64,000 nt of DNA. It comes from Gracilimonas sp. Lineage in GTDB: Bacteria; Bacteroidota; Rhodothermia; Balneolales; Balneolaceae. Where the stretch lies: assembly GCF_040218225.1 (NCBI RefSeq), contig NZ_JAVJQO010000004.1, positions 310,001 to 374,000 on the forward strand. The letters are read 5' to 3'. How positions within the stretch are numbered: position 1 is the first letter of the stretch; each line of letters begins with the position of its first letter. Shown piece by piece: positions 1 through 64,000 of this stretch. The notes below the pieces were generated by a model that did no database searches, was not told the DNA's origin, and saw only the letters and a program-made list of their open reading frames with translations. The translations under genes were made by a program, and so were the position numbers.

Positions 1-2
1 GC

Positions 3-992
3 GAACGGTTTTATCTAAAAGGAGCGGGAGACGCTACAGCTTCACCAACAAAATTCAATGGATGGCTTACCCAGCAGGCAAGCCGTCTTTTGTTTGAAGA
101 AGCCGGACTGAATTTAAACGAACAGCTTGAAGCCGCTGACAGTCGTGACTTTGAGCCGGTTGAGCTTTCTGGCGTCAGCATGAATATGAGCATGGATGCT
201 GATTACAGGGAAATTGAATCCCAAAACGTAATTGCGAAAATCGAAGGAAGTGACCCGGAGCTGAAAGACGAATATTTAGTACTTACGGCCCACCTCGATC
301 ACCTCGGAATAACGACTCCAGTTGACGGAGATTCCATCAACAATGGTGCTTCTGATAACGCGGCTGGTGTAAGCGCCCTTCTGGAAATGATGGAAGCCTA
401 CAAATCTATTCAACCTGTAATTAAGAGAAGTGTATTGGCGGTAGTTGTAAGTGCTGAAGAAGTGGGCTTGCTCGGCTCCCAATACTGGGCCGAAAACCCA
501 ACCGTTGATCCCGGAAAAGTGACTGCAAACATCAACCTTGATGGCATGAATGTGTATGGAAAAACGCGGGATGTCGTAGTAGTTGGTTATGGAAGAACTT
601 CGCTTAGTGATTTATTGGAAGAAGAAGCTGAAAAACAAGGGCGAACTGTAAAACCCGACCCATACCCTGAGCGCGGCTATTTCTACCGTTCTGATCATTT
701 CAATATGGCCAAAGTTGGAATCCCCGCTATTTTTCCAAATCCTGGAACAGAGTACACCGACAAGGGAGAAAACTTTCTTGCTCTACGCGACAGTGTGGCT
801 GATGCTAATTATCACACCGTTAATGATGAAGTCAACGAATATTGGGATCTAAGCGGTGCCGAAATTGATACCCGGTTGTTTTTCATGACCGGCTATAGAG
901 CCCTCAATGCTGAGGACCTTCAAACCTGGGATTCCGGAGATGAGTTCGAAGCAACCAGGCTTCGTATGCTGGAAAGGCTTGAAGATCAATAG
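3..992 (+). CDS. M28 family zinc peptidase, 5'-truncated by window edge
   Basis: This is the last 329 residues of an M28 (aminopeptidase-type) metallopeptidase. The frame is open to the left edge, so the true start lies outside; a TTG at 90 is internal because protein-like sequence (GWLTQQASRLLFEEAG) precedes it. The two-zinc ligands of the family appear in order: His in TAHLDHLG (near 290), Asp in SDNAAG (near 352), the Glu pair in SAEEVGLLGS (near 457), Asp in NLDGMN (near 537) and a late His in YHTVNDE (near 811). Such enzymes release amino acids from peptide N-termini, usually outside the cytoplasm. The missing N-terminus probably holds a signal peptide and perhaps a PA insert. Substrate cannot be told from sequence. 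Confidence 0.9.
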   Translation, partial: ERFYLKGAGDATASPTKFNGWLTQQASRLLFEEAGLNLNEQLEAADSRDFEPVELSGVSMNMSMDADYREIESQNVIAKIEGSDPELKDEYLVLTAHLDHLGITTPVDGDSINNGASDNAAGVSALLEMMEAYKSIQPVIKRSVLAVVVSAEEVGLLGSQYWAENPTVDPGKVTANINLDGMNVYGKTRDVVVVGYGRTSLSDLLEEEAEKQGRTVKPDPYPERGYFYRSDHFNMAKVGIPAIFPNPGTEYTDKGENFLALRDSVADANYHTVNDEVNEYWDLSGAEIDTRLFFMTGYRALNAEDLQTWDSGDEFEATRLRMLERLEDQ

Positions 993-1219
993 TAATTAAT
1001 CCGCTATTTATTTGTTACTTAATAGAGTTCTGATCACAGAATGCAGTTTTTAATTATTTCTGTGTGTTTATAAAAACCTGTTGCACATTAGCTTGCCAAC
1101 AAATCAGGACTCTTTTATTCCGTTTACTATTTTGTACTTTGAAAAAATAAAGTTTGCTGATTATATCCCTAAAACCACTTAACGGTGTCAATTAATAATC
1201 TCCGTTAATATCACAAAAA

Positions 1220-3466
1220 ATGAACAGTCTGGAATTAAATGTTAAGAGAGAGGGTGAGTATGCTTTCTGGTCTTGGAATCTTAAGACTGACGCTTTAAAA
1301 CTCGGAACAACATTTGCCAATTTTTTTGGCTGTTCCGCAGATGATTTCCCCTCTACTTTTGAAGAGGCCAAAGTCCTTTTCACTAAAAAAGACCTGCAAA
1401 AAATCACCAAAGCCTTTCAGGATCATACCAAAAGTGAAGGAAGCACCAACTTTACGGCCGAGACTTCTCATCACACCATCAATAAAGAAGATTATTTTAA
1501 ACTGGTCTGGGAAGGGGAGATTATTCAATGGAAAGACGACAAGCCTGTTTTAGTTGTAGGTCAGGCCCGCAGAGTATTAGAAGAGAATGGATATGGACTA
1601 TCGGCCAGTGAACGAGCTGACCTGTTCAAGAAGCTGATGAACCACCTTCCTGACAGTATCTTTTTTAAAGATAAAGAAAGTCGTTTTATAGCCATAAATA
1701 ATGCCTGTGCAAAAAAGTTTGGCCTCCAAAATCCGAAAGAAGCCATTGGTAAAACCGATTTTGATTTTTTTGATGACGAACATGCTCAACAGGCCCTTGA
1801 GGATGAAAAGCGGGTCATGGAAACGGAGCAACCCATCATAAATAAAATCGAAAAAGAGGGCTCTCCACATAGTAAAGAAGCTGAGCACTGGGCCTCAACC
1901 ACAAAAATCCCTCTTTATGACTATAGCGGAAAGGTTATTGGAACTTTTGGAATAACCCGGGATATATCAAACCAGCGAAAAGCTGAGGAAGTACTTAAGA
2001 AAAAAGATGCTACTATCTCCAGGCTATCTGAGCAAGTGCCCGGTTTCTTTTATCTGTTCCACTACCTTTCTGAAGGTAAAGCATGTTTCCCTTATGCAAG
2101 TGCTGGTATCAGAGACATTTATGAATTGGAGCCCGAGGAAGTAAAAGACAGTATTGAGCCGGTGATACAACGTATCCACAAAGATGACATCAATCGTGTG
2201 ATACAATCCATTCAGAATTCCTCAAAAAACCTGACTACATGGGAAATTGATTATCGTGTTGTGTTGCCCGAAAATGGGCTAAGGTGGGTTCGTGGAAAGG
2301 CAAAGCCTGAGAGGCAGCCCGACGGTACTACTATCGGATATGGATACGTAACCGACATCACAGAGGAAAAAAGAAGATTTGAACATATTGCCAGACTGAG
2401 AAGGCAGCTTCAAAAAGTTATTGACTCTGCTCCAAATCTTATTTTTGTAAAAAATCTTGACGGGGAATACCTGATGGCCAATAAGTCGGCCGCCGGTTTT
2501 TTTGGCCGAACTCCGGAAGAAATGGTTGGAAAAAGGGACGTGGATATTGGTGTTCCTAAAGATAAAGCTCTTAAGTTCCTTGAAGCAGACAAAGAGGTAA
2601 TCAGCAAAAACGAGCCACTATTTATCCCTGAGGATAAAACGATTTTACCCGATGGCACCGAGGCGTGGCATCAAACTATTAAGGTTCCTTTTCCCGATAC
2701 CGATTCCGGCAAGGCTGCGGTTCTTTCTATCGTAACTGATATCACCAGAAGAAAACGGAATGAAATAGAGCTAAGAAACAGCCTCGATATTATCGGGGAG
2801 CAAAATAAACGGCTAAAGAATTTTGCTCATATCGTTTCTCATAATTTGCGCAATCATGCTGGAAATATTTCTATGCTGTTGTCTCTTTACGATATGGAAG
2901 AATCTCAGGAAGAAAAAGAAGAGTTGCTCAGCCACCTGGGTGCTGCCTCCAAACGACTCAATGAATCTATTGCTGACTTGAATGAAATTATTGATCAGCA
3001 ATACAAAAAGAGCAGCAACTTCAAGGAGCTAAATCTTCAGGAAACTATTGAACGAATTAAAGAGATTCTAACAACTGAAATTCTCGCAAACAATGTTAAA
3101 TTTGAAGAAGAAGTGCCTGAAAATCTTTCTTTTGAGTATAATCCGGCTTATCTCGAAAGCATCTTGTTAAACCTTCTTTCAAATGCTATTAAGTATCGGC
3201 ATCCTGAAAGAAAACCCAGAATTAATATTGATGCATGGGAAGAAAATGATAAAGTATTTCTTCAAATTTCCGATAATGGTTTAGGCATAGACTTAGAAAA
3301 GCATGGTGATGAATTATTTGGCATGTATAATACCTTTCACGGAAATGAAAATGCCAAAGGTATCGGATTGTATATAACTAAAAATCAAATAGAGTCTATG
3401 GGGGGTTCCATAGAAGTTGACAGTATTCCCGGAGAGGGAACAACCTTTAAGATATTATTAAAATGA
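1220..3466 (+). CDS. Multi-PAS sensor histidine kinase (soluble)
   Basis: A 748-residue histidine kinase with no membrane segment or signal peptide. About four PAS-type units fill the first 510 residues; units 2, 3 and 4 end in typical PAC tails (GTFGITRDIS, GYGYVTDITEE, LSIVTDITRR near residues 250, 385 and 508). The phosphoacceptor His is in IVSHNLRNHAGN (near residue 540). The ATPase domain follows, with N-box LLNLLSNAIKYRHPE, G1 box ISDNGLGID and G2 box AKGIGLYIT. Its stop overlaps the next gene, a single-domain response regulator, by 4 bases, so the two are surely translated together and are probably partners. The input signal is unknown; multiple PAS units suggest cytosolic redox, ligand or light sensing. 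Confidence 0.92.
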   Translation: MNSLELNVKREGEYAFWSWNLKTDALKLGTTFANFFGCSADDFPSTFEEAKVLFTKKDLQKITKAFQDHTKSEGSTNFTAETSHHTINKEDYFKLVWEGEIIQWKDDKPVLVVGQARRVLEENGYGLSASERADLFKKLMNHLPDSIFFKDKESRFIAINNACAKKFGLQNPKEAIGKTDFDFFDDEHAQQALEDEKRVMETEQPIINKIEKEGSPHSKEAEHWASTTKIPLYDYSGKVIGTFGITRDISNQRKAEEVLKKKDATISRLSEQVPGFFYLFHYLSEGKACFPYASAGIRDIYELEPEEVKDSIEPVIQRIHKDDINRVIQSIQNSSKNLTTWEIDYRVVLPENGLRWVRGKAKPERQPDGTTIGYGYVTDITEEKRRFEHIARLRRQLQKVIDSAPNLIFVKNLDGEYLMANKSAAGFFGRTPEEMVGKRDVDIGVPKDKALKFLEADKEVISKNEPLFIPEDKTILPDGTEAWHQTIKVPFPDTDSGKAAVLSIVTDITRRKRNEIELRNSLDIIGEQNKRLKNFAHIVSHNLRNHAGNISMLLSLYDMEESQEEKEELLSHLGAASKRLNESIADLNEIIDQQYKKSSNFKELNLQETIERIKEILTTEILANNVKFEEEVPENLSFEYNPAYLESILLNLLSNAIKYRHPERKPRINIDAWEENDKVFLQISDNGLGIDLEKHGDELFGMYNTFHGNENAKGIGLYITKNQIESMGGSIEVDSIPGEGTTFKILLK

Positions 3467-3861
3467 GTTCATTGAAGAGTATTTGTATTATTGACGATGA
3501 TAAGATTTACACCTACGGTGTTTCGAAGATCATTAAGAACTACCTCCCCGGAAATGATATTATGTCGTTCGAAAATGGCCAAAAAGCGCTTGAGGCCATC
3601 AAGAAAATGGAGCAAAACAACGACAACCTGCCTGATTTAATCCTGCTTGATATCGATATGCCGGAAATGAATGGCTGGGATTTCCTTAATGAGTTCCAGG
3701 CCATAAGAGATAAAGTGAATAAGGACATCCAGATTTTTGTGATAAGCTCTCGGATTGACAAGAAAAATCAGGAACTGTTTAGGGTTGAATGGGACCAAAA
3801 GGTAGACGATTTTATCCAGAAGCCTGTAGAAATTGAGGCCCTGAAAAACTTACTGGGCTAA
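3463..3861 (+). CDS. Single-domain response regulator
   Basis: A 132-residue stand-alone receiver domain. The acidic pocket is IIDDDK (residues 10-14), the phosphoacceptor Asp lies in LILLDIDMPEMNG (near residue 63), the switch Ser is in FVISSRID and the conserved Lys in FIQKPVE. There is no output domain, so it acts by binding another protein or as a phosphorelay intermediate. The start overlaps the kinase stop (ATGA), which indicates translational coupling and a cognate pair. Confidence 0.92.
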   Translation: MSSLKSICIIDDDKIYTYGVSKIIKNYLPGNDIMSFENGQKALEAIKKMEQNNDNLPDLILLDIDMPEMNGWDFLNEFQAIRDKVNKDIQIFVISSRIDKKNQELFRVEWDQKVDDFIQKPVEIEALKNLLG

Positions 3862-3954
3862 ACTTCTCTAAACGAAGCGCTTACATAGAGTTAGTTTATA
3901 TTAAGGATAGAATAATACTGTCTTTTCTTAATATCGGGTTATTTGAAATAAGGG

Positions 3955-3962
3955 TATCTTTG
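3955..3962 (+). promoter_or_regulatory. Possible -7 box of the MFS gene
   Basis: TATCTTTG matches the TAnnTTTG -7 consensus of Bacteroidota-type sigma factors exactly and lies 40 bases before the TTG start of the MFS gene. No TTG/TTTG is found at the usual 19-21 base distance upstream, so the call rests on one box only. Confidence 0.35.
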
Positions 3963-4002
3963 GGTTCACTCACTGATAACATTTTTACAGAACCTCAGAT
4001 TA

Positions 4003-5226
4003 TTGAATTACATAAGTTTCGTTCTTCGAGAGAGAAAAGTACTTAGCTTTGGATTGTCTTTTACTTTCTTTTCAAGCTTTGGGCAAACATTCCTGATTTC
4101 CCTTTTCGTGCCTTTTTTCCTTGCAGATTTCAACCTTTCTAACGCCGCTTTTGGCTCCATTTACTCAATAGCAACATTATCTAGTGCAGCTATACTGCCC
4201 TATATGGGAAAATGGATTGATCATCTCCCTATCAGTAAATACAGCTTGTATGTTGCTTTGGGGTTGCTAACCGCCGCAATCACGATGTCCCTTTCATGGC
4301 ACATTGGCTTCCTGTTTGCCGGTATTTTAATGCTCCGGCTTTCCGGGCAGGGTTTGAGCGGCCATACGGCAGAGACAGCAATGGCCCGCTATTTTAAGCT
4401 TCAGCGAGGCAAAGCTCTAAGCGTTTCCAGTTTAGGATACCCACTTGGAGAAGGCATTTTACCTTTGGCAATGGCTGCTTTACTCGCTGTTATGAGCTGG
4501 CGAAGTGCCTGGGGATTAATTGCAGCCGTCATCGCCTTTCTGTTTATCCCTTTCATTCTGATTGTACTTAATAAAACAGAAATGGAGAAAACGAATCAGG
4601 AAATAAAAACCAAAGATGATACCGACCAAAACACAACTTCTGCAGTTTATAAAAAAATACTCGGTGAGCAGCGTTTCTGGTTAATTTTACCCGCTGTTCT
4701 ACTCCCCCCATTTTGGATTACCGGGCTATTCTTATATCAGGTTTCTATAGCTGAGCAACTTGGCTGGACAGCCGCCATTATTGCTTCCGCTTTCGTCTTT
4801 TTTGCAGGAACCCGCATCGTGAGTTCTTTGGGTGTTGGCCCTCTGATTGATAAGTGGAGTGCTTCATCGATATATCCCTTTTATTTGCTACCTATGGGAT
4901 TAGGTTTATTTGTAGCATTTCTTCATCCCGGAATTTGGTCTGCCTTCGTCTACATGGCTCTGATAGGCATAACGATGGGGCTCGGAAGTACCATCAAGTC
5001 CGCCCTTTTAACCGAACTGTATGGCGAGAATGTGATAGGAACTGTTCGGTCACTTTTTGCTTCTATCATGGTGTTCAGTACAGCTATAAGTCCTTTTTTG
5101 ATGGGATGGATGCTTGATCAACAAGTGGCAATGGAATCTGTTTTTCTGACCGCCATTGTATCTGTGGTTATAGCTACCGGCATGGCTTTTTTGGGATTGT
5201 ATACCCTTCAGCAAACAAACGATTAG
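4003..5226 (+). CDS. MFS transporter
   Basis: A 407-residue, strongly hydrophobic protein with about 12 membrane segments split by a charged cytoplasmic loop (residues 190-215), the layout of the major facilitator superfamily. A loop after the second helix (MGKWIDHLPISKY) resembles the family A-motif region, and a similar DKWSASS loop occurs in the second half. The start is TTG (MNYISFVLRERK); no in-frame ATG lies near. The substrate cannot be inferred. It is monocistronic, with a -7-like box TATCTTTG 40 bases upstream. Confidence 0.88.
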   Translation: MNYISFVLRERKVLSFGLSFTFFSSFGQTFLISLFVPFFLADFNLSNAAFGSIYSIATLSSAAILPYMGKWIDHLPISKYSLYVALGLLTAAITMSLSWHIGFLFAGILMLRLSGQGLSGHTAETAMARYFKLQRGKALSVSSLGYPLGEGILPLAMAALLAVMSWRSAWGLIAAVIAFLFIPFILIVLNKTEMEKTNQEIKTKDDTDQNTTSAVYKKILGEQRFWLILPAVLLPPFWITGLFLYQVSIAEQLGWTAAIIASAFVFFAGTRIVSSLGVGPLIDKWSASSIYPFYLLPMGLGLFVAFLHPGIWSAFVYMALIGITMGLGSTIKSALLTELYGENVIGTVRSLFASIMVFSTAISPFLMGWMLDQQVAMESVFLTAIVSVVIATGMAFLGLYTLQQTND

Positions 5227-5313
5227 TAACTTTCTTCATTTTCTCTTCAGGATGAACCTTCTGCCTGTGGGAAAAGTTATACCCTGTAAAGCATCACACA
5301 ATAATTTATTCGG

Positions 5314-5952
5314 ATGAAAATTGAAGTTTGGTCGGACGTTGTTTGTCCATTTTGTTATATCGGTAAACGGCACCTCGAAAAAGCCCTGGAGCAACTCCCT
5401 GATCTGGATGTGGAGATTATATGGAAAAGCTTTGAGCTTGACCCGAACGCTCCTATAAATTCTGATCTTGATATCTATGATACGCTTGCCAAAAAGTATG
5501 TCCGCGATCGTGAATGGGCGCAGCAAATGAATGCCAACATGGTTAAAATGGCTTCCAGTGCCGGCTTGGATTTTAACATGGATGAAGTTAAACCTACTAA
5601 CTCTTTTAATGCTCATCAGCTAATTCATCTTGCAAAAGAACACGACAAACAGGACGAGATGAAAGAAGCCCTGCTCTCGGCTTATTTTATTGAGGGAAAG
5701 CATGTAGGCGATATAGATACTCTGGTTGAAATAGCGTCTGATGCTGGTCTCGATCGTAATAGAGCAAAACAAGTATTAGAGAATAACACCTATTCTAACC
5801 AAGTAGTAACCGATGTGGAAGAAGCTCACCGGATTGGTGTTCAGGGAGTGCCCTTCTTTTACATCAATGAGAAGTACGGCCTTTCAGGAGCACAGCCTGT
5901 AGAAGTTTTTGTAGAAGCGCTAAAGAAAATCTCTGAAGAGAAAGTCACCTAA
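5314..5952 (+). CDS. DsbA-family oxidoreductase (FrnE-like)
   Basis: A 212-residue cytoplasmic thioredoxin-fold protein of the DsbA/FrnE group. The redox motif CPFC is at residues 11-14 (SDVVCPFCYIGKRHLE), followed by the helical insert typical of the group and the cis-Pro loop GVQGVPFFYIN near residue 172. FrnE-type proteins act as cytosolic disulfide isomerases and are tied to oxidative stress. There is no signal peptide. It appears as a single-gene unit after the MFS gene, with an 87-base gap. Confidence 0.9.
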   Translation: MKIEVWSDVVCPFCYIGKRHLEKALEQLPDLDVEIIWKSFELDPNAPINSDLDIYDTLAKKYVRDREWAQQMNANMVKMASSAGLDFNMDEVKPTNSFNAHQLIHLAKEHDKQDEMKEALLSAYFIEGKHVGDIDTLVEIASDAGLDRNRAKQVLENNTYSNQVVTDVEEAHRIGVQGVPFFYINEKYGLSGAQPVEVFVEALKKISEEKVT

Positions 5953-6073
5953 TCCCTTTAGGCTTTCAATCATTCAGGGTGCTTCCGTCAAATGATAGAA
6001 GCGTAATTTATGTTCAATAAATACTATAGATCGAACAGACGGATCTCTTTTTTCAAAGTTTAATCTGTAGATG

Positions 6074-6106
6074 TTGTCAATGCGAACTTTTTAAAATAGA
6101 TTTTTG
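6074..6106 (+). promoter_or_regulatory. Possible promoter of the DUF2911 lipoprotein gene
   Basis: A TTG at 6074-6076 and TAGATTTTTG at 6097-6106 are separated by 20 bases, close to the TTG/TAnnTTTG arrangement of this bacterial group. The -7 box is an imperfect match. The start codon is 24 bases further on. Confidence 0.3.
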
Positions 6107-6129
6107 CATCACAATAAAAATATAGACCT

Positions 6130-7266
6130 ATGAGAAACTTATTAATCACTTTTTTAACGGCCACATTATTTGTGGCTTGTAGCACTGAAGATCCTAACAA
6201 AGGGGCCTTTGTTACCTTGTTAGGTAATGATACCCTTGCTGTTGAACAATTTGTAAAAACCGACTCAAGCATTACAGCCCAGGTAATCTTAAGAAGCCCT
6301 GAAGTTCAAATTTCTACCTACATATTACACTTTGATGAACTGGGTGGAATTGAAAGCATGGTACAGACCGACCACTCTCCGGTTAATGGTTTTCAGGAGG
6401 ATGGCGCAACCGTTCGTAACATTACCAAAGTTGGAGATAGCCTGTCGGTCAGGGTTCTCAGAGATGAAGAGTACATCACTTATCGTGCTCCTTTTCAGGA
6501 AGGATTACTTCCTTTTATAGACATGGTCCACTGGCCCTATGAGCTGGCATTCAACAAGGCTGCTGAAGCTAATCAGGATACTGTAATTCAGCCATTGTTA
6601 TCCGGCAACCGGATCATGGATTTCACCATCGCTCAAATTGAGGGCGACTCTATGACAATCCGCCACCCTTACCGTGGAGTGATGGGTGTACACGTAAACA
6701 GAGACGGTGATATTCAGCACTTAGATGCCGGACTGACTACACGAAAACTCAAAGTGTCGCGAACAAATGCACTGGATATGAATGCTTTAGCTAATCAGTT
6801 TGGCAATGAGCCAGTGGGTGAGCTTTCAGGAGCAGTAAGTGCCGAATATTCATTTAAAGGAGCCAACTTCCGTGTTGATTTCGGCTCACCCAAAAAACGA
6901 GGCCGTGACCTATTCGGAAACATTGTTCCATGGGGTGAGCGATGGAGAACCGGAGCTAACAGAGCAACTCATTTTTATACCTCCGAAGATCTGATGTTCG
7001 GCGACCTTGAAGTACCAGCTGGAGAATACACCCTGTTTACCATTCCTGAACAAGATGGCGGTACTTTAATCATAAACAAGCAAACCGGACAGAATGGGCG
7101 CTCTTATGATGAAAGTCAGGATTTAGGCCGTGTCCCGATGGAGATTTCGACTACAGAAGAAGTGGTAGAAGCATTTACCATTTCTGTTGAAGAGACAGAA
7201 GAAGGTGGAGAGTTGAATCTTGCCTGGGGCAATACCGTTTTCAAAGCTGACTTTACAATCCGGTAA
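6130..7266 (+). CDS. DUF2911 domain lipoprotein
   Basis: A 378-residue predicted lipoprotein: a short hydrophobic N-terminus ends in the lipobox LFVAC, with the lipidated Cys at residue 17. The last 150 residues form a DUF2911 domain (DFGSPKKRGRDLFG, WGERWRTGANRATHFY, LEVPAGEYTLFTIPE). The first half (residues 30-230) is beta-rich and not recognised. DUF2911 proteins are common, uncharacterised envelope proteins in Bacteroidota. The gene ends 24 bases before a strong terminator. Confidence 0.85.
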   Translation: MRNLLITFLTATLFVACSTEDPNKGAFVTLLGNDTLAVEQFVKTDSSITAQVILRSPEVQISTYILHFDELGGIESMVQTDHSPVNGFQEDGATVRNITKVGDSLSVRVLRDEEYITYRAPFQEGLLPFIDMVHWPYELAFNKAAEANQDTVIQPLLSGNRIMDFTIAQIEGDSMTIRHPYRGVMGVHVNRDGDIQHLDAGLTTRKLKVSRTNALDMNALANQFGNEPVGELSGAVSAEYSFKGANFRVDFGSPKKRGRDLFGNIVPWGERWRTGANRATHFYTSEDLMFGDLEVPAGEYTLFTIPEQDGGTLIINKQTGQNGRSYDESQDLGRVPMEISTTEEVVEAFTISVEETEEGGELNLAWGNTVFKADFTIR

Positions 7267-7290
7267 TTAATCAATATCTAATTTATTTAA

Positions 7291-7315
7291 GGCGCACTTT
7301 GAAGTGCGCCTTTTT
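7291..7315 (+). terminator. Rho-independent terminator
   Basis: A 9-bp perfect stem (GGCGCACTT / AAGTGCGCC) with a two-base loop is followed by TTTTT. It ends the DUF2911 transcript. The T-run overlaps the stop codon of the convergent DUF2784 gene. Confidence 0.85.
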
Positions 7316-7694
7316 ATTTGCCTCGATTTTTCCAATCCCGGTAATTCATCCAGGCAGAAATAAGCAGCGCCCCGATCCCCAGCAAGGCGACAAGCAAGTC
7401 TACTACAACAGGGTTCCAGGAGAACCCAAAAACCGCGTCCAGATAATACTTCACATAGGAAGCCGGCAGGTCAGTCTCCCCTAATTTTCTTTTAACCTGC
7501 CAGTGCCAATCGGTGCAGGGACAATAACCCAATCCATAAATTGCTCCCAAGCCTACCCACGATAAAATTGTTGCTGAAATAGCATACAAGTGGAGCTTTC
7601 TCGTTTTTGACCAAACCCAGCCCGTCAGATTAAAGGCAATCAATGAGAAGTGAAAAACGATAAAGAACACATCCAAAAACGGATACATCTTCAA
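7314..7694 (-). CDS. DUF2784 family membrane protein
   Basis: A 126-residue membrane protein with about four hydrophobic segments. The central GYCPCTDWHWQVKRKLG is the hallmark of DUF2784. The function of the family is unknown. It follows the crotonase gene on the same strand with a 15-base gap, so they are probably cotranscribed. Confidence 0.82.
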   Translation of the reverse strand: MKMYPFLDVFFIVFHFSLIAFNLTGWVWSKTRKLHLYAISATILSWVGLGAIYGLGYCPCTDWHWQVKRKLGETDLPASYVKYYLDAVFGFSWNPVVVDLLVALLGIGALLISAWMNYRDWKNRGK

Positions 7695-7709
7695 TTTTAT
7701 AATTAAATT

Positions 7710-8468
7710 TTACTGCTTCTTGTTCATAAACCGCTCAACCCTTTTGATGTGTTTATCATCAACCCAGAGTTCAGCAAAAGGCTCTATTTCTGCTTCAAGT
7801 GCTTCTTTTCTTTGTGGTGAAAACCTTGATGCTCCTTCTTTGAGGGTTTTAATAAACTTTCGGTCATTTTTGGTGAGCTTTTCTGTCCATTCAAGAACTT
7901 CCGCTTCCATGTCTTCACCCCTTAACATATTTTCGATTAATCCATGTGCCAGCACACTGTTGGCTGAAAGAACTTCAGACTTCCCGCACCACTGCATGGC
8001 TTTCGCTTTACCAACTTTTTCTACGAGTCTGGTTAATCCCCCCCAGCCGGGCACTAAGTAAAAACGCCCTTGCGTAAATCCAAACTTTACTGTCGGAACC
8101 GATACCCTGAAGTCGAAGGCCAACATCAGCTCTATACCTCCGCCATAAGCATCGCCGTTTATACAGGCAACTGTCCAACAAAGCAGCTGTTCAATCCGGT
8201 TGAAAATATCATGCATTCGCTTCGACATCTCCATCGCTTTTTCCCTGGATTGTATGGCATGAAATTTTTTAAGGTCTCCCCCGGCTACAAATGACTGCTC
8301 TCCTGCGCCGCTTAAAATAAATACCCTGATTTCCTCTTCCTCTTCCAACAACTCAACCAATTGTTCCAGCTCTTCCATCACATGAAAGTCGATAGCATTT
8401 CGAGCGGCCGGCCTGTCGATGGTTGCCCATAAAATATGATCAGAAATGCGTTTTTGTGTAATACTCAT
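7710..8468 (-). CDS. Enoyl-CoA hydratase/isomerase (crotonase) family protein
   Basis: A 252-residue crotonase-fold protein. The oxyanion-hole segments are AGGDLKKFH (near residue 61) and GDAYGGGIELML (near 105). The first catalytic Glu (GGGIELML) is present, but the second, normally in a FGxPE segment, aligns with Gln in KFGFTQGRFYLVPGWGG. It may therefore not be a classical hydratase; isomerase, decarboxylase or thioesterase roles remain open. The downstream DUF2784 gene is probably in the same transcript. Confidence 0.85.
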   Translation of the reverse strand: MSITQKRISDHILWATIDRPAARNAIDFHVMEELEQLVELLEEEEEIRVFILSGAGEQSFVAGGDLKKFHAIQSREKAMEMSKRMHDIFNRIEQLLCWTVACINGDAYGGGIELMLAFDFRVSVPTVKFGFTQGRFYLVPGWGGLTRLVEKVGKAKAMQWCGKSEVLSANSVLAHGLIENMLRGEDMEAEVLEWTEKLTKNDRKFIKTLKEGASRFSPQRKEALEAEIEPFAELWVDDKHIKRVERFMNKKQ

Positions 8469-8541
8469 GTCGCCATTTTTGCTTCAAAATAGAAATAATT
8501 GGGAATCAGGGAGTAATCCATTAAAAAAAATTTAATTCATT

Positions 8542-8590
8542 TGTAAGCCAAGCCTTCAAAAAAGCGCTTACAGAAGTCTGGTGCTTTTTT
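8542..8590 (+). promoter_or_regulatory. Possible transcription attenuator in the APS reductase leader
   Basis: Two mutually exclusive hairpins can be drawn. A terminator-like stem pairs AAAAAAGCGC (8558-8567) with GTGCTTTTTT (8581-8590; 10 bp with one G-T pair, 13-base loop) and runs into T residues. An alternative stem pairs TGTAAGC (8542-8548) with GCTTACA (8566-8572) and takes two bases of the terminator stem. No gene ends here on either strand, so an ordinary terminator is not expected. The ATG of the reductase is 51 bases downstream. No known riboswitch class is recognised. Confidence 0.4.
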
Positions 8591-8641
8591 TCTACGCCTA
8601 AATGATTGAAAAATCCTCAGGAATATGGGATAATTCAGGCT

Positions 8642-9301
8642 ATGGAAACTCTCCAAAGCAAAAAAATAAACAAGACGCTTTCGTCCGCTCATAACGATGT
8701 ACGCATTGCTCACATCCTGAACAAGTATCGGGATAAGGTGCTCATTACCACGTCATTTGGAACTACATCAGCATTACTTATCCATATGATAAGTCGTATC
8801 CGGCCTAATCATCCTATTCACTTTATAAATACCGGATATTTATTTCCGGAAACTCTGGAATATAAAAACCAGCTTATTGAGCGGTACGGTGTGAATGTGA
8901 TAGACCATATTCCGGATGAAGAAAAGCACCGTATTTCCCAAGAAAACACAATGTGGGAATCAAATCCGGATTTATGCTGCCACTACAATAAAGTTGAGCC
9001 TTTAGATAAAGTTAAAGAAGGTCACGAAGTGTGGATATCTGGATTAATTGGATATCAAAACAGCTACCGCAGTGGTTTGGAGATTCTGCAGAAAAGAGAT
9101 GACCTCCATCGCTACTACCCGCTTATCGACTGGACAGCTGAAATGGTTGATGATTACTTTGAAAGCTATGGCATTCCACGCCACCCTTTAGAACGCTTTG
9201 GATATGATTCGATTGGCTGTACCCATTGTACTAAAAAGGGTGAGGGGCGTGACGGCCGCTGGGGAGATTCTGGTAAAACGGAGTGTGGCCTGCATTTGTA
9301 G
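8642..9301 (+). CDS. cysH: Assimilatory APS reductase, [4Fe-4S] type (CysH family)
   Basis: A 219-residue thioredoxin-dependent reductase that converts adenylyl sulfate to sulfite and AMP. It has the nucleotide-binding TTSFGTTSALLIHM, the cysteine pair DLCCHYNK (near residue 113) and GCTHCTKKGEGRDGRW (near 195), which together bind the [4Fe-4S] cluster of the APS-specific subtype, and the catalytic C-terminal ECGLHL. A TTG at 8606 would add 12 residues, but the ATG at 8642 gives the usual N-terminus. No other sulfur-assimilation gene is in the window. The leader may form an attenuator. Confidence 0.9.
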   Translation: METLQSKKINKTLSSAHNDVRIAHILNKYRDKVLITTSFGTTSALLIHMISRIRPNHPIHFINTGYLFPETLEYKNQLIERYGVNVIDHIPDEEKHRISQENTMWESNPDLCCHYNKVEPLDKVKEGHEVWISGLIGYQNSYRSGLEILQKRDDLHRYYPLIDWTAEMVDDYFESYGIPRHPLERFGYDSIGCTHCTKKGEGRDGRWGDSGKTECGLHL

Positions 9302-9381
9302 CAACCAGCCCTTTTGAGCCTTTATTCGTTCAGCTATCGTATCAAATGGTACACAATCCAAATATACGCTAACTGATACAA

Positions 9382-11565
9382 ATGAATAACGAAGCCAAAA
9401 AGACTCTTGTTTCTAGCTTTATATCTGCAACTTTTTCTGTGCTGCTTCTCCTGCTGTTATCAAGCTCCATTCTTGCCCAAACCACAATTCTCAAAGACCT
9501 TAACCCGGGAAGTAGTGACGGTTATATTGAGTATATGACCGTTGTTGGAGACACTATGTTTTTTGTGGCCGATAATGATGAAGATGAGGGAGAGTTGTAC
9601 ATAACAGATGGTACTAAGGCTGGAACCAAAAAAATTACAGATTTGGCTCCTGATGACGACTATCCTGATATTGAAGAAATTACTCCATTAGGAGATAAAA
9701 TCATTTTTACGGCTGTAACTGAAGAATACTCAGATGAAGTATATGTTTCTGATGGAACAGCATCAGGCACCTACATGCTTAAAGACATTTATCCGGGTGA
9801 TTATTCTTCAGATGCCGAACACTTTGGAGTTATGAATGGAAAAGCTTATTTCCCTGCTGAAGATGGGCGCTATCCTGAAGCCAATAACGGCGAAGAGCTT
9901 TGGGTGACAGATGGAACAGCATCAGGAACGTACTTGCTCAAGGACCTTGATCCCGGACAATATTTCCAGGAAGAATGGAGTACAGAAGAGACAAATTACA
10001 GCTCTCGTCCCGATCGCTTTTTTGCCCACAATGGCACTATGTACTTTTCTGCCCGTCACCATAATTACGGAGAAGAACTTTGGGCAACAGATGGAACCGC
10101 TGAAGGCACATATATGGTAAAGGACATCTTTCCCGGGAAATATGAAGACTCAGATGACATAGAAAATAGCAGTTCACCCAAAAACTTTACCTCCATAAAC
10201 GGAACCGTGCTGTTTAACGCCGAAAGTGATTCTTCCTATAAGGAATACTTATACACTACCGACGGCACCGAAGAAGGAACCAGGAAATTTCTGGATGAAG
10301 AAATTTATGTTGAAGAAGAGCCCGTTGAATTCAATGGGAGCTGGTACTTTATCTCAGATGCCAAACTTTGGAAAAGCGATGGCACCCCTGAAGGAACATC
10401 CCTTGTTATTGATATGACTGTAGATAATTATGTGATTGAGGATGGTTCTGATTTAAGTCCAAAGATCTTTAAGCTTAATAATCAGCTTTATTTTTTCAGT
10501 ACGTACACTCTTTGGAAAACAGATGGCACTAAAGCCGGAACTGAAAAAGCGGTAGAATCTCTTTTTAATCTGTTTGATTATCACCATACAGATTTTGCAG
10601 CGGTATATAATGGACGCATATACTTTGTAGCTTCAGATGATGGCTACGGTCAGGCTCACATTGCGGGCCGAGAACTTTGGATGACAGATGGCACTCAGGA
10701 TGGCACCATGTATGTAGCAAACCTGCGTACAGGTATAGATCGCGGTGAACCAGATGGCTCAGACCCTGAAGATCTGCGTGTTCTAAATGGAAAGCTATAC
10801 TTCACTGCTGAAGGAGATTCTTTGGGAAGAGAAATATGGATGACTAATGGCATACCTCAGCGATACGCTCAAATTGAAGACACCCTGAGACTGGCAGAAT
10901 TTCCAGACCTTGGCGCAACAGTAAACTTTACTGAAATGGATCAGCCACTTACAATCAATGCAACCCTGAATTCTGATGCTAACGCTGGTCAAATCGGCAT
11001 TCCTGATTCCCTTACCATGGCCTCAAATAAGCTCTGGACCCTCCATATCGAAACTGCCTCTGATTTTAGTGCTGAAGTTTGCCTCTCGCTAAATCAAGTA
11101 GATTTAACAAACTTTGATAGTGAGCTGTTATCTGTAGCAAAAAGAGAAAATCCGCAATCAGATTGGAGCGTCTTATCTGCATCAGTTACGGAAAATGAGG
11201 AATCAATTTGTGCTTCAGGAATCACCTCTTTCAGCGATTTCATTATTGTAGAACGCCCGCAGCAAAACACTGACGTCTCAATTGAAGATGATGGACAGCC
11301 AAAAACATTTACACTAAAAAATGCTTACCCCAATCCATTTAACCCCACTACAACTATAGGTTACACAATCCCTGAGAGCAGTAGTGTGCGAATAATTGTT
11401 TATAACTTAATGGGGCAAAAAATTTCAACCCTGATTAATGAGAAGCAATCTGCCGGAACGCATCAAATCGACTTTGATGCAAGTCAATTATCCAGTGGGA
11501 TCTATTTTTATCGGCTGGAAGCCGGAAATCAGGTGCGTGTTAAAAAAATGACCCTGCTTAAATAG
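9382..11565 (+). CDS. Type IX secreted protein with ELWxxDGT repeats
   Basis: A 727-residue exported protein. A signal peptide (hydrophobic LLLLLLSSSILAQ) is followed by eight clear copies and one degenerate copy of an ELWxTDGTxxGT motif spaced 45-65 residues apart (for example ELYITDGTKAGT, ELWVTDGTASGT, ELWMTDGTQDGT), probably forming beta-propeller blades. Residues 520-625 form a beta-rich linker, and the last 80 are a type A sorting domain of the type IX secretion system (NAYPNPFNPTTTIGYTIP ... SSGIYFYRLEAG). It is thus secreted or anchored at the cell surface. The ligand is unknown. Single-gene unit. Confidence 0.88.
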   Translation: MNNEAKKTLVSSFISATFSVLLLLLLSSSILAQTTILKDLNPGSSDGYIEYMTVVGDTMFFVADNDEDEGELYITDGTKAGTKKITDLAPDDDYPDIEEITPLGDKIIFTAVTEEYSDEVYVSDGTASGTYMLKDIYPGDYSSDAEHFGVMNGKAYFPAEDGRYPEANNGEELWVTDGTASGTYLLKDLDPGQYFQEEWSTEETNYSSRPDRFFAHNGTMYFSARHHNYGEELWATDGTAEGTYMVKDIFPGKYEDSDDIENSSSPKNFTSINGTVLFNAESDSSYKEYLYTTDGTEEGTRKFLDEEIYVEEEPVEFNGSWYFISDAKLWKSDGTPEGTSLVIDMTVDNYVIEDGSDLSPKIFKLNNQLYFFSTYTLWKTDGTKAGTEKAVESLFNLFDYHHTDFAAVYNGRIYFVASDDGYGQAHIAGRELWMTDGTQDGTMYVANLRTGIDRGEPDGSDPEDLRVLNGKLYFTAEGDSLGREIWMTNGIPQRYAQIEDTLRLAEFPDLGATVNFTEMDQPLTINATLNSDANAGQIGIPDSLTMASNKLWTLHIETASDFSAEVCLSLNQVDLTNFDSELLSVAKRENPQSDWSVLSASVTENEESICASGITSFSDFIIVERPQQNTDVSIEDDGQPKTFTLKNAYPNPFNPTTTIGYTIPESSSVRIIVYNLMGQKISTLINEKQSAGTHQIDFDASQLSSGIYFYRLEAGNQVRVKKMTLLK

Positions 11566-11583
11566 AAATGCTTTGGGAAGTAT

Positions 11584-11925
11584 TTAAAGCTCGAAAGGCT
11601 GCTTTGAAGTTTGCTCCAGCCATTCCAGGTATTCCGGGTTCCCTTCATCTTCTGTAATAGTAAATGAAATGACACAGGGTACTTCATAACTATGCATTTC
11701 ATTTACACGGCGGGTTACCTTTTTTACTCTGGAGTAATGTGTTTTAACAATCAAAACACATTCGTCTTCTTCCTTTATTTCTCCTTTCCACTTATAAATA
11801 GAATTCATGCCATCGATGATATTGGCACACGCAGCAAGATTCTCTTCAACCAGGGCGCGACCAATTTTTTGGGCTTCGTCTTTATCCGAAGTAGTGATGT
11901 AGAGGAGGCGGAGATTTTTATACAT
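11584..11925 (-). CDS. cutA: Divalent-cation tolerance protein CutA
   Basis: A 113-residue CutA1 protein, a small ferredoxin-fold trimer linked to copper tolerance though its exact role is unsettled. Family segments are ALVEENLAACANI, SIYKWKGEIKEEDE, LIVKTHYSRV and MHSYEVPCVI. It is cytoplasmic, without a signal peptide. It converges with the ELWxxDGT gene, 18 bases apart, and appears monocistronic. Confidence 0.93.
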   Translation of the reverse strand: MYKNLRLLYITTSDKDEAQKIGRALVEENLAACANIIDGMNSIYKWKGEIKEEDECVLIVKTHYSRVKKVTRRVNEMHSYEVPCVISFTITEDEGNPEYLEWLEQTSKQPFEL

Positions 11926-12032
11926 AGTGATCCAAAATTCAGTATTTCAGTTTCCAAATTCCAATGCTTTTTTACCTGAGTTTGTAAAACCTTAAGAAGT
12001 CTTTTTTGTGAGTACTTTATATAGGTAAAAAG

Positions 12033-12063
12033 TTGAATTCAGAAATTGAAACCCTTATCTTTG
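12033..12063 (+). promoter_or_regulatory. Promoter of tRNA-Leu
   Basis: TTG at 12033-12035 and TATCTTTG at 12056-12063 are 20 bases apart, matching the -33/-7 consensus of Bacteroidota-type housekeeping sigma. The tRNA begins 15 bases after the -7 box. The same TATCTTTG box precedes tRNA-Lys. Confidence 0.6.
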
Positions 12064-12078
12064 CAAGCTCTGAATTTT

Positions 12079-12162
12079 GCGAGAGTGGCGGAATTGGTAG
12101 ACGCGCTAGATTTAGGATCTAGTATTTTAACCGATGTGGGGGTTCGAGTCCCCCCTCTCGTA
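12079..12162 (+). tRNA. tRNA-Leu (anticodon TAG)
   Basis: An 84-base class II tRNA. The acceptor stem GCGAGAG pairs with CTCTCGT, closing with a G-T pair. The D-loop is GGCGGAATTGGTAGACGC, the anticodon stem CTAGA/TCTAG encloses TTTAGGA with TAG at 12113-12115, a long variable arm follows, and the T-arm is GGGGGTTCGAGTCCCCC. CCA is not encoded (CTT follows the discriminator A). Confidence 0.95.
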
Positions 12163-12229
12163 CTTCCTTCCTAATCAAAATTGTAATCCTGTTCATTTAT
12201 TGAATACTAGTAATTAAAGCGGAGAACAC

Positions 12230-13513
12230 GTGGACATTTCTGTTGAAGAGCTCACATCTGTAGACAAAGAAGTTACCCTGAAAGCAAAAAGAGAAGATCT
12301 TCAGGAAGATTTCGACAAAGCATACAAAAAATATAAAGATCAGATTCAGCTGCCTGGATTCCGGCCGGGGAAAGTTCCAATGGGACTTGTTAAAAAACGG
12401 TTTGGAAAAGAGATCGAACAAGAAGAGATCAGCAATATCATTCAAAAGGTATTTGAGAAAGAAGTAGTGCCTGAATACGAGCCGGTAGGTGAAACCGAAA
12501 TGGTTGACTTTACCTGGGAGAATGATGAGCTGGAAGTGAAGTTCAAAATCGGCTCAAAGCCAGAAATCGAAATAGCTGACCTGTCCAAGATTGAAGTGAA
12601 CAAAATGGTTCACGATGTAACCGACGAAGAGGTTGAGGAAGAAGTAGAGAGAACCCTGGAGCGGGAAGGTAATTGGGAAGAAATTGACGAGCCAGCTTCG
12701 GAAGAAACTCAGGTATTAGTAGATGTAGTTTCAAAAAACCACGGAGACGAAGACAAGGATCAGCGCATTGACCTCAGAAAAGATGATGCATCCGAATTTC
12801 TTGAAGCCCTGAAAGGCAAAAAGGCCGGAGACGTTGTTGAAATGACGATCCCGCACGGTGATCATGAAGATGAGCTTGAAATCACCATTAAGAAAGTTCA
12901 GAAAATGCATAAAGCTGAACTTTCCGACGACATTATCAAAGATCAAAGTAATGGCGAGGCGGAAAACCTGGATGAGTTTAAAAGCTACATCAAGAGCCGC
13001 ATGCAGCAGTATTACGATCAAACATCTGATGACTTGTTCAAGAATGATGTAGCCGATGCTCTTGTTGAAGCACATGACTTTGAAGTACCGGAAACATTCG
13101 TTGCTCAGGTTCAGGGTTCTTACGTAGACCAGTTGAAGCAGCAACAAGGAGGAGAGCTCCCGGAACACTTTGACGCTGAACAGTATAAGGCTGGAATGAA
13201 AGACCGTGCCGTGCGTGAAGCCAAGTGGTCATTTATCAGCCAAAAATTGCAAGAAACATTTGAAGATATCGAAATAAAACCCGAAGATATCGACGAGCAT
13301 CTTGCAGGTCAGGCAGCACAGTACGGCATGCCTGTAGATCAGCTGAAGCAATATTATGCACAGCAGCCTCAAATGCTTGAGCAACTTCGCAGCAGCATCC
13401 GCGAAGAGAAAGTGTTCGATATATTGCAAGACAAGGTGAAGATCAAAGAAATTGGTAAAGAGAAGTACCGAGAATTGCAGGAAAAGAAAGACGACAAGAA
13501 GAAGAAAAAATAA
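12230..13513 (+). CDS. tig: Trigger factor, ribosome-bound chaperone
   Basis: A 427-residue trigger factor that binds the ribosome exit tunnel and helps nascent chains fold. The ribosome-binding signature PGFRPGKVPMGLVKKRFG is near residue 43; the peptidyl-prolyl isomerase domain spans about 155-245 and is diverged; the C-terminal helical chaperone arms follow, ending in a Lys-rich tail. The start is GTG, 5 bases after a good Shine-Dalgarno sequence GGAG (12221-12224). clpP and clpX follow with 18- and 28-base gaps, the widely conserved tig-clpP-clpX unit. Confidence 0.96.
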   Translation: MDISVEELTSVDKEVTLKAKREDLQEDFDKAYKKYKDQIQLPGFRPGKVPMGLVKKRFGKEIEQEEISNIIQKVFEKEVVPEYEPVGETEMVDFTWENDELEVKFKIGSKPEIEIADLSKIEVNKMVHDVTDEEVEEEVERTLEREGNWEEIDEPASEETQVLVDVVSKNHGDEDKDQRIDLRKDDASEFLEALKGKKAGDVVEMTIPHGDHEDELEITIKKVQKMHKAELSDDIIKDQSNGEAENLDEFKSYIKSRMQQYYDQTSDDLFKNDVADALVEAHDFEVPETFVAQVQGSYVDQLKQQQGGELPEHFDAEQYKAGMKDRAVREAKWSFISQKLQETFEDIEIKPEDIDEHLAGQAAQYGMPVDQLKQYYAQQPQMLEQLRSSIREEKVFDILQDKVKIKEIGKEKYRELQEKKDDKKKKK

Positions 13514-13531
13514 CCGATCATCCAGGACATT

Positions 13532-14185
13532 ATGATTACTGATCAACCTTTATTTGAAGACCCAAATTTAAACTCTGTTCAACCCGTGCAGAACAACCTG
13601 GTTCCTATGGTTGTGGAAACCACTAGCCGGGGCGAACGTGCTTATGATATTTACTCACGTCTGCTTAAAGACCGGATTGTAATTCTGGGTTCTCCGGTTA
13701 ACGACGCCGTTGCCAGCTCAATCATGGCTCAGCTGTTGTTTTTAGAATCAGAAGATCCTGAAAAAGACATTAATTTCTACATCAACAGTCCGGGTGGAGT
13801 CGTTTCTGCTGGCTTGGCTATTTATGATACCATCCAGCATATTAAATGTGATGTTGCCACTACCTGTATGGGAATGGCTGCAAGTATGGGTGCTGTATTG
13901 TTAACAGCTGGAACAGCGGGGAAAAGAAGTTGCCTGCCTCATTCACGAGTAATGATTCACCAGCCTTTAGGCGGAACTCGTGGACAAGCCAGTGATATTG
14001 AGATTGAAGCCAAAGAGATTATCCGTGTTAAAAAAGAACTGAGCCAAATTCTTGCCGACCACAGCGGTAAATCTGTTGAAGAAGTGATGGAAGATTCTGA
14101 TCGTAACAAATGGATGACAGCTCAGGAAGCAAAAGACTATGGACTGGTCGATACTGTGCTGACCAAGTCTACAGATTCCAAATAA
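13532..14185 (+). CDS. clpP: ATP-dependent Clp protease proteolytic subunit
   Basis: A 217-residue ClpP serine peptidase, the barrel-forming subunit of ClpXP. The catalytic Ser is in [14 protein letters not shown] and the His in [15 protein letters not shown]; the substrate-binding [16 protein letters not shown] loop is intact. The short N-terminal region (residues 1-30) is typical of the processed propeptide. It lies between tig and clpX in one operon. Confidence 0.97.
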
Positions 14186-14213
14186 GCGGTATTTTCATTA
14201 AATTTAGCTTGTT

Positions 14214-15470
14214 ATGAGCGACAAAGATAAAAATAGTGACATTGTACACTGCTCATTTTGCAGCCGTTCGAGCCTGGAAGTGAACAGTATGGTAGCCGGT
14301 CCCGGGGTTTATATTTGTGACCGGTGCGTAGAAGACGCATCCAGCATCATCCAAAGTGATTTAGCCTCTTTAGCCCGACGACGGGAAAAAAGCTACAAGC
14401 CGATGCTTAAGCCTGTCGAAATTAAAAACAAGCTGGATGATTATGTGATCGGTCAGGAGCTTGCTAAAAAGACGCTTTCTGTAGCCGTTTATAATCACTA
14501 TAAACGCATTTCTGCAGAAACAGCCGAAATCGATGACACCCAGATTGAAAAATCCAACATCATGTTGCTTGGGCCAACCGGAAGTGGTAAAACACTTTTA
14601 GCCCGTACATTAGCACGAATAATTGATGTTCCTTTTACTATCGCCGACGCTACCGTACTTACGGAAGCTGGTTATGTTGGTGAAGATGTTGAAAGTATTT
14701 TAAGTAACCTGCTTCAGGCTGCCGACTACGATGTGGAACGTGCTAAACGAGGCATCGTATATATCGATGAAGTGGATAAGGTAGCCCGTAAGAGTGATAA
14801 CCCCTCCATCACACGAGACGTAAGCGGAGAGGGCGTTCAGCAGGCTTTATTGAAGATTTTAGAGGGAACAGTTGCTAACATCCCGCCAAAAGGCGGGCGA
14901 AAGCATCCCGAACAGAGTTTTATCCAGCTGGATACAGCAAATATACTGTTCATTTGTGGTGGTGCCTTTTCTGGATTGGAAGAGATTATTTCCCGCAGAC
15001 TTTCCACAACCGTGATGGGTTTTAACGCCTCTTCTGACCAAGTCAAATTCAACAAGGAAGATCCCGAAATTTTCACCCATGTTGAACCGGAAGACCTTCA
15101 GCACTTTGGATTGATACCTGAATTAATTGGTCGGTTGCCGGTTATTTGCGGATTGCACGAGCTTTCTGATGATGCTATGCTGGACATTCTTCAAACTCCA
15201 AAAAACGCCCTCGTCAAGCAGTATAAAAAGCTGTTTAACATGGAAGACGTGGAGTTGGAAATTGAAGAAGAAGCACTTAAGGCCATCGTTAAAAAAGCAA
15301 AAGCCCGTAAGACCGGAGCACGAGGGCTACGCTCCATCATGGAAGCAGCTATGCTTGATATTATGTTTTCACTTCCATCAATGAAGAATATAGCGCGATG
15401 CGTAATCACTGAGGAGACCATCGAAAAACAAGCTCCTCCGGTTTATGAGAAGCAAAAAGCATCTGCCTAG
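14214..15470 (+). CDS. clpX: ATP-dependent Clp protease ATP-binding subunit ClpX
   Basis: A 418-residue AAA+ unfoldase that feeds substrates to ClpP. The N-terminal zinc finger has CSFCSRSS and CDRCVEDA (residues 13-45), Walker A is GPTGSGKT, Walker B is IVYIDEVDK, and RGLRSIME is the sensor-2 region near the C-terminus. Length and domain order are normal. A strong terminator lies just after the stop. Confidence 0.97.
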
Positions 15471-15477
15471 AACATTT

Positions 15478-15505
15478 AGCCTCTCTTTTTAAGAGAGGCT
15501 TTTTT
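15478..15505 (+). terminator. Rho-independent terminator of tig-clpP-clpX
   Basis: A perfect stem AGCCTCTCTT / AAGAGAGGCT closed by a short T loop and followed by T5 sits 8 bases after the clpX stop. Confidence 0.88.
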
Positions 15506-15551
15506 GTATCTGCTCCTTTCCTATATTTAGCCAAAGGATTATTCTCCGCTT

Positions 15552-16889
15552 ATGAAACTTTTCGTTCCTTCCAACAGGATCAAGCTTATACTTGTGCTGC
15601 TGCTCATTTTCCTGGGCGTGGGATCCGTGGTTTATAACCAGTATCTGGTCACCAAGATACTTGAACAGGAACGCGCCAGTGTTGAATTATGGACCAGGGC
15701 TATTGAGTTTAACAGCCAGCCTGTAGATGAACAGGCAAGCACCATGTTACTCAAAGCTATCAACCTTCTTGAGAACATCGAAGAAGTACCCGACAGTGTT
15801 ATTAGCTTGATTGAAGACGCTGAGTCGACCCGAAATTCTTCTGACTTCGTTACCGAGGAGATTATTCTTGAAGACCGCTTTAAAATACCCACCATTGTAA
15901 TTGACTCACATGATGTCATCCTTCACCAGCGCAATATCGATTCCCTGACCATGGCATCCGAAAGCAAACGGGAAGAACTTGTACGTGAGTTCAAGAGCCT
16001 GAATAGCCCTATCGACTTTGTGATTGGCGATGAGAAAAGGCAAATGACCCAATTCGTGTATTATGGGGAAAGCCCAACGGTTCAAATGCTGCGCTATTTT
16101 CCTTACATCCAGATTTTATTGCTTGGGTTATTGCTTGGAATAGGATATACAACGTACCGAAGTATCACGCGTTCGGAACAATCAAATTTATGGGTGGGAA
16201 TGGCCAAGGAAGCCGCTCACCAACTGGGGACACCTATCTCCAGCTTATATGGATGGCTTCAGCTGTTGAAAGATGAATACCGGTATGAAGAAACCGCAAC
16301 TAATATTGCCAACGAAATTGAAAAAGATATTCAGCGACTTCGGGGAGTGGCCGAGCGCTTTGGGAAAATAGGTTCTGAGCCCGAACTAAAAACCATGGAT
16401 ATTCAACCCATACTCGAACAGGTGATGGTTTATATGGAGCGCCGGCTGCCACGTCTGGGTAAAGCTATCGAGGTCCGGAAAGAATTAAGCGCCACTGCAA
16501 AGGTAAAAACCAATCCGGAATTGCTTCAGTGGGCAATAGAGAATCTCGTTAAAAATGCGATGGATTCCTTAAAAGGCATCGAAAAAGAAGCCTATATCTC
16601 GATTACCTCCAAAGTTCAGGAAGGAGAAGTAATTATTGATATCGAAGACTCTGGAGGTGGCATTGAAATCCAAAACGTAAAGAATATTTTTAAACCTGGA
16701 TTCAGCACCAAGAAAAGGGGTTGGGGACTTGGTTTAAGCCTGACTAAGCGCATCATTGAAGAATACCATAGTGGAAGCGTGTTTGTGTTGCGGTCAGAAT
16801 TGAACGAAGGCACCACAATGCGGGTAACACTAAATATTCAGAAAAACGAGGATGAAGCTTATCCTCTGCTGGATCAATCGCCCGTATAA
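15552..16889 (+). CDS. Membrane sensor histidine kinase
   Basis: A 445-residue histidine kinase. Membrane helices at about residues 10-28 and 180-198 flank an extracytoplasmic sensor region of 150 residues. The phosphoacceptor His is in KEAAHQLGTPISSLYGWL (near residue 225), the N-box is WAIENLVKNAMDSL, and the G boxes are DIEDSGGGIE and GWGLGLSLTKRI. The HQLGTPISSLYGW variant is common in Bacteroidota kinases. There is no adjacent response regulator. The 3' end overlaps the convergent ECF sigma gene by 16 bases. Confidence 0.92.
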   Translation: MKLFVPSNRIKLILVLLLIFLGVGSVVYNQYLVTKILEQERASVELWTRAIEFNSQPVDEQASTMLLKAINLLENIEEVPDSVISLIEDAESTRNSSDFVTEEIILEDRFKIPTIVIDSHDVILHQRNIDSLTMASESKREELVREFKSLNSPIDFVIGDEKRQMTQFVYYGESPTVQMLRYFPYIQILLLGLLLGIGYTTYRSITRSEQSNLWVGMAKEAAHQLGTPISSLYGWLQLLKDEYRYEETATNIANEIEKDIQRLRGVAERFGKIGSEPELKTMDIQPILEQVMVYMERRLPRLGKAIEVRKELSATAKVKTNPELLQWAIENLVKNAMDSLKGIEKEAYISITSKVQEGEVIIDIEDSGGGIEIQNVKNIFKPGFSTKKRGWGLGLSLTKRIIEEYHSGSVFVLRSELNEGTTMRVTLNIQKNEDEAYPLLDQSPV

Positions 16890-17449
16890 CCACGCTTTTT
16901 TGCGTATTCGAGTAGTTCTGTTTTTAACAAATTCCGGCCACGATGTAACCTTGAGCGAATGGTGCCTATGGGAACATCCAGCATGTTGGCAATCTCTTCA
17001 TAAGTATAGCCATCGACATCACAAAGCAACACAACCGTTCTGAAGTCTTCCGGTAACCTCGTTAGTGCATTAGACAGATCATCATCCATCATTTCCCGAA
17101 ACATCAGATTTTCTAAATCCGATGTTTCCGTACGTTCTGCTCTAATTGATTCGTAATAGGATGAGACCTCATCATAATCTACCTGAGAAGGCTTTTTTGA
17201 GGTTTTCCGGTAATTATTGATAAAGGAGTTCTTTAAAATACGGAACATCCATGCTTTTGCATTGGTCCCTTTCTCATAACTACTAAAAAAACGATAGGCT
17301 TTGACAATAGTATCCTGAACGAGATCTTCTGCATCGTTGGGGTCAGTAGTCAATCGAAGGGCAAAATTATACAACGCATCCATGTGAGGTATAATCTCTT
17401 CATCGAAATCCTTCTGCTTCTGCTTTTCATCTCTCGTTAACTGAGACAT
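16874..17449 (-). CDS. ECF-type RNA polymerase sigma factor
   Basis: A 191-residue sigma-70 family factor of the extracytoplasmic-function class. Region 2 holds DPNDAEDLVQDTIVKAYRFF and AKAWMFRILKNSFINNYRK; region 4 is LPEDFRTVVLLCDVDGYTYEE with the helix-turn-helix IANMLDVPIGTIRSRLHRG. The GTNAKAWMFRILKN segment resembles the SigH/SigR oxidative-stress group. No anti-sigma gene adjoins it, which is unusual for that group. It converges on the kinase gene and is separated by 152 bases from the CPBP gene upstream. Confidence 0.9.
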   Translation of the reverse strand: MSQLTRDEKQKQKDFDEEIIPHMDALYNFALRLTTDPNDAEDLVQDTIVKAYRFFSSYEKGTNAKAWMFRILKNSFINNYRKTSKKPSQVDYDEVSSYYESIRAERTETSDLENLMFREMMDDDLSNALTRLPEDFRTVVLLCDVDGYTYEEIANMLDVPIGTIRSRLHRGRNLLKTELLEYAKKRGYTGD

Positions 17450-17601
17450 TTATCCATCCCTTATTACTTCAATAACTATCCGCGCGTTTATTTTATTATT
17501 ACTACTACGCTTCTTTATCCTCATCGGATCTACAATACTACCCAAAGAATGTTTTAATGTTAAATAGATTGTATTGATAGACTCATTAATCAATAACTTA
17601 T

Positions 17602-18327
17602 TTACGACAAAAAAGCTATTACCATGACGTCATAAATAGCGTGAGTCCAAGCCGCGACACCAAATCCTCTCCAAACATAAATTCCATTAAGTATTAAACC
17701 AAATAAAAAGCGATATAAAAAAGACCCCAATGTAAACGCATCGCCCATCGAGCCAACATAATGTACCGCAGAGAATAACAGCGCTGATAAAACAACAGCG
17801 GCAGTTACACCCGCCCACTTTTTCCCTAAAAGTTTTGTAAAAAGGAGTATGAACAGTGTGACAAGAATCACCCTAAAGAACAATTCTTCGTACAAACCGG
17901 CTCCCAGAGAAAGGGCTATTATTTGCGTTAGAGATAAGCTATTGATCGGATCAGAGGCTGCAATGTTCAACACCAGAGAAACCAAAGACTGACTTATAAA
18001 AGCTACAACTATGGCATACAATGTAGACTCAAGAATCAGAACGGGAAAATAAGAAAAGCGAAGTGTTTTGAGTCGATCCCGCTCTTTATACACAATAAAA
18101 AGTCCAATTAGCACAACAACCAACAATGAAAAAGAGACCGCATTTACCCCCAGATACGCAAACAAACTCTTGATCCATACATCCACACTAATACGGACTA
18201 TAGAATCACCTGTAGGCTGTGAAATAACAATCAAAAGTTCATAGAGAAGAAACAGAGGTAAACTTACCAGAAAACTGTAGAGTAAGGTATTGGTATTGTC
18301 GAGATATGATTTAACCGGGTTATTCAT
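17602..18327 (-). CDS. CPBP family intramembrane metalloprotease
   Basis: A 241-residue protein with 6-8 membrane segments and the CPBP (Abi/Rce1-like) motifs: LYEELFFRVIL supplies the EExxxR pair, FSAVHYVG the second-motif His, and THAIYDV the third. Such proteases cut membrane proteins or mature prenylated or bacteriocin-like peptides; the target is unknown. The start overlaps the end of the LysM gene by 8 bases, so it is the last gene of an aroC-TPR-LysM-CPBP unit. Confidence 0.87.
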   Translation of the reverse strand: MNNPVKSYLDNTNTLLYSFLVSLPLFLLYELLIVISQPTGDSIVRISVDVWIKSLFAYLGVNAVSFSLLVVVLIGLFIVYKERDRLKTLRFSYFPVLILESTLYAIVVAFISQSLVSLVLNIAASDPINSLSLTQIIALSLGAGLYEELFFRVILVTLFILLFTKLLGKKWAGVTAAVVLSALLFSAVHYVGSMGDAFTLGSFLYRFLFGLILNGIYVWRGFGVAAWTHAIYDVMVIAFLS

Positions 18328-19315
18328 TCATTTCTGTATAAATAGTTACAACAGGCTGGGTTGACTGTCCGAGCCTGAGTGTACTAAATGCATTCCCTGA
18401 AAGTTTCAACCCTGAACCGGTTATACGGTCGTTTACCCTTACATATACTCCATTCCCGGTTTGAGTGTTTTCAACGAAAATGATACTCCCCAAAGCAATA
18501 TTGGAGTGAGCAGCAGTCAATGATTCCGGATCATAAAGTTCTCCGTTAGTTGTAGTCTCACCCACTTCAGACTCATCATACCTCATAACATTAACCTCTC
18601 CAAGATCCTGCAGATTTGCCTTTTGCAGATACGGGTTCTCATACTTCCGGGATGGTGGAAGCAACACCGTTACTTCCTGCCCTTGTGCCAGCAAGTTTGG
18701 TTGAAGCTCCGGATTCAGTGATTGAAATTCTTTTTCCGTCATCTTAAACTTTAAAAGCAGACCTGATAAATCCTCTCCCTGCTGAACTTCATAAATCGAA
18801 AAAACCCCTTGTGGAGAAGATTCTTCTGAAAATTTTGACACCGAAGGTGCCGCACTAACTTTCTTTTTCACAGCCAGTCGCTGACCAATACTCAGATTTG
18901 AGCCTGAGATATTATTCAGCTCTCTAAGCTGATCAACCGTCATATTGTGGTCTCTGGCAATTTGATAAAGTGTATCTCCACTCTTTACGATATAGAATAC
19001 ATTTTGTGTGTCTGAGGATTGATTTACCAGCGGATTAGAGTTTTCATCTTCCGTTGGGGGAGTGGTTTGAGAATCTTCTTGTTGCGGAATGAAGTAGACT
19101 AACTCCTGGCCAAGCTTGATTTCATTTCCTGCCAACTCATTCCATTGTTTGAGTTCAGCGATTGTTACATTCAGCTTTTTCGAGATTCCATACAACGTAT
19201 CCCCCTGCTTAACCTGATATGTTGCTCTTTCCTGGGCCAGCAATCCTGCACTGGTAATAACCATAAAAACAAAAAGGGCGGAAATTATTTTCAGAAAGCG
19301 CGACTTATTTTTCAT
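18320..19315 (-). CDS. LysM protein with RlpA-like double-psi beta-barrel
   Basis: A 331-residue exported protein. A signal peptide (residues 1-27, ending SAGLLAQ) is followed by LysM repeats at about 33-76 (YQVKQGDTLYGISKKLNVTI) and 107-150 (YIVKSGDTLYQIARDHNMTV), then a weaker third (YEVQQGEDLSGLLLKFKMT). The C-terminal 90 residues resemble the RlpA barrel, with ELYDPESLTAAHSNIALGS and VYVRVNDRITGSG keeping the His and Asp of that fold. It probably binds peptidoglycan and may cleave glycan strands at the septum, though a purely binding role is possible. It overlaps the TPR gene by 4 bases. Confidence 0.85.
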   Translation of the reverse strand: MKNKSRFLKIISALFVFMVITSAGLLAQERATYQVKQGDTLYGISKKLNVTIAELKQWNELAGNEIKLGQELVYFIPQQEDSQTTPPTEDENSNPLVNQSSDTQNVFYIVKSGDTLYQIARDHNMTVDQLRELNNISGSNLSIGQRLAVKKKVSAAPSVSKFSEESSPQGVFSIYEVQQGEDLSGLLLKFKMTEKEFQSLNPELQPNLLAQGQEVTVLLPPSRKYENPYLQKANLQDLGEVNVMRYDESEVGETTTNGELYDPESLTAAHSNIALGSIIFVENTQTGNGVYVRVNDRITGSGLKLSGNAFSTLRLGQSTQPVVTIYTEMNE

Positions 19316-19644
19316 AACTGATCTTCTAATTCAATTTCAAGATTCAACAATGCAGCAGATAACTCTGATTTTGTGTGATTATCATTCTGGAGTTCTGCTA
19401 CTTTGATTCCCTCTTTATAGGTCTCAAGGGCTTTTTTGTTCTCTCCCAACTCCTTGTAAAGTTTTGCCAGATGATAATATACACCCACATAGTCAGGGTC
19501 ATTGTTTCGAATGGCCTCAAATATCACCCTCGCTTTTGAGGTTTCATCTATTTTCAGCATTTCCAGCGCCAGCGTAAATTTATAGAAAGAATCATCGGGA
19601 TTTTCTTTCACCTTTTTCGCTAACGTTGAAATTCGGGAGCTCAT
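19312..19644 (-). CDS. Small tetratricopeptide repeat protein
   Basis: A 110-residue protein of about two to three TPR helical hairpins (DSFYKFTLALEMLKI, VGVYYHLAKLYKELGENKKA). There is no signal peptide, so it is probably a cytoplasmic adaptor. Four-base overlaps with both aroC upstream and the LysM gene downstream show tight translational coupling. The specific role is unknown. Confidence 0.82.
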   Translation of the reverse strand: MSSRISTLAKKVKENPDDSFYKFTLALEMLKIDETSKARVIFEAIRNNDPDYVGVYYHLAKLYKELGENKKALETYKEGIKVAELQNDNHTKSELSAALLNLEIELEDQL

Positions 19645-20825
19645 TGCGTTGCGTTTTTAAAATTCGCTTCAATTTCTGCTATAGAATCACCACCAAATTT
19701 ATCCAGAAATGCATTCGCAATAACGGGAGCTACTACACTCTCTGCTACCACTACTGCCCTTGGGAGAGCACAAACATCCGACCGTTCGTAACGAGTCTCT
19801 GTTTCTTCTTTGGTCTTCATATCTACCGTGCTGAGCGGATTTAGCATCGTTGGAATAGGCTTCATAATTCCTCGAAGAATAATGGGCATTCCGGTACTCA
19901 TTCCGCCTTCGATGCCCCCCATGCGATTGGTTCGGCGTTTGAAAGAACCCTTTTCATATGCGATCTCATCATGAACCTCATGGCCGGGCCGGTGACCGGC
20001 TTCAAAGCCAAGCCCGATTTCCACGCCTTTCATCGCTTGTGTTGCCATAATTACCTGAGCAAGTTGCCCATCCAGTTTTCTATCCCAATGTACATAGCTT
20101 CCCAAACCAACCGGAAGACCGGTAATTACAATCTCATAAATCCCGCCCAGAGATGAGCCTTCTTTCCGGCGAACTTTAATCTCTTCTCTCATTCGTTCAG
20201 ATAACTCTTCATCCAAACAGCGAACATCCGACTCATCTGCGGCTTTATATATGGCTTCGGCTCCTTTTTCTGCCAGCGGATCTGCGATTGATCTAACCTC
20301 ATCCCATCCATTGAAACCAACGGAACCAATTCGAAGCACGTGTCCGCCAATTTCTATTCCAAAGTGTTTTAAAAACTGCCGGGCAATACTGCAGCAAGCC
20401 ACACGCATTGCTGTTTCACGAGCACTTGAACGCTCAATTACCGGCCGGATATCATCAAAATTATACTTCTGGGCACCCACCAAATCAGCATGGCCGGGAC
20501 GGGGAAGAGTTATTTTTTCGATCCCCTCCGCTTCTTCTTTTTTATTCATCACCGTAGGCCAGCCCGCGTCGTCTTTCTCAAAAGCCCGGTTAGGCATGCT
20601 CATTGCAATTGGCCCGCCCATCGTTTTGCCAAACCTGAGCCCTGAGCTAATGGTAGCGAAGTCTTTTTCAAAAGCCATACGTCCACCACGTCCATACCCC
20701 TGCTGCCGACGCACCAAATGAGTAGCAATCTCGTCTTCGGTTAGAGGTAATCCTGCCGGAACTCCTTCCACAATTCCCGTTAATGATGGCCCATGTGATT
20801 CACCGGCTGTTATATATCTTATCAT
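19641..20825 (-). CDS. aroC: Chorismate synthase
   Basis: A 394-residue chorismate synthase, last step of the shikimate pathway (EPSP to chorismate, reduced-FMN dependent). Signatures: AGESHGPSLTGIVEGVPAG at the N-terminus, RRQQGYGRGGRM, RPGHADLVGAQKY, RSSARETAMRVA and NRMGGIEGGMSTGMPI. The length matches the longer Bacillus-type enzymes. The gene starts a four-gene minus-strand chain with TPR, LysM and CPBP genes. aroQ of the same pathway lies elsewhere, at 36.4 kb. Confidence 0.97.
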   Translation of the reverse strand: MIRYITAGESHGPSLTGIVEGVPAGLPLTEDEIATHLVRRQQGYGRGGRMAFEKDFATISSGLRFGKTMGGPIAMSMPNRAFEKDDAGWPTVMNKKEEAEGIEKITLPRPGHADLVGAQKYNFDDIRPVIERSSARETAMRVACCSIARQFLKHFGIEIGGHVLRIGSVGFNGWDEVRSIADPLAEKGAEAIYKAADESDVRCLDEELSERMREEIKVRRKEGSSLGGIYEIVITGLPVGLGSYVHWDRKLDGQLAQVIMATQAMKGVEIGLGFEAGHRPGHEVHDEIAYEKGSFKRRTNRMGGIEGGMSTGMPIILRGIMKPIPTMLNPLSTVDMKTKEETETRYERSDVCALPRAVVVAESVVAPVIANAFLDKFGGDSIAEIEANFKNATQ

Positions 20826-20839
20826 TCCTTTATTTATAT

Positions 20840-21898
20840 CTATTGAATTTGTTCTGCTCGTTCCGAAAGCGTGCGAAAGTCTTTACATACTTCGGTTCTG
20901 AATTTCTGAATTTTACCAGGGTCGCCTAAGATAATCATAGAATCGCCCGAATGGATAACAGAGTTACTTTCGGGATTAAAATTCATGTTTCCATCGTCCG
21001 TTAAAATAGCCACGATTAAAACAGAGTATTTATTACGAACGTTGACTTCTACCAATGTTTTTCCTGCAAGGTCTGAGTCTTCTCCAATGAGTACTTCCTC
21101 AAAAGTATGATCCTGAAGATCTCCGCGCGTCATCCGGTCTATAAATTGATCTACATTGGGTCGGAGTATAACATTTGCCATCCGGTCGGCACCAATATCA
21201 TATGGAGATATTACTTTGTCAGCTCCGGCTCGTAATATTTTTCGGCGGTTTTTCTTTTCATTGGTTCGAACCAGAATAAAAATATCGGGGCGAAGCTCTC
21301 TGGCTAAAAGAGTAGTAAATACATTATCCTGATCACTGGATAGGGTACAGATCAATCCTTTTGCTTTCATAATACCTGCTTCCAATAACGATTCTTCGTC
21401 CTGAGCATCGCCCTCTACATAGGCTAATCGGTCGCGCTTGATTCTCTCGATACTTGAGTTACGGTTCTCAACAATTACCAGCGGCAGGTCTGCTTCACTT
21501 AAATCTTCAGCAATGCGATGACCAATTCTTCCATATCCGCAAATAATGTAGTGATTATCCATTTTCTGTAATTGTTTTTTCATTGCCCGTTTAAAGAACA
21601 ACTCACTTTCAAAAAGCAGCTGTGTTGTTTGTGATGCAATGTAAGAAATAACACCAATGCCCATCACAAAAATTACAACAGTAAATACTCTGCCATCAAC
21701 CGATAAATTCTTGATTTCTGTGAAGCCAATGGTTGAGATAGTAATAAAGGTCATGTAAAATCCATCAAACCAACTCATTGCTTCCAAATAATGATATCCG
21801 GTTGAGCCGATCACAAAAATCAGAATCATGATAAGCGAAGCAATGCCAATGCGAACCAACGCCGGATTCTCGACACCGTATGAATAGAACCGTTTCAT
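20840..21898 (-). CDS. Potassium channel protein with RCK (TrkA-N/TrkA-C) domains
   Basis: A 352-residue two-transmembrane K+ channel. Helices at about 15-35 and 75-95 flank the pore loop with filter TISTIGFTE, in place of the common TVGYGD. The RCK N-terminal Rossmann domain begins HYIICGYGRIGHRIAEDL, and the TrkA-C domain covers about 255-340. It would gate K+ flux across the inner membrane in response to nucleotide or ligand. It lies 14 bases upstream of aroC and 7 bases downstream of porQ. Confidence 0.9.
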   Translation of the reverse strand: MKRFYSYGVENPALVRIGIASLIMILIFVIGSTGYHYLEAMSWFDGFYMTFITISTIGFTEIKNLSVDGRVFTVVIFVMGIGVISYIASQTTQLLFESELFFKRAMKKQLQKMDNHYIICGYGRIGHRIAEDLSEADLPLVIVENRNSSIERIKRDRLAYVEGDAQDEESLLEAGIMKAKGLICTLSSDQDNVFTTLLARELRPDIFILVRTNEKKNRRKILRAGADKVISPYDIGADRMANVILRPNVDQFIDRMTRGDLQDHTFEEVLIGEDSDLAGKTLVEVNVRNKYSVLIVAILTDDGNMNFNPESNSVIHSGDSMIILGDPGKIQKFRTEVCKDFRTLSERAEQIQ

Positions 21899-21905
21899 GA
21901 TACCT

Positions 21906-22883
21906 TCAGTCTAAGTCGGTCTTCAAACTTAATCTTGTAACACCACCCAGCCGGGAATAAGAACTTCGGCTCAAATCAATCACTATCGACCTGATGTTTA
22001 TTCCCACACCAAAAGCTACACCAGCCAAATCAAAATCCTGACCTGTTTGAGTTTGCTCATGTAAATAATGGTCGTAGCCTAAACGCACCGTAACATTCTC
22101 TCCAAAGTAAGTTTCTCCACCAAAAATCACATGCCGAAACGCATTATCAATAAAGGAAGGGCGATCAGTTTCTCCAAATACCCGCAAATCCCAGTCATTG
22201 AGTTTTGTTAGGGTAAGACTAAGCTGAAAGGGAAATGCTTCGGGTTTCTTGGTAAATCCAATTGAGACATCCAGGGGAAGCGGCTCCCGGTCATCATCGT
22301 AAGCGGTAATTTGACCACCGAGGTTTCGAATAGACAAACCTGCACTAAAATGACTAGCGGTATCCTGGTAAAAAACGCCTCCGGAAAAAGCCACTGCACT
22401 CGATTTGTAAGAGGCGTAGGAAGAGTGGATAAAATCGATGGCAGCACCTGCTGTAACCTTGCTTACAACCGGAATGCTGTATGCCCCGGTAATGGCAATA
22501 TCGTTAGCATTGAAGTTCCCCAGGTCGTTACCGCTTTCGTCCAGCTGGTCAAATTCACCGTATCCCACAAAACGAATTCCTGCAGCAAAAGTCCCAATCT
22601 TTTCAAACTCATAAGCCCCACTGGTAAAACCCATATTGGCATCGGCAAAAAAGTTCAGATAAGAAGCTGATATTGAACCTGAGGCATTGCTGTTTAAATA
22701 TGCCGGGTTAAGATGAATCAGACTGAAATCCGCATTGTAAAGTCCTACATGATTCCCTCCCAGAGCGGCTGTTCGGGCAGTTGGAGTTACATCCAAAAAA
22801 CGAAATACACTTGATGTATTTGACTGGGCTGCTGTACTTTGAGCAGCGACATAAAACACCAACATGGCTATTAATATGCGCAC
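21906..22883 (-). CDS. porQ: PorQ-like type IX secretion outer-membrane protein
   Basis: A 325-residue predicted beta-barrel with a signal peptide (ends AAQSTAAQ). The N-terminal FRFLDVTPTARTAALGGNHV is the signature of the PorQ family, related to PorV and FadL-like barrels. PorQ takes part with PorU, PorV and PorZ in the attachment complex that processes type IX cargo on the cell surface. This fits the two sorting-domain proteins in the window. It is the first gene of the minus-strand block. Confidence 0.85.
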   Translation of the reverse strand: MRILIAMLVFYVAAQSTAAQSNTSSVFRFLDVTPTARTAALGGNHVGLYNADFSLIHLNPAYLNSNASGSISASYLNFFADANMGFTSGAYEFEKIGTFAAGIRFVGYGEFDQLDESGNDLGNFNANDIAITGAYSIPVVSKVTAGAAIDFIHSSYASYKSSAVAFSGGVFYQDTASHFSAGLSIRNLGGQITAYDDDREPLPLDVSIGFTKKPEAFPFQLSLTLTKLNDWDLRVFGETDRPSFIDNAFRHVIFGGETYFGENVTVRLGYDHYLHEQTQTGQDFDLAGVAFGVGINIRSIVIDLSRSSYSRLGGVTRLSLKTDLD

Positions 22884-22974
22884 GTTATTTAACTATTTAT
22901 AAATCACAATTGGCAAAAATCTTTTGTAATATAATCAAATGCTTCGGCAATACGTCAAGATTATTGATTAAGAA

Positions 22975-23733
22975 ATGATTTCCAACTTTCCAGGTGCGGC
23001 TGGCTTAAAACAATTTGGCCAGTACGCAAAGCTTTTATACCAGGCATTACGTTCATCTACCGAGTTTAGTACTTATCGCAATAACCTTTTCCAGGAGTTT
23101 GTGAAGGTAGGATATGAGTCTATACCCATTATTTTTCTGGTGGGGATTTTTACCGGTGCTGTACTTACTCTGCAAACCGCACATCAACTCGATACAGACA
23201 TTTATCCCAGCTCTATCATTGGCTCTATTGTTGCACAGTCTATTGTTATTGAACTGGCTGCCGTAATAAGTGCTCTTGTTTTAGCAGGAAAGGTGGGTGC
23301 CCGAATATCCACGGAATTGGGAACCATGCGCGTTAGTGAACAAATTGATGCGCTGGAATCGATGGGTTTTAACTCGGTTTCTTTTTTGGTGGTTCCACGT
23401 ATTTTGGCTGGATTGCTGATGTTTCCTGTGCTATACATCACCGCAGCTGTTTTTGGAATTATTGGTGGTGTAACAGCCGGAGCTATGGATGGGATACTGC
23501 CTGCCGCGGAATTCATGGAAGGTGCGCGTGCGTTCTTTTTTGAATCAGATATTATTTTTGGGTTTATAAAATCTGTGGTGTTCGGATTTGTGATTACCTC
23601 TATATCTTGCTTTAAAGGTTATAATGCTTTTGGTGGAGCAGAAGGCGTGGGAACTGCTACTACACAAGCAACGGTTTTAAGTTGTATCTTTGTGCTGCTA
23701 GCCGATTTCGCATTAGCCGCAATATTATTGTAG
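22975..23733 (+). CDS. mlaE: MlaE-family lipid ABC transporter permease
   Basis: A 252-residue permease of the MlaE family (formerly DUF140), with about five membrane segments and the core VELAAVISALVLAGKVGARISTELGTMRVSEQIDAL, read in pieces. It is the inner-membrane channel of the Mla-type phospholipid transport system. The ATPase gene follows 3 bases later and the MCE gene after that, an mlaE-F-D operon. The promoter lies in the 91-base divergent gap to porQ. Confidence 0.93.
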   Translation: MISNFPGAAGLKQFGQYAKLLYQALRSSTEFSTYRNNLFQEFVKVGYESIPIIFLVGIFTGAVLTLQTAHQLDTDIYPSSIIGSIVAQSIVIELAAVISALVLAGKVGARISTELGTMRVSEQIDALESMGFNSVSFLVVPRILAGLLMFPVLYITAAVFGIIGGVTAGAMDGILPAAEFMEGARAFFFESDIIFGFIKSVVFGFVITSISCFKGYNAFGGAEGVGTATTQATVLSCIFVLLADFALAAILL

Positions 23734-23736
23734 ATC

Positions 23737-24486
23737 ATGATTGAGATTAAAAATCTTACGAAGAGTTTTGGCGATAACCTGGTTTGGAGCGATGTTAGTT
23801 TCAAAATCCAGGACGGAGAAACTACGGCTGTCATTGGGAAATCCGGTTGTGGAAAATCAGTATTACTAAAACATCTCAACGCTCTGCTTTATCCTGACGA
23901 AGGTGAAGTTTTAATCGATGGTAAATGTGTTTTTGAGCTCAGTTATTCTCAGCTTAGAAAAGTTCGGCAGCGGTTCGGCATTTTATTTCAGGGAGGTGCT
24001 TTGTTTGATTCTATCAGTACTTTCGAAAATGTAGCTTTCCCGCTCCGATATTTTACAGAGCAAACGGAAGAGGAGATAGAGCATAACGTAATGGAAGCTC
24101 TGGGCATGGTAAATCTTGAACAAGCCGGAGATAAATCAACTTCCGAGCTTTCCGGAGGAATGAGAAAGCGTGTGGGCCTGGCTCGCGCCATCATTCTAAA
24201 GCCGGATTACTTACTCTATGATGAGCCTACTTCCGGCCTTGACCCACGCACATCTGAGGAGATTAATGAGCTGATTAATACCATGGCTGATAACCTTGAG
24301 ATAACTTCTATTGTAATTACCCACGATATGCACAGCGTACTTGAGGTTGCTGAAAAAGTTGCCTTCTTAGATGAACAAAAACTAAGCTGGTTTGGTAAAA
24401 CAGAAGACATGAGGCACAGCGACAATAAAAATTTGATTGATTTCATTTCAGCAAGTGAATATCAAATAACTAAAAAAACTGCATAG
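23737..24486 (+). CDS. mlaF: MlaF-family lipid ABC transporter ATPase
   Basis: A 249-residue ABC ATPase. Walker A is GKSGCGKS (near residue 35), the signature is LSGGMRKRV, Walker B is YLLYDEPTSGLD and the H-loop is VITHDMHSV. Position between mlaE and mlaD, and the MRKRV signature variant, identify it as the energising subunit of the Mla-type transporter. The spacing to both neighbours is 3-11 bases. Confidence 0.94.
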   Translation: MIEIKNLTKSFGDNLVWSDVSFKIQDGETTAVIGKSGCGKSVLLKHLNALLYPDEGEVLIDGKCVFELSYSQLRKVRQRFGILFQGGALFDSISTFENVAFPLRYFTEQTEEEIEHNVMEALGMVNLEQAGDKSTSELSGGMRKRVGLARAIILKPDYLLYDEPTSGLDPRTSEEINELINTMADNLEITSIVITHDMHSVLEVAEKVAFLDEQKLSWFGKTEDMRHSDNKNLIDFISASEYQITKKTA

Positions 24487-24497
24487 GAGAATTTGTT

Positions 24498-25430
24498 TTG
24501 GCAAAAGTGTCCAACGAACTAAAAATAGGACTCACGGTAGTAGTGGCTATCATTGTAGCTTTTATTGGCTATCGGATAATGAAGGATATCCCTCTTTTTC
24601 GTACTTCAACCACTATCTACACTAAGTTTGATCAGGTTTATGGCCTGATCCCCGGCAATGTAGTTAATGTGAAGGGCTTCAAAATTGGAAGTGTAAAAGA
24701 AATGGAATTGTTGGTTTCCGACTCTACCCTGGTAACTATGAATATTGAAGAGGGATATCAGATTCCCAAAGGCTCCATTGCAGTGCTCAAATCCAGCGGT
24801 GTACTTGGAGGGAAGTTTATAGAAATTCAAAAAGCTGACTCTACCGAGATGGTTCCGCATCAGGGAACTATTGAAGGTGTTTTTGAGCAAGGGATGATGG
24901 ATACTTTTGCTGAAGAAGGAGAAAAGCTTAGTAACGATATCTCTGCCTCCATCCGCGGGGTTGAAAGATTGGTTACCAGCCTGAATGAAACAATGAACGA
25001 GAAGAATAAAGAGAATATATCAGGCATCATTCAAAACCTGAAATCAAGTACTGGTTCATTAAATCAGCTCATCCAGAAAAAACAAAGCGACCTGGATGCT
25101 ATGATCACATCAGCAAAAAATACCATGCAAAACATGGACGACCTCAGCTCTGAAAACAAAGAGAAGCTGAGTTCACTCATTGATAATTTGGAGGTAACCA
25201 GCGCTGAGCTTGAAACGTTAAGTTCCGGACTAAATGAAACCAATCTTACGCTGAATGAGGTCTTAACAAAGATAAACAACGGGGAAGGTACCCTTGGTAA
25301 AATGATCAATGACCCCTCGCTTTATAATAATGTTGACAGCTTATCTTTTAATTTAAACCGGCTGATCAAAAACATGAATGATGACCCCGGAAAATATTTG
25401 AAGCACATGAGACTTATCGAGGTATTTTAA
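24498..25430 (+). CDS. mlaD: MlaD-like MCE domain lipid-binding protein
   Basis: A 310-residue protein with one N-terminal membrane helix (residues 9-25) and an MCE domain (about 38-120; VYGLIPGNVVNVKGFKIGSV, SSGVLGGKFIEI). The rest is a long helical region ending in a NNGEGTLGKMINDPSLYNN motif common in this family. It forms the periplasmic hexameric lipid-passage ring of the Mla transporter. The start is TTG, 7 bases after Shine-Dalgarno AGGAGA (24485-24490). mlaB and mlaC partners are not in the window. Confidence 0.92.
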   Translation: MAKVSNELKIGLTVVVAIIVAFIGYRIMKDIPLFRTSTTIYTKFDQVYGLIPGNVVNVKGFKIGSVKEMELLVSDSTLVTMNIEEGYQIPKGSIAVLKSSGVLGGKFIEIQKADSTEMVPHQGTIEGVFEQGMMDTFAEEGEKLSNDISASIRGVERLVTSLNETMNEKNKENISGIIQNLKSSTGSLNQLIQKKQSDLDAMITSAKNTMQNMDDLSSENKEKLSSLIDNLEVTSAELETLSSGLNETNLTLNEVLTKINNGEGTLGKMINDPSLYNNVDSLSFNLNRLIKNMNDDPGKYLKHMRLIEVF

Positions 25431-25566
25431 CCCCGACCTTATTGTTTAATTTGCTTTCAATTCCTCGGGTATTCACTTATATTTCCAAGCTTACTGCTAG
25501 AGGTTAAAAAGACACCTGCAGTATTCAAATCGCAATTTAATTAATGTTTTTTAGAGGTAACCTTTT

Positions 25567-27342
25567 ATGGGTGTAATGGAAAAAATGAGAAACAGCACCG
25601 GTGTCATCTTGTGGGTGCTGATTGGATCTTTTGGCCTTCTTTGGGTTTTATCTGATGTAAACTTTTTTGAAGCCATGCAGGCCGGACCAAGTTCATTAGG
25701 TAGTGTGAATGGTGATAAGATCTCAAATGAAGAATATCAAAGCCGTATCCAGTATTATTCAAATGCTTACAGCCAGCAAACCGGAAATTCTTTAACCCCG
25801 GAAATGCGCGCTTTTTATGAAACACAAGCCTGGAATGAGCTGGTAAACTCCCGGTTGCTTCGCCAAAAAATGGATGAATTGGGTATCACTGTTTCCGACC
25901 AGGAAGTTCTTGACATGGTTTATGGAGACAATCCCGCACCCGTCATCCGACAGAATTTTACCCGGGAAGACGGGACTATTGACCGCGCAGCTGTTCAGCA
26001 GGTTTTATCTTCAAGTGAGTTTTCTCAGCAGGCAGTAGCCCTTGAGATGCAGCTCCGCGAACAACGCCGCCAGCAAAAACTGAATAATTATATTTCTGCC
26101 GGACTTCAGATAACCGAAGGAGAAGTTGAAAGAGAATTTGTTAAAAATAACAGCACAGCAAATGTTAATTACATTCGCTTCCCTTACAGTGAAGTAACTG
26201 AGCAAGAGCTTGAAATTTCTGATGCTGAGCTTCGCGAGTATTACAACAACAATAAAGAGCGTTATAGCCGTGACGAAAGTTACCGTATTCGATATGTTAC
26301 TTTCAGCAAGCTGCCTACAGCTGCCGATACAGCTCAGATTATGGAAGACATACGTGAATTGAGAGACCCTTTTGCCAATGCGCAAAATGATTCCCTTTTC
26401 CTTACCCGCCAGGGTTCTTCTACGGCGTATAGAAATGCTTTTGTTCCTGAAGATGATATCCGGGAAGAATATAGCCCCGTTCTTGATCTTGAAGTAGGAG
26501 AAGTCTCCGATGTTTTTATGACTGCAAACCAAGCTGCTATTATTAAGAAAACAGCAGAGCAGGGTAATGAAATCAAGTTCCAGATCATGAGTTACAATAT
26601 TCAGGCATTGCCATCTACTATTGATGATGCCAATGAAGCTGCTTCAGACTTTGAGTTCTTTTCTTCAGAAGAAAGCTCTTTCGACGAAGAAGTTGAAACA
26701 CGTGGGCTGGATCTAAAAGAAGCTTTTGCTACTAAAGGAAATGACTTTATTTCCGGACTTGGAAGCAGTAAACAAATCATGAACTTTTTGGAATCTGCTG
26801 ACGAAGACGACATTTCGAACGTAATTGAACTAAGCTCAGATTTCGTTGTTCTGCAAGTCGAAGAAATCACACCGGAAGGTTACCGACCGTTTGATGAAGT
26901 TAAATCTCAGGTAGAAACACTCGTTAAAGTTGAACGCCGTAAAGAGCTGACCGTGGAAAAAGTTGAAGAGCTTTTAGCTCAACACCAAACACTGGCTGCT
27001 TTAGCTGAGAGTACCGAAAAAGAAATTCAAAACGAAGATAACCTTCGTGCGAGTGCAACCGTTTTACCAGGAGCTGGAAGAGAACCCCGTGTAATCGGCG
27101 CTGTTTTCGCACTGGACGAGGGAAAAACTTCGGGTGTAATTGCTGGCAATAGCGCTGCTTTCGTTGTTGAACTGATAAGCAAAATGGAAGCTGATTTGGC
27201 TAACCTGACTCCCAACCAGCGACAAACTATTCGCCAGCGTTTGGAGCAACAGAGAACACAGGAGTTCACTTCTATTTGGTTAGAACAACTCAGAGCCTCA
27301 GCTGATATCGTAGATAACCGCGATCGCTTACTTCGACAGTAA
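25567..27342 (+). CDS. PpiD/SurA-like periplasmic peptidyl-prolyl isomerase chaperone
   Basis: A 591-residue protein anchored by one N-terminal helix (GVILWVLIGSFGLLWVLSD), followed by a SurA-N type chaperone region (residues 40-170, with WNELVNSRLLRQKMDELG) and a long helical body. The parvulin-type isomerase part (about 345-450) is weakly conserved, so catalysis is uncertain. PpiD proteins sit at the translocon exit and help outer-membrane proteins fold. It is separated from mlaD by 136 bases and ends at a strong terminator. Confidence 0.85.
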   Translation: MGVMEKMRNSTGVILWVLIGSFGLLWVLSDVNFFEAMQAGPSSLGSVNGDKISNEEYQSRIQYYSNAYSQQTGNSLTPEMRAFYETQAWNELVNSRLLRQKMDELGITVSDQEVLDMVYGDNPAPVIRQNFTREDGTIDRAAVQQVLSSSEFSQQAVALEMQLREQRRQQKLNNYISAGLQITEGEVEREFVKNNSTANVNYIRFPYSEVTEQELEISDAELREYYNNNKERYSRDESYRIRYVTFSKLPTAADTAQIMEDIRELRDPFANAQNDSLFLTRQGSSTAYRNAFVPEDDIREEYSPVLDLEVGEVSDVFMTANQAAIIKKTAEQGNEIKFQIMSYNIQALPSTIDDANEAASDFEFFSSEESSFDEEVETRGLDLKEAFATKGNDFISGLGSSKQIMNFLESADEDDISNVIELSSDFVVLQVEEITPEGYRPFDEVKSQVETLVKVERRKELTVEKVEELLAQHQTLAALAESTEKEIQNEDNLRASATVLPGAGREPRVIGAVFALDEGKTSGVIAGNSAAFVVELISKMEADLANLTPNQRQTIRQRLEQQRTQEFTSIWLEQLRASADIVDNRDRLLRQ

Positions 27343-27365
27343 TTTTTTTAGCATTTTGACTATTG

Positions 27366-27394
27366 GGGTGAGAAGTTTCTTCTCACCCTTTTTT
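27366..27394 (+). terminator. Rho-independent terminator after ppiD-like gene
   Basis: A perfect 10-bp stem GGGTGAGAAG / CTTCTCACCC with loop TTT is followed by T6. It also rules out a TTG at 27393 as the ribD start, because that codon lies in the T-run. Confidence 0.9.
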
Positions 27395-27437
27395 GTTTAT
27401 ACCCTATTCGGTTAATACAAATCCCTTACATTTATAT

Positions 27438-28565
27438 ATGTCCAAACAGACCTCACATAGTGATGAATACTGGATGCAACAAGCTCTGGATTTAGCCAAA
27501 CAGGCTAAAGGACACGTTGCCCCAAATCCACTGGTGGGGTGTGTAATTGTATCGTCGGATGGGAAACCCATTGGGCAGGGCTATCACAAAAAATTTGGTG
27601 AGGCTCATGCAGAAGTACATGCTGTGGAATCCGTCAAAAACAAAAAAGATTTTAAAGACGCTACGGTTTATGTAACACTGGAACCATGTTCGCACCAGGG
27701 TAAAACCCCTCCCTGCGCCCCAATGCTGGCTAAACTTCCCATCAAAAAAGTGGTAATTGCCATGAAGGATCCGAATCCGGATGTGGACGGAAAAGGAATT
27801 TTGCACCTTCGAAATAATGGAATTGAAGTAGAGGTCGGTGTGCTTAAAAAAGAAGCTGAAAAGCTCAATGAGTTTTTTATCCACCATCAGTCTTTTGGCC
27901 GGCCTTTTATTACCCTGAAAATAGCACAAACAGCTGATGGATACCTTGCCGCTGCCGATGGGGAGTCGCAATGGATTACCGGAGACCAGTCCCGAAAACT
28001 GGTTCATAAATGGCGTTCAGAATATGATGCTGTATTGGTGGGAAGGACTACAGCGATGGTCGACAACCCCAGCCTCACGGTGCGTCACGTTACCGGCCGG
28101 CAACCTAAACGTATTGTTATTGACGGGCCTTATGAACTTCCCAAAGAATTGAATCTTTTCTCGGATAAATTTGAGGAAAAGACTACAATCATCACCTGGA
28201 ACAAGGAAGCTTCTGCAACCGATGCCGACCCTATGCTCAAAGTGATGCAGCAAAACTATTTTCGGGGTGAAGTGTTGCAGGTTTCCAAAGTGGATGGCCA
28301 CGTAGATCTGCGTCAGTCTTTTAAGCTGCTTGGAGAAAAGGGAATTTCTTCGGTTTTAGTGGAGGGCGGCCAGCAACTTTCCTCAGCCCTGATACGGCAG
28401 GGACTCGTTGATAAGCTCGAACTATTTGTAGCACCAAAGCTGTTAGGAGCCGGAACGCGATCACTGATTAACATTGGTATCAATAAAATGAAAGAAATTG
28501 CCGAACTTAAGGATGTCTCCTGGAAGCAAGTCGGCGATGATATGTTACTAACCGGATATTTCTAA
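27438..28565 (+). CDS. ribD: Bifunctional riboflavin deaminase/reductase RibD
   Basis: A 375-residue two-domain riboflavin enzyme. The N-terminal zinc deaminase has HAEVHAV and PCSHQGKTPPC (residues 55-95); the C-terminal reductase (from about 155) has TLKIAQTADGYLA, SEYDAVLVGRTTAMVDNP and VLVEGGQQLSSALI. It deaminates and then reduces the pyrimidine intermediate made from GTP. ATG at 27438 is chosen over a TTG at 27393 inside the preceding terminator. ribE follows 4 bases later. No FMN riboswitch is visible in the 43-base leader. Confidence 0.95.
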   Translation: MSKQTSHSDEYWMQQALDLAKQAKGHVAPNPLVGCVIVSSDGKPIGQGYHKKFGEAHAEVHAVESVKNKKDFKDATVYVTLEPCSHQGKTPPCAPMLAKLPIKKVVIAMKDPNPDVDGKGILHLRNNGIEVEVGVLKKEAEKLNEFFIHHQSFGRPFITLKIAQTADGYLAAADGESQWITGDQSRKLVHKWRSEYDAVLVGRTTAMVDNPSLTVRHVTGRQPKRIVIDGPYELPKELNLFSDKFEEKTTIITWNKEASATDADPMLKVMQQNYFRGEVLQVSKVDGHVDLRQSFKLLGEKGISSVLVEGGQQLSSALIRQGLVDKLELFVAPKLLGAGTRSLINIGINKMKEIAELKDVSWKQVGDDMLLTGYF

Positions 28566-28569
28566 AATT

Positions 28570-29175
28570 ATGTTTACTGGAATTGTTCAGGAAATTGGAA
28601 AGATAACAGACACCAAGTCACTGAATGGCGGCGGAAAAGAATTAAAAATCTCTTGTTCTTTTGCCAGTACTTGTCATGAGGATGAGAGCATAGCTGTTAA
28701 TGGAGTTTGCCTGACGGTTACTGCATTTGATGAAGAAACTTTCACCGTTCAGGCCGTCGAAGAAACACTCCGCAAAACCTCTACTGGTGATCTGGAAAAA
28801 GGAAGCCCGGTAAATCTGGAACGCTCACTTACCCTTCAAAAAGGCATCGAAGGGCATTTGGTGCAGGGACACGTAGATACCACCGGCACTATCACCGAGA
28901 TCGAAAAAGAAGAAACCGGATGGCTGATTTCCGTGGAATACCCTGATGAATTCACCAATATGATTGTGGGCCGTGGCAGCATCACAATGGAGGGAATCAG
29001 CCTTACTGTAGCACGTGAATCGGACAATAAATTCACGGTGGCCATCATTCCTTATACCTGGGAACACACCAATCTCAAAGAAAAGTCTGTGGGTGATTCT
29101 GTCAACCTTGAGTTTGACGTAATCGGAAAATATGTGGTTAAGTATCTGGCTAAAATAGGCCGGGATTCTCTTTAA
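28570..29175 (+). CDS. ribE: Riboflavin synthase alpha chain
   Basis: A 201-residue riboflavin synthase that dismutates two 6,7-dimethyl-8-ribityllumazines. It begins MFTGIVQEIGKI and has the two lumazine-binding halves, marked by SIAVNGVCLTVTAF and SITMEGISLTVARES. It is coupled to ribD. Its stop codon overlaps the stop of the convergent lptD-like gene by 4 bases. Confidence 0.95.
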   Translation: MFTGIVQEIGKITDTKSLNGGGKELKISCSFASTCHEDESIAVNGVCLTVTAFDEETFTVQAVEETLRKTSTGDLEKGSPVNLERSLTLQKGIEGHLVQGHVDTTGTITEIEKEETGWLISVEYPDEFTNMIVGRGSITMEGISLTVARESDNKFTVAIIPYTWEHTNLKEKSVGDSVNLEFDVIGKYVVKYLAKIGRDSL

Positions 29176-31844
29176 TACCCATATCCTGCACCGGTAGGAC
29201 TTGAGCTTCTTTCCAAGTTCTTCAGTACCGGAAGCTTCTGGAACAAGCTCTGAATTTGTGAACTGTTCACGGTTAAGCGGAAGAAATAATACTGAAATTC
29301 GCCGAATGGATTAATCTGAAAAGAGAGATTCCAGCATTCCAGGTTTCGGGTTAATGAAAACTGTGATGGCGTAAATTCCTGGGCTATAAAGTCATACCCA
29401 AGATTCGTATTAAACTTCCATTTTGGAGTTAGATTAAACGAAATGCTGCTTGCCCGAATGGTTGCTCTCTTTTGTGGGCTTTGGTTAAAACGATAGTTCC
29501 AGCTATAGCTGAAATTAAGGGATACACTCCAGGGCGACCTGAAATCAGGAACCGGCTCAAGCCCAAACCGCGAATCAACCGGATGAAATATGGATTGATT
29601 ATAAGGGTCGTATCTGCGGCGATATTCAGGAGTATAAACCTCAATCCCATTCCCACCCCGAAATGAAGTGCTTGCACTAAGCGAGAAAGACTGAAGCTGA
29701 GCCAATTTATCTCCGTCTTCAATTAGAAAGCGGTTTATTTCTCGACCGGAAGAGTCCGTTTCATAAAAAGAAAAATTGGCACTTGCACTCAGGTTTAAAC
29801 CCGAAATGGCATTAGAGCTAACGGATGTATTAAGCCTGCTCAGGTTCAAACTATCGGCGGCAAAATTATAGGACGCACTTAAAGACAGGTTATCAATAAA
29901 GCGCAGGTTATTTTCAGAAACCTCACCAGTGCTATCTCGTTTTACAATTTTAGTTTCAAACACATTTCGGATGGAAAAATTGATAGAGCGCTGTTCACCT
30001 CGACCCGGACCTGAAAATATTTCATCTTCGAATATCGAATAGCGCTGAGTATTACCCGCACTATCGGTTTGAACCGTTCGGTAATACCCCCATCTTTCCG
30101 CGCTAAAATCCGGACGATACGTAAAGCCAATAGACGGCCGGGCTGTATGCCTGAATCCTTGCAAATTTCCAATACGCATATTTGAAATCCCATATAATGT
30201 AGTACTGAAGTTTAGTCCGGTATTAAAGTCCCGGGCTGCTTCAAATCCATAAACTTTATCTGTCTCTACCCGATTAGAATCCGCGTTATAAGATTTTCGA
30301 ATTGTAGATGGATACCAGTATTCATTTCCGCTTATGCTGGCAGATATATTTAAAAACTGACTGGGAATAAGCTGCCCGATTTGCAAACTCGCTGATTGCT
30401 GGAAACCGGCCTGAATATAATTTTGATTTCCTGTAGCCTCCTCATATAACTCCCTGTCCGTCAAGGCTTCGAAAAAAGTAACTTCCGCACTGTCGGCGTC
30501 GATGGGATCATAATTAAAACGAGAACGGAGCGTATTGTTATAGCTGATGTTAATACTTTCATACCAACGCTGTTGACCCGATCCAGATGAATTATTCTGA
30601 AATGGAGAAAAGGTCTTCAACCTAAAATTGGCTGTGGGCCCACTTAGTCTGGTCGAATAATTACTAAAATTCTGGTTTAGCTGAGCATTAGTACTGAACG
30701 TAAACAGGTTTTCAGGGTGGTTATAATTATAAGCCATCGTTGACCGTGAATTCGTCTCTGCCCGGTCATTAATATCATAGGAATTTCTTCTCAGATAATC
30801 CTCCGTTCTCAGATTTACATTTGCCGAAACGGAAGCGTATGGTGAGATCGTTTGATTGTGCTGGATACCAATTGACTTTTGGACCCGCTCTTCAAAATCA
30901 GGGTCGGTTGGCTCCAGCCCCCGGTCTTTAGAATATCCAATATTAACAGACCCGTTATACCAGTTTGTCTTCCGATATTGCATTAATCCATTCAGGTAAA
31001 AAGTTCCGGATGTGTAAATATCACCATCCACCTGACCAGTCAGGTAATCGTTGAAATACTGAAACCAACCCACATTTTGGAGTCCCAGCCCCCGGTTGTT
31101 TTGATTTTGAAATGCATAGGTTGGAGTTAAAAGGCCTGATCTCTTTTTCTCTATATCTGTAGGCACATACCCAAATGGAAATATCAGTGGATAAGGTATG
31201 TCAAGTATATATAACCGTGCATTGGTAAAAAATAACTCATCCTGATCTACCACTTTCATTTTCTTAGCCTTAATATAGTAGTAAAGATATTCCGGTGGAC
31301 AGGTAGAATAAATCCCGTCTTCTATAAAGACTTCGCTTTCGTTAATGTTTTTGATTTTTGAGCCCATTAAATGCCCCTCTGAAACCTGAACCTGGGCTGC
31401 TTCAAACTTTCCCTTCTTAGTTTTATAGTTGAAAAGAATGCGGGTGCTCTTTATTTCATCCTGGTCCCTGATTAAAACCGGTCTCGACAATGTGTCTTCT
31501 GGGGTAAGAGTGGTTGCTTCCACTGTAGACCTTTCAATGTCCATATTTATCTCTCCGGCGTTCAACTCTCCTGAAGGGTGTTTTACCTGCGCTGAACCAA
31601 ACAAAAATGCTTTTTTGCCTTGCGAAAAATCGATGATTAGAGAATCTGATGACTGAAACTGAACGGCATCATCAGGAACTGGCTCACTTCCTCCTGGAGC
31701 TGAAGAAACAGGTTGTATGCGCGAGGTGTCAGCAGCCGTTGAAGTAGTATCCGCCTGCTGAGCAGCAAGAGGTACCGTCATCAAAAAACACAGGCAAATA
31801 CCCGTTATGTATTTGCCCATATGTGTCTTAGTGACGATAAGCAT
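29172..31844 (-). CDS. LptD-like LPS-assembly outer-membrane protein
   Basis: An 890-residue protein with a signal peptide (GICLCFLMTVPLAAQ), a periplasmic OstA/LptA-like N-terminal domain (residues 60-190: LIIDFSQGKKAFLFGSAQVK, KGKFEAAQVQVSEG), then a large beta-barrel rich in alternating aromatic strands (from about 220). This is the plan of LptD, which inserts lipopolysaccharide into the outer leaflet. An ATG at 31820 would give a tidier signal peptide. It follows a ROK kinase gene by 12 bases and overlaps ribE at the stop codons. LptE is not visible nearby. Confidence 0.87.
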   Translation of the reverse strand: MLIVTKTHMGKYITGICLCFLMTVPLAAQQADTTSTAADTSRIQPVSSAPGGSEPVPDDAVQFQSSDSLIIDFSQGKKAFLFGSAQVKHPSGELNAGEINMDIERSTVEATTLTPEDTLSRPVLIRDQDEIKSTRILFNYKTKKGKFEAAQVQVSEGHLMGSKIKNINESEVFIEDGIYSTCPPEYLYYYIKAKKMKVVDQDELFFTNARLYILDIPYPLIFPFGYVPTDIEKKRSGLLTPTYAFQNQNNRGLGLQNVGWFQYFNDYLTGQVDGDIYTSGTFYLNGLMQYRKTNWYNGSVNIGYSKDRGLEPTDPDFEERVQKSIGIQHNQTISPYASVSANVNLRTEDYLRRNSYDINDRAETNSRSTMAYNYNHPENLFTFSTNAQLNQNFSNYSTRLSGPTANFRLKTFSPFQNNSSGSGQQRWYESINISYNNTLRSRFNYDPIDADSAEVTFFEALTDRELYEEATGNQNYIQAGFQQSASLQIGQLIPSQFLNISASISGNEYWYPSTIRKSYNADSNRVETDKVYGFEAARDFNTGLNFSTTLYGISNMRIGNLQGFRHTARPSIGFTYRPDFSAERWGYYRTVQTDSAGNTQRYSIFEDEIFSGPGRGEQRSINFSIRNVFETKIVKRDSTGEVSENNLRFIDNLSLSASYNFAADSLNLSRLNTSVSSNAISGLNLSASANFSFYETDSSGREINRFLIEDGDKLAQLQSFSLSASTSFRGGNGIEVYTPEYRRRYDPYNQSIFHPVDSRFGLEPVPDFRSPWSVSLNFSYSWNYRFNQSPQKRATIRASSISFNLTPKWKFNTNLGYDFIAQEFTPSQFSLTRNLECWNLSFQINPFGEFQYYFFRLTVNSSQIQSLFQKLPVLKNLERSSSPTGAGYGY

Positions 31845-31856
31845 GTGAATATTTAA

Positions 31857-32801
31857 TTAGGAAAACGAGTCGAAAGCCAGTCCTGCAGCCCCTAACAGTG
31901 CACTGTCGTTGCCAAGATCTTCATAAACAAGCTCAAATCCTTCTTTAAACGGTTCCATCATATGTTTTCGTACAATCTCTTTAGCTGGCTCAAATAGAAA
32001 TTCGCCGGCTTTGGACACACCGCCACTTACTACAATTTTTCGGATATCCATCATGTGTACATAATTAATGATTGCATACCCGAGTCGCTGCCCGCTTTTG
32101 GCTAATATTTCAACGGCCAGCTCATTGCCTTCTTTAGCGGCATTGGTTAAATCTATAGGCTCCAGTTTCTCGAAGTCGTTGGAGAACTTTTTGTATAAAT
32201 CATTTGATGGGTTCTGGGTAATCATATCTGTGGCAAACCGGCTCAAAAAACGCTGCCCCAAATACGCTTCAACGGTACCACGTGTTACGCTATTGGATAA
32301 TGGACCATGATAATCGATAATCACATGTCCAAGCTCCCCGGCCATTCCTTCAGTTCCTTTATAAAGGTTTCGATCTATGATTATACCTCCGCCTACACCT
32401 GTTCCGAGGGTAATCATTATAAAGCTATTGTAGTTTCTTCCTACTCCAAAGTGCAGTGAGCCAAGTGCCGCGATATTAGCATCATTCTCAATCTTACAGG
32501 GAATATCTGTTCTTCTGGTGATCTCCTCTGAAGCATTCACTACCGTCCATCCGGGCAGGTTCGGCGGGCTTTTTACCGTTGTCTGATCTTTTGAAACCAT
32601 TCCCGGCAAGCCCAGACCAATTCCTATAATTTCGTTTCTTTTTTTTAGGTCTTTGATGGTTTCAGCAATCCGATCCAATAAACGATCTTTTCCAAGATTA
32701 GCTTGTGTTGGAGTGGTTACCTGTTCTACAATTCCTTTTTCCTTATCAACAACGGCGGCTTTAATGTTGGTACCACCAAGATCAACACCAATGGCTTTCA
32801 T
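31857..32801 (-). CDS. ROK family sugar kinase, zinc motif missing
   Basis: A 314-residue ROK-fold kinase. The ATP loop GVDLGGTNIKAAVVD opens the protein; the sugar site has KIENDANIAALGSLHFG with the catalytic Asp, and TLGTGVGGGIIID and GELGHVIID follow. The usual zinc-binding CxCGxxGC after GELGH is absent and is replaced by PLSNSVTRGTVE. There is no N-terminal DNA-binding domain, so it is an enzyme (glucokinase or related) and not a repressor. It lies upstream of the lptD-like gene and 60 bases after the DivIC-like gene. Confidence 0.9.
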   Translation of the reverse strand: MKAIGVDLGGTNIKAAVVDKEKGIVEQVTTPTQANLGKDRLLDRIAETIKDLKKRNEIIGIGLGLPGMVSKDQTTVKSPPNLPGWTVVNASEEITRRTDIPCKIENDANIAALGSLHFGVGRNYNSFIMITLGTGVGGGIIIDRNLYKGTEGMAGELGHVIIDYHGPLSNSVTRGTVEAYLGQRFLSRFATDMITQNPSNDLYKKFSNDFEKLEPIDLTNAAKEGNELAVEILAKSGQRLGYAIINYVHMMDIRKIVVSGGVSKAGEFLFEPAKEIVRKHMMEPFKEGFELVYEDLGNDSALLGAAGLAFDSFS

Positions 32802-32861
32802 TCAATTTTGTTTAGAATCTTAGGGTTCTGACACTTAGAGATGATAATGGGCTGACCACCA

Positions 32862-33167
32862 CTATTTCTCGCGTTTAACTTTATATACGGTTTCTCCAGG
32901 TTTTCTCATCCCATACTCTTCCCGTGCTATTTTCTCAAGGAGTGCTGGGTCTTTATCCAGGTTCTCAATTTTGGTTTTAAGTTCTTCAGATCGCTCATTG
33001 AGCTCGGCCGTACGTTCTTTTAGCTCTTGTTTCTGAGAATATAAATCCCACCTTGTCTTCAGGCTGTATGAGTCAATAAAAGCAAACCATGCCACTACAA
33101 ACGCTGTAAGCAAAAGTGCGAGAAAAGACTTTTTCCAGCGTAACGGATTTAAAAATTGTAGGTTCAT
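32862..33167 (-). CDS. Septum formation initiator (FtsB/DivIC) family protein
   Basis: A 101-residue bitopic membrane protein: a short cytoplasmic N-terminus, one helix (FLALLLTAFVVAWFAFI), a coiled coil (residues 40-75, rich in Glu, Lys and Leu), and the family tail PALLEKIAREEYGMRKPGE. FtsB/DivIC proteins bridge FtsL and FtsQ/DivIB in the divisome. Its size is typical. Confidence 0.9.
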   Translation of the reverse strand: MNLQFLNPLRWKKSFLALLLTAFVVAWFAFIDSYSLKTRWDLYSQKQELKERTAELNERSEELKTKIENLDKDPALLEKIAREEYGMRKPGETVYKVKREK

Positions 33168-33246
33168 AAATAAGCCTGTAGATTTTTATTAGCGCTCCAA
33201 AATACATTAATTTGCCTATTAAGTACAATTCAGTGTTTTGCATTCT

Positions 33247-35181
33247 ATGAAAAATTCATTCCCTTTAATATCAACACTTGTGTTGATTGTGAGCTGTTTT
33301 CTGAGCCGCCCGCTTCAGGCCCAGAACGAAGAATGGATCCATGTATATTTCAACATGCCGGCCGACCACACTGTAGCCTCCCAGAATAATCTAAGTAGCA
33401 GTAACTGGGATTTAATTGGAACCCTTGAAAACCTTATAGATTCAGCCAAAACCAGTATTGATTTTTGTATTTATGATTTTGAACATCCCCGAATTGCTCA
33501 TGCTTTAGTTCGCGCAAAAAAGAGAGGTGTTCGTATCCGGCTTGTTACCGACAATCATAACCGTACGGATGGAGGAGATTACGACCTTCAAATCTGGAAA
33601 ATTCTCGCTCTGGGCGGCATTACTTCCATTGATGACGATGGAGATATTTATAATACGGATGGAAGCATAACGGATAACGATCTTGTAAATGATGGGTCCG
33701 ACATGCACAATAAATTTGCCATTTTTGACTACCTCAGCACTTCCCGGGATGATGATCACGTTTGGACCGGTTCAACCAATATGACTTACACCGGGGCCTT
33801 CAACACCAATCATACCATCGTAATAAAAGATTCGGAGGTCGCAAAAGCTTATACCGAAGAGTTTGAACAAATGTGGGGTAATTCCGGGGATCTCCCGGAC
33901 GCCAATCGGGCAGTTTTTCATAAAGACAAGGTAAATGTAAGCCAGAATGTTTTTGATGTGGGAGGAACCAGGGTTGAAGTCTACTTTGCCCCGGTTAACC
34001 GCGACCGCTCCAAACCCAGTGTTAGCGAAAGGTTAGTCACTTTGATTCAGGATGAGGCGCAACACGATATTAATTTCCAGGCTTTTGCAATCACACCGGA
34101 AATTCCTATTAGTCAGCAAATGTGGAATCAAACTTCCAGTGGACAGGTATTACTTCGCGGAGCTATTGACCGAAGCTTTTACAGCCGATACCAAAGTGCC
34201 GGTCAGATCTGGGGAATTGATTCCGCCCGAATGAACAACCGGATGATTTTACCGGCCAATGAACTTCGGAAGCTACATCATAAAGTAATTCTGTTAGACA
34301 CCGAGCACCCCGACTCTTCCGATATTGGAGTAACCGTTGCCGGTTCCTATAACTTTTCCATGAATGCGGAAATGAATAATGATGAGAATACGATCATTAT
34401 CTATTCAGATAAAATCACCAATCAATTTTATCAGGATTTTATGGGGGTGATGAAGCGCGCTAAAGAAGAGACTTTTCCGCCAGCCCCGCCCATAGAAACA
34501 GACCAGTGGTACGAGGTGTATTCTATTACTGATGGTAGTCGGTTTGAAATTGAAATCGCTCCCGGATTTGGATATGGCGTTCGGTTCCTCGGAGTTGATG
34601 TCCCATCAATTTACGCTGGCAGAGATTCGGCCGAATATTATTCAGGTGCTGCTGCCGACTACTTACAAAATTTGCTGGAAGGGCGAAGGGTACGCCTCCG
34701 TGGCTTTGATGGAGGAAAACCGGAAGCCCGGTACAACTCTTTTCAGGCTTATGTTGATATGCAATACGATGAAGGGCATGTGAGCCTGAATAGAATACTA
34801 CTGGAGGAAGGCTTTGGAACAACCTCCGTTTACTATCGGCAAAATGAAGACTCTGTTGCTGCTTTCGAAAGCTATGAAGCGTCTGCGAAGACAAAAGAAA
34901 AAGGGATGTGGAAAGCTCCTGATAAAATCGGCTCAAAAACATTAAGAGCCGAAGAGGTAGATACCGGAAGTCCCACAAATGTAATGTTTCCCATAAATAT
35001 TAATACCGCGGACGAAGCTACGTTACAGCTTTTACCGGGAATTGGGCCTGCATACTCCAAAAGAATCATCCAATATCGAATGGAAAATGGAAGTTTTAAG
35101 AGTGTGGATGAGATTACTAATATCCGGGGAATAGGGCCAAAAACACTTCAAAAATTACGACCTATTATTACCCTGGAATAG
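33247..35181 (+). CDS. Secreted phospholipase D-like nuclease with SNase-like and HhH domains
   Basis: A 644-residue exported protein with signal peptide (LVLIVSCFLSRPLQAQ). It carries two PLD HKD motifs: MHNKFAIFD with GSTNMT (near residue 155) and HHKVILLD with GSYNFS (near residue 345). Residues about 420-560 are SNase-like, but the catalytic stretch reads VRFLGVDVPS, where nucleases have TPE, and the later GR pair is missing (ARYNSFQAYV). The C-terminus is a ComEA-type helix-hairpin-helix pair (ININTADEATLQLLPGIGP, NIRGIGPKTLQKL). It is thus probably an extracellular or periplasmic DNA-processing enzyme. ATG at 33247 is preferred to TTG at 33238. Confidence 0.85.
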   Translation: MKNSFPLISTLVLIVSCFLSRPLQAQNEEWIHVYFNMPADHTVASQNNLSSSNWDLIGTLENLIDSAKTSIDFCIYDFEHPRIAHALVRAKKRGVRIRLVTDNHNRTDGGDYDLQIWKILALGGITSIDDDGDIYNTDGSITDNDLVNDGSDMHNKFAIFDYLSTSRDDDHVWTGSTNMTYTGAFNTNHTIVIKDSEVAKAYTEEFEQMWGNSGDLPDANRAVFHKDKVNVSQNVFDVGGTRVEVYFAPVNRDRSKPSVSERLVTLIQDEAQHDINFQAFAITPEIPISQQMWNQTSSGQVLLRGAIDRSFYSRYQSAGQIWGIDSARMNNRMILPANELRKLHHKVILLDTEHPDSSDIGVTVAGSYNFSMNAEMNNDENTIIIYSDKITNQFYQDFMGVMKRAKEETFPPAPPIETDQWYEVYSITDGSRFEIEIAPGFGYGVRFLGVDVPSIYAGRDSAEYYSGAAADYLQNLLEGRRVRLRGFDGGKPEARYNSFQAYVDMQYDEGHVSLNRILLEEGFGTTSVYYRQNEDSVAAFESYEASAKTKEKGMWKAPDKIGSKTLRAEEVDTGSPTNVMFPININTADEATLQLLPGIGPAYSKRIIQYRMENGSFKSVDEITNIRGIGPKTLQKLRPIITLE

Positions 35182-35185
35182 CCAA

Positions 35186-35221
35186 AAATAAAAAACCCCA
35201 TCCGAGATCAATCGTATGGGG
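35186..35221 (-). terminator. Terminator of tRNA-Lys (minus strand)
   Basis: On the minus strand, a stem CCCCAT / ATGGGG with inner CGA/TCG pairing is followed by TTTTTTATTTTT. It stands 45 bases past the tRNA 3' end. On the plus strand it has no T-run, so it does not serve the PLD gene. Confidence 0.7.
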
Positions 35222-35265
35222 CTGGTCAAGAGAGAGTCTTAAAAAAAAATTTAGTAAAATCGGTG

Positions 35266-35338
35266 TGAATCGGGAGGGGCTCGAACCCTCGACCCACGGC
35301 TTAAAAGGCCGTTGCTCTACCAACTGAGCTACCGATTC
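35266..35338 (-). tRNA. tRNA-Lys (anticodon TTT)
   Basis: A 73-base tRNA read on the minus strand. The acceptor stem GAATCGG pairs perfectly with CCGATTC, the D-arm is GCTCAGTTGGTAGAGC, the anticodon stem ACGGC/GCCGT encloses CTTTTAA with anticodon TTT, and the T-arm is GAGGGTTCGAGCCCCTC. CCA is not encoded. Confidence 0.95.
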
Positions 35339-35350
35339 TCAAATAGATTC

Positions 35351-35382
35351 CAAAGATAAGGCATTTATCAATTAGAGTACAA
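35351..35382 (-). promoter_or_regulatory. Promoter of tRNA-Lys
   Basis: Read on the minus strand, TTG (35380-35382) and TATCTTTG (35351-35358) are 21 bases apart, and the tRNA begins 12 bases after the -7 box. This matches the promoter of tRNA-Leu in sequence and spacing. Confidence 0.6.
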
Positions 35383-35398
35383 GGAAAAAATGAATTTT

Positions 35399-35902
35399 CT
35401 ACTCCTTTTTTTCATTGCCTGACTCCAGAATCTGAACTAAATCAGTTTCGATCAGTTGGTGTGGTTTTTCTTCAATTCGTCCTAACTCCTTATTGCCTTT
35501 TAAAACCAACACGCTCGGAATATATTTGATATCAAACTTTTTTAAAAATGATTCTGGAATTTTTTTTTGCCGGTCTACGCCAATGTATTGAATATCCATA
35601 TTAGCAGCCCCTGAAAGCTCTATCGTTTTCATCAATCCCGGAATATACTTTTTGGATTCGCGACACCAGCTCCCAACAAATACCATCAGCTTTACTGAAT
35701 CCTGATAGGCTGATAAATACCTGACCGCTTCCTCGTTGGGCTCATACCGATCTATGTATATTTGGTAAATCCGGTCGTTAGCTAAAATTTCCTCTTTTAC
35801 AACCGGACCAATCAGGTCATTCTGCTGTGCCTTAACATCCCTTGACGATATCAACCCAGCCAAAACTATTGCTATAAATAAAAGCCACCTTGCAGAGTTC
35901 AT
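35399..35902 (-). CDS. Exported thioredoxin-fold protein with a single active-site cysteine
   Basis: A 167-residue protein. The signal sequence begins MNSARWLLFIAIVLAG, and a thioredoxin-like domain follows (VKLMVFVGSWCRESKKYIPG, IKYIPSVLVLKG with the cis-Pro). The redox motif is WCRES, so the second Cys of CxxC is Ser; the protein cannot form the normal internal disulfide. An upstream in-frame ATG at 35953 would add 17 polar residues before the signal peptide and leave only 8 bases to the divergent HIT gene, so 35902 is preferred. The partner is unknown. Confidence 0.78.
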   Translation of the reverse strand: MNSARWLLFIAIVLAGLISSRDVKAQQNDLIGPVVKEEILANDRIYQIYIDRYEPNEEAVRYLSAYQDSVKLMVFVGSWCRESKKYIPGLMKTIELSGAANMDIQYIGVDRQKKIPESFLKKFDIKYIPSVLVLKGNKELGRIEEKPHQLIETDLVQILESGNEKKE

Positions 35903-35961
35903 AAGGATTTCTGTTTTTTGGATAGTATCTTCAGTCAAATTACCATCTTTCATAGTTAATT

Positions 35962-36360
35962 ATGCCAAGCATTTTCACGAAAATTATTGAAGGAGAAATC
36001 CCAAGTTTTAAAATAGCAGAGGATGAGAAACATTATGCTTTTTTAGATATCAATCCCTCTGCCGAAGGTCACACTCTTTGTATTCCTAAAAAAGAAGTAG
36101 ACTACATATTTGCTCTTGAGCCCGAAGAACTTTCTGACTTGAATCTTTTTGCGCAAAAAGTGGCGAAAGGAATCGATGCAGCTCTTGAACCTATCAGAAC
36201 CGGGATTATTGTAGAAGGAATGGAAGTGCCACACGCACATATTCATCTTATCCCAATTTATAAAGAAACACAGCGATTTAGCCTGGGCAAGCAAGTTGGC
36301 GTTAGCCAGGACAGAATGATGGAGCTGGCAAAAATCATTAGCGAAAAGGTAACCATATGA
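35962..36360 (+). CDS. HIT family nucleotide hydrolase
   Basis: A 132-residue histidine-triad protein of the HINT type. It has the SIFTKIIEGEIPSFKIAED N-terminus, HTLCIPKKEVDYIF, and the catalytic HAHIHLIPI triad. HIT proteins cleave adenosine phosphoramidates and related nucleotides. Its stop overlaps the aroQ start by 4 bases. Confidence 0.93.
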   Translation: MPSIFTKIIEGEIPSFKIAEDEKHYAFLDINPSAEGHTLCIPKKEVDYIFALEPEELSDLNLFAQKVAKGIDAALEPIRTGIIVEGMEVPHAHIHLIPIYKETQRFSLGKQVGVSQDRMMELAKIISEKVTI

Positions 36361-36785
36361 ACATCCTTATTATTAATGGACCCAACCTGAACCTGCTTGG
36401 AAAACGTGATCCGGGAATCTATGGAGCGAAAAGCCTCAAAGACCTTGAGTACTTCCTCATTGATGAATTCCCAAAGCATAACTTAGAGTTTTTTCAAAGT
36501 AATGTAGAGGGAGAGTTGATTAATAAAGTTCAGCAAGCAATGGATAGTGATGTTGCCGGCCTGGTGATTAATCCTGGCGGATATTCACATACCTCCGTTG
36601 CTCTCCGTGATGCACTGGAACCACTTGAAATTCCCAAAGTTGAAGTCCATATTTCCAATATTCATGCCCGTGAAGAATTCCGGGAAAAATCAATCACCGG
36701 AGCCGTTATGAATGGCATTATCACTGGTTTCGGAAAATTCAGCTATGTTTTGGGCATTCAGGCTTTAGAAAAACTTATCGAATGA
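36357..36785 (+). CDS. aroQ: 3-dehydroquinate dehydratase, type II
   Basis: A 142-residue type II dehydroquinase of the shikimate pathway. Signature residues: NGPNLNLLGKRDPGIYG, FFQSNVEGELINKVQ, VINPGGYSHTSVALRDAL with the catalytic His region, and VEVHISNIHAREEFRE. It is translationally coupled to the HIT gene. Confidence 0.96.
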   Translation: MNILIINGPNLNLLGKRDPGIYGAKSLKDLEYFLIDEFPKHNLEFFQSNVEGELINKVQQAMDSDVAGLVINPGGYSHTSVALRDALEPLEIPKVEVHISNIHAREEFREKSITGAVMNGIITGFGKFSYVLGIQALEKLIE

Positions 36786-36822
36786 TTACATCGCTACTTT
36801 TCTGTTAACATAAAAATCCACC

Positions 36823-38286
36823 TTGACTAAGCTCAAAGAACTCTTTTCCGACACACTGGTTTATGGCATAAGCAGTGTTGTTGCACGTTTTATTGGTTAT
36901 CTGCTGGTGCCATTGCATACGGGTGTTTTTAGTGAGGATCAATATGGAATTGTCAGCCTGATCTTTGCAGCTATTGCCCTATTCAATGTGGTTTTTACAA
37001 TGGGAATGGAATCTGCCTATATTCGTTATGCCAAAGACCGCGATAAGGCGAAGGATATTTTCAAAACGGCTCAGCTTTTTCTGCTCGCTACATCCGGTGT
37101 CTTAGTACTCATTATTTGGCTCGCCGAGCCTTTTGTAGCCCCAACCATAGGGCTTGAACCCGGTGACCCTATTCTCTGGATCATGCTTGGGATTCTTTTC
37201 TTCGACACTCTGGCTGTTGTTCCTTTTGCAGAACTGAGGCTAGTACGTAAATCTGTGCTTTTTGCTGTCCTCAAAACCGGAAATGTTATCGTTAACCTTG
37301 GGTTGAATTTCTATCTCATTCTTGGATTGGGTTATGGCATTGAGGCTGTTTTTATAAGCAATCTGGTAGCTTCTTTACTTACCGCTTTGGCTATCTGGAT
37401 TTTTACTATACCCATGTTTATGGGAGACTGGAACACCGTGCTGCTGAAAAAAGCCCTGCTATTCGGCCTTCCCTTTATTCCGGCCGGGTTCGGCCACGCC
37501 ATTAATGAACTGGTAGACCGGTTTTTCCTGAAAGCCATGGATCAATCTACCATAAATGCATTATACGGATCCGAATATACCTCTGATGATATTGTCGGTA
37601 TTTATAGTGCCTGCTATAAGCTAGCTGTTTTCATGCTGTTGATTGTGCAAATGTTCCGGATGGCCTGGCAACCCTTTTTTATGAGACAATCGGAAGAGGA
37701 ATCTGCTCCTGAAACATTCTCCCAAACGTTCACTTTATTCAATGCCGCTGCCGCATCCGTCTTTCTGGTAGTAGCATTATTTGCCGAGCAAATTGTTTCC
37801 ATCAAAGTTCCCATTCTGGATTTTTATTTAGTAGATGAGAAATTCTGGGGAGGCTTAACCATTGTACCCATATTGCTGCTTGCCTACTGGTTTCAGGGAT
37901 GGTATATCAACTTTTCGGCGGGAATTTTCATTAGCGAAACAACCAAACGCTTGCCTCAAATCACCCTGATTGGTGCTGGAATTACTATAGCTGCAAACCT
38001 GATTATGATTCCGTTTTTTGGAATGATGGGGTCGGCAATCGCAACGCTTTCAAGTTATGCAGTTATGGCGCTGCTTATCTATTATTATTCCACGAATGCT
38101 TTTGAAGTACCCTACAAACTCGTTCGCGGTTTCGCCGTCATGTTAATCGCTGCCGGGCTCTATTATCTTAAACCAACTGTGATAACCTTCGGTATGTCCG
38201 AACTCCTGTCTTCTTTTCTATTGCTTGCCCTTGGGTTAATTACCATAGGGCTTATAACCTATACCTCTGTTTTTTCAACAAAATAG
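36823..38286 (+). CDS. Oligosaccharide flippase family membrane protein
   Basis: A 487-residue protein with about 14 membrane segments and the MVF/Wzx-type N-terminus LFSDTLVYGISSVVARFIGY. It probably flips lipid-linked glycan units for surface polysaccharide. The start is TTG; it gives the expected family N-terminus and no ATG lies nearby. No glycosyltransferase or polymerase gene adjoins it, which is unusual for a Wzx protein. Confidence 0.88.
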   Translation: MTKLKELFSDTLVYGISSVVARFIGYLLVPLHTGVFSEDQYGIVSLIFAAIALFNVVFTMGMESAYIRYAKDRDKAKDIFKTAQLFLLATSGVLVLIIWLAEPFVAPTIGLEPGDPILWIMLGILFFDTLAVVPFAELRLVRKSVLFAVLKTGNVIVNLGLNFYLILGLGYGIEAVFISNLVASLLTALAIWIFTIPMFMGDWNTVLLKKALLFGLPFIPAGFGHAINELVDRFFLKAMDQSTINALYGSEYTSDDIVGIYSACYKLAVFMLLIVQMFRMAWQPFFMRQSEEESAPETFSQTFTLFNAAAASVFLVVALFAEQIVSIKVPILDFYLVDEKFWGGLTIVPILLLAYWFQGWYINFSAGIFISETTKRLPQITLIGAGITIAANLIMIPFFGMMGSAIATLSSYAVMALLIYYYSTNAFEVPYKLVRGFAVMLIAAGLYYLKPTVITFGMSELLSSFLLLALGLITIGLITYTSVFSTK

Positions 38287-38421
38287 CCCTTCTTACTTTC
38301 TATTTGATTCTATCCTGAAAAAGTGAGTTAATTCATTGGTGGGGTTGGGTTTAACAGAATAAATAGTTATTCATTCCCTTCGATATTATTTCTTAATTAC
38401 TTAGCAAGCCGGGATATTATT

Positions 38422-39237
38422 ATGAACACCAAGGAAAAAGTAGGCATTTATGTAGATGCTGTTAATGTGACCATGAATGGAGGATATGGGCTGCGCTATG
38501 ACACCCTGCGCATGTTTGCCTGTCGGGGCGGGGGAATTGCTTCACGGCTGAATGTTTATCTTTGCTACGACTCAGAACGTCTCAAAGAAGACCATGAGTA
38601 TCGTCATAAAACCCAGAGATTCTGTGAGGTGCTTCGGGATTTTGAATACAAAGTCACCGAAAAACCGGTTCAAACCTATACCAATCATGAAACCGGAGAA
38701 AAAATCTCAAAGTCCACCATCGATATGGACATGGCTGTAGACATGCTTGTACAGGCCGATCATCTGGATAAGATTGTTTTACTGAGCAGCAGCGGAAGCT
38801 ACGTAAGCGTTGTCAATGCGATTCAAAATAAAGGGTGCAGAGTCGAATTAGTTGGCTTCGATAATGTATCATCCTCCCTTAAAAAATCCGTGGATTCATC
38901 TGTCTCCGGCTATTTGATTCCGGGATTATTGCCCATTGAATCTCCATACGAGTGGGGCAAAAATGGCTCGCGCGTTCGCGGGGTTTGTTATGATTTTACC
39001 CAGGATGAAGGCTATGGGTTCCTCCGCTTCTTAACCCGGAAAAATGATTGTCTGTGGATTACCGATTCCCGGGATGAAAGCTCACCCTATAAGACCGTCT
39101 TTGCACATGTTTCGCAGTTCGAAGATGACTTTGATACTCATTACCTGCCCAGCCGCGAACTGATTTTTGAGTTTGATGTAACTGAAAATGATAAAGGACT
39201 TATCGCAGAAAATATCGTGTTGGTTAGCGCTCCGTGA
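38422..39237 (+). CDS. NYN (LabA-like) domain protein with C-terminal cold-shock-like domain
   Basis: A 271-residue protein. Residues 5-165 form a LabA-like NYN/PIN ribonuclease fold (VGIYVDAVNVTMNGG; STIDMDMAVDMLVQ; IVLLSSSGSYVSVVNA). The first two acidic sites are present, but the usual SGDxDF third site reads SSSGSY. Residues 185-268 resemble a cold-shock/OB fold (VCYDFTQDEGYGFLRF, KTVFAHVSQF), which binds single-stranded RNA. It is thus probably an RNA-binding protein with a weakened or lost nuclease. Single-gene unit, with 135 bases upstream lacking a clear promoter. Confidence 0.82.
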   Translation: MNTKEKVGIYVDAVNVTMNGGYGLRYDTLRMFACRGGGIASRLNVYLCYDSERLKEDHEYRHKTQRFCEVLRDFEYKVTEKPVQTYTNHETGEKISKSTIDMDMAVDMLVQADHLDKIVLLSSSGSYVSVVNAIQNKGCRVELVGFDNVSSSLKKSVDSSVSGYLIPGLLPIESPYEWGKNGSRVRGVCYDFTQDEGYGFLRFLTRKNDCLWITDSRDESSPYKTVFAHVSQFEDDFDTHYLPSRELIFEFDVTENDKGLIAENIVLVSAP

Positions 39238-39257
39238 TTTTGTTAATTGTTGAATAG

Positions 39258-39743
39258 TTATTCAATGGTCACACTATCATCATCAAAACCATCGTCTTTG
39301 CCTTCCTTCCAATCTTTATAAAAGCTTATCAGGTTTGAAACGGAATAAGTGAGCATAAAAAAGGCGATGAGATAGGCTACAGAATCCGGATTCATGATTA
39401 TCAAAACGGCCGTGATAATAGTAATAACCCCGAGGATGGATAACTGCATCGCAAACAACATCAACAGGCCAAATAGCCCAAGGAAGCCGGCAAAGGTGAT
39501 TGGTATGAGGTCCGGAAAAATGAAGATCAGAACTCCGGTTACAATAGGCAGGGCAATCATTGGAGACGGAAGGCGGAATGCCAAAAACATCAACCCAAGA
39601 GAAACAAGATAGGCTCCGGCTATCAGGTAGAGAAAGTTTGGAAAGATGAGGGTTAAGACCCCGGTTGCAAGCGTAAGTACGGCATTAAAGATTTGCCGTT
39701 GCCGTGATTTATGTTGAAAGCGTACCTGATAATGTTCGAACAT
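39258..39743 (-). CDS. DUF308/HdeD-like small membrane protein
   Basis: A 161-residue protein with six short hydrophobic segments in pairs (VLTLATGVLTLIFPNFLYLI, MIALPIVTGVLIFIFPDLI, GVITIITAVLIIMNP), the repeated GxxxxxFP pattern of the HdeD/DUF308 group, and an acidic tail. The function is unknown; relatives are linked to acid or general stress. It converges on the NYN gene. Confidence 0.7.
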   Translation of the reverse strand: MFEHYQVRFQHKSRQRQIFNAVLTLATGVLTLIFPNFLYLIAGAYLVSLGLMFLAFRLPSPMIALPIVTGVLIFIFPDLIPITFAGFLGLFGLLMLFAMQLSILGVITIITAVLIIMNPDSVAYLIAFFMLTYSVSNLISFYKDWKEGKDDGFDDDSVTIE

Positions 39744-39761
39744 GTTTTCCTTTTTATTAAT

Positions 39762-39900
39762 GTCATCGCGAGTAATGTAATGAGCTTATCGAATAAATGA
39801 CGTGGCGATCTTCCCGAAATATTTAGAATAGTGATTAGCCGGTTGCCGCGTAGTTCTGCATTCTAATCCAGGGTAAACCTGATTAGCTCCTCGCAATGAC
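39762..39900 (+). repeat. 139-bp imperfect palindromic repeat element
   Basis: The intergenic segment begins GTCATCGCGAG and ends CTCGCAATGAC, inverted termini differing at one position. Inside are GACGTGGCGATCTTCCC and CTGATTAGCTCCTCGCAATG. This resembles the GTCATTGCGAGGAGC-type mobile repeats scattered in many Bacteroidota genomes. It has no coding capacity and lies between two minus-strand genes. Assignment rests on memory of the family and the visible termini. Confidence 0.6.
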
Positions 39901-39906
39901 GTGCTT

Positions 39907-40395
39907 TTAATCCAGTTCCACAAACTCCACTTCTCGGGTTTCTGTATCCAAAAATGCGATGGAGTCTTTGCCGTCAAAACCGTTGGCTGTTCCCGGATTG
40001 ATTACAATAGTCTCACCCACTTTTTCATATACCATTTCGTGTGTATGCCCGGTAATGACTACATCATAACGGCCCGACTCAATGAGGGAAGACGTAATCT
40101 CTGCATATGTTCCATGGTATACCGCTATGGTCAGTCCGTCTTCTTCCACTTTCAGGAAATCACCAGCAAGTTCTGCTCCAATATCTCTGAACTTTGATAT
40201 CAGCAGATATTTATCGCCATCGTTATTGCCAAATATTCCTTTCAGATTCAGCCCTTCAAAGTGGTGAATCATAAACGGGCTGCAGTAATCCCCGGCATGC
40301 AGAACCAATTCCACATTTCGGTCTTTGAAAATCTTTACAGCTTTTTTGAGATTGGGAATGTGGTCGTGAGAGTCGGATATAATTCCAATCAGCAT
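39907..40395 (-). CDS. YfcE/MJ0936-type metallophosphodiesterase
   Basis: A 162-residue calcineurin-like phosphodiesterase. All metal-binding motifs are present: ISDSHDHIPN, LHAGDYCS, GNNDGD, VYHGTY and GHTHEM. Members hydrolyse phosphodiester bonds in vitro; the natural substrate is unknown. Cytoplasmic. It lies next to a small repeat element. Confidence 0.92.
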   Translation of the reverse strand: MLIGIISDSHDHIPNLKKAVKIFKDRNVELVLHAGDYCSPFMIHHFEGLNLKGIFGNNDGDKYLLISKFRDIGAELAGDFLKVEEDGLTIAVYHGTYAEITSSLIESGRYDVVITGHTHEMVYEKVGETIVINPGTANGFDGKDSIAFLDTETREVEFVELD

Positions 40396-40490
40396 AACAC
40401 TCGTTATTTGTTACTCGTTGATTCGATGAAACTCTTTCATCTATATCACAAATAACTAAAATTAATCCAAAGCTGAAAAGAAACTGCTAA

Positions 40491-40538
40491 CAAAAAAGAA
40501 AGTGACGCAGAGCATTTTTTCCTTCGTTCTGCGTCACT
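40491..40538 (-). terminator. Terminator of the GLUG/FN3 surface-protein gene (minus strand)
   Basis: A perfect 11-bp stem AGTGACGCAGA / TCTGCGTCACT (40501-40511 with 40528-40538) is followed, on the minus strand, by TTCTTTTTTG. It is 19 bases past the stop codon of the large gene. Confidence 0.85.
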
Positions 40539-40556
40539 CCAACCCCATTAACCCAG

Positions 40557-43500
40557 TTACTTGATAAGCGTTAATTTTTTGATCAGCACCGTTGAACCAG
40601 CTTGCAGACGGTAAATATACATTCCTGATGAAAGGCTTCCGGCGTTAAAGGTAACAGCATACTTTCCTGCAGGTTTGTTAGGTTCATCAACCAAAGCAGC
40701 CACCTCTCGTCCCAGCATGTCAAATACGCGCAGTTCAACAGCCCCGGTTACCGGCAAGTCGTACCTAATAACCGTAGACGGGTTGAATGGATTGGGGTAA
40801 TTTTGCCTGAGAGCAAATTCGGCAGGAATACCACTCTCATTATCAACCGAAGTCAGTAATTTGGTAGTAAACGACCACACTTCACTCCACTCCCCGGTTC
40901 CATATTCATTGTTACCCCGTACCCGCCAGAAGTATTCCGTGTTTTCCGAAAGCACTTCAATGGTGGCTATGGTATCCTGATGCTCTTCGAGGTTTGTATG
41001 TAATTCCTCAAAGTTTTCATTCTCGGAAACTTCAACATCATAGTTTACAGCCAAACTAAATTGCTTTGATTTTTTATCAGGAAACCATTTCAGGTTGAGG
41101 CTCAGTTCAGTACCCATTGTTTCAGGCTCGGGGAGATGCAGCACAGGCACTTCCGGAAACGAGCTTGTTGGGCTGGTCGTGAAAGACCACACCTCGCTCC
41201 ACTCTCCCGGGCCTTCTTGAAATACGGCCCGTACCCTCCAATAAAAGACCGTGCTTGGTGGAAATATATACACCGTGTGCGTGGTATCGACCAGCATATC
41301 AGTCCCGAAAACTCCTTCTGAAAAATCATCCACATAAGAGCCCCGGAATTCATAATTCAGAATCCCTGGCACTCCATGCCAGTTGAAAACTACCGAATCT
41401 TCCAAACCTGTAGCTCCGTTCCCGGGCAAACTCAACATTGGGATCAATGGTTGTTCTTCCTCTGTAGAAAAGGAGAAAACCTGACTCCAGGCACTTTCTG
41501 TGTTTTCTGATACGGCTTTCACTCTCCAATAAAGCTGCCTTGCCGGCGGTAGTTCAGGAATGAAAAGCATGGTGTCGGTAATTCCTTCTACAAAGAAATT
41601 ATTCGGGTCGCTGAAATCTTCTGTCTCAGAGCCTTCAAATGTGTAACTGACTGCATTTTCTACTGAGCTCCAAACGGCTGTAACGGTATCTTTCAGCCCC
41701 TCTGATTCGTGCGCCGGGTAAAGCAGTTGTGGTGCCTCCAGCAGATCGAAAGCCGTTGTAAAACTAAATATATCTGACCATTCGCCCTCATGATACACAC
41801 TGGTTCCCCGAACACGCCAATAGTACGTAGTCCCTTCAGTAAAAACTTCCGGAACCACTATGGAGGTGTCCTCATCGGAATAATTAAATACGATGGAAGA
41901 AAATGCTTCATCCTCCGCTATTCGAATCTGGTATTCTTCTGCATACTTATCGGAATGCCACAAGAAAGTTACCTCTAGCGGCAAGTCTTCTGCCTGATCA
42001 ACAGGAGAAATCAACCCGATACTTTCCGGTTTGGCGCTGTTTTCCGTAGTGGTAAAGCTGAACACCTGGCTCCACTCACTTTCTTTCTCACCAACTATCG
42101 CTTTTACCCTCCAATAAAATGTTACAGAAGGAGGTAATGCGTCCCCAAAGAATGTAGTGTCTACAATACCTTCGACCATGAAATTGTCCTCGGAATTGAA
42201 ATCCTCAACTCCGGAAACCTGCAGAGTGTAGCTATCGGCATCTTCAACAGAAGTCCATCGAATGGTAAGTGTATCCTCAATGCCAGTCGTGCCATCGGCA
42301 GGATTTAATAATCCCGGAGCATCGGGAAGTATTTCAAGAGTGTTAAAACTAAACGGCTGAGACCACCCAGCCTCTCCATATTGGTTGATCCCTCTCACCC
42401 GCCAATAATAAGCCATGCCTTCATCTAATATGCCTGAAGGAAAAAGGGTGTCCGGCACGGTATTGTCTGCAACCGGCGAAGCAAAAGACTCTGATTTATC
42501 AATCTGGATTTGGTAATCATCTGCAAATACATCGGAGTGCCACACAAAAGTCATTTCAAGGGGCTGATCGGGCGACATATCAAGAGGAAAAATTAACGCA
42601 ATGGGATCAGGCATCATGCTACTTTCCGTCGTAAAAAAGCTAAATACTTCGCTCCACTCGCTCTCCTGTTCTCCTGAAATTGTTTTTACCCGCCAGAAGA
42701 GTTCTCTGTCTGGTGGAAGTTCAGGAATGAACAAGGTGGTGTCTGTAATTCCTTCCACATAAAAATTATTTGGATCGCTGAAATCTTCTGTCTCAGATCC
42801 TTCAAAGATATAGCTGTCTGCATTTGGAACGGCGCTCCAAACTGCGGTAACGGTATCCTCCAATCCAATCGCATTATCTGCTGGATAAAGAAGCTGAGGG
42901 GCAGAAAGAGGCGACTCTTCGGTAGTAAAACTGAACACATCTCCCCAGGCAACTTCCCCATAGTCGCTTAAAGCCCGAACCCTCCAATAATAAGTTGTAC
43001 CTGAAGACAATGTTGCTGAAGTATAGGCTGTATCGGTTCCGGTATATGTGGCAAAAGGAGATGTGAACGTATCTGCTTCATCCAGCTGAAATTCATATTC
43101 ATCCGCAAACACATCAGAGTTCCAGCTAAAGGTAATTTCAAGCGGCTGGTCTTCTGCCAAATCAGCTGGTGAAATCATTACGATATCGTCTGGCATAGAG
43201 CTGTTTTCTGAAGTAGTAAAGCTAAACGTCTCGCTCCAGTCACTTTCCTGATCTGTGGAAACAGCTTTAATCCGCCAGTATAATGTCAGGTCAGGAGGTA
43301 AATGCGAAATAAAATAAGAGGTATCTGTAATACCTTCCTCCAGCAGATAAGGCTCACCCGCATCAATGAAGTCTTCTGTTTCGGCTCTTTCCAGGGTGTA
43401 GCTATCTGCATTGGCAACCGTATTCCAAACCAAAGTCACGGAATCTTCAATGCCCGTAGCTTCATCAATCGGATAAGCCAAAACAGGGGCATCCAATGGA

Positions 43501-44504
43501 ATAATTGGCGGATTATTTTTTAGATATGGATAAGAAACGCCTTCATCTATGGACCAGATCGTGGAAAAATTCCAGCTTCCGAAGTTCGACTGCTGTCTCA
43601 TTTCTGCATCTGTCAGGCCGGTGCCAAATCCGTTGTCCGGATTTCCGCTATCTGTATTCCAATAGTTACCTATCTCATTACCCCCTCCATCCGTAGCTAT
43701 CAATCCCCCGGTATCTGATGTGCCTGCCGAATACGTATTCGAGATGGTTCCGTTGTTGTACCCAACCAAGCCCCCGCTTGCACCATCAACCGTGCTATAG
43801 CTGTTGATAATGGTTCCGAAATTATTGCGGCCCACAAGTCCGCCGCTTGCAGCAATAGAAGTACCCTCTGTAAAACTTGTATTCACATTTCCGGATGAAT
43901 TATTACCGACTAATACTCCTGAGTTGGTCCCGGATACGGATACATTTGCATAGCTTAAACTCACCGATCCATTTCCGGACCCATTCATCCCAACCAAGCC
44001 CCCGACATTTGAAACCCCAGCTACGGTTCCTGTAACCGAACAGTTGCTTACCGAGCCGTTTGAGTTTTCTCCCAGAAGTCCCCCTACGGCGCTGTTTCCG
44101 GTTACATCTACATCCACAAGGTGGACATCAGCAAGCAAAGCGTCTGTATCTATATAGCCGAACAACCCTGCCCGCACCCCGGCACCTATCCGCTGCATAT
44201 AAAGCCCGGTAATCTTATATCCATCTCCATTATAGCTTCCTTCAAATTCATTGTTAAACTGGCCAATGGGTACCCAGCCTAATCCCGAATTATAAAAATC
44301 CCCGGCGGGATCATCCCCTCCTAAATCAATATCAGCTGTTTGGATAAAGTGAGAAGTAAGATGGTTCCGAACTTCATTTAGCTGAGCTGCTGTGGCTACA
44401 AGATACGGGTCACCGGGGGTTCCCGATCCTCCGGCAAATTGGGCGAAAGTTTCCAGTGGCAGCAAAACCGTCATAACCAGTACAAATCCAATTCCTTTCC
44501 ACAT
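40557..44504 (-). CDS. Type IX secreted giant protein with GLUG motifs and fibronectin type III-like repeats
   Basis: A 1315-residue surface protein. A signal peptide (LVMTVLLPLETFAQ) is followed by a region of GLUG motifs (residues 100-290: VGGLLGENSNGSVSNC, NVGGLVGMNGSGNG, GGLVGYNNGTISNTYSAG), then nine FN3-like modules of about 95 residues (340-1225), each with a YYWRVRA-type strand and ending WSExFSFTT. The C-terminus is a type IX sorting domain (RQNYPNPFNPSTVIRYDLP, SSGMYIYRLQAG). Modules alternate between two types. Shine-Dalgarno AAGGGGA lies before the ATG. It is divergent from an ECF sigma/kinase pair, and a terminator follows. A role in adhesion is inferred only. Confidence 0.88.
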   Translation of the reverse strand: MWKGIGFVLVMTVLLPLETFAQFAGGSGTPGDPYLVATAAQLNEVRNHLTSHFIQTADIDLGGDDPAGDFYNSGLGWVPIGQFNNEFEGSYNGDGYKITGLYMQRIGAGVRAGLFGYIDTDALLADVHLVDVDVTGNSAVGGLLGENSNGSVSNCSVTGTVAGVSNVGGLVGMNGSGNGSVSLSYANVSVSGTNSGVLVGNNSSGNVNTSFTEGTSIAASGGLVGRNNFGTIINSYSTVDGASGGLVGYNNGTISNTYSAGTSDTGGLIATDGGGNEIGNYWNTDSGNPDNGFGTGLTDAEMRQQSNFGSWNFSTIWSIDEGVSYPYLKNNPPIIPLDAPVLAYPIDEATGIEDSVTLVWNTVANADSYTLERAETEDFIDAGEPYLLEEGITDTSYFISHLPPDLTLYWRIKAVSTDQESDWSETFSFTTSENSSMPDDIVMISPADLAEDQPLEITFSWNSDVFADEYEFQLDEADTFTSPFATYTGTDTAYTSATLSSGTTYYWRVRALSDYGEVAWGDVFSFTTEESPLSAPQLLYPADNAIGLEDTVTAVWSAVPNADSYIFEGSETEDFSDPNNFYVEGITDTTLFIPELPPDRELFWRVKTISGEQESEWSEVFSFFTTESSMMPDPIALIFPLDMSPDQPLEMTFVWHSDVFADDYQIQIDKSESFASPVADNTVPDTLFPSGILDEGMAYYWRVRGINQYGEAGWSQPFSFNTLEILPDAPGLLNPADGTTGIEDTLTIRWTSVEDADSYTLQVSGVEDFNSEDNFMVEGIVDTTFFGDALPPSVTFYWRVKAIVGEKESEWSQVFSFTTTENSAKPESIGLISPVDQAEDLPLEVTFLWHSDKYAEEYQIRIAEDEAFSSIVFNYSDEDTSIVVPEVFTEGTTYYWRVRGTSVYHEGEWSDIFSFTTAFDLLEAPQLLYPAHESEGLKDTVTAVWSSVENAVSYTFEGSETEDFSDPNNFFVEGITDTMLFIPELPPARQLYWRVKAVSENTESAWSQVFSFSTEEEQPLIPMLSLPGNGATGLEDSVVFNWHGVPGILNYEFRGSYVDDFSEGVFGTDMLVDTTHTVYIFPPSTVFYWRVRAVFQEGPGEWSEVWSFTTSPTSSFPEVPVLHLPEPETMGTELSLNLKWFPDKKSKQFSLAVNYDVEVSENENFEELHTNLEEHQDTIATIEVLSENTEYFWRVRGNNEYGTGEWSEVWSFTTKLLTSVDNESGIPAEFALRQNYPNPFNPSTVIRYDLPVTGAVELRVFDMLGREVAALVDEPNKPAGKYAVTFNAGSLSSGMYIYRLQAGSTVLIKKLTLIK

Positions 44505-44608
44505 AATAATTCCCCTTGATTGATATTTCAGTTTTAGATTACTTATTGGTGTGTGTTACTGTGGTTTGCGTAAAAAATGGGCGACCACATCAAATAAATT
44601 TTCCGGAT

Positions 44609-45172
44609 GTGAAAAGGGATGTAACAGAATTACTCATCGACTGGAGAGAGGGCGATAAAGAAGCTCCCGAAGAAATATTTCCACTCGTTTACCAGCACTT
44701 AAAGAATATAGCGAAGGCTCACATCATAAAAGAGAATAATGAATTCACCCTTCAGCGCACCGAGCTGGTTCACGAGGTCTTTTTAAAGATGGCCGATCAA
44801 ACCCGGGTTAACGCATCCGACCGAAATCACTTTTACAGCATTGCCTCCCGATGTATGCGGCAAATTCTTGTTGACCATGCCCGAAAGAAAAACAGTGAGA
44901 AACGGGGGGGCGGAGAAAAAGCAATCACCCTCGATGAAAATCTCGCCGCTGATGCTGCTACCGCTTCAGACATCATACATATTGATGAAGCCCTCAGCAA
45001 GCTCGCTGATCTGGACAAACGCATGTCGAAAGTAACCGAACTTCATTTTTTTGGCGGATTGAGCATCCCTGAAACCGCAGAGGTAATGAGTGTTTCCACC
45101 AGTACCATCGATCGCGAGTGGAAAAAAGCAAAGCTTTGGCTTTACCAGTTTATTACTGAACAAAAAGACTGA
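44609..45172 (+). CDS. ECF-type sigma factor (TIGR02999-like)
   Basis: A sigma-70 family factor of about 187 residues. Region 2 includes AHIIKENNEFTLQRTELVHE and FYSIASRCMRQILVDHARKK; region 4 ends with LSIPETAEVMSVSTSTIDREW. The HARKKNSEKRGGG linker and the Ser/Thr kinase just downstream match the ECF subfamily that works with kinases. The frame is open back to a TTG at 44516, but those 31 extra residues look unlike a sigma N-terminus, and that TTG overlaps the Shine-Dalgarno site of the divergent gene; GTG at 44609 gives the usual length. It may control the divergent surface-protein gene. Confidence 0.85.
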   Translation: MKRDVTELLIDWREGDKEAPEEIFPLVYQHLKNIAKAHIIKENNEFTLQRTELVHEVFLKMADQTRVNASDRNHFYSIASRCMRQILVDHARKKNSEKRGGGEKAITLDENLAADAATASDIIHIDEALSKLADLDKRMSKVTELHFFGGLSIPETAEVMSVSTSTIDREWKKAKLWLYQFITEQKD

Positions 45173-45205
45173 GGTGTTCCGGATTTTTTTACGCATACCG
45201 ATAAA

Positions 45206-47398
45206 ATGGATGAACAACGCTGGCATACGATTAATAAAATTCTGGATACAGCCCTGAGCCTCCGGGAAGAAACACGTTCCGATTACGTGCGGGAAACCTG
45301 CGGGGAGGATGCTATTCTGGCTGATGAGATTCTGGCCTTGTTAGAAACCCTACCTAAAAGTGATGCATTCTGGAAATCAAAGAAAGGGTTAAACGAAACA
45401 CTGCTCCATAACTATAACCAGACTTTGTCTGATCAATTCACTCCTTTCCGGATAGGAAAATATCAGGTTTCGGAAGTTATCGGGCAGGGTGGCATGGGCA
45501 TGGTGTATAAAGCACATCGTGCAGATGGTGAGTTCGAGCGATCTGTGGCTATCAAAGTGGTAAGTGAATATTTTACTTCTGAAGGAATGCTGAACCGCTT
45601 CCGGCAGGAGCGACAGATATTAGCCAAACTAAATCACCCCAATATTGCCGTATTATTTGATGGCGGTGTTAGTGAGGCCGGCCGGCCTTATCTGGTTATG
45701 GAGCTTATTTCCGGAAAACCTATTACTGAGTATTGTGAAGATAAAAATTCAGGGCTTTCCGAACGGATTGAGTTGATCAAAAAATTGTGCTCAACTGTCC
45801 AGTATGCCCATCAGAATTTGGTAGTACATCAAGACATTAAGCCCTCTAATGTATTAGTTGATGAACGGGGTGAACTGAAAGTTCTGGACTTCGGAATTGC
45901 CCGGCTTTTGGAAGATTACAATGCCACAGATTCTACCGCACAATTGATGAGCTTACAGTATGCCTCTCCTGAACAGGTTCGTAATGATGTCATTTCCACG
46001 ACTTCGGATGTGTACAACATCGGGCTGATTGCATACGAGCTAATTGCCGGGAAAAAACCTTTTGATCTCTCTGGATTGAACCGGTCTGAAGTCAAAGAAA
46101 AAATCCTCAATGAACATCCCGCCCCACTTCCTGCTACCATCAGTCGTGATCTTGAATCCATTATTCTGAAGGCCCTTCAAAAAGATCCAAAGAAACGCTA
46201 TGCTACCACAAATGAGCTCTTTGAGGATTTGCTCAATTTTCAGCAGCACTATCCGGTAAAAGCAGCATATAATGGGATTTCATATCGGATCACAAAGTTT
46301 TTAAAACGAAATCAAAGGATCGCTGCTATTGTGGGCTTTGTGATTTTAGCAGCGACTTCCTTTCTGTTTTATCACCTTCGAACCATTTCATCAGAAAGGG
46401 ATAAAGCTCTTGAAGAAGCTGAAAAAGCGCGAATTACCAGTGCCTTTATGTCGGGCGTATTTGAGAATGCTGACTATACCCGCGATAATGAAACGGCCAT
46501 CACTTCCAACCAGTTTCTTGATGATGGCGTTGAATACATTCACCGGGATCTTGGGGACTACCCCGATGTACAGGCGAACTTGCTCGAGACCGTGGCTCGT
46601 ATTCATCACAATCTTGGAAATCTGGATAAGGCTGAAGCACTGTATTTAGAAGTTGCTTCTATCAGAGAAGAGCTTCCTTCAGATCATCCCGAAAAACATC
46701 TACTGGCTTCTTGTTATCACAACTTAGGTGATTTTTACCGGGATCGGGGAAACTACTCCAAATCAGAAGGCTATTTCATTCAGGCATTAGAACAAAAACA
46801 AAACAGTCCTGACATTGAGTTTGCCTCGCTCGGAAATACCATGGAAGCATTGGGGTGGACCTGGTTTATCCAAGGTAAAACTTCAAAGGCCGACTCTATT
46901 CTAAGTATTGCCCAGTCCGGTTATGAATCTGCCCAAATGACCGAAACTATCTTGTACTCTAACGTGCTACAAAATCTGGCTTGGATTCATTTTTCAAACA
47001 ATGATGCACAAAAATCAGACAGCCTTTTCAGAGCTGCACTCAGCTTAAGAGAAGAACTTCATGAAAGCAACGCCCCCAATGCCTCCAGAAAAGTGATCGC
47101 TCAAACCCTGCACAGTCTCGGCTGGGTTACTTTTGTTCAGGGTAATCTTGATGAAGCGGCCAGTTTTACCGAACGTGCAGTCGAAATAAGAGATCAAACG
47201 CTGGGCCGAAACCATTTTGAAACTGCCTGGAGCCTGAATAACCTTGGGCTGATCGAGAGAGCCCGCAATAACAGGGATCGCGCCGGAAAGCTATTACAAG
47301 AAGCCTATGAAATCAGAAAAGAAATCTTGGGCGAGTCTCACCCGCATACCATTCAGAGCTTAAATAACCTTACCTTATTTGAGCAGGATCTTAAGTAA
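45206..47398 (+). CDS. Membrane Ser/Thr protein kinase with C-terminal TPRs
   Basis: A 730-residue Hanks-type kinase. An N-terminal helical stretch precedes the kinase domain (about 85-350): Gly loop VIGQGGMGMVYKA, Lys in VAIKVV, catalytic loop VVHQDIKPSNVLV (HQD replaces HRD), DFGIARL and SPEQV. A membrane helix (IAAIVGFVILAATSFLFYHL, near 376-395) follows, and then about 330 residues of TPR repeats (LHNYN-independent; for example AWSLNNLGLIERARNNRDRA) outside the cell membrane. It follows the ECF sigma gene by 33 bases, the usual sigma/kinase unit, and probably phosphorylates the sigma factor or its regulator. Confidence 0.9.
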   Translation: MDEQRWHTINKILDTALSLREETRSDYVRETCGEDAILADEILALLETLPKSDAFWKSKKGLNETLLHNYNQTLSDQFTPFRIGKYQVSEVIGQGGMGMVYKAHRADGEFERSVAIKVVSEYFTSEGMLNRFRQERQILAKLNHPNIAVLFDGGVSEAGRPYLVMELISGKPITEYCEDKNSGLSERIELIKKLCSTVQYAHQNLVVHQDIKPSNVLVDERGELKVLDFGIARLLEDYNATDSTAQLMSLQYASPEQVRNDVISTTSDVYNIGLIAYELIAGKKPFDLSGLNRSEVKEKILNEHPAPLPATISRDLESIILKALQKDPKKRYATTNELFEDLLNFQQHYPVKAAYNGISYRITKFLKRNQRIAAIVGFVILAATSFLFYHLRTISSERDKALEEAEKARITSAFMSGVFENADYTRDNETAITSNQFLDDGVEYIHRDLGDYPDVQANLLETVARIHHNLGNLDKAEALYLEVASIREELPSDHPEKHLLASCYHNLGDFYRDRGNYSKSEGYFIQALEQKQNSPDIEFASLGNTMEALGWTWFIQGKTSKADSILSIAQSGYESAQMTETILYSNVLQNLAWIHFSNNDAQKSDSLFRAALSLREELHESNAPNASRKVIAQTLHSLGWVTFVQGNLDEAASFTERAVEIRDQTLGRNHFETAWSLNNLGLIERARNNRDRAGKLLQEAYEIRKEILGESHPHTIQSLNNLTLFEQDLK

Positions 47399-47443
47399 GT
47401 TCATTATTTGAACGAACTCCCCGCTTTAATAAGTTTAGATGGT

Positions 47444-48010
47444 ATGAATGAAAAACACTTTCACATAAAAAACATGGTGTGCAGCCATTGTGCAGAAGTT
47501 CTGGAAGAAAAACTACTGGCCGCTGATTTTGAAATTCAGAAAATTGAGCTTGGTCTTCTCACCCTATCAAATCCCGTTACCCAAAACGAATATGAACGCC
47601 TAATACAGGTGGTAAGAAATAATGGTTTTGAAATTATCAACGATAAAGGAAGCCGTATTGTAGAGCAGATCAAACAGCTTATTGTAAAACTGGTTCGTAC
47701 TGACCAGGAGTTAGAGGGCAACCTTTCGGATTACCTCTCTAAAAAAATCAACAAAGACTACCAGCAACTCAGCCGGCTTTTTTCTAATGTGGAGGGCAAA
47801 TCCATTGAACGTTATTATATCTTACAAAAAATAGAGCGGGCTAAAGAACTCATCGTTTATGGAGAGCAAAGCCTCACAGAAATTGCTTACGAATTAGGAT
47901 ATAGTAGTCAGCAGCATTTTTCCCGGCAGTTCAAGAAAGAGACCGGTCTATCCCCATCACATTTCAAGGACGTGAAAGAGAATAAACGCATCTCCATTGA
48001 CAAACTCTGA
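47444..48010 (+). CDS. HMA-domain/AraC-type fusion regulator (first copy)
   Basis: A 188-residue protein. The N-terminal 65 residues are a heavy-metal-associated domain with the metal site NMVCSHCAEVLEEKL; the C-terminal 100 are an AraC-type DNA-binding domain (IERAKELIVYGEQSLTEIAY, LGYSSQQHFSRQFKKETGLS). A TTG at 47408 would add 12 residues, but the ATG at 47444 aligns with the start of the second copy at 51856 (MNEKHFHIKNMVC against MEKMTLHIKNMVC). It precedes a Zn/Cd-type P-ATPase on the same strand by 83 bases and is most simply its metal-sensing regulator; that is inference. Confidence 0.85.
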   Translation: MNEKHFHIKNMVCSHCAEVLEEKLLAADFEIQKIELGLLTLSNPVTQNEYERLIQVVRNNGFEIINDKGSRIVEQIKQLIVKLVRTDQELEGNLSDYLSKKINKDYQQLSRLFSNVEGKSIERYYILQKIERAKELIVYGEQSLTEIAYELGYSSQQHFSRQFKKETGLSPSHFKDVKENKRISIDKL

Positions 48011-48093
48011 CAAAATCCTGCACAAGAATTACAGAATACTGCAATACAAGAAGTCTGGCTAAGGCTATTTTAGGATGAACTAAGTTTTTATCC

Positions 48094-50043
48094 ATGATTT
48101 CATTCCTAAAAAAATACAAAGAAGTAGCCGTTGCCTCCGTTTTTTTGATTTTAGCGCTGGTTGTTCAGCATGCCTTATCATTTCCAAGTCAGGAGTTTGT
48201 GTATATCCCTCTTTTTGTGCTTTCCTACCTTTTTGTGGGCGGACCGGTATGGATAAAAGCCTGGCAGTCAATGAGAAAAGGGACCGTTTTCAGTGAATTC
48301 TTCCTGATGGGCATTGCCACAGTCGGAGCGTTTGCTCTGGGAGAATATGCTGAGGGAGTAGCGGTAATGCTGTTCTATATGATTGGAGAATATGCGCAGC
48401 ACGGGGCGGTTACCAAGGCCCGTCATTCTATTCAAAAGTTGCTTGATCAGCAACCGGATATAGCCACGGTAGAGCGAAACGGAGCAACCTTAATGGTTCA
48501 TCCTTCACAAGTTAATATTGGTGATGTCATTCAGGTCAGGCCGGGTGAAAAAGTCCCTCTGGATGGAGAGCTGCTTTCAGAAAAAGCTTCCTTTAATACG
48601 GCTGCACTGACCGGCGAATCGAAGCCCATGAACCGGACTTCTGGGGAGGAGATTTGGGCCGGATCCATCAACCAGAACACTCCTGTAAGAATTAAGGTAA
48701 CCAGTAGTTTTAAAGACACCAAATTATCACACATCCTGGAGATGGTGCAGGAAGCCTCACAACGTAAAGCGCCCACTCAGCGCTTCATGACAAGGTTTGC
48801 TAAAGTTTATACGCCCATCGTCGTATGGCTGGCTGTTGCGGTCACTTTTCTGCCTTACCTTTTTGTTGAGTCTTATGTATTTCAGGAATGGTTTTATAAA
48901 GCACTCGTTTTTCTTGTTGTCTCCTGCCCATGTGGATTGGTGATTTCCATCCCGCTGGGCTATTTTGGCGGCATTGGTGCGGCTTCAAGAAATGGAATCT
49001 TATTGAAGGGCTCTGACTACCTGGATCAGCTTCGAAAGATGAATACGTTGTTCATGGATAAAACCGGAACCCTCACAGAAGGCTCCTTTGAGGTGCAGGA
49101 TGTCATCACTCATAACGGGGTCAGCAGTGATGAAATCATTGGCATCGCAGCTTCTCTTGAACAACACTCCACTCACCCGATTGGAAAGGCTATTCTTGCC
49201 TTTAAAAACGGACAAACCCTTCACGAAGTCGAAAACCAGCAGGAAGTTTCGGGGAAAGGACTAAAAGGCATGATCAACCAGCAACAAGTTTTAGTTGGAA
49301 ACCATGATTTGCTGGCAGAACACGATGTGGAAATCTCGAACGCCAACTACTCCAAACCTTATACTTTTGTACATGTAGCCATAGATGGAGAACACGCAGG
49401 CACCATAACTATATCCGACCGGGTTAAAGAAGACAGCAAGCGAGCCATCGAAGATCTCAAGGCAAAAGGAATTCAGCGATTGGTCATGCTTTCCGGTGAT
49501 AACCCTGAAGTGGTTTCTTTTGTAGCCAATGAGCTTGGGATTGATGAAGCCTATGGCGGACTTCTTCCTGATGAAAAATATGAGAGGGTGGAAGAAGCCC
49601 TTGGCAAAGGCAATATCGTGGGCTTTATGGGAGACGGAGTGAATGATGCGCCGGTAATTACTCTGGCTGATGTAGGTATTGCCATGGGCGGTATTGGTTC
49701 TGATGCTACCATCGATACAGCCGATGTGGTCATTCAAACCGATCAGCCCTCCAAAGTGGGAAAAGCCATAGATATATCCCGATTCACCCATAAAATTGTA
49801 TGGCAAAACATTGGCTTTGCCCTGGGCATCAAAGTGTTGGTAATGGGGCTTGCAGCCGCCGGCCTGGCCTCGATGTGGGAGGCTATTTTTGCTGATGTAG
49901 GCGTTGCCCTTATCGCGATTGCCAATGCAATCCGGGTTCAAAACAAATTTTCTGAAGATGGTTCAATATTCGACTTATTCAGGAAAGGGAATAAAGTTTC
50001 GGAGCCTGAACTTGCTGCGGTTTCTTGCTGTGATGCTTGTTAA
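48094..50043 (+). CDS. Heavy-metal (Zn/Cd/Co-type) P-type ATPase
   Basis: A 649-residue P1B-type efflux ATPase. Motifs in order: actuator TGESKPM, metal-channel SCPCGLVISIP, phosphorylation DKTGTLTEG, HP locus STHPIGKAI and hinge GDGVNDAPV. It lacks the usual N-terminal HMA domain: the protein starts directly at the first membrane helix. Instead it ends in a Cys-rich tail SCCDAC. CPC plus HP motifs indicate soft divalent ions such as Zn, Cd, Pb or Co. It follows the HMA-AraC regulator and converges with the ICMT/permease operon, 12 bases between stops. Confidence 0.93.
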   Translation: MISFLKKYKEVAVASVFLILALVVQHALSFPSQEFVYIPLFVLSYLFVGGPVWIKAWQSMRKGTVFSEFFLMGIATVGAFALGEYAEGVAVMLFYMIGEYAQHGAVTKARHSIQKLLDQQPDIATVERNGATLMVHPSQVNIGDVIQVRPGEKVPLDGELLSEKASFNTAALTGESKPMNRTSGEEIWAGSINQNTPVRIKVTSSFKDTKLSHILEMVQEASQRKAPTQRFMTRFAKVYTPIVVWLAVAVTFLPYLFVESYVFQEWFYKALVFLVVSCPCGLVISIPLGYFGGIGAASRNGILLKGSDYLDQLRKMNTLFMDKTGTLTEGSFEVQDVITHNGVSSDEIIGIAASLEQHSTHPIGKAILAFKNGQTLHEVENQQEVSGKGLKGMINQQQVLVGNHDLLAEHDVEISNANYSKPYTFVHVAIDGEHAGTITISDRVKEDSKRAIEDLKAKGIQRLVMLSGDNPEVVSFVANELGIDEAYGGLLPDEKYERVEEALGKGNIVGFMGDGVNDAPVITLADVGIAMGGIGSDATIDTADVVIQTDQPSKVGKAIDISRFTHKIVWQNIGFALGIKVLVMGLAAAGLASMWEAIFADVGVALIAIANAIRVQNKFSEDGSIFDLFRKGNKVSEPELAAVSCCDAC

Positions 50044-50055
50044 TTTTTAGATACT

Positions 50056-50517
50056 TCAAATCCAGCGCCGGACTTCCTCTTTGTACTCCACAAACTCCTT
50101 CCCAAACTTTTGCTCCATCATTTCTTCTTCGGGTTGAACCTGGAATATATTCATGTACCAAATAAATAACGCAGGGATCAACATGGTGAGCCCGTTTCCA
50201 AATTTCATAACCCCGGCCAAAAGAATAAACACCATGCCGAGATACATCGGGTTTCGGGTAAAGCGGTAGATTCCTGATTTGACAAGTGCAGTGGTATTCT
50301 GTGGCTTATGTGGATTAACCGTGGTTGATTTTCGACTGAATTCAATCACCCCAAGAAGTACAATCGAACCACCAACCAGAACAAGGCCGCCAAACAACCA
50401 ATCCGGAAAGTCAAAAGTTGTTGGTTCAAAATTGAGCCGCTTATCTAAACCCCACATCAACCCGATGCATATCAAGAAAAGAAGTGCCGGCGGGATTTTT
50501 AATTTGAGCCATTTCAT
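50056..50517 (-). CDS. Isoprenylcysteine carboxyl methyltransferase-like membrane protein
   Basis: A 153-residue membrane protein with four to five helices. The C-terminal half carries the ICMT/PEMT signature (GIYRFTRNPMYLGMVFILL, QVQPEEEMMEQKFGKEFVEY), which binds S-adenosylmethionine in relatives. The substrate is unknown; bacterial relatives often lie near metal-resistance genes. It overlaps the permease gene by 4 bases and is last in the HMA-AraC/permease/ICMT operon. Confidence 0.85.
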   Translation of the reverse strand: MKWLKLKIPPALLFLICIGLMWGLDKRLNFEPTTFDFPDWLFGGLVLVGGSIVLLGVIEFSRKSTTVNPHKPQNTTALVKSGIYRFTRNPMYLGMVFILLAGVMKFGNGLTMLIPALFIWYMNIFQVQPEEEMMEQKFGKEFVEYKEEVRRWI

Positions 50518-51275
50518 AGTAATCCTGTTTTAGATAAAATCATGTAAGATCCACTTATAACCATAACGACCAGCACGTATTTTCGGAAGGTATCATCGGT
50601 CATAGAACTTAGTAGCTTTTTCCCAACCAGGTTTCCTGCTGTGGCTCCCAACCCTAACACGATTCCCAATATCCATAAGTCGCCGTATAGCGCTCCTAAA
50701 AAAGAATACGTTCCAATCTGTACAATCCCCATAAAAAAGGAATTGGCTGTTTTGGTAGCGATCATTTCTTCTTTCAGAATCCCTGCGTTGAGGTAAAACG
50801 GATTAAGTACCGGGCCAAGTCCGCCCACGATAGTTGAAATGGAAGCCACTCCCACCCCAAGCGGAAGCCAGTACCACTTCTTCATTCTGAAGGTGCGTTC
50901 TTTTTTCCCAAACCGATATTGAAAAACCGTGCTCACCAAAAAGACACCAATAATAACCTGAAACCAGCTTGCCTCTACCTTGGTGAACAGCCACCCAGCG
51001 ATTAACACACCGACCACAGCAGCCGGGGCATACCACCTGACAACATCCCACCTGATATCATCCCAGAAAATAATGAGCCGTGAAGGACGACCAATCAAAT
51101 CTCCAAGGTTGATTATAGGCGCCACTACTTTCGGGCCAAACATAAAATTAATGGCAGGAATCAAAAGGAGTGAGCCGCCACCGCCTGAAATCACAGAAAT
51201 GATGTAAGCACCCATCCCTGCAAAGAAGACAGCTGCGTACATCCACCAGGGCTCTGTAAACAGGGATTCTATCAT
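50514..51275 (-). CDS. TauE/SafE (TSUP) family permease
   Basis: A 253-residue membrane protein with about eight helices. It contains the two-fold GGGGSLLLIPAINFMFGP and VGGLGPVLNPFYLNAGI segments of the sulfite exporter TauE/SafE family. Members move sulfur oxyanions or organosulfonates, and some are linked to metal stress. The HMA-AraC gene is 8 bases upstream and the methyltransferase overlaps downstream, so it is one operon. Confidence 0.87.
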   Translation of the reverse strand: MIESLFTEPWWMYAAVFFAGMGAYIISVISGGGGSLLLIPAINFMFGPKVVAPIINLGDLIGRPSRLIIFWDDIRWDVVRWYAPAAVVGVLIAGWLFTKVEASWFQVIIGVFLVSTVFQYRFGKKERTFRMKKWYWLPLGVGVASISTIVGGLGPVLNPFYLNAGILKEEMIATKTANSFFMGIVQIGTYSFLGALYGDLWILGIVLGLGATAGNLVGKKLLSSMTDDTFRKYVLVVMVISGSYMILSKTGLL

Positions 51276-51283
51276 GAATGCTT

Positions 51284-51856
51284 CTAAATTTTATCGAGGG
51301 CTTTTCGCTCTGGGTTTTGCAGCTTCTGATAGTCACTCATACTCATGCCCGTAATCTCTTTAAATTGCCGGGACAAGTGCTGAAGATTTTTATACCCCAG
51401 CTGGTAGGCAATTTCGCTGAAGCTAAGATTTCCGTATTCCACCCGTTCTTTGGCTTTTTCAATTTTGAGCCGGATGAAGTACTTCTCAATGGTAACTTCT
51501 TCTTTCTTTGAAAAAGCACGGGAAATGGTAGCATAACTTTTAGCCAGGTGTGTAGCCAGAAAATCAGACAGTGAAGTCTCATCGGTTTCAAGCTTTCCGG
51601 ACTCCACCCATTCAATCAGGGTGGTTTTTACTTTTTCAACAAGAATGGAGTCGTCATCTTTCAATAAACCGAAGTTAAACCGATCCAATTCTTTTTCGAT
51701 TTCCCGAAGAGTTGGGTGTTCTCCATTGCGGGTTACTTCAGCTTTGCCGAGTTGTACGTGGTTTACTTCTAGCCCAAGTGCAGTGAGAGCCGTCTCAATA
51801 ACCATCTCGCAGCGGCCACAGACCATATTTTTTATATGCAGTGTCATTTTTTCCAT
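51284..51856 (-). CDS. HMA-domain/AraC-type fusion regulator (second copy)
   Basis: A 190-residue protein with the same design as the protein at 47444. The HMA domain has NMVCGRCEMVIETAL (residues 10-24), and the AraC-type DNA-binding domain has KIEKAKERVEYGNLSFSEIA and LGYKNLQHLSRQFKEITGMS. The two are roughly one-third identical and clearly paralogous. It heads an operon with a TSUP permease and an ICMT-like protein. The 164-base upstream gap holds its promoter and a 10-bp inverted repeat. Confidence 0.87.
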   Translation of the reverse strand: MEKMTLHIKNMVCGRCEMVIETALTALGLEVNHVQLGKAEVTRNGEHPTLREIEKELDRFNFGLLKDDDSILVEKVKTTLIEWVESGKLETDETSLSDFLATHLAKSYATISRAFSKKEEVTIEKYFIRLKIEKAKERVEYGNLSFSEIAYQLGYKNLQHLSRQFKEITGMSMSDYQKLQNPERKALDKI

Positions 51857-51940
51857 GGTGTCAATGTAAACAGAAGTGGAAGTAACTGCATTCAGCCAAA
51901 AAATGTGTTACAAAATTCGGAAAAAAACTTACTGGATTAT

Positions 51941-52012
51941 GAATATTCAATATCCAACACTGAATGATGATTGAAGAAGTAAACCTCTTTGAATATTGGT
52001 TCTTGAATATTC
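51941..52012. repeat. Inverted repeat downstream of the VOC gene
   Basis: GAATATTCAA (51941-51950) is the exact reverse complement of TTGAATATTC (52003-52012), 52 bases apart. The segment lies between the VOC stop and the HMA-AraC gene. There is no T-run suited to a terminator, so it may be an intergenic repeat remnant. Confidence 0.4.
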
Positions 52013-52020
52013 TTGTTTGG

Positions 52021-52383
52021 TTATTCGACCCCCTTGTCTGACCAAACCGCAAACTCATTCCCGCTGGGTTCAATGAAATGAAAGCGACGTCCGCCTGGAA
52101 AAGAAAAAATATCCTTTATGATTTTTCCGCCTGCTGCTTTAACTTTTTGCTGTGTCGACTCTAACTCAGAGCTATAAAAAATTACAAGGGCCCCTCCGGC
52201 TTCAGTCGTTGATTTCTTTTCTGATTTAAAGAACCCGCCATTGATTCCTTCATTGGCAAAGTCACAATATTCCGGGCCATAGTCCGTGAACTTCCAGCCA
52301 AAAGCTTTGCTAAAAAATTTCTTGGTAGCCTCAAGATTAGATGACGGGAACTCTACATAATCGATTTTTTCGTGCTTGCTCAT
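52021..52383 (-). CDS. VOC family (glyoxalase/bleomycin resistance fold) protein
   Basis: A 120-residue single vicinal-oxygen-chelate protein. It begins DYVEFPSSNLEATKKFF and has KAFGWKFTDYG and a final FHFIEPSGNEFAVWSD, typical of small glyoxalase-like proteins of unknown substrate. The start is ATG, and no operon partner is evident. Confidence 0.88.
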   Translation of the reverse strand: MSKHEKIDYVEFPSSNLEATKKFFSKAFGWKFTDYGPEYCDFANEGINGGFFKSEKKSTTEAGGALVIFYSSELESTQQKVKAAGGKIIKDIFSFPGGRRFHFIEPSGNEFAVWSDKGVE

Positions 52384-52528
52384 GTCTCACCCTTTTATTT
52401 AATCGTTCGAATGAATGTAATCACTATCCTTTAAAAAGCTATCTTTTAGGAAATATTCCAGTTACTCTGGAACTCATACTGACGTTTCTTTTAATTACTT
52501 TCCGGAATAATATTCACCAGAAGTTACC

Positions 52529-53371
52529 ATGGAACCATTCAATGTTATTAAAGCGACCGGTGAAGAGGAAAGATTTAGTATATCTAAGTTAAAAAAATCT
52601 CTGAGCAATGCCGGTGCCCAGCCACAAACCATTAAACTCCTGATCAATAATTTAGATGAAAACGGGTTTTTCAGGAATGGCATCACAACAAAAGAATTGT
52701 ACCGGGAAGCTTACCGTATGCTTAAACAAAACTCTCATCGAGTTGCCAGTCGCTACAAGCTAAAGGAAGCATTACTTGAGCTTGGGCCGTCAGGTTACCC
52801 TTTCGAAGTGCTGATTTCTGAAATATTCACCAAGCTTGGTTATAGCACAGAAGTTGGCTCCGTTGTTCGTGGCAAATGCGTCTCCCATGAAATAGATGTA
52901 ATCGCACAAGATGAGAGTGAAGTGTTTATGATGGAATGTAAATTTCATAACAGAAAAGATCATCACTGCAATGTTACTATTCCCTTATATGTACAAGCCC
53001 GCTTTCAGGATGTGTCTGATACCTGGGCAGCAGATTCAAAGCTTAAAAAGAAGAAACCCTCAAGTTACATAGTTACAAATACTCGCTTCACGAAAGACGC
53101 CATGGATTATGCTGAGTGTATGCAGATGAAATTATTAAGCTGGGACTACCCTCAAAAGCAGGGACTACGCACTCTCATTGAAAAGACACATATTCACCCT
53201 GTTACCGTTCTTTCAAGCCTTACAAAAAAGGAAACCATGAAGTTACTCAATAAAAATATAGTTCACTGTGAGCAGCTTCTCGCTAACAAAAGCATACTTG
53301 AAGAACTTCAATTTAGTCACTCTAAAAAAACTACCATCTTAAAAGAGGCTGAAGACCTGTGCTCAGATTAA
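52529..53371 (+). CDS. ATP-cone domain fused to Mrr-like restriction endonuclease
   Basis: A 280-residue protein. Residues 1-90 resemble an ATP-cone (VIKATGEEERFSISKLKKSL, AYRMLKQNSHRVASRYKLK), the nucleotide-sensing fold of NrdR and ribonucleotide reductases. Residues 95-215 form a PD-(D/E)xK nuclease of the Mrr type: YPFEVLISEIFTKLGY, SHEIDVIAQDESEVFMMECK (D...ExK site) and a conserved SSYIVTNTRFTKDA. The last 60 residues are helical. No methylase or specificity gene adjoins it, so it may be a nucleotide-gated nuclease for modified or damaged DNA; that role is inferred. Confidence 0.83.
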   Translation: MEPFNVIKATGEEERFSISKLKKSLSNAGAQPQTIKLLINNLDENGFFRNGITTKELYREAYRMLKQNSHRVASRYKLKEALLELGPSGYPFEVLISEIFTKLGYSTEVGSVVRGKCVSHEIDVIAQDESEVFMMECKFHNRKDHHCNVTIPLYVQARFQDVSDTWAADSKLKKKKPSSYIVTNTRFTKDAMDYAECMQMKLLSWDYPQKQGLRTLIEKTHIHPVTVLSSLTKKETMKLLNKNIVHCEQLLANKSILEELQFSHSKKTTILKEAEDLCSD

Positions 53372-53434
53372 CAAGCTTGGTTTGATGTAGCTGCTTCATT
53401 ATAATCTGATATTCATTAACACAAGAAATTCATC

Positions 53435-54094
53435 ATGAAGAAAAAAGTACTTTCATATTCAACAGACGAAATAGAAGTTAGCTGGGATAAAGAGCGATGC
53501 ATCCATGCTGAAGAATGTGTACATGGTCTGCCTAATGTTTTTGATCCTAAGAAAAAACCGTGGATTCAGCCTGAGCATACTTCAACCGATGACCTTATAG
53601 AAGTTATTGAGCGCTGTCCGACTGGGGCTTTACACTATGAATTAATGAAATCGGACAAGGCTGAGCAGCCTCCTGAACAAAATGTTATTACCATAGAGAA
53701 AGATGGGCCCATTTATATACATGGTGAAGTCGTAATTCGAGATATGGATGAAAACATAGTGCTTCAAGATACGCGGGTTGCCATGTGCCGATGCGGAAAG
53801 TCAAAAAACAAACCCTTATGCGATAATTCTCACATCGAAGCTGGATTTAAAGCCGATACGACCTATAACGTGGAACGACTCAGGACAGAACCTGTGAACG
53901 GAAAGGGCGGAGAACTTTCCATCAAGCTATTTGATAACGCTCCGTTTCTGGTTCAGGGTAATTATGACTTAGTTGGAGAGGAAACCGGAACGGAAACCTG
54001 CAGCAAAAAAATGAGTTTTTGTCGTTGCGGAGGATCTCAAACCAAGCCGTTTTGCGATGGCACCCATAAGAAAATTGGCTTTGTTTCTGAGTAA
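53435..54094 (+). CDS. CDGSH iron-sulfur protein with ferredoxin-like N-terminus
   Basis: A 219-residue protein with three metal-cluster regions. Residues 10-70 match the Fer4_19 (divergent mono-cluster) type, with CIHAEECVHGLPNVFD and ERCPTGALHYE. Two CDGSH-type [2Fe-2S] sites follow: CRCGKSKNKPLCDNSH (near 125) and CRCGGSQTKPFCDGTH (near 198), each with three Cys and one His. Probably an electron-transfer or redox-sensing protein of the cytoplasm; partners are not evident nearby. Confidence 0.9.
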   Translation: MKKKVLSYSTDEIEVSWDKERCIHAEECVHGLPNVFDPKKKPWIQPEHTSTDDLIEVIERCPTGALHYELMKSDKAEQPPEQNVITIEKDGPIYIHGEVVIRDMDENIVLQDTRVAMCRCGKSKNKPLCDNSHIEAGFKADTTYNVERLRTEPVNGKGGELSIKLFDNAPFLVQGNYDLVGEETGTETCSKKMSFCRCGGSQTKPFCDGTHKKIGFVSE

Positions 54095-54101
54095 ATCTGT
54101 G

Positions 54102-54180
54102 TCGTTATTGGTTATTCGTTAATAGATGATTTGTTAATTTGACAGCAAATCTATTTACCTAATCACCAATAACCATTAAC
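54102..54180. repeat. Imperfect intergenic inverted repeat
   Basis: AT-rich segment in which GATTTG (54127-54132) pairs with CAAATC (54145-54150) and flanking GGTTATTCGTTAATAG pairs imperfectly with CTATTTACCTAATCACC. The CGTTAAT/ATTAACG core recurs in the gap at 58972-59027, so this may be a small repeat family. Confidence 0.35.
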
Positions 54181-54183
54181 GAA

Positions 54184-54558
54184 ATGTCGAATCCTAAAAT
54201 CATCATCGCAATTGCTGCTTTTTTGCTTGCCATCGCTGTAGCTGCAGGAGCATTTGGCGCTCATGCCTTAAAAAGCAGCCTAACTCCTGAGCGACTTGAA
54301 ACCTGGCAAACAGCTGTTCAATATCATGCATGGCATGCTCTTGGTTTAATGTTGATTGCCTTGATTGGCACTCAGTTTCAAATCGTAGTAACCTGGCCGG
54401 CCACATTAATTTTGGCCGGGATTCTCATTTTTTCAGGAAGTTTATACGTGTTATGCTTGTCTGGGATTAGCTGGTTCGGGGCTATAACACCCATTGGAGG
54501 CGTGGCCTTTATTACTGGGTGGATTTTATTTGGTGTACAACTGTTTAAGACACCCTGA
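54184..54558 (+). CDS. DUF423 family membrane protein
   Basis: A 124-residue protein with four membrane helices and the family hallmark AAGAFGAHALKSSLTPERLETW followed by YHAWHALGLMLIAL, in pieces. Function unknown; it is very widespread. The MmcQ/YjbR-type gene follows 21 bases later, probably in one transcript. Confidence 0.9.
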   Translation: MSNPKIIIAIAAFLLAIAVAAGAFGAHALKSSLTPERLETWQTAVQYHAWHALGLMLIALIGTQFQIVVTWPATLILAGILIFSGSLYVLCLSGISWFGAITPIGGVAFITGWILFGVQLFKTP

Positions 54559-54579
54559 TTTTTCACACAATAGCGCTGT

Positions 54580-54930
54580 ATGCACATCGAGGGATTTTAT
54601 AATTACTGTCTTTCTCTGCCCGGAGTTTCTGAGGACTTTCCATTTGGTGAAGACACGCTCGTTTTTAAGGTGATGGGGAAAATGTTTGCCTTAACGGATA
54701 TTGAAACGTTTGAGAGCATCAACCTAAAGTGCGATCCGGTTCGTGCTATTGAATTACGCGCCGCATATGAGGAAGTGAAACCTGGTTATCACATGAACAA
54801 AAAACATTGGAATACGGTGAGCACCACGGGGCTGCTGGAAGACGATTTCCTAAAAGAGCTTATTAAGCATTCCTATGATTTGGTTGTAGCCAAACTTCCA
54901 AAAAAAGAACGGGACAAACTAACTTCCTGA
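54580..54930 (+). CDS. MmcQ/YjbR family DNA-binding-fold protein
   Basis: A 116-residue YjbR (CyaY-like fold) protein. Features include LPGVSEDFPFGEDTLVFKVM at the N-terminus, LKCDPVRAIELRAAYEEVKP and MNKKHWNTV, then a helix with SYDLVVAKLPKKERDKL. The cellular role is not established. It overlaps the convergent gene at 54919 by 12 bases. Confidence 0.9.
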   Translation: MHIEGFYNYCLSLPGVSEDFPFGEDTLVFKVMGKMFALTDIETFESINLKCDPVRAIELRAAYEEVKPGYHMNKKHWNTVSTTGLLEDDFLKELIKHSYDLVVAKLPKKERDKLTS

Positions 54931-55254
54931 TCCTGATTTTCCTGGTATTAAACGACTCATCATCTTTTTAAAGAATCCCCAGAAAAACTCAAACTGACCA
55001 AATAAAGCCCCATAGATGAGTAGAAAAATATTGTAGAGCGGCAGTATGGTTACAAGCCAAACAATTGCCTTAAGCCAGAAAGGGTCAGAGTCGATAATAC
55101 CAACTAAATTAAAAACGAAACGTCTGGCATAAAGAGCCGTAAAGCCCGTGCAGGCAAATACAATTAGGATTATCAGTACCTGCCCGTTGCTGGTTATTCC
55201 CCAGCGGGATTTTAATTTTTGAAGTAATTCCATCAATAAAGTTTTATTTGTCAA
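54919..55254 (-). CDS. DUF6787-like small membrane protein
   Basis: A 111-residue membrane protein with two to three helices. The N-terminal LKSRWGITSNGQVLIILIVFACTG and the later LPLYNIFLLIYGALFGQFEFF are typical of a conserved Bacteroidota family (DUF6787). Function unknown. It overlaps the convergent YjbR-type gene by 12 bases. Confidence 0.72.
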   Translation of the reverse strand: MTNKTLLMELLQKLKSRWGITSNGQVLIILIVFACTGFTALYARRFVFNLVGIIDSDPFWLKAIVWLVTILPLYNIFLLIYGALFGQFEFFWGFFKKMMSRLIPGKSGSGS

Positions 55255-55399
55255 AAAATATCCTTTTTCTAAGCCTATATGAAGTCAAATAGTTAGATTT
55301 ATTTGTAGGAATTTTTTACAAAAATACTCATTTGGCTTCTTGCAATTCCTGCTTTCGGCAGGTAGTTTCAGTTGAAAGGAAGGATATTCGGAGATTTTT

Positions 55400-56041
55400 T
55401 TGAAGACTAACAATCAGGGTATGCATTCATATGTAATGGAAGCGGTTGGTGCCTTTTTTCTTGTATTGGTATTTGGTTTTACAGGAAATGCACTCGCCAT
55501 TGGTTTAACCTTAATGGCTTTGGTTTATATAGGCTCCCGGGTTTCAGGCGCCCATTTTAATCCTGCCGTCTCTTTGGCATTTTTCTTAAAGAGAAGGCTT
55601 TCGGCTACCGAGTTTGCAGGATACCTGATTGCCCAACTTTTTGGTGCTTTTGTTGCAGCATCGGCTATTTTCTTTCTTTCCACTTCTGTTTTTTATGTTG
55701 AACCGCCTGCAACTACTAATTTATACCAGCAAGCATTTGCTGAGGTCCTTTTTACTTTCATCTTTGTACTGGTAATGCTCACTCTTACCATCACCAAAAG
55801 CTTTCGTAAAACCAATCTTTCTGGTTTAGCAATAGGTCTTACTTTTGGCGGAATGCTTATGGTTGCGACTCCGGTTTCCGGAGGCATCTTAAACCCTGCG
55901 ACCTCCATAGGAACAGCAGGCTTCGATCTCATTCAGGGTGGAAATTCTATTATTCACTCTCTGCTATATACGCTTGCACCCCTTACTGGTGGAGCGCTGG
56001 CCGCTTTTTCATTTAGCTATTTTCATGGAGTGGAAGCCTAA
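55400..56041 (+). CDS. Aquaporin (MIP family) with altered second NPA segment
   Basis: A 213-residue MIP channel with six helices and two half-helix loops. The first loop reads GAHFNPAVSLAFFL. The second reads GILNPATSIGTA, so the nearly invariant Arg after NPA, part of the selectivity filter, is Thr. The start is TTG, with GGAG 6 bases upstream (55390-55393); an internal ATG at 55421 is less likely. A small hairpin CCTGC/GCAGG sits in the leader. It converges with the histidine kinase gene, overlapping by 29 bases. Solute: water, glycerol or another small neutral molecule. Confidence 0.9.
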   Translation: MKTNNQGMHSYVMEAVGAFFLVLVFGFTGNALAIGLTLMALVYIGSRVSGAHFNPAVSLAFFLKRRLSATEFAGYLIAQLFGAFVAASAIFFLSTSVFYVEPPATTNLYQQAFAEVLFTFIFVLVMLTLTITKSFRKTNLSGLAIGLTFGGMLMVATPVSGGILNPATSIGTAGFDLIQGGNSIIHSLLYTLAPLTGGALAAFSFSYFHGVEA

Positions 56042-57419
56042 AATAAAACCGGCTTCCTGAGTCTTCTTCGCTCTCTACCTTTATATCGCTTTGATGAGCG
56101 TTCAAAATCCCTTTTACAACAGACAATCCTAAACCCGTTCCACCCTTATCCCTTGAACGTGCCTTATCTGTGCGGTAAAAACGATCAAATAAGCGCTCCA
56201 AATGCTCTTTTCCTATTCCAGGACCGGTATCTTTCACAGACACTTCAATGAGTTCGTCTTTTTGCTCAAACCCAACCTCGACCTTTCCCTCTTGTGTATA
56301 TTTAATCGCATTAGAAATCAGGTTATCCATCACCTGTTCAATTTTATCGGGATCTGCATTTACTGTATACGATTTCAGGTTTTTAGCCTTTAAAGCGAGT
56401 CCTTTTTCCTGCGCCAATGGTTGATATACCGTCATTACCTCATCAACAACTTCCTTTAAATCAAAATTTACACGGTTGATAAAGCTCTCATCAAAGTCAT
56501 ATCGCTGAAGTGTTTTGATATCCTCAAATAGCCGGGCCACTCTCTTAATCTGCTTTTGAGCCGTTACCATGTATTGCTTTTTCTTCTCGGGCTGAAGGTT
56601 TTCCAGCTGTAACATTTCAAGCGCTCCCGAGATAGTATGAAGCGGATTTCTGACTTCATGGGTTATGTCTGCAAAAAACTGACTTTGCTTTTCATTGAGC
56701 CGCTTTAATTTCTCATTATCGGCACGGAGCGTTCCAGCCATATGGTTTAAAGAGTCGGCCAGCGTCCCAAATTCATCATTCCTGTTCAGATCAATTTTGC
56801 GATCCAGGTTTCCTTTGGCAATATCGAGGGCGGCCTCATTCAGCCGCTGGATGGGCGCTGCCATATAGCGGGCAAATAAAATGCTAACGATAATTACAGC
56901 TCCAATGGAGAAAAACATTCCTGCATAAATTATATGCCTGATACTAGCTACTGCTGCATAATATTGGCTCTTATCCTGGCTAATCCTCAGGTATTGGGCT
57001 GCGTTATCGGATTGCCCCAAATCAACATAGGCAATAAGTTTTTCAGGGTTTTCATCAGTGCGAATAAGAGGATCACCATCTTCACGTTCCAGTTGTGACA
57101 GTAAATCTTCTTCCAGGTATGGAGCAACATCTTCGAACGCATAGTCAGGGAAGGTTAGAAAACGAATTCCGCTTTTATCATAAACCGCCATCTCATAGCG
57201 TGACAGCTGAGCCTGCCGCTGGATTTTATCGTCAAAAAGTGCATTGTCTTTGAAACTCCCTGCTGCCAACGCCAGCGAAAGTGCGTCTTTTTCAAACTGC
57301 TCTACACCCTCATCTAACAAAAAACTTCGAATCGTTAATATGGAATATGCACTAATGGTGATGATCCCGATAATAAGCAGGATGATATACGTCCACGCCA
57401 GTTTGGATCTGATTTTCAT
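56013..57419 (-). CDS. HAMP-domain sensor histidine kinase
   Basis: A 468-residue kinase with membrane helices at about 10-30 and 165-187, an extracytoplasmic sensor region between them, and a HAMP domain (188-240, RLNEAALDIAKGNLDRKI). The phosphoacceptor His is in FFADITHEVRNPLHTISGAL (near 260); the ATPase domain has DNLISNAIKYTQEGK, VKDTGPGIG and GGTGLGLSVVKGIL. It overlaps the response regulator gene by 4 bases and forms a standard two-component pair with it. Confidence 0.94.
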   Translation of the reverse strand: MKIRSKLAWTYIILLIIGIITISAYSILTIRSFLLDEGVEQFEKDALSLALAAGSFKDNALFDDKIQRQAQLSRYEMAVYDKSGIRFLTFPDYAFEDVAPYLEEDLLSQLEREDGDPLIRTDENPEKLIAYVDLGQSDNAAQYLRISQDKSQYYAAVASIRHIIYAGMFFSIGAVIIVSILFARYMAAPIQRLNEAALDIAKGNLDRKIDLNRNDEFGTLADSLNHMAGTLRADNEKLKRLNEKQSQFFADITHEVRNPLHTISGALEMLQLENLQPEKKKQYMVTAQKQIKRVARLFEDIKTLQRYDFDESFINRVNFDLKEVVDEVMTVYQPLAQEKGLALKAKNLKSYTVNADPDKIEQVMDNLISNAIKYTQEGKVEVGFEQKDELIEVSVKDTGPGIGKEHLERLFDRFYRTDKARSRDKGGTGLGLSVVKGILNAHQSDIKVESEEDSGSRFYFRLPLHENS

Positions 57420-58117
57420 GCGTGAAGAAACTCTTTATTGAAACCATAGCCCACGCCCCGGTAGGTTTTAATCAACTTACCTTCGTCACCCATTTTTAAC
57501 CGGAGGTTTTTAACATGTACATCTACAGTCCGATCAAACACATATTTTTCCTCGTCCGATATCTTCTCTAAAATCTGCTGCCGGCTATATACCAGCTTTG
57601 GGTTTTGGAATATCATTTCCGCAATGGTGTATTCGGTATGTGTTAAATCCATGAGCTCTTCGTTGATGTACATTTCCTTAGAATCCAGATCTAAATACAC
57701 ATGTCCATACTGTATCCAATTACTCTTTTCCGGAGATCGCCGGCGCAGCTGCGTCTCAACATGTGCTTTAACCAGGTTCAGACTTGCCGGCTTTTTGATG
57801 TAGTCATCAGCACCGAGTTCCAATCCCTCTATTTCATCTTTTTCTTCATCGCGGGCAGTCAGGAAAAGAACCGGTATTTCATATACCACCGGGTGCTTAC
57901 GTATATGCCTGCAAATCTCTTTGCCATCGTGATACGGAACCATAATGTCGAGAATCGCCAGATGCAGGTCGTTGGCGTTATCGTCAATTAGCTCAATGGC
58001 CTTCTTGCCATCTTTGGCCCAGAGAACCTCATAGTTATTAAGTTCGAGAAAGTTCGCCAGCATTTCGCCCGATTCTTCCTCGTCTTCCACCAACAGGATT
58101 GTATGTTTGTTGCTCAT
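57416..58117 (-). CDS. OmpR/PhoB-family response regulator
   Basis: A 233-residue regulator. The receiver domain (1-120) has LLVEDEEESGEML, phosphoacceptor Asp in HLAILDIMVPYHDG, LTARDEE and DDYIKKPAS. The winged-helix DNA-binding domain (135-230) has LMDLTHTEYTIAEMIFQNP, FDRTVDVHVKNLRLKMG and YRGVGYGF. It is co-transcribed with the HAMP kinase. The divergent SDR gene starts 53 bases away, so both promoters share this gap. Confidence 0.95.
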   Translation of the reverse strand: MSNKHTILLVEDEEESGEMLANFLELNNYEVLWAKDGKKAIELIDDNANDLHLAILDIMVPYHDGKEICRHIRKHPVVYEIPVLFLTARDEEKDEIEGLELGADDYIKKPASLNLVKAHVETQLRRRSPEKSNWIQYGHVYLDLDSKEMYINEELMDLTHTEYTIAEMIFQNPKLVYSRQQILEKISDEEKYVFDRTVDVHVKNLRLKMGDEGKLIKTYRGVGYGFNKEFLHA

Positions 58118-58169
58118 GATTAATTAAGGTCTGAAAATGTTAACTTCCTCCAAAAATCAGAATTTACAC

Positions 58170-58967
58170 ATGAATTACCAAGGAAAAACCGTTTGGATTA
58201 CCGGAGCTTCTTCAGGAATAGGAGAAGCCTTTGCCCGGGCATTCTATAAAGAAGGGGCTAACCTGATTTTATCTTCCCGGAGGCATGAGGTTCTTGAAGA
58301 TGTAAAAAACAGTCTTGGAGAAGATACCTCTAATGTAAAAATTATACTTCTGGACTTGATGGATGGCGATTCTTTCCCCAAAAAGGCCAACGAAGCCATA
58401 GCTGCATTTGGTCAGATTGATGTTCTGATTAATAACGGAGGGGTGAGCCAGCGGTCAACCGTGATGGAATCTGAAATGAGCACGTTTCGGCGACTGATGG
58501 AAATCAATTATTTTGGATCTGTTGGATTGACTAAAGAAGTGTTGCCACATATGGTGGAGCGAAATTCGGGTCACATTGTTGTAACAAGCAGTGTGGCTGG
58601 TAAAATTGGCACCAAATTCCGTTCAGGTTATGCGGGAAGTAAACACGCTGTTCAGGGATTTTTTAATTCCCTTCGCCAGGAAATGTATGAACATAATGTA
58701 GCAGTCACGTTACTCTGCCCCGGATTTATTAAAACCAACATCTCCAAAAATGCCTTAACCGGAGACGGAACCAAATTTGATAAAATGGGAGATGCCCACT
58801 CCAAAGCCATGACGGCTGATGAAATGGTATCCAAGGTGATGCCAAAGATTAAGGCTCAGAAAGAAGAAATTTACGTGACGGGAATTAAAGAAAAGTTAGC
58901 CCTTTGGGTACAGCGGTTTTCTCCAACGCTGTTGAATAAGATTTTGAAAAATCAGAAGGTCACGTAG
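58170..58967 (+). CDS. Short-chain dehydrogenase/reductase
   Basis: A 265-residue classical SDR of the DHRS7-like type. It has the NAD(P) loop VWITGASSGIGEAFARAF, the NNGG structural motif (usually NNAG), the catalytic Ser in VVTSSVAG, and YAGSKHAVQGF with Tyr and Lys. The Rossmann start fits ATG at 58170; ATG at 58137 would add 11 polar residues. Substrate unknown. It lies divergent from the two-component pair and converges on the DUF58 gene. Confidence 0.92.
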   Translation: MNYQGKTVWITGASSGIGEAFARAFYKEGANLILSSRRHEVLEDVKNSLGEDTSNVKIILLDLMDGDSFPKKANEAIAAFGQIDVLINNGGVSQRSTVMESEMSTFRRLMEINYFGSVGLTKEVLPHMVERNSGHIVVTSSVAGKIGTKFRSGYAGSKHAVQGFFNSLRQEMYEHNVAVTLLCPGFIKTNISKNALTGDGTKFDKMGDAHSKAMTADEMVSKVMPKIKAQKEEIYVTGIKEKLALWVQRFSPTLLNKILKNQKVT

Positions 58968-58971
58968 TCTC

Positions 58972-59027
58972 GTTCGTTATTGATGAATCGTTATGAGAAA
59001 TCGATTCACGAATAATGATTAACGAAC
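58972..59027. repeat. Inverted repeat between convergent genes
   Basis: GTTCGTTA (58972-58979) pairs with TAACGAAC (59020-59027), and TGAATCG (58984-58990) pairs with CGATTCA (59002-59008), giving a two-part hairpin between the SDR and DUF58 stops. Without T-runs it is not a classic terminator, though it may end both transcripts. Confidence 0.45.
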
Positions 59028-59948
59028 TCACCCCAAACGCTTCCGCTTTATGAGATAGGCTAGCAAAGACTGGTCAAACTGGCCTTGTGTATCCATTTCA
59101 GCGAAATCGATTTCAAACTCACTACAGGCCATCCTGAATTTCTTGGTGTATTCTTCCACTTTCTTCTGGTAATCTTCGCGAACCTGAGCGGGCAGTACTT
59201 CCACTTCACCGTCTAATTCCATGTCTTCAAATACAAACCTTCGATCTGGAAAATCCAGATCCCGTTCGCTTTTCTTTTCCAGCACATTGAATAGTAACAC
59301 CTCGTGCTTTCGGTGGCGAAGGTGCTTCAGGGCCGAAATAATTTCTTCGTGTTCATCAATGTTCTCAAATAGATCAGTGATTATCACCACCAGGCTCCGG
59401 TGACTTAATCGTTCTGCCACTTCATGAATGGCCTGGGCTGAGGCGGTCTTACGCTTTTCCTGATCCTTCTTTTCTTCCCGAATCAGCTCCCTTTCCAGCT
59501 CGGTATAAATTTGGCGAAGATGTGCATAAGTTGACTTTGCAGGGATGAAAGCATCTATTTTGGAATTAAACGGAATAAGTCCGCAAGCATCCCGCTGCCG
59601 GTGCATCATATACATAAGCGATGCGGCAAAGTGAATACCATAACGTAACTTTGTCCACTCCCCGAAATGCTTAAACAGCATAGACGAACTCGTGTCGAGC
59701 ATCACATAAGCCCGAAGGTTGGTTTCCTCTTCATACTGCTTCACATAGAACCGCTCTTTCTTTGCATACACTTTCCAATCGATATGTTTAAAATCATCCC
59801 CCGGGTTATAAGGACGATGTTCAGCAAATTCCACGCTGAATCCATGAAAGGGACTTTTATGAAGGCCTGAAATGAATCCTTCTACAATCTTCTTTGCACG
59901 AAGTTCAAGCGAGGATAATTTTGACAATATGCTTGGTTCTAAAATCAT
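59028..59948 (-). CDS. DUF58 domain protein
   Basis: A 306-residue soluble DUF58 protein. The signature FAEHRPYNPGDDFKHIDWKV is near residue 42, followed by a von Willebrand A-like fold (YVMLDTSSSMLFKHFGEW with a MIDAS-type DxSxS). These proteins usually pair with MoxR AAA+ ATPases as chaperone-like complexes. No MoxR gene is in the neighbouring sequence, so this copy is an orphan here. Confidence 0.92.
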   Translation of the reverse strand: MILEPSILSKLSSLELRAKKIVEGFISGLHKSPFHGFSVEFAEHRPYNPGDDFKHIDWKVYAKKERFYVKQYEEETNLRAYVMLDTSSSMLFKHFGEWTKLRYGIHFAASLMYMMHRQRDACGLIPFNSKIDAFIPAKSTYAHLRQIYTELERELIREEKKDQEKRKTASAQAIHEVAERLSHRSLVVIITDLFENIDEHEEIISALKHLRHRKHEVLLFNVLEKKSERDLDFPDRRFVFEDMELDGEVEVLPAQVREDYQKKVEEYTKKFRMACSEFEIDFAEMDTQGQFDQSLLAYLIKRKRLG

Positions 59949-60065
59949 AGTTTATGGTACTATTATTAATCTTTTATTGAAAGCCAGATTCCTCGTTAAC
60001 GATTTATTTTCTTCACAAATAATTCGTATTGAACCGGTAGCTTTTGTGCATCACTCACTCATTAC

Positions 60066-61478
60066 ATGCTTTCATTCATGAACGCTACATATAAACAACT
60101 CACATCGATAATTATTGGCCTCATCGGTTTTCTGGTTCCCTTTTTGATAGAAATTCCAGGGCTTTCGGATGCCGGACACGTTGCCCTGAGCATTTTCTGC
60201 ATCGCGGCTATCTTCTGGATGCTTGAGCCGGTTCCCATTTACGCAACTTCCATGTTAGTGATCTTGCTGCAGGTTTTCTTCCTGAGTAAGCAAGGCATCT
60301 TATTTCCGGAAGCTTCGGCAGATTATATCCCAACCTCCTACACCGAATTTATCGGAACCCTTGCCAATCCCATTATCATTCTATTTTTGGGAGGATTTGT
60401 CCTGGCAGATGCGGCCGTAAAGTTTGATCTCGATAAAAACTTAACCCGGGTATTACTCAAGCCGTTTGGCTCTAACCCGAAATTCATCATTCTCGGATTA
60501 ATGGTGGTTACCGCTTTGCTTTCCGCCTTTATGAGTAACACCGCCACAACCGCCATGATGATGACCGTTATTCTCCCCATAATTGCCCGCACACAACCCG
60601 GCGATCCTCTCAGAATTGGTCTGGCGTTGAGCATTCCTTTTGCTGCTAATATCGGCGGAATAGCAACACCCATTGGAACACCACCTAATGCCGTGGTTAT
60701 TGGGGCCCTCTCTACACAGGGTATTAACATTGCTTTTACGGATTGGATGTTGCTTGCCGCTCCGCTTGTAGCCGTTGTGTTAATTGCCAGTTGGTTTATT
60801 CTGCTTTGGATGTTCAAGCCAGCTTCAACTAAAATTGAGCTTGATATTAGCGGTTCATTTCAAAAAAATAAAGAAGCCCTCTTTGTATATCTGATTTTTG
60901 GGATTACTGTTTTACTTTGGGTTACTGAATCCCTTCACGGTGTGGGCAGCAGCATAGTAGCCCTGCTCCCTGTTGCGGCTTTATCATTAACTGGCATTTT
61001 AGATCAGGATCGTATTCGCAAACTCCCCTGGGAAGTGTTATGGCTGGTTGCCGGTGGTATTTCTTTAGGAATTTCAATGGAGAGCACCGGTCTTGCCGAA
61101 TGGATTATAACCAGTATAAACTGGAGCATATTCAGCTCCATATTCCTTGTAATAGCATTCAGCCTTGTAGCCATAATTATGTCGAACTTCCTGTCTAATA
61201 CTGTTTCAGCAACCCTGCTGATTCCTTTGGCGGTGAGTCTTGCTACTTCGGGAGCAGCCGGAGAGGGCTTCAGCTTAGTCCTTATTAGTTTGGTGATTGG
61301 TGTGAGTGCCAGTCTTGCCATGATGTTACCCATTTCGACACCACCCAACGCTATTGCCATGAGCACCGGAACCATGAAAACCAAACATATGACTCGCGCT
61401 GGATTCGCTGTTGGCATTTTAGGTTTGATTATGGTGACTCTTTATGCGCTGTTTTATTGGCCATTAATTTTAAATTGA
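60066..61478 (+). CDS. SLC13/DASS family anion:sodium symporter
   Basis: A 470-residue transporter with 11-12 helices. It has the two substrate-binding SNT motifs of the DASS family (FMSNTATTAMMMT near 158, FLSNTVSATLLIP near 378) and the paired ATPIGTPPNAVVIG and ISTPPNAIAMSTG loops. Members import dicarboxylates, citrate or sulfate with Na+. A response regulator follows 10 bases later and a histidine kinase after that, on the same strand, so the transporter may be co-regulated with them. Confidence 0.93.
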   Translation: MLSFMNATYKQLTSIIIGLIGFLVPFLIEIPGLSDAGHVALSIFCIAAIFWMLEPVPIYATSMLVILLQVFFLSKQGILFPEASADYIPTSYTEFIGTLANPIIILFLGGFVLADAAVKFDLDKNLTRVLLKPFGSNPKFIILGLMVVTALLSAFMSNTATTAMMMTVILPIIARTQPGDPLRIGLALSIPFAANIGGIATPIGTPPNAVVIGALSTQGINIAFTDWMLLAAPLVAVVLIASWFILLWMFKPASTKIELDISGSFQKNKEALFVYLIFGITVLLWVTESLHGVGSSIVALLPVAALSLTGILDQDRIRKLPWEVLWLVAGGISLGISMESTGLAEWIITSINWSIFSSIFLVIAFSLVAIIMSNFLSNTVSATLLIPLAVSLATSGAAGEGFSLVLISLVIGVSASLAMMLPISTPPNAIAMSTGTMKTKHMTRAGFAVGILGLIMVTLYALFYWPLILN

Positions 61479-61488
61479 GGAATCTATT

Positions 61489-61986
61489 ATGGACGAAAAA
61501 ATCTACATATTGATCGTTGAGGATGAGCTGGAAGTGATGGATGCGCTCATCAAAGACCTGGAAAAATTTGAGGAGTATTTTCCGGTTGAGTCGGCAAACA
61601 ATGCTAATGAGGCGCGGGAGGTAATAGACTATATTTTAGATCATGGTCATAAAGTCGGATTGATTTTATGTGACCATGTGCTACCCGGACAAAATGGGGT
61701 AGACCTTTTGATCGATCTTCAACAAATACCTGAAGCCGCAAAAAGTAAAAAGGTTTTGGTGACAGGTCAGGCCGGACATGAAGACACTATTCTGGCCATT
61801 AACAAAGCGGATCTCGATCATTATATTGCAAAACCCTGGACTAAAGAGCAGCTTGCAGAAGTGGTAGTATCCGAGTTAACAGATTACGTAATCGCGAATG
61901 AGAAGAACCTGCTGCCTTTCATGCAAATTCTGGATTCAGGCAAACTTTCTGATGCCATGCGCAAAAATCAATTGACCGACCACTAA
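61489..61986 (+). CDS. Response regulator with short C-terminal extension
   Basis: A 165-residue receiver protein. It has LIVEDELEVMDALIKDL, the phosphoacceptor Asp in LILCDHVLPGQNGVDLLI (near residue 63), and the Lys in HYIAKPWTKEQL. After the receiver domain (1-125) about 40 helical residues follow, with no known output domain. The AKPW segment is typical of RpfG/HD-GYP-type or kinase-linked receivers. The kinase gene follows 6 bases later. Confidence 0.92.
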   Translation: MDEKIYILIVEDELEVMDALIKDLEKFEEYFPVESANNANEAREVIDYILDHGHKVGLILCDHVLPGQNGVDLLIDLQQIPEAAKSKKVLVTGQAGHEDTILAINKADLDHYIAKPWTKEQLAEVVVSELTDYVIANEKNLLPFMQILDSGKLSDAMRKNQLTDH

Positions 61987-61992
61987 CCCTAC

Positions 61993-63426
61993 ATGGAATC
62001 CAATCAAGGCATATCGTGGCTTAATGATACCGAAACTATTCTCCGTTTCATTCAAAGACTGGTTAGTGAGCTGGATGAACTGAAGGATCATCTTTTGGTA
62101 TTGAAAGAAAATGAGGTTCTCTTTTCTCAGGGTGAACCGCTTGAAGACGTATACCTTTTACTTGAAGGGCAGGTGGTATTGACCAGAACACAAGCTGACG
62201 ACAGCGAAATAACGCTAACTACCCTTAACCCCGGAAGCTTTGTAGGGCTTATTGCTTTTACGACCGGAGAGCCCACTCTCACAACTGCCAAAATTACCCA
62301 GCAGGGGTTAGCTCTTAAAATGAAGCCCCAACAATTTGAGCAGTATCTGAGTGACCATCCACGGCTCAAGCATCCACTTCAGCAACTAATGCTGAATAAC
62401 ATGATTCAGCGATATAAAAGTAATATCCGTTTGCAGACAAAAACGCATTTACTAAACAAAGAGCTTGGTAAAGAGCGGGATGATCTTAAAAAAGCCTATA
62501 AGCGATTGGAGGAAACGCATCAGCAGCTTATTCATCAGGAAAAAATGGCAACCCTTGGTGAGTTGGTTGCGGGATTTGCACATGAGGTCAATAATCCCGC
62601 TTCGGCCCTGATGCGATCAGCTGAAAACCTTATCGAAATTTATTCCACCTTCGAAGAATCAGATTCGACCTATAAGTTGTTCAAACTTGGCTTGCAAAGT
62701 GAGCCTCTGGACAGTGCTGAGTTGCGTAAACAAATGCTGAAGATTGAGAAGCAATTTCCCTGGGTTCATGAGCGGGCATCCGTTAGAAAACTGGCACAAA
62801 TGCCGGATAATGCCTTAGAGGTTATCAAAGATCAACGTAAGAAATTAGATATCGAGAGCCTGACCAATCATTTTGAAGCGGGGCGCATGATCCACAACAT
62901 TCGCATTGCCAGCAATCGTATTGCCAACCTCGTCAAAAGCCTGAAAAGCTACAGCCGGCAGGATCAAAACAAAGAGGAGTTTATTGATATCAGAGAGGGA
63001 ATTAAAGACACCGTGTTGGTGCTAAGCAATCGCCTGAAATATGTAAATCTAAACCTCCACTTGAATGACATCCCAAAAACCTGTGTACAGGTGGGCGACC
63101 TGAATCAGGTTTGGACTAATATATTGGTCAATGCCTGTGATGCTCTCAATGATTCCGGTGAAATTACTATTTCAACAAAGCATTCCGATGACCAAATACT
63201 GATTGAAATCACAGACAATGGCCCGGGGATTCCTGAAGATATTATTCACCGAATTTTTGAAGCCAACTTTACCACAAAAAATCAGGGTGCTAAGTTTGGG
63301 CTGGGGTTGGGTCTGCCGATCTCTAATGAGATTATTCGGCGCTCTGGAGGAACCATTGAAGCCAAAAACCTTGATGAAGGCGGGGCCAGCTTTAGAATAA
63401 GTCTTCCCGTTAAGTCCGACTGCTAA
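61993..63426 (+). CDS. Histidine kinase with N-terminal cyclic nucleotide-binding-type domain
   Basis: A 477-residue soluble kinase. Residues 30-130 form a CRP-like cyclic nucleotide-binding fold (ENEVLFSQGEPLEDVYLLLE, PGSFVGLIAFTTGEPTL), though the phosphate-binding cassette lacks the usual RSA ending. A coiled coil (150-185) leads to LGELVAGFAHEVNNPASALM, with the phosphoacceptor His near residue 198, and the ATPase domain (WTNILVNACDALNDSG, ITDNGPGIPED, GLGLGLPISNEII). The upstream receiver is its likely partner. Its stop overlaps that of recQ by 4 bases. Confidence 0.92.
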   Translation: MESNQGISWLNDTETILRFIQRLVSELDELKDHLLVLKENEVLFSQGEPLEDVYLLLEGQVVLTRTQADDSEITLTTLNPGSFVGLIAFTTGEPTLTTAKITQQGLALKMKPQQFEQYLSDHPRLKHPLQQLMLNNMIQRYKSNIRLQTKTHLLNKELGKERDDLKKAYKRLEETHQQLIHQEKMATLGELVAGFAHEVNNPASALMRSAENLIEIYSTFEESDSTYKLFKLGLQSEPLDSAELRKQMLKIEKQFPWVHERASVRKLAQMPDNALEVIKDQRKKLDIESLTNHFEAGRMIHNIRIASNRIANLVKSLKSYSRQDQNKEEFIDIREGIKDTVLVLSNRLKYVNLNLHLNDIPKTCVQVGDLNQVWTNILVNACDALNDSGEITISTKHSDDQILIEITDNGPGIPEDIIHRIFEANFTTKNQGAKFGLGLGLPISNEIIRRSGGTIEAKNLDEGGASFRISLPVKSDC

Positions 63427-64000
63427 TCATTCTCTTCGTTGGCCATGTAGTACAGCTGTATAATCCGGATTTGGTCGTAACCGATTTTCTTATTCATTCG
63501 ATCATAAACTACCTTCAGCATATGAGACCCTTTCTCATCAAAAATCTTGATAATTTCATCCTGCTGGCGTAATGACAGGGAAGTTGCTTCGGTAATTCCA
63601 TCCAGCCTAAGGTCATTACCTTCTTTCAGATAATCCTTAAGATGGTTAAGGATGGTAACTTCTTTCACGCCATGCTCTTCAGCCAGATGACCTATTCGCT
63701 GCCCATCATTAAATGCCTTCCCAATTTGCTGGTGCAACTCTACGCTTTCCAGTTCTTCTGCTTTTTCCTGAAGCGTTTCTTCCTTCGCCTCGATGCCATG
63801 TTCGGCCGTATACTTTTTGATAATGCCAATAAATGCCGAGCCATACTTTTTGAGCTTCACATCACCTACACCATATAAGGGAAGCAGGTGTTCTTTGTCT
63901 TTCGGATAATAGTACGCCATTTCCATCAGCGTCGTGTCCGGAAAGATAGTGTAGGGAGGAATCCCTTTTTCGTCCGCCATTTTCTTCCGCTCTTTGCGGA
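63423..64000 (-). CDS. recQ: ATP-dependent DNA helicase RecQ, C-terminal part (cut by window edge)
   Basis: The last 192 residues of RecQ; the frame is open to the right edge, and the ATG at 63980 is internal because RKERKKM precedes ADEKGIPPYTIFPD, the start of the HRDC domain (with LPLYGVGDVKLKKYG). After the HRDC domain comes the C-terminal helical wing (LHQQIGKAFNDGQRIGHLAEE) seen in long RecQ proteins. The helicase and RQC domains lie outside the window. RecQ unwinds DNA in recombination and repair. Confidence 0.88.
   Translation of the reverse strand, partial: RKERKKMADEKGIPPYTIFPDTTLMEMAYYYPKDKEHLLPLYGVGDVKLKKYGSAFIGIIKKYTAEHGIEAKEETLQEKAEELESVELHQQIGKAFNDGQRIGHLAEEHGVKEVTILNHLKDYLKEGNDLRLDGITEATSLSLRQQDEIIKIFDEKGSHMLKVVYDRMNKKIGYDQIRIIQLYYMANEEND

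What the first reader, a model, noticed from the sequence alone, without database searches (positions are those of the whole stretch)
47444..51856. Two HMA-AraC fusion regulators in one metal locus
Two paralogous proteins of 188 and 190 residues join a heavy-metal-associated domain (NMVCSHC, NMVCGRC) to an AraC-type DNA-binding domain. AraC regulators normally sense through a cupin or other ligand domain, so a metallochaperone-like CxxC sensor is a compact alternative. One copy precedes a Zn/Cd-type P-ATPase, the other heads a TSUP/ICMT operon, and the two units face each other. The HMA domain could sense the metal directly or receive it from a chaperone, which would couple metal handling and transcription in one chain. 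Domain assignment is seen in the sequence; the regulatory role is inferred.
Basis: partly seen in the sequence, partly recalled or inferred. Interest (0 to 1): 0.68.

Follow-up and report, generated by a model that had tools for sequence, protein, structure and literature searches.

The report
Metal-sensing AraC regulators with mapped operators
Two small proteins each join a metal-binding domain to a DNA-binding domain; they belong to a regulator family found in about half of the Bacteroidota genomes sampled, apparently never characterised, and comparison of relatives exposes the DNA switch through which they most likely turn on metal-export genes.

Summary
A (47444-48010, +, 188 aa, CSHC) and B (51284-51856, -, 190 aa, CGRC) each carry a βαββαβ HMA-type domain joined to an AraC DNA-binding domain. 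A precedes a Zn/Cd-type P1B-ATPase; B heads a TSUP-ICMT operon; the two units converge. The architecture is not rare: 181 of 394 sampled Bacteroidota genomes hold it. Members with intact CxxC sit within 5 kb of a P1B-ATPase in 101 of 152 cases; 16 Cys-lacking members (one clade) in none. A matrix trained on copper-type spacers recovers it in unused loci upstream of other metal genes (HMA-MauE 19/23, CopZ 11/13) against 23/767 other genes, at 0 of 30 ATPases in genomes without the family, and at both window promoters (48019-48045; 51907-51932). Best reading: cytosolic metal-responsive AraC-type activators, A for Zn/Cd efflux, B for its own operon. Metal binding, DNA binding and activation are untested. 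No published description found in the open-access library searched.

The parts
47444..48010 (+). A: HMA-AraC regulator, 188 aa; HMA domain residues 1-66 (C13-S-H-C16), AraC DNA-binding domain residues 68-181
   Evidence: CxHC clade of 15 members, 12 with a Zn/Cd-type and 1 with a P1B-4-like ATPase as the nearest one
48019..48045 (+). Predicted operator of A: direct half-sites TGCACAA and TGCAAT, 21 bp apart
   Evidence: conserved in the CxHC clade; found at 14.5 bits by a matrix trained only on copper-type spacers; the only copy in the genome at up to 3 mismatches; coordinates
48066..48073 (+). Predicted -7 box TATTTTAG (consensus TAnnTTTG), 27 nt from the AA of the second half-site
   Evidence: sequence; spacing rule; consensus from PMC9723704 and PMC7366714
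48094..50043 (+). P1B-type ATPase of the Zn/Cd group, 649 aa, no N-terminal HMA domain, Cys-rich end (CCDAC)
   Evidence: paired with A in relatives
50056..50517 (-). ICMT/PEMT-family membrane methyltransferase, 153 aa (CzcN-like by context)
   Evidence: CzcN described as ICMT in PMC7563307
50514..51275 (-). TSUP (TauE/SafE) permease, 253 aa
   Evidence: present in some B loci of the genus, missing in others
51284..51856 (-). B: HMA-AraC regulator, 190 aa (C-G-R-C), first gene of the B-TSUP-ICMT operon
51907..51932 (-). Predicted operator of B: GTAAG-N16-GTAAC direct repeat, 21 bp apart
   Evidence: 13.9 bits with the copper-trained matrix; similar sites (9.6-19.6 bits) in 6 of 9 orthologues, of which 5 lie about 47-56 bp before the gene; coordinates

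Best explanation
A and B are cytosolic, one-component, metal-responsive activators of the AraC family in which an HMA-type domain replaces the usual ligand domain. Shown by sequence: the domains, the conserved gene partners, and a conserved operator of two 21-bp-spaced direct half-sites whose downstream half abuts the -35 region, with the -7 box at a fixed distance. Inferred: excess Zn/Cd (A) or a soft metal of undecided identity (B) binds the CxxC of the HMA domain. The protein, as a dimer on the two half-sites, then recruits RNA polymerase at promoters lacking a good -33 element. A switches on the separately transcribed P1B-ATPase; B switches on its own operon (B-TSUP-ICMT). Most relatives in Bacteroidota do the same for copper genes.
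For: (1) HMA and AraC domains. (2) A P1B-ATPase lies within 5 kb of 101 of 152 CxxC members, the nearest one downstream on the same strand in 89 of 101; with 4 such ATPases in 3.54 Mb about 1% is expected by chance. (3) 16 SxxC members have none. (4) In 32 non-redundant spacers repeats occur at lag 21 (25 against 2.3 expected, z 11.7) and at no other lag. (5) Held-out test: 59 of 127 metal-gene upstream regions against 19 of 652 others; HMA-MauE 19/23, CopZ 11/13, P1B-ATPase 22/40, ArsP/SO_0444 permease 5/7, others 23/767 (labels checked); reversed-sequence null 7/990. (6) The -7 TTTG, not part of the matrix, lies at 27-28 nt in nearly all copper-type training spacers and in 62 of 89 held-out hits. 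(7) 0 of 30 ATPases in genomes without the family carry the site, maximum 3.2 bits, nor do the three other ATPases of this genome. (8) Sites also occur near Cys-lacking members that have no metal genes, so the site follows the regulator rather than the metal gene. (9) The CxHC clade differs both in its half-sites (TGCA) and at two residues beside or in the second HTH recognition helix.
Against: No experiment: metal binding, DNA binding and the sign of regulation are unproven. Pfam HMA scores of A and B are below the curated cut-off. Sequences are related, so p-values overstate independence; the Cys change is one clade, with three CIRC members inside it. The B site is missing in 3 of 9 orthologues at this sensitivity, and B's -7 box is poor. 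About 45% of held-out ATPase upstream regions show no site above 10 bits, so some may be regulated otherwise or sit inside operons.
Confidence: 0.72

Rival explanations
1. The proteins bind the same operators but as repressors, or as repressor-activators in the manner of MerR, with metal causing release or DNA distortion.
For: The operator abuts the promoter, where a bound protein could also block polymerase; many metal sensors are repressors (general knowledge).
Against: The site lies upstream of, and not across, the -7 box and start; the distance to the -7 box is rigid at 27-28 nt, as expected for contact with polymerase; two direct half-sites 21 bp apart resemble the classical AraC activator arrangement (general knowledge).
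Confidence: 0.15
2. The HMA domain is a structural or dimerisation module that does not sense metal; the regulator answers to something else, such as oxidative or envelope stress.
For: A clade with SxxC keeps the domain and sits with Dps, BON and cupin genes, so the domain can work without CxxC; A and B score poorly against Pfam HMA.
Against: CxxC is invariant in the 49-member alignment (most of these members were found by a pattern that covers the motif) and present in 152 of 168 members overall; its loss goes with loss of metal neighbours (138/152 against 2/16).
Confidence: 0.1
3. Another regulator binds the 21-bp repeats; HMA-AraC is a metal-buffering passenger gene.
For: Binding is not shown; the same operator could serve a regulator encoded elsewhere.
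Against: No site upstream of 30 ATPases in genomes without the family; sites accompany the regulator also where metal genes are absent; half-site and DNA-binding helix change together in the CxHC clade; the 21-bp direct repeat is what an AraC-type dimer would bind.
Confidence: 0.06

Closest known systems
AraC/XylS family one-component activators (AraC, MarA/SoxS)
   Same: Seven-helix DNA-binding domain with two HTH motifs (Z 12.6-15.2 to AraC, MarA, SoxS and AraT domains); tandem direct half-sites 21 bp apart next to the -35 region, as recalled for araI1-araI2
   Different: Ligand domain is a 66-residue HMA-type domain instead of a cupin; metal rather than sugar or drug is the likely signal; operator sequence and Bacteroidota -7 promoter are its own
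CueR/ZntR/MerR metal sensors
   Same: Cytosolic one-component regulators placed beside P1B-ATPases
   Different: Different DNA-binding fold and metal site; MerR proteins bind an inverted repeat inside an overlong spacer and twist DNA (general knowledge); here a direct repeat lies upstream of the promoter
Copper chaperones Atx1/CopZ and N-terminal HMA domains of P1B-ATPases
   Same: Beta-alpha-beta-beta-alpha-beta fold with CxxC in the first loop
   Different: Fused to a DNA-binding domain; motif IKNMVCxRC or CxHC instead of GMTCxxC
CzcN/NccN (ICMT in czc/ncc loci)
   Same: ICMT-type membrane protein in a divalent-metal locus (PMC7563307)
   Different: Different operon partners; orthology not tested

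Membership tests
AraC/XylS regulators | AraC-type DNA-binding domain with two HTH motifs above the curated score | tested here: met
   HTH_18 72.2 and 59.1 bits, cut-off 33.6; fold Z up to 15.2
AraC/XylS regulators | Binding to tandem direct half-sites at target promoters | tested here: inconclusive
   conserved 21-bp direct repeat at the predicted targets; binding itself not tested
HMA domain | CxxC in the loop after the first strand | tested here: met
   C13 and C16 in A, CGRC in B
HMA domain | Beta-alpha-beta-beta-alpha-beta ferredoxin-like fold | tested here: met
   model of A, Z 8.0-8.5 to Atx1, CopZ, HAH1, GolB
HMA domain | Detected by sequence profile | tested here: inconclusive
   single sequences are below Pfam's cut-off (7 of 49 relatives match at E<=0.01), but the family profile matches HMA structures at 1.2e-8
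HMA domain | Binds a metal ion | not testable with these tools
   needs purified protein
P1B-2 (Zn/Cd/Pb) ATPase, gene 48094-50043 | CPC in the membrane part and the DxG-type last motif; Zn/Cd subfamily score | tested here: met
   SCPCG, ADVGVALIAIANAIR (sequence); TIGR01512 502 bits over its cut-off, TIGR01511 under its cut-off
MerR-type metal sensor | MerR DNA-binding domain | tested here: not met
   no MerR family among the Pfam and NCBIfam matches listed; AraC domain instead

The most novel reading that the evidence does not exclude
HMA-AraC proteins are a phylum-wide, undescribed class of metal-sensing activators that serves as a main cytosolic copper and zinc efflux switch of Bacteroidota, with metal choice written in the second loop residue (CxRC with copper pumps, CxHC with zinc pumps), and with one branch that lost a cysteine and was turned to Dps/stress genes while keeping the same kind of operator.
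Probability: 0.45. Interest if true: 0.75.

Novelty: new variant of a known kind. Interest (0 to 1): 0.6.

Why it matters
How Bacteroidota sense copper and zinc is, to my knowledge, poorly charted. Here a regulator present in about half of the sampled genomes of the phylum gets a defined partner set, a defined operator with fixed promoter geometry, and a built-in control (a Cys-lacking clade). This makes regulon prediction possible from sequence and gives simple tests: gel shift on a 27-bp site, C-to-S and H-to-R changes, and a metal-inducible promoter module for laboratory Bacteroidota.

Tried and rejected
(a) Recent tandem duplication of A and B: rejected, they lie in distant clades. (b) Autoregulation as a family rule: not supported, 5 of 84 regulator upstream regions have a site; three of the nine B orthologues have none above 9 bits. 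(c) A strict IUPAC pattern for B's site over the genome: missed the B site itself at 2 mismatches and gave one unrelated match. (d) My first automatic Cu/Zn typing of ATPases was faulty for copper pumps and was redone; 5 of the nearest ATPases remain untyped. (e) I first labelled the copper neighbour 'HMA-TauE'; Pfam shows HMA plus MauE. (g) Literature: searches for AraC with HMA, copper or Bacteroidetes found no description; the library holds only open-licence papers, so absence is weak evidence. (h) A search for a paper on AraC half-site spacing found none; that comparison rests on general knowledge. (i) The Ser/Thr kinase and ECF sigma factor upstream of A were considered as part of the unit: not kept at A in most relatives.
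Full report
OBSERVATION. A (47444-48010, +) and B (51284-51856, -) are 38% identical end to end. Both have a strong AraC DNA-binding domain. The N-terminal part is hard to see by single-sequence search (B 20.1 bits against a 24.8 cut-off, A nothing; 7 of 49 relatives at E<=0.01). A profile of 32 relatives matches HMA domains of ATP7B (1.2e-8), CopA and CopZ, and the AlphaFold2 model of A (pLDDT 89.1) has strands and helices in the order βαββαβ over residues 5-65, superposing on Atx1, CopZ, HAH1 and GolB at Z 8.0-8.5.

LOCUS. A is followed after 83 bp (86 bp counting A's stop codon) by a 649-aa P1B-ATPase with no N-terminal HMA domain. It passes the Zn/Cd subfamily model and fails the copper one and carries CPC and ADVGVALIAIANAIR (sequence). 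B is followed after 8 bp by a TSUP permease, which overlaps an ICMT-type gene. The two units converge with 12 bp between them. In the genus the A-ATPase/ICMT-(TSUP)-B block is kept whole in four other genomes; A-ATPase alone is kept in more distant genomes of the family amid different flanks; B also occurs without A. ICMT genes in divalent-metal loci are known from czcN (PMC7563307).

FAMILY. The architecture is common: 181 of 394 Bacteroidota genomes at E<=1e-25, 54 of 58 close relatives with at least a weak (E<=0.001) match, plasmids, and MAGs labelled Ignavibacteriota and one Woeseia (possibly misbinned). In annotated plasmids it is called simply 'AraC family transcriptional regulator' and lies with copper genes; no NCBIfam model claims it above cut-off. 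On a tree of 168 members (quick method) A falls in a fully supported clade of 15 CxHC members and B in a separate fully supported clade of 10, so the two are ancient paralogues brought together.

PARTNERS. Among 168 members with a readable motif, 101 of 152 with CxxC have a P1B-ATPase within 5 kb and 138 of 152 some metal gene. Of 16 with SxxC, none has the ATPase and 2 have any metal gene. With four such ATPases in this 3.54-Mb genome, chance would give about 1%. The nearest ATPase is downstream on the same strand in 89 of 101, and the spacer is most often 78-108 bp. ATPases next to CxRC members are mostly copper-type (71); those of the CxHC clade are Zn/Cd-type (12) or P1B-4-like (1). The CxRC members with a Zn/Cd-type ATPase nearest are the seven B orthologues, whose own operon is the convergent one. 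The His/Arg correlation rests on one clade and is a lead, not a code proven. The SxxC group is also one clade, with three CIRC members inside that likewise lack metal neighbours, so the Fisher values overstate independence.

OPERATOR. Spacers between regulator and ATPase share two direct half-sites. In 32 non-redundant spacers, repeated 5-mers occur 25 times at a distance of 21 bp against 2.3 expected (z 11.7); no other distance from 8 to 39 bp exceeds z 2.4. Copper-type consensus: T(t/c)A(C/T)AA-N16-T(A/G/C)(C/T)AA; zinc-type: TGCAC(a/g)AGAATTACA.AA..TGCAAT. A matrix from the 30 non-zinc spacers was used on loci not in training. It scores over 10 bits upstream of 19/23 HMA-MauE membrane proteins, 11/13 CopZ, 22/40 P1B-ATPases and 5/7 ArsP/SO_0444 permeases, against 23/767 other genes (family labels checked by Pfam). 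Reversed sequences give 7 of 990 over 10 and 0 over 15, against 89 and 71. ATPases from 20 Bacteroidota genomes without the family give 0 of 30, maximum 3.2 bits, and the three other P1B-ATPases of this genome give none. The TTTG of the Bacteroidota -7 box, which was not in the matrix, starts exactly 27 or 28 nt from the AA of the second half-site in nearly all copper-type training spacers and in 62 of 89 held-out hits, with three instances at any other distance from 15 to 45 nt. The -7 consensus TAnnTTTG spans -12 to -5 (PMC9723704), so the operator lies at about -60 to -35. This is the geometry of an activator touching polymerase at a promoter with a weak -33 element (inference).

THE WINDOW'S OWN SITES. 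The copper-trained matrix, which had seen no zinc site, scores 14.5 bits at 48019-48045 between A and the ATPase and 13.9 bits at 51907-51932 upstream of B. At A a -7-like TATTTTAG follows at 27 nt. Some B orthologues have TTTA at 28 nt; the window's B promoter is weaker there. The A site is unique in the genome at up to three mismatches. In the CxHC clade two residues at about 156 and 159, beside or in the second recognition helix (156-167), changed together with the half-site, which points to the regulator itself as the binder.

CYS-LACKING CLADE. Members with SxRC keep the N-terminal domain and stand near Dps, BON, cupin, PAS-kinase and other stress-type genes; matrix hits over 15 bits occur upstream of nine genes in these loci (three CIRC members' loci included), among them Dps, a BON protein and a cupin. 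The operator thus follows the regulator even where metal genes are absent.

MECHANISM. Most likely an intracellular metal binds the CxxC of the HMA domain, the protein sits as a dimer on the tandem half-sites and activates. A controls the Zn/Cd ATPase, which is transcribed apart from A; B controls its own operon. Shown: domains, partners, operator, geometry. Inferred: metal identity, direct binding, activation. Direct sensing against hand-over from a chaperone or from the ATPase cannot be told here; the lack of an HMA domain on the window's ATPase leaves room for an exchange role of A.

NOVELTY. AraC regulators and HMA domains are both well known; a metal-sensing AraC class with this operator is not described in anything I could find, within an open-licence library only. 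I file it as a new variant of a known kind.

Noticed in passing
L179, L188, L192, L194, L207, L211, L176 (Bacteroidota loci): A Cys-lacking branch of the same family (SxRC, with a few CIRC members) sits beside Dps, BON, cupin and PAS-kinase genes and carries the same 21-bp operator upstream of several of them: a likely stress regulon.
   Followed up: partly
L163 (about 8387) and L168 (about 8774): CxHC members also stand near P1B-4-like ATPases (SPC, HEGST), hinting at cobalt or iron besides zinc.
   Followed up: no
window 44516-47398: ECF-type sigma factor (Sigma70_ECF) followed by a Ser/Thr kinase with TPR repeats directly upstream of A, next to a 1315-aa secreted repeat protein on the other strand; only partly kept at A in relatives.
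   Followed up: partly
L092 (genes 8 and 9), L106 (genes 7 and 8): Two adjacent HMA-AraC genes in tandem beside ATPases; the second copies are on very long branches with motif GMVCxRC.
   Followed up: no
L152, L153 upstream of B: Two close relatives that lack the TSUP gene also lack the B operator.
   Followed up: partly
window 52024-52383: A VOC/glyoxalase-family gene stands upstream of the B operon in the same direction and recurs there in several relatives.
   Followed up: partly
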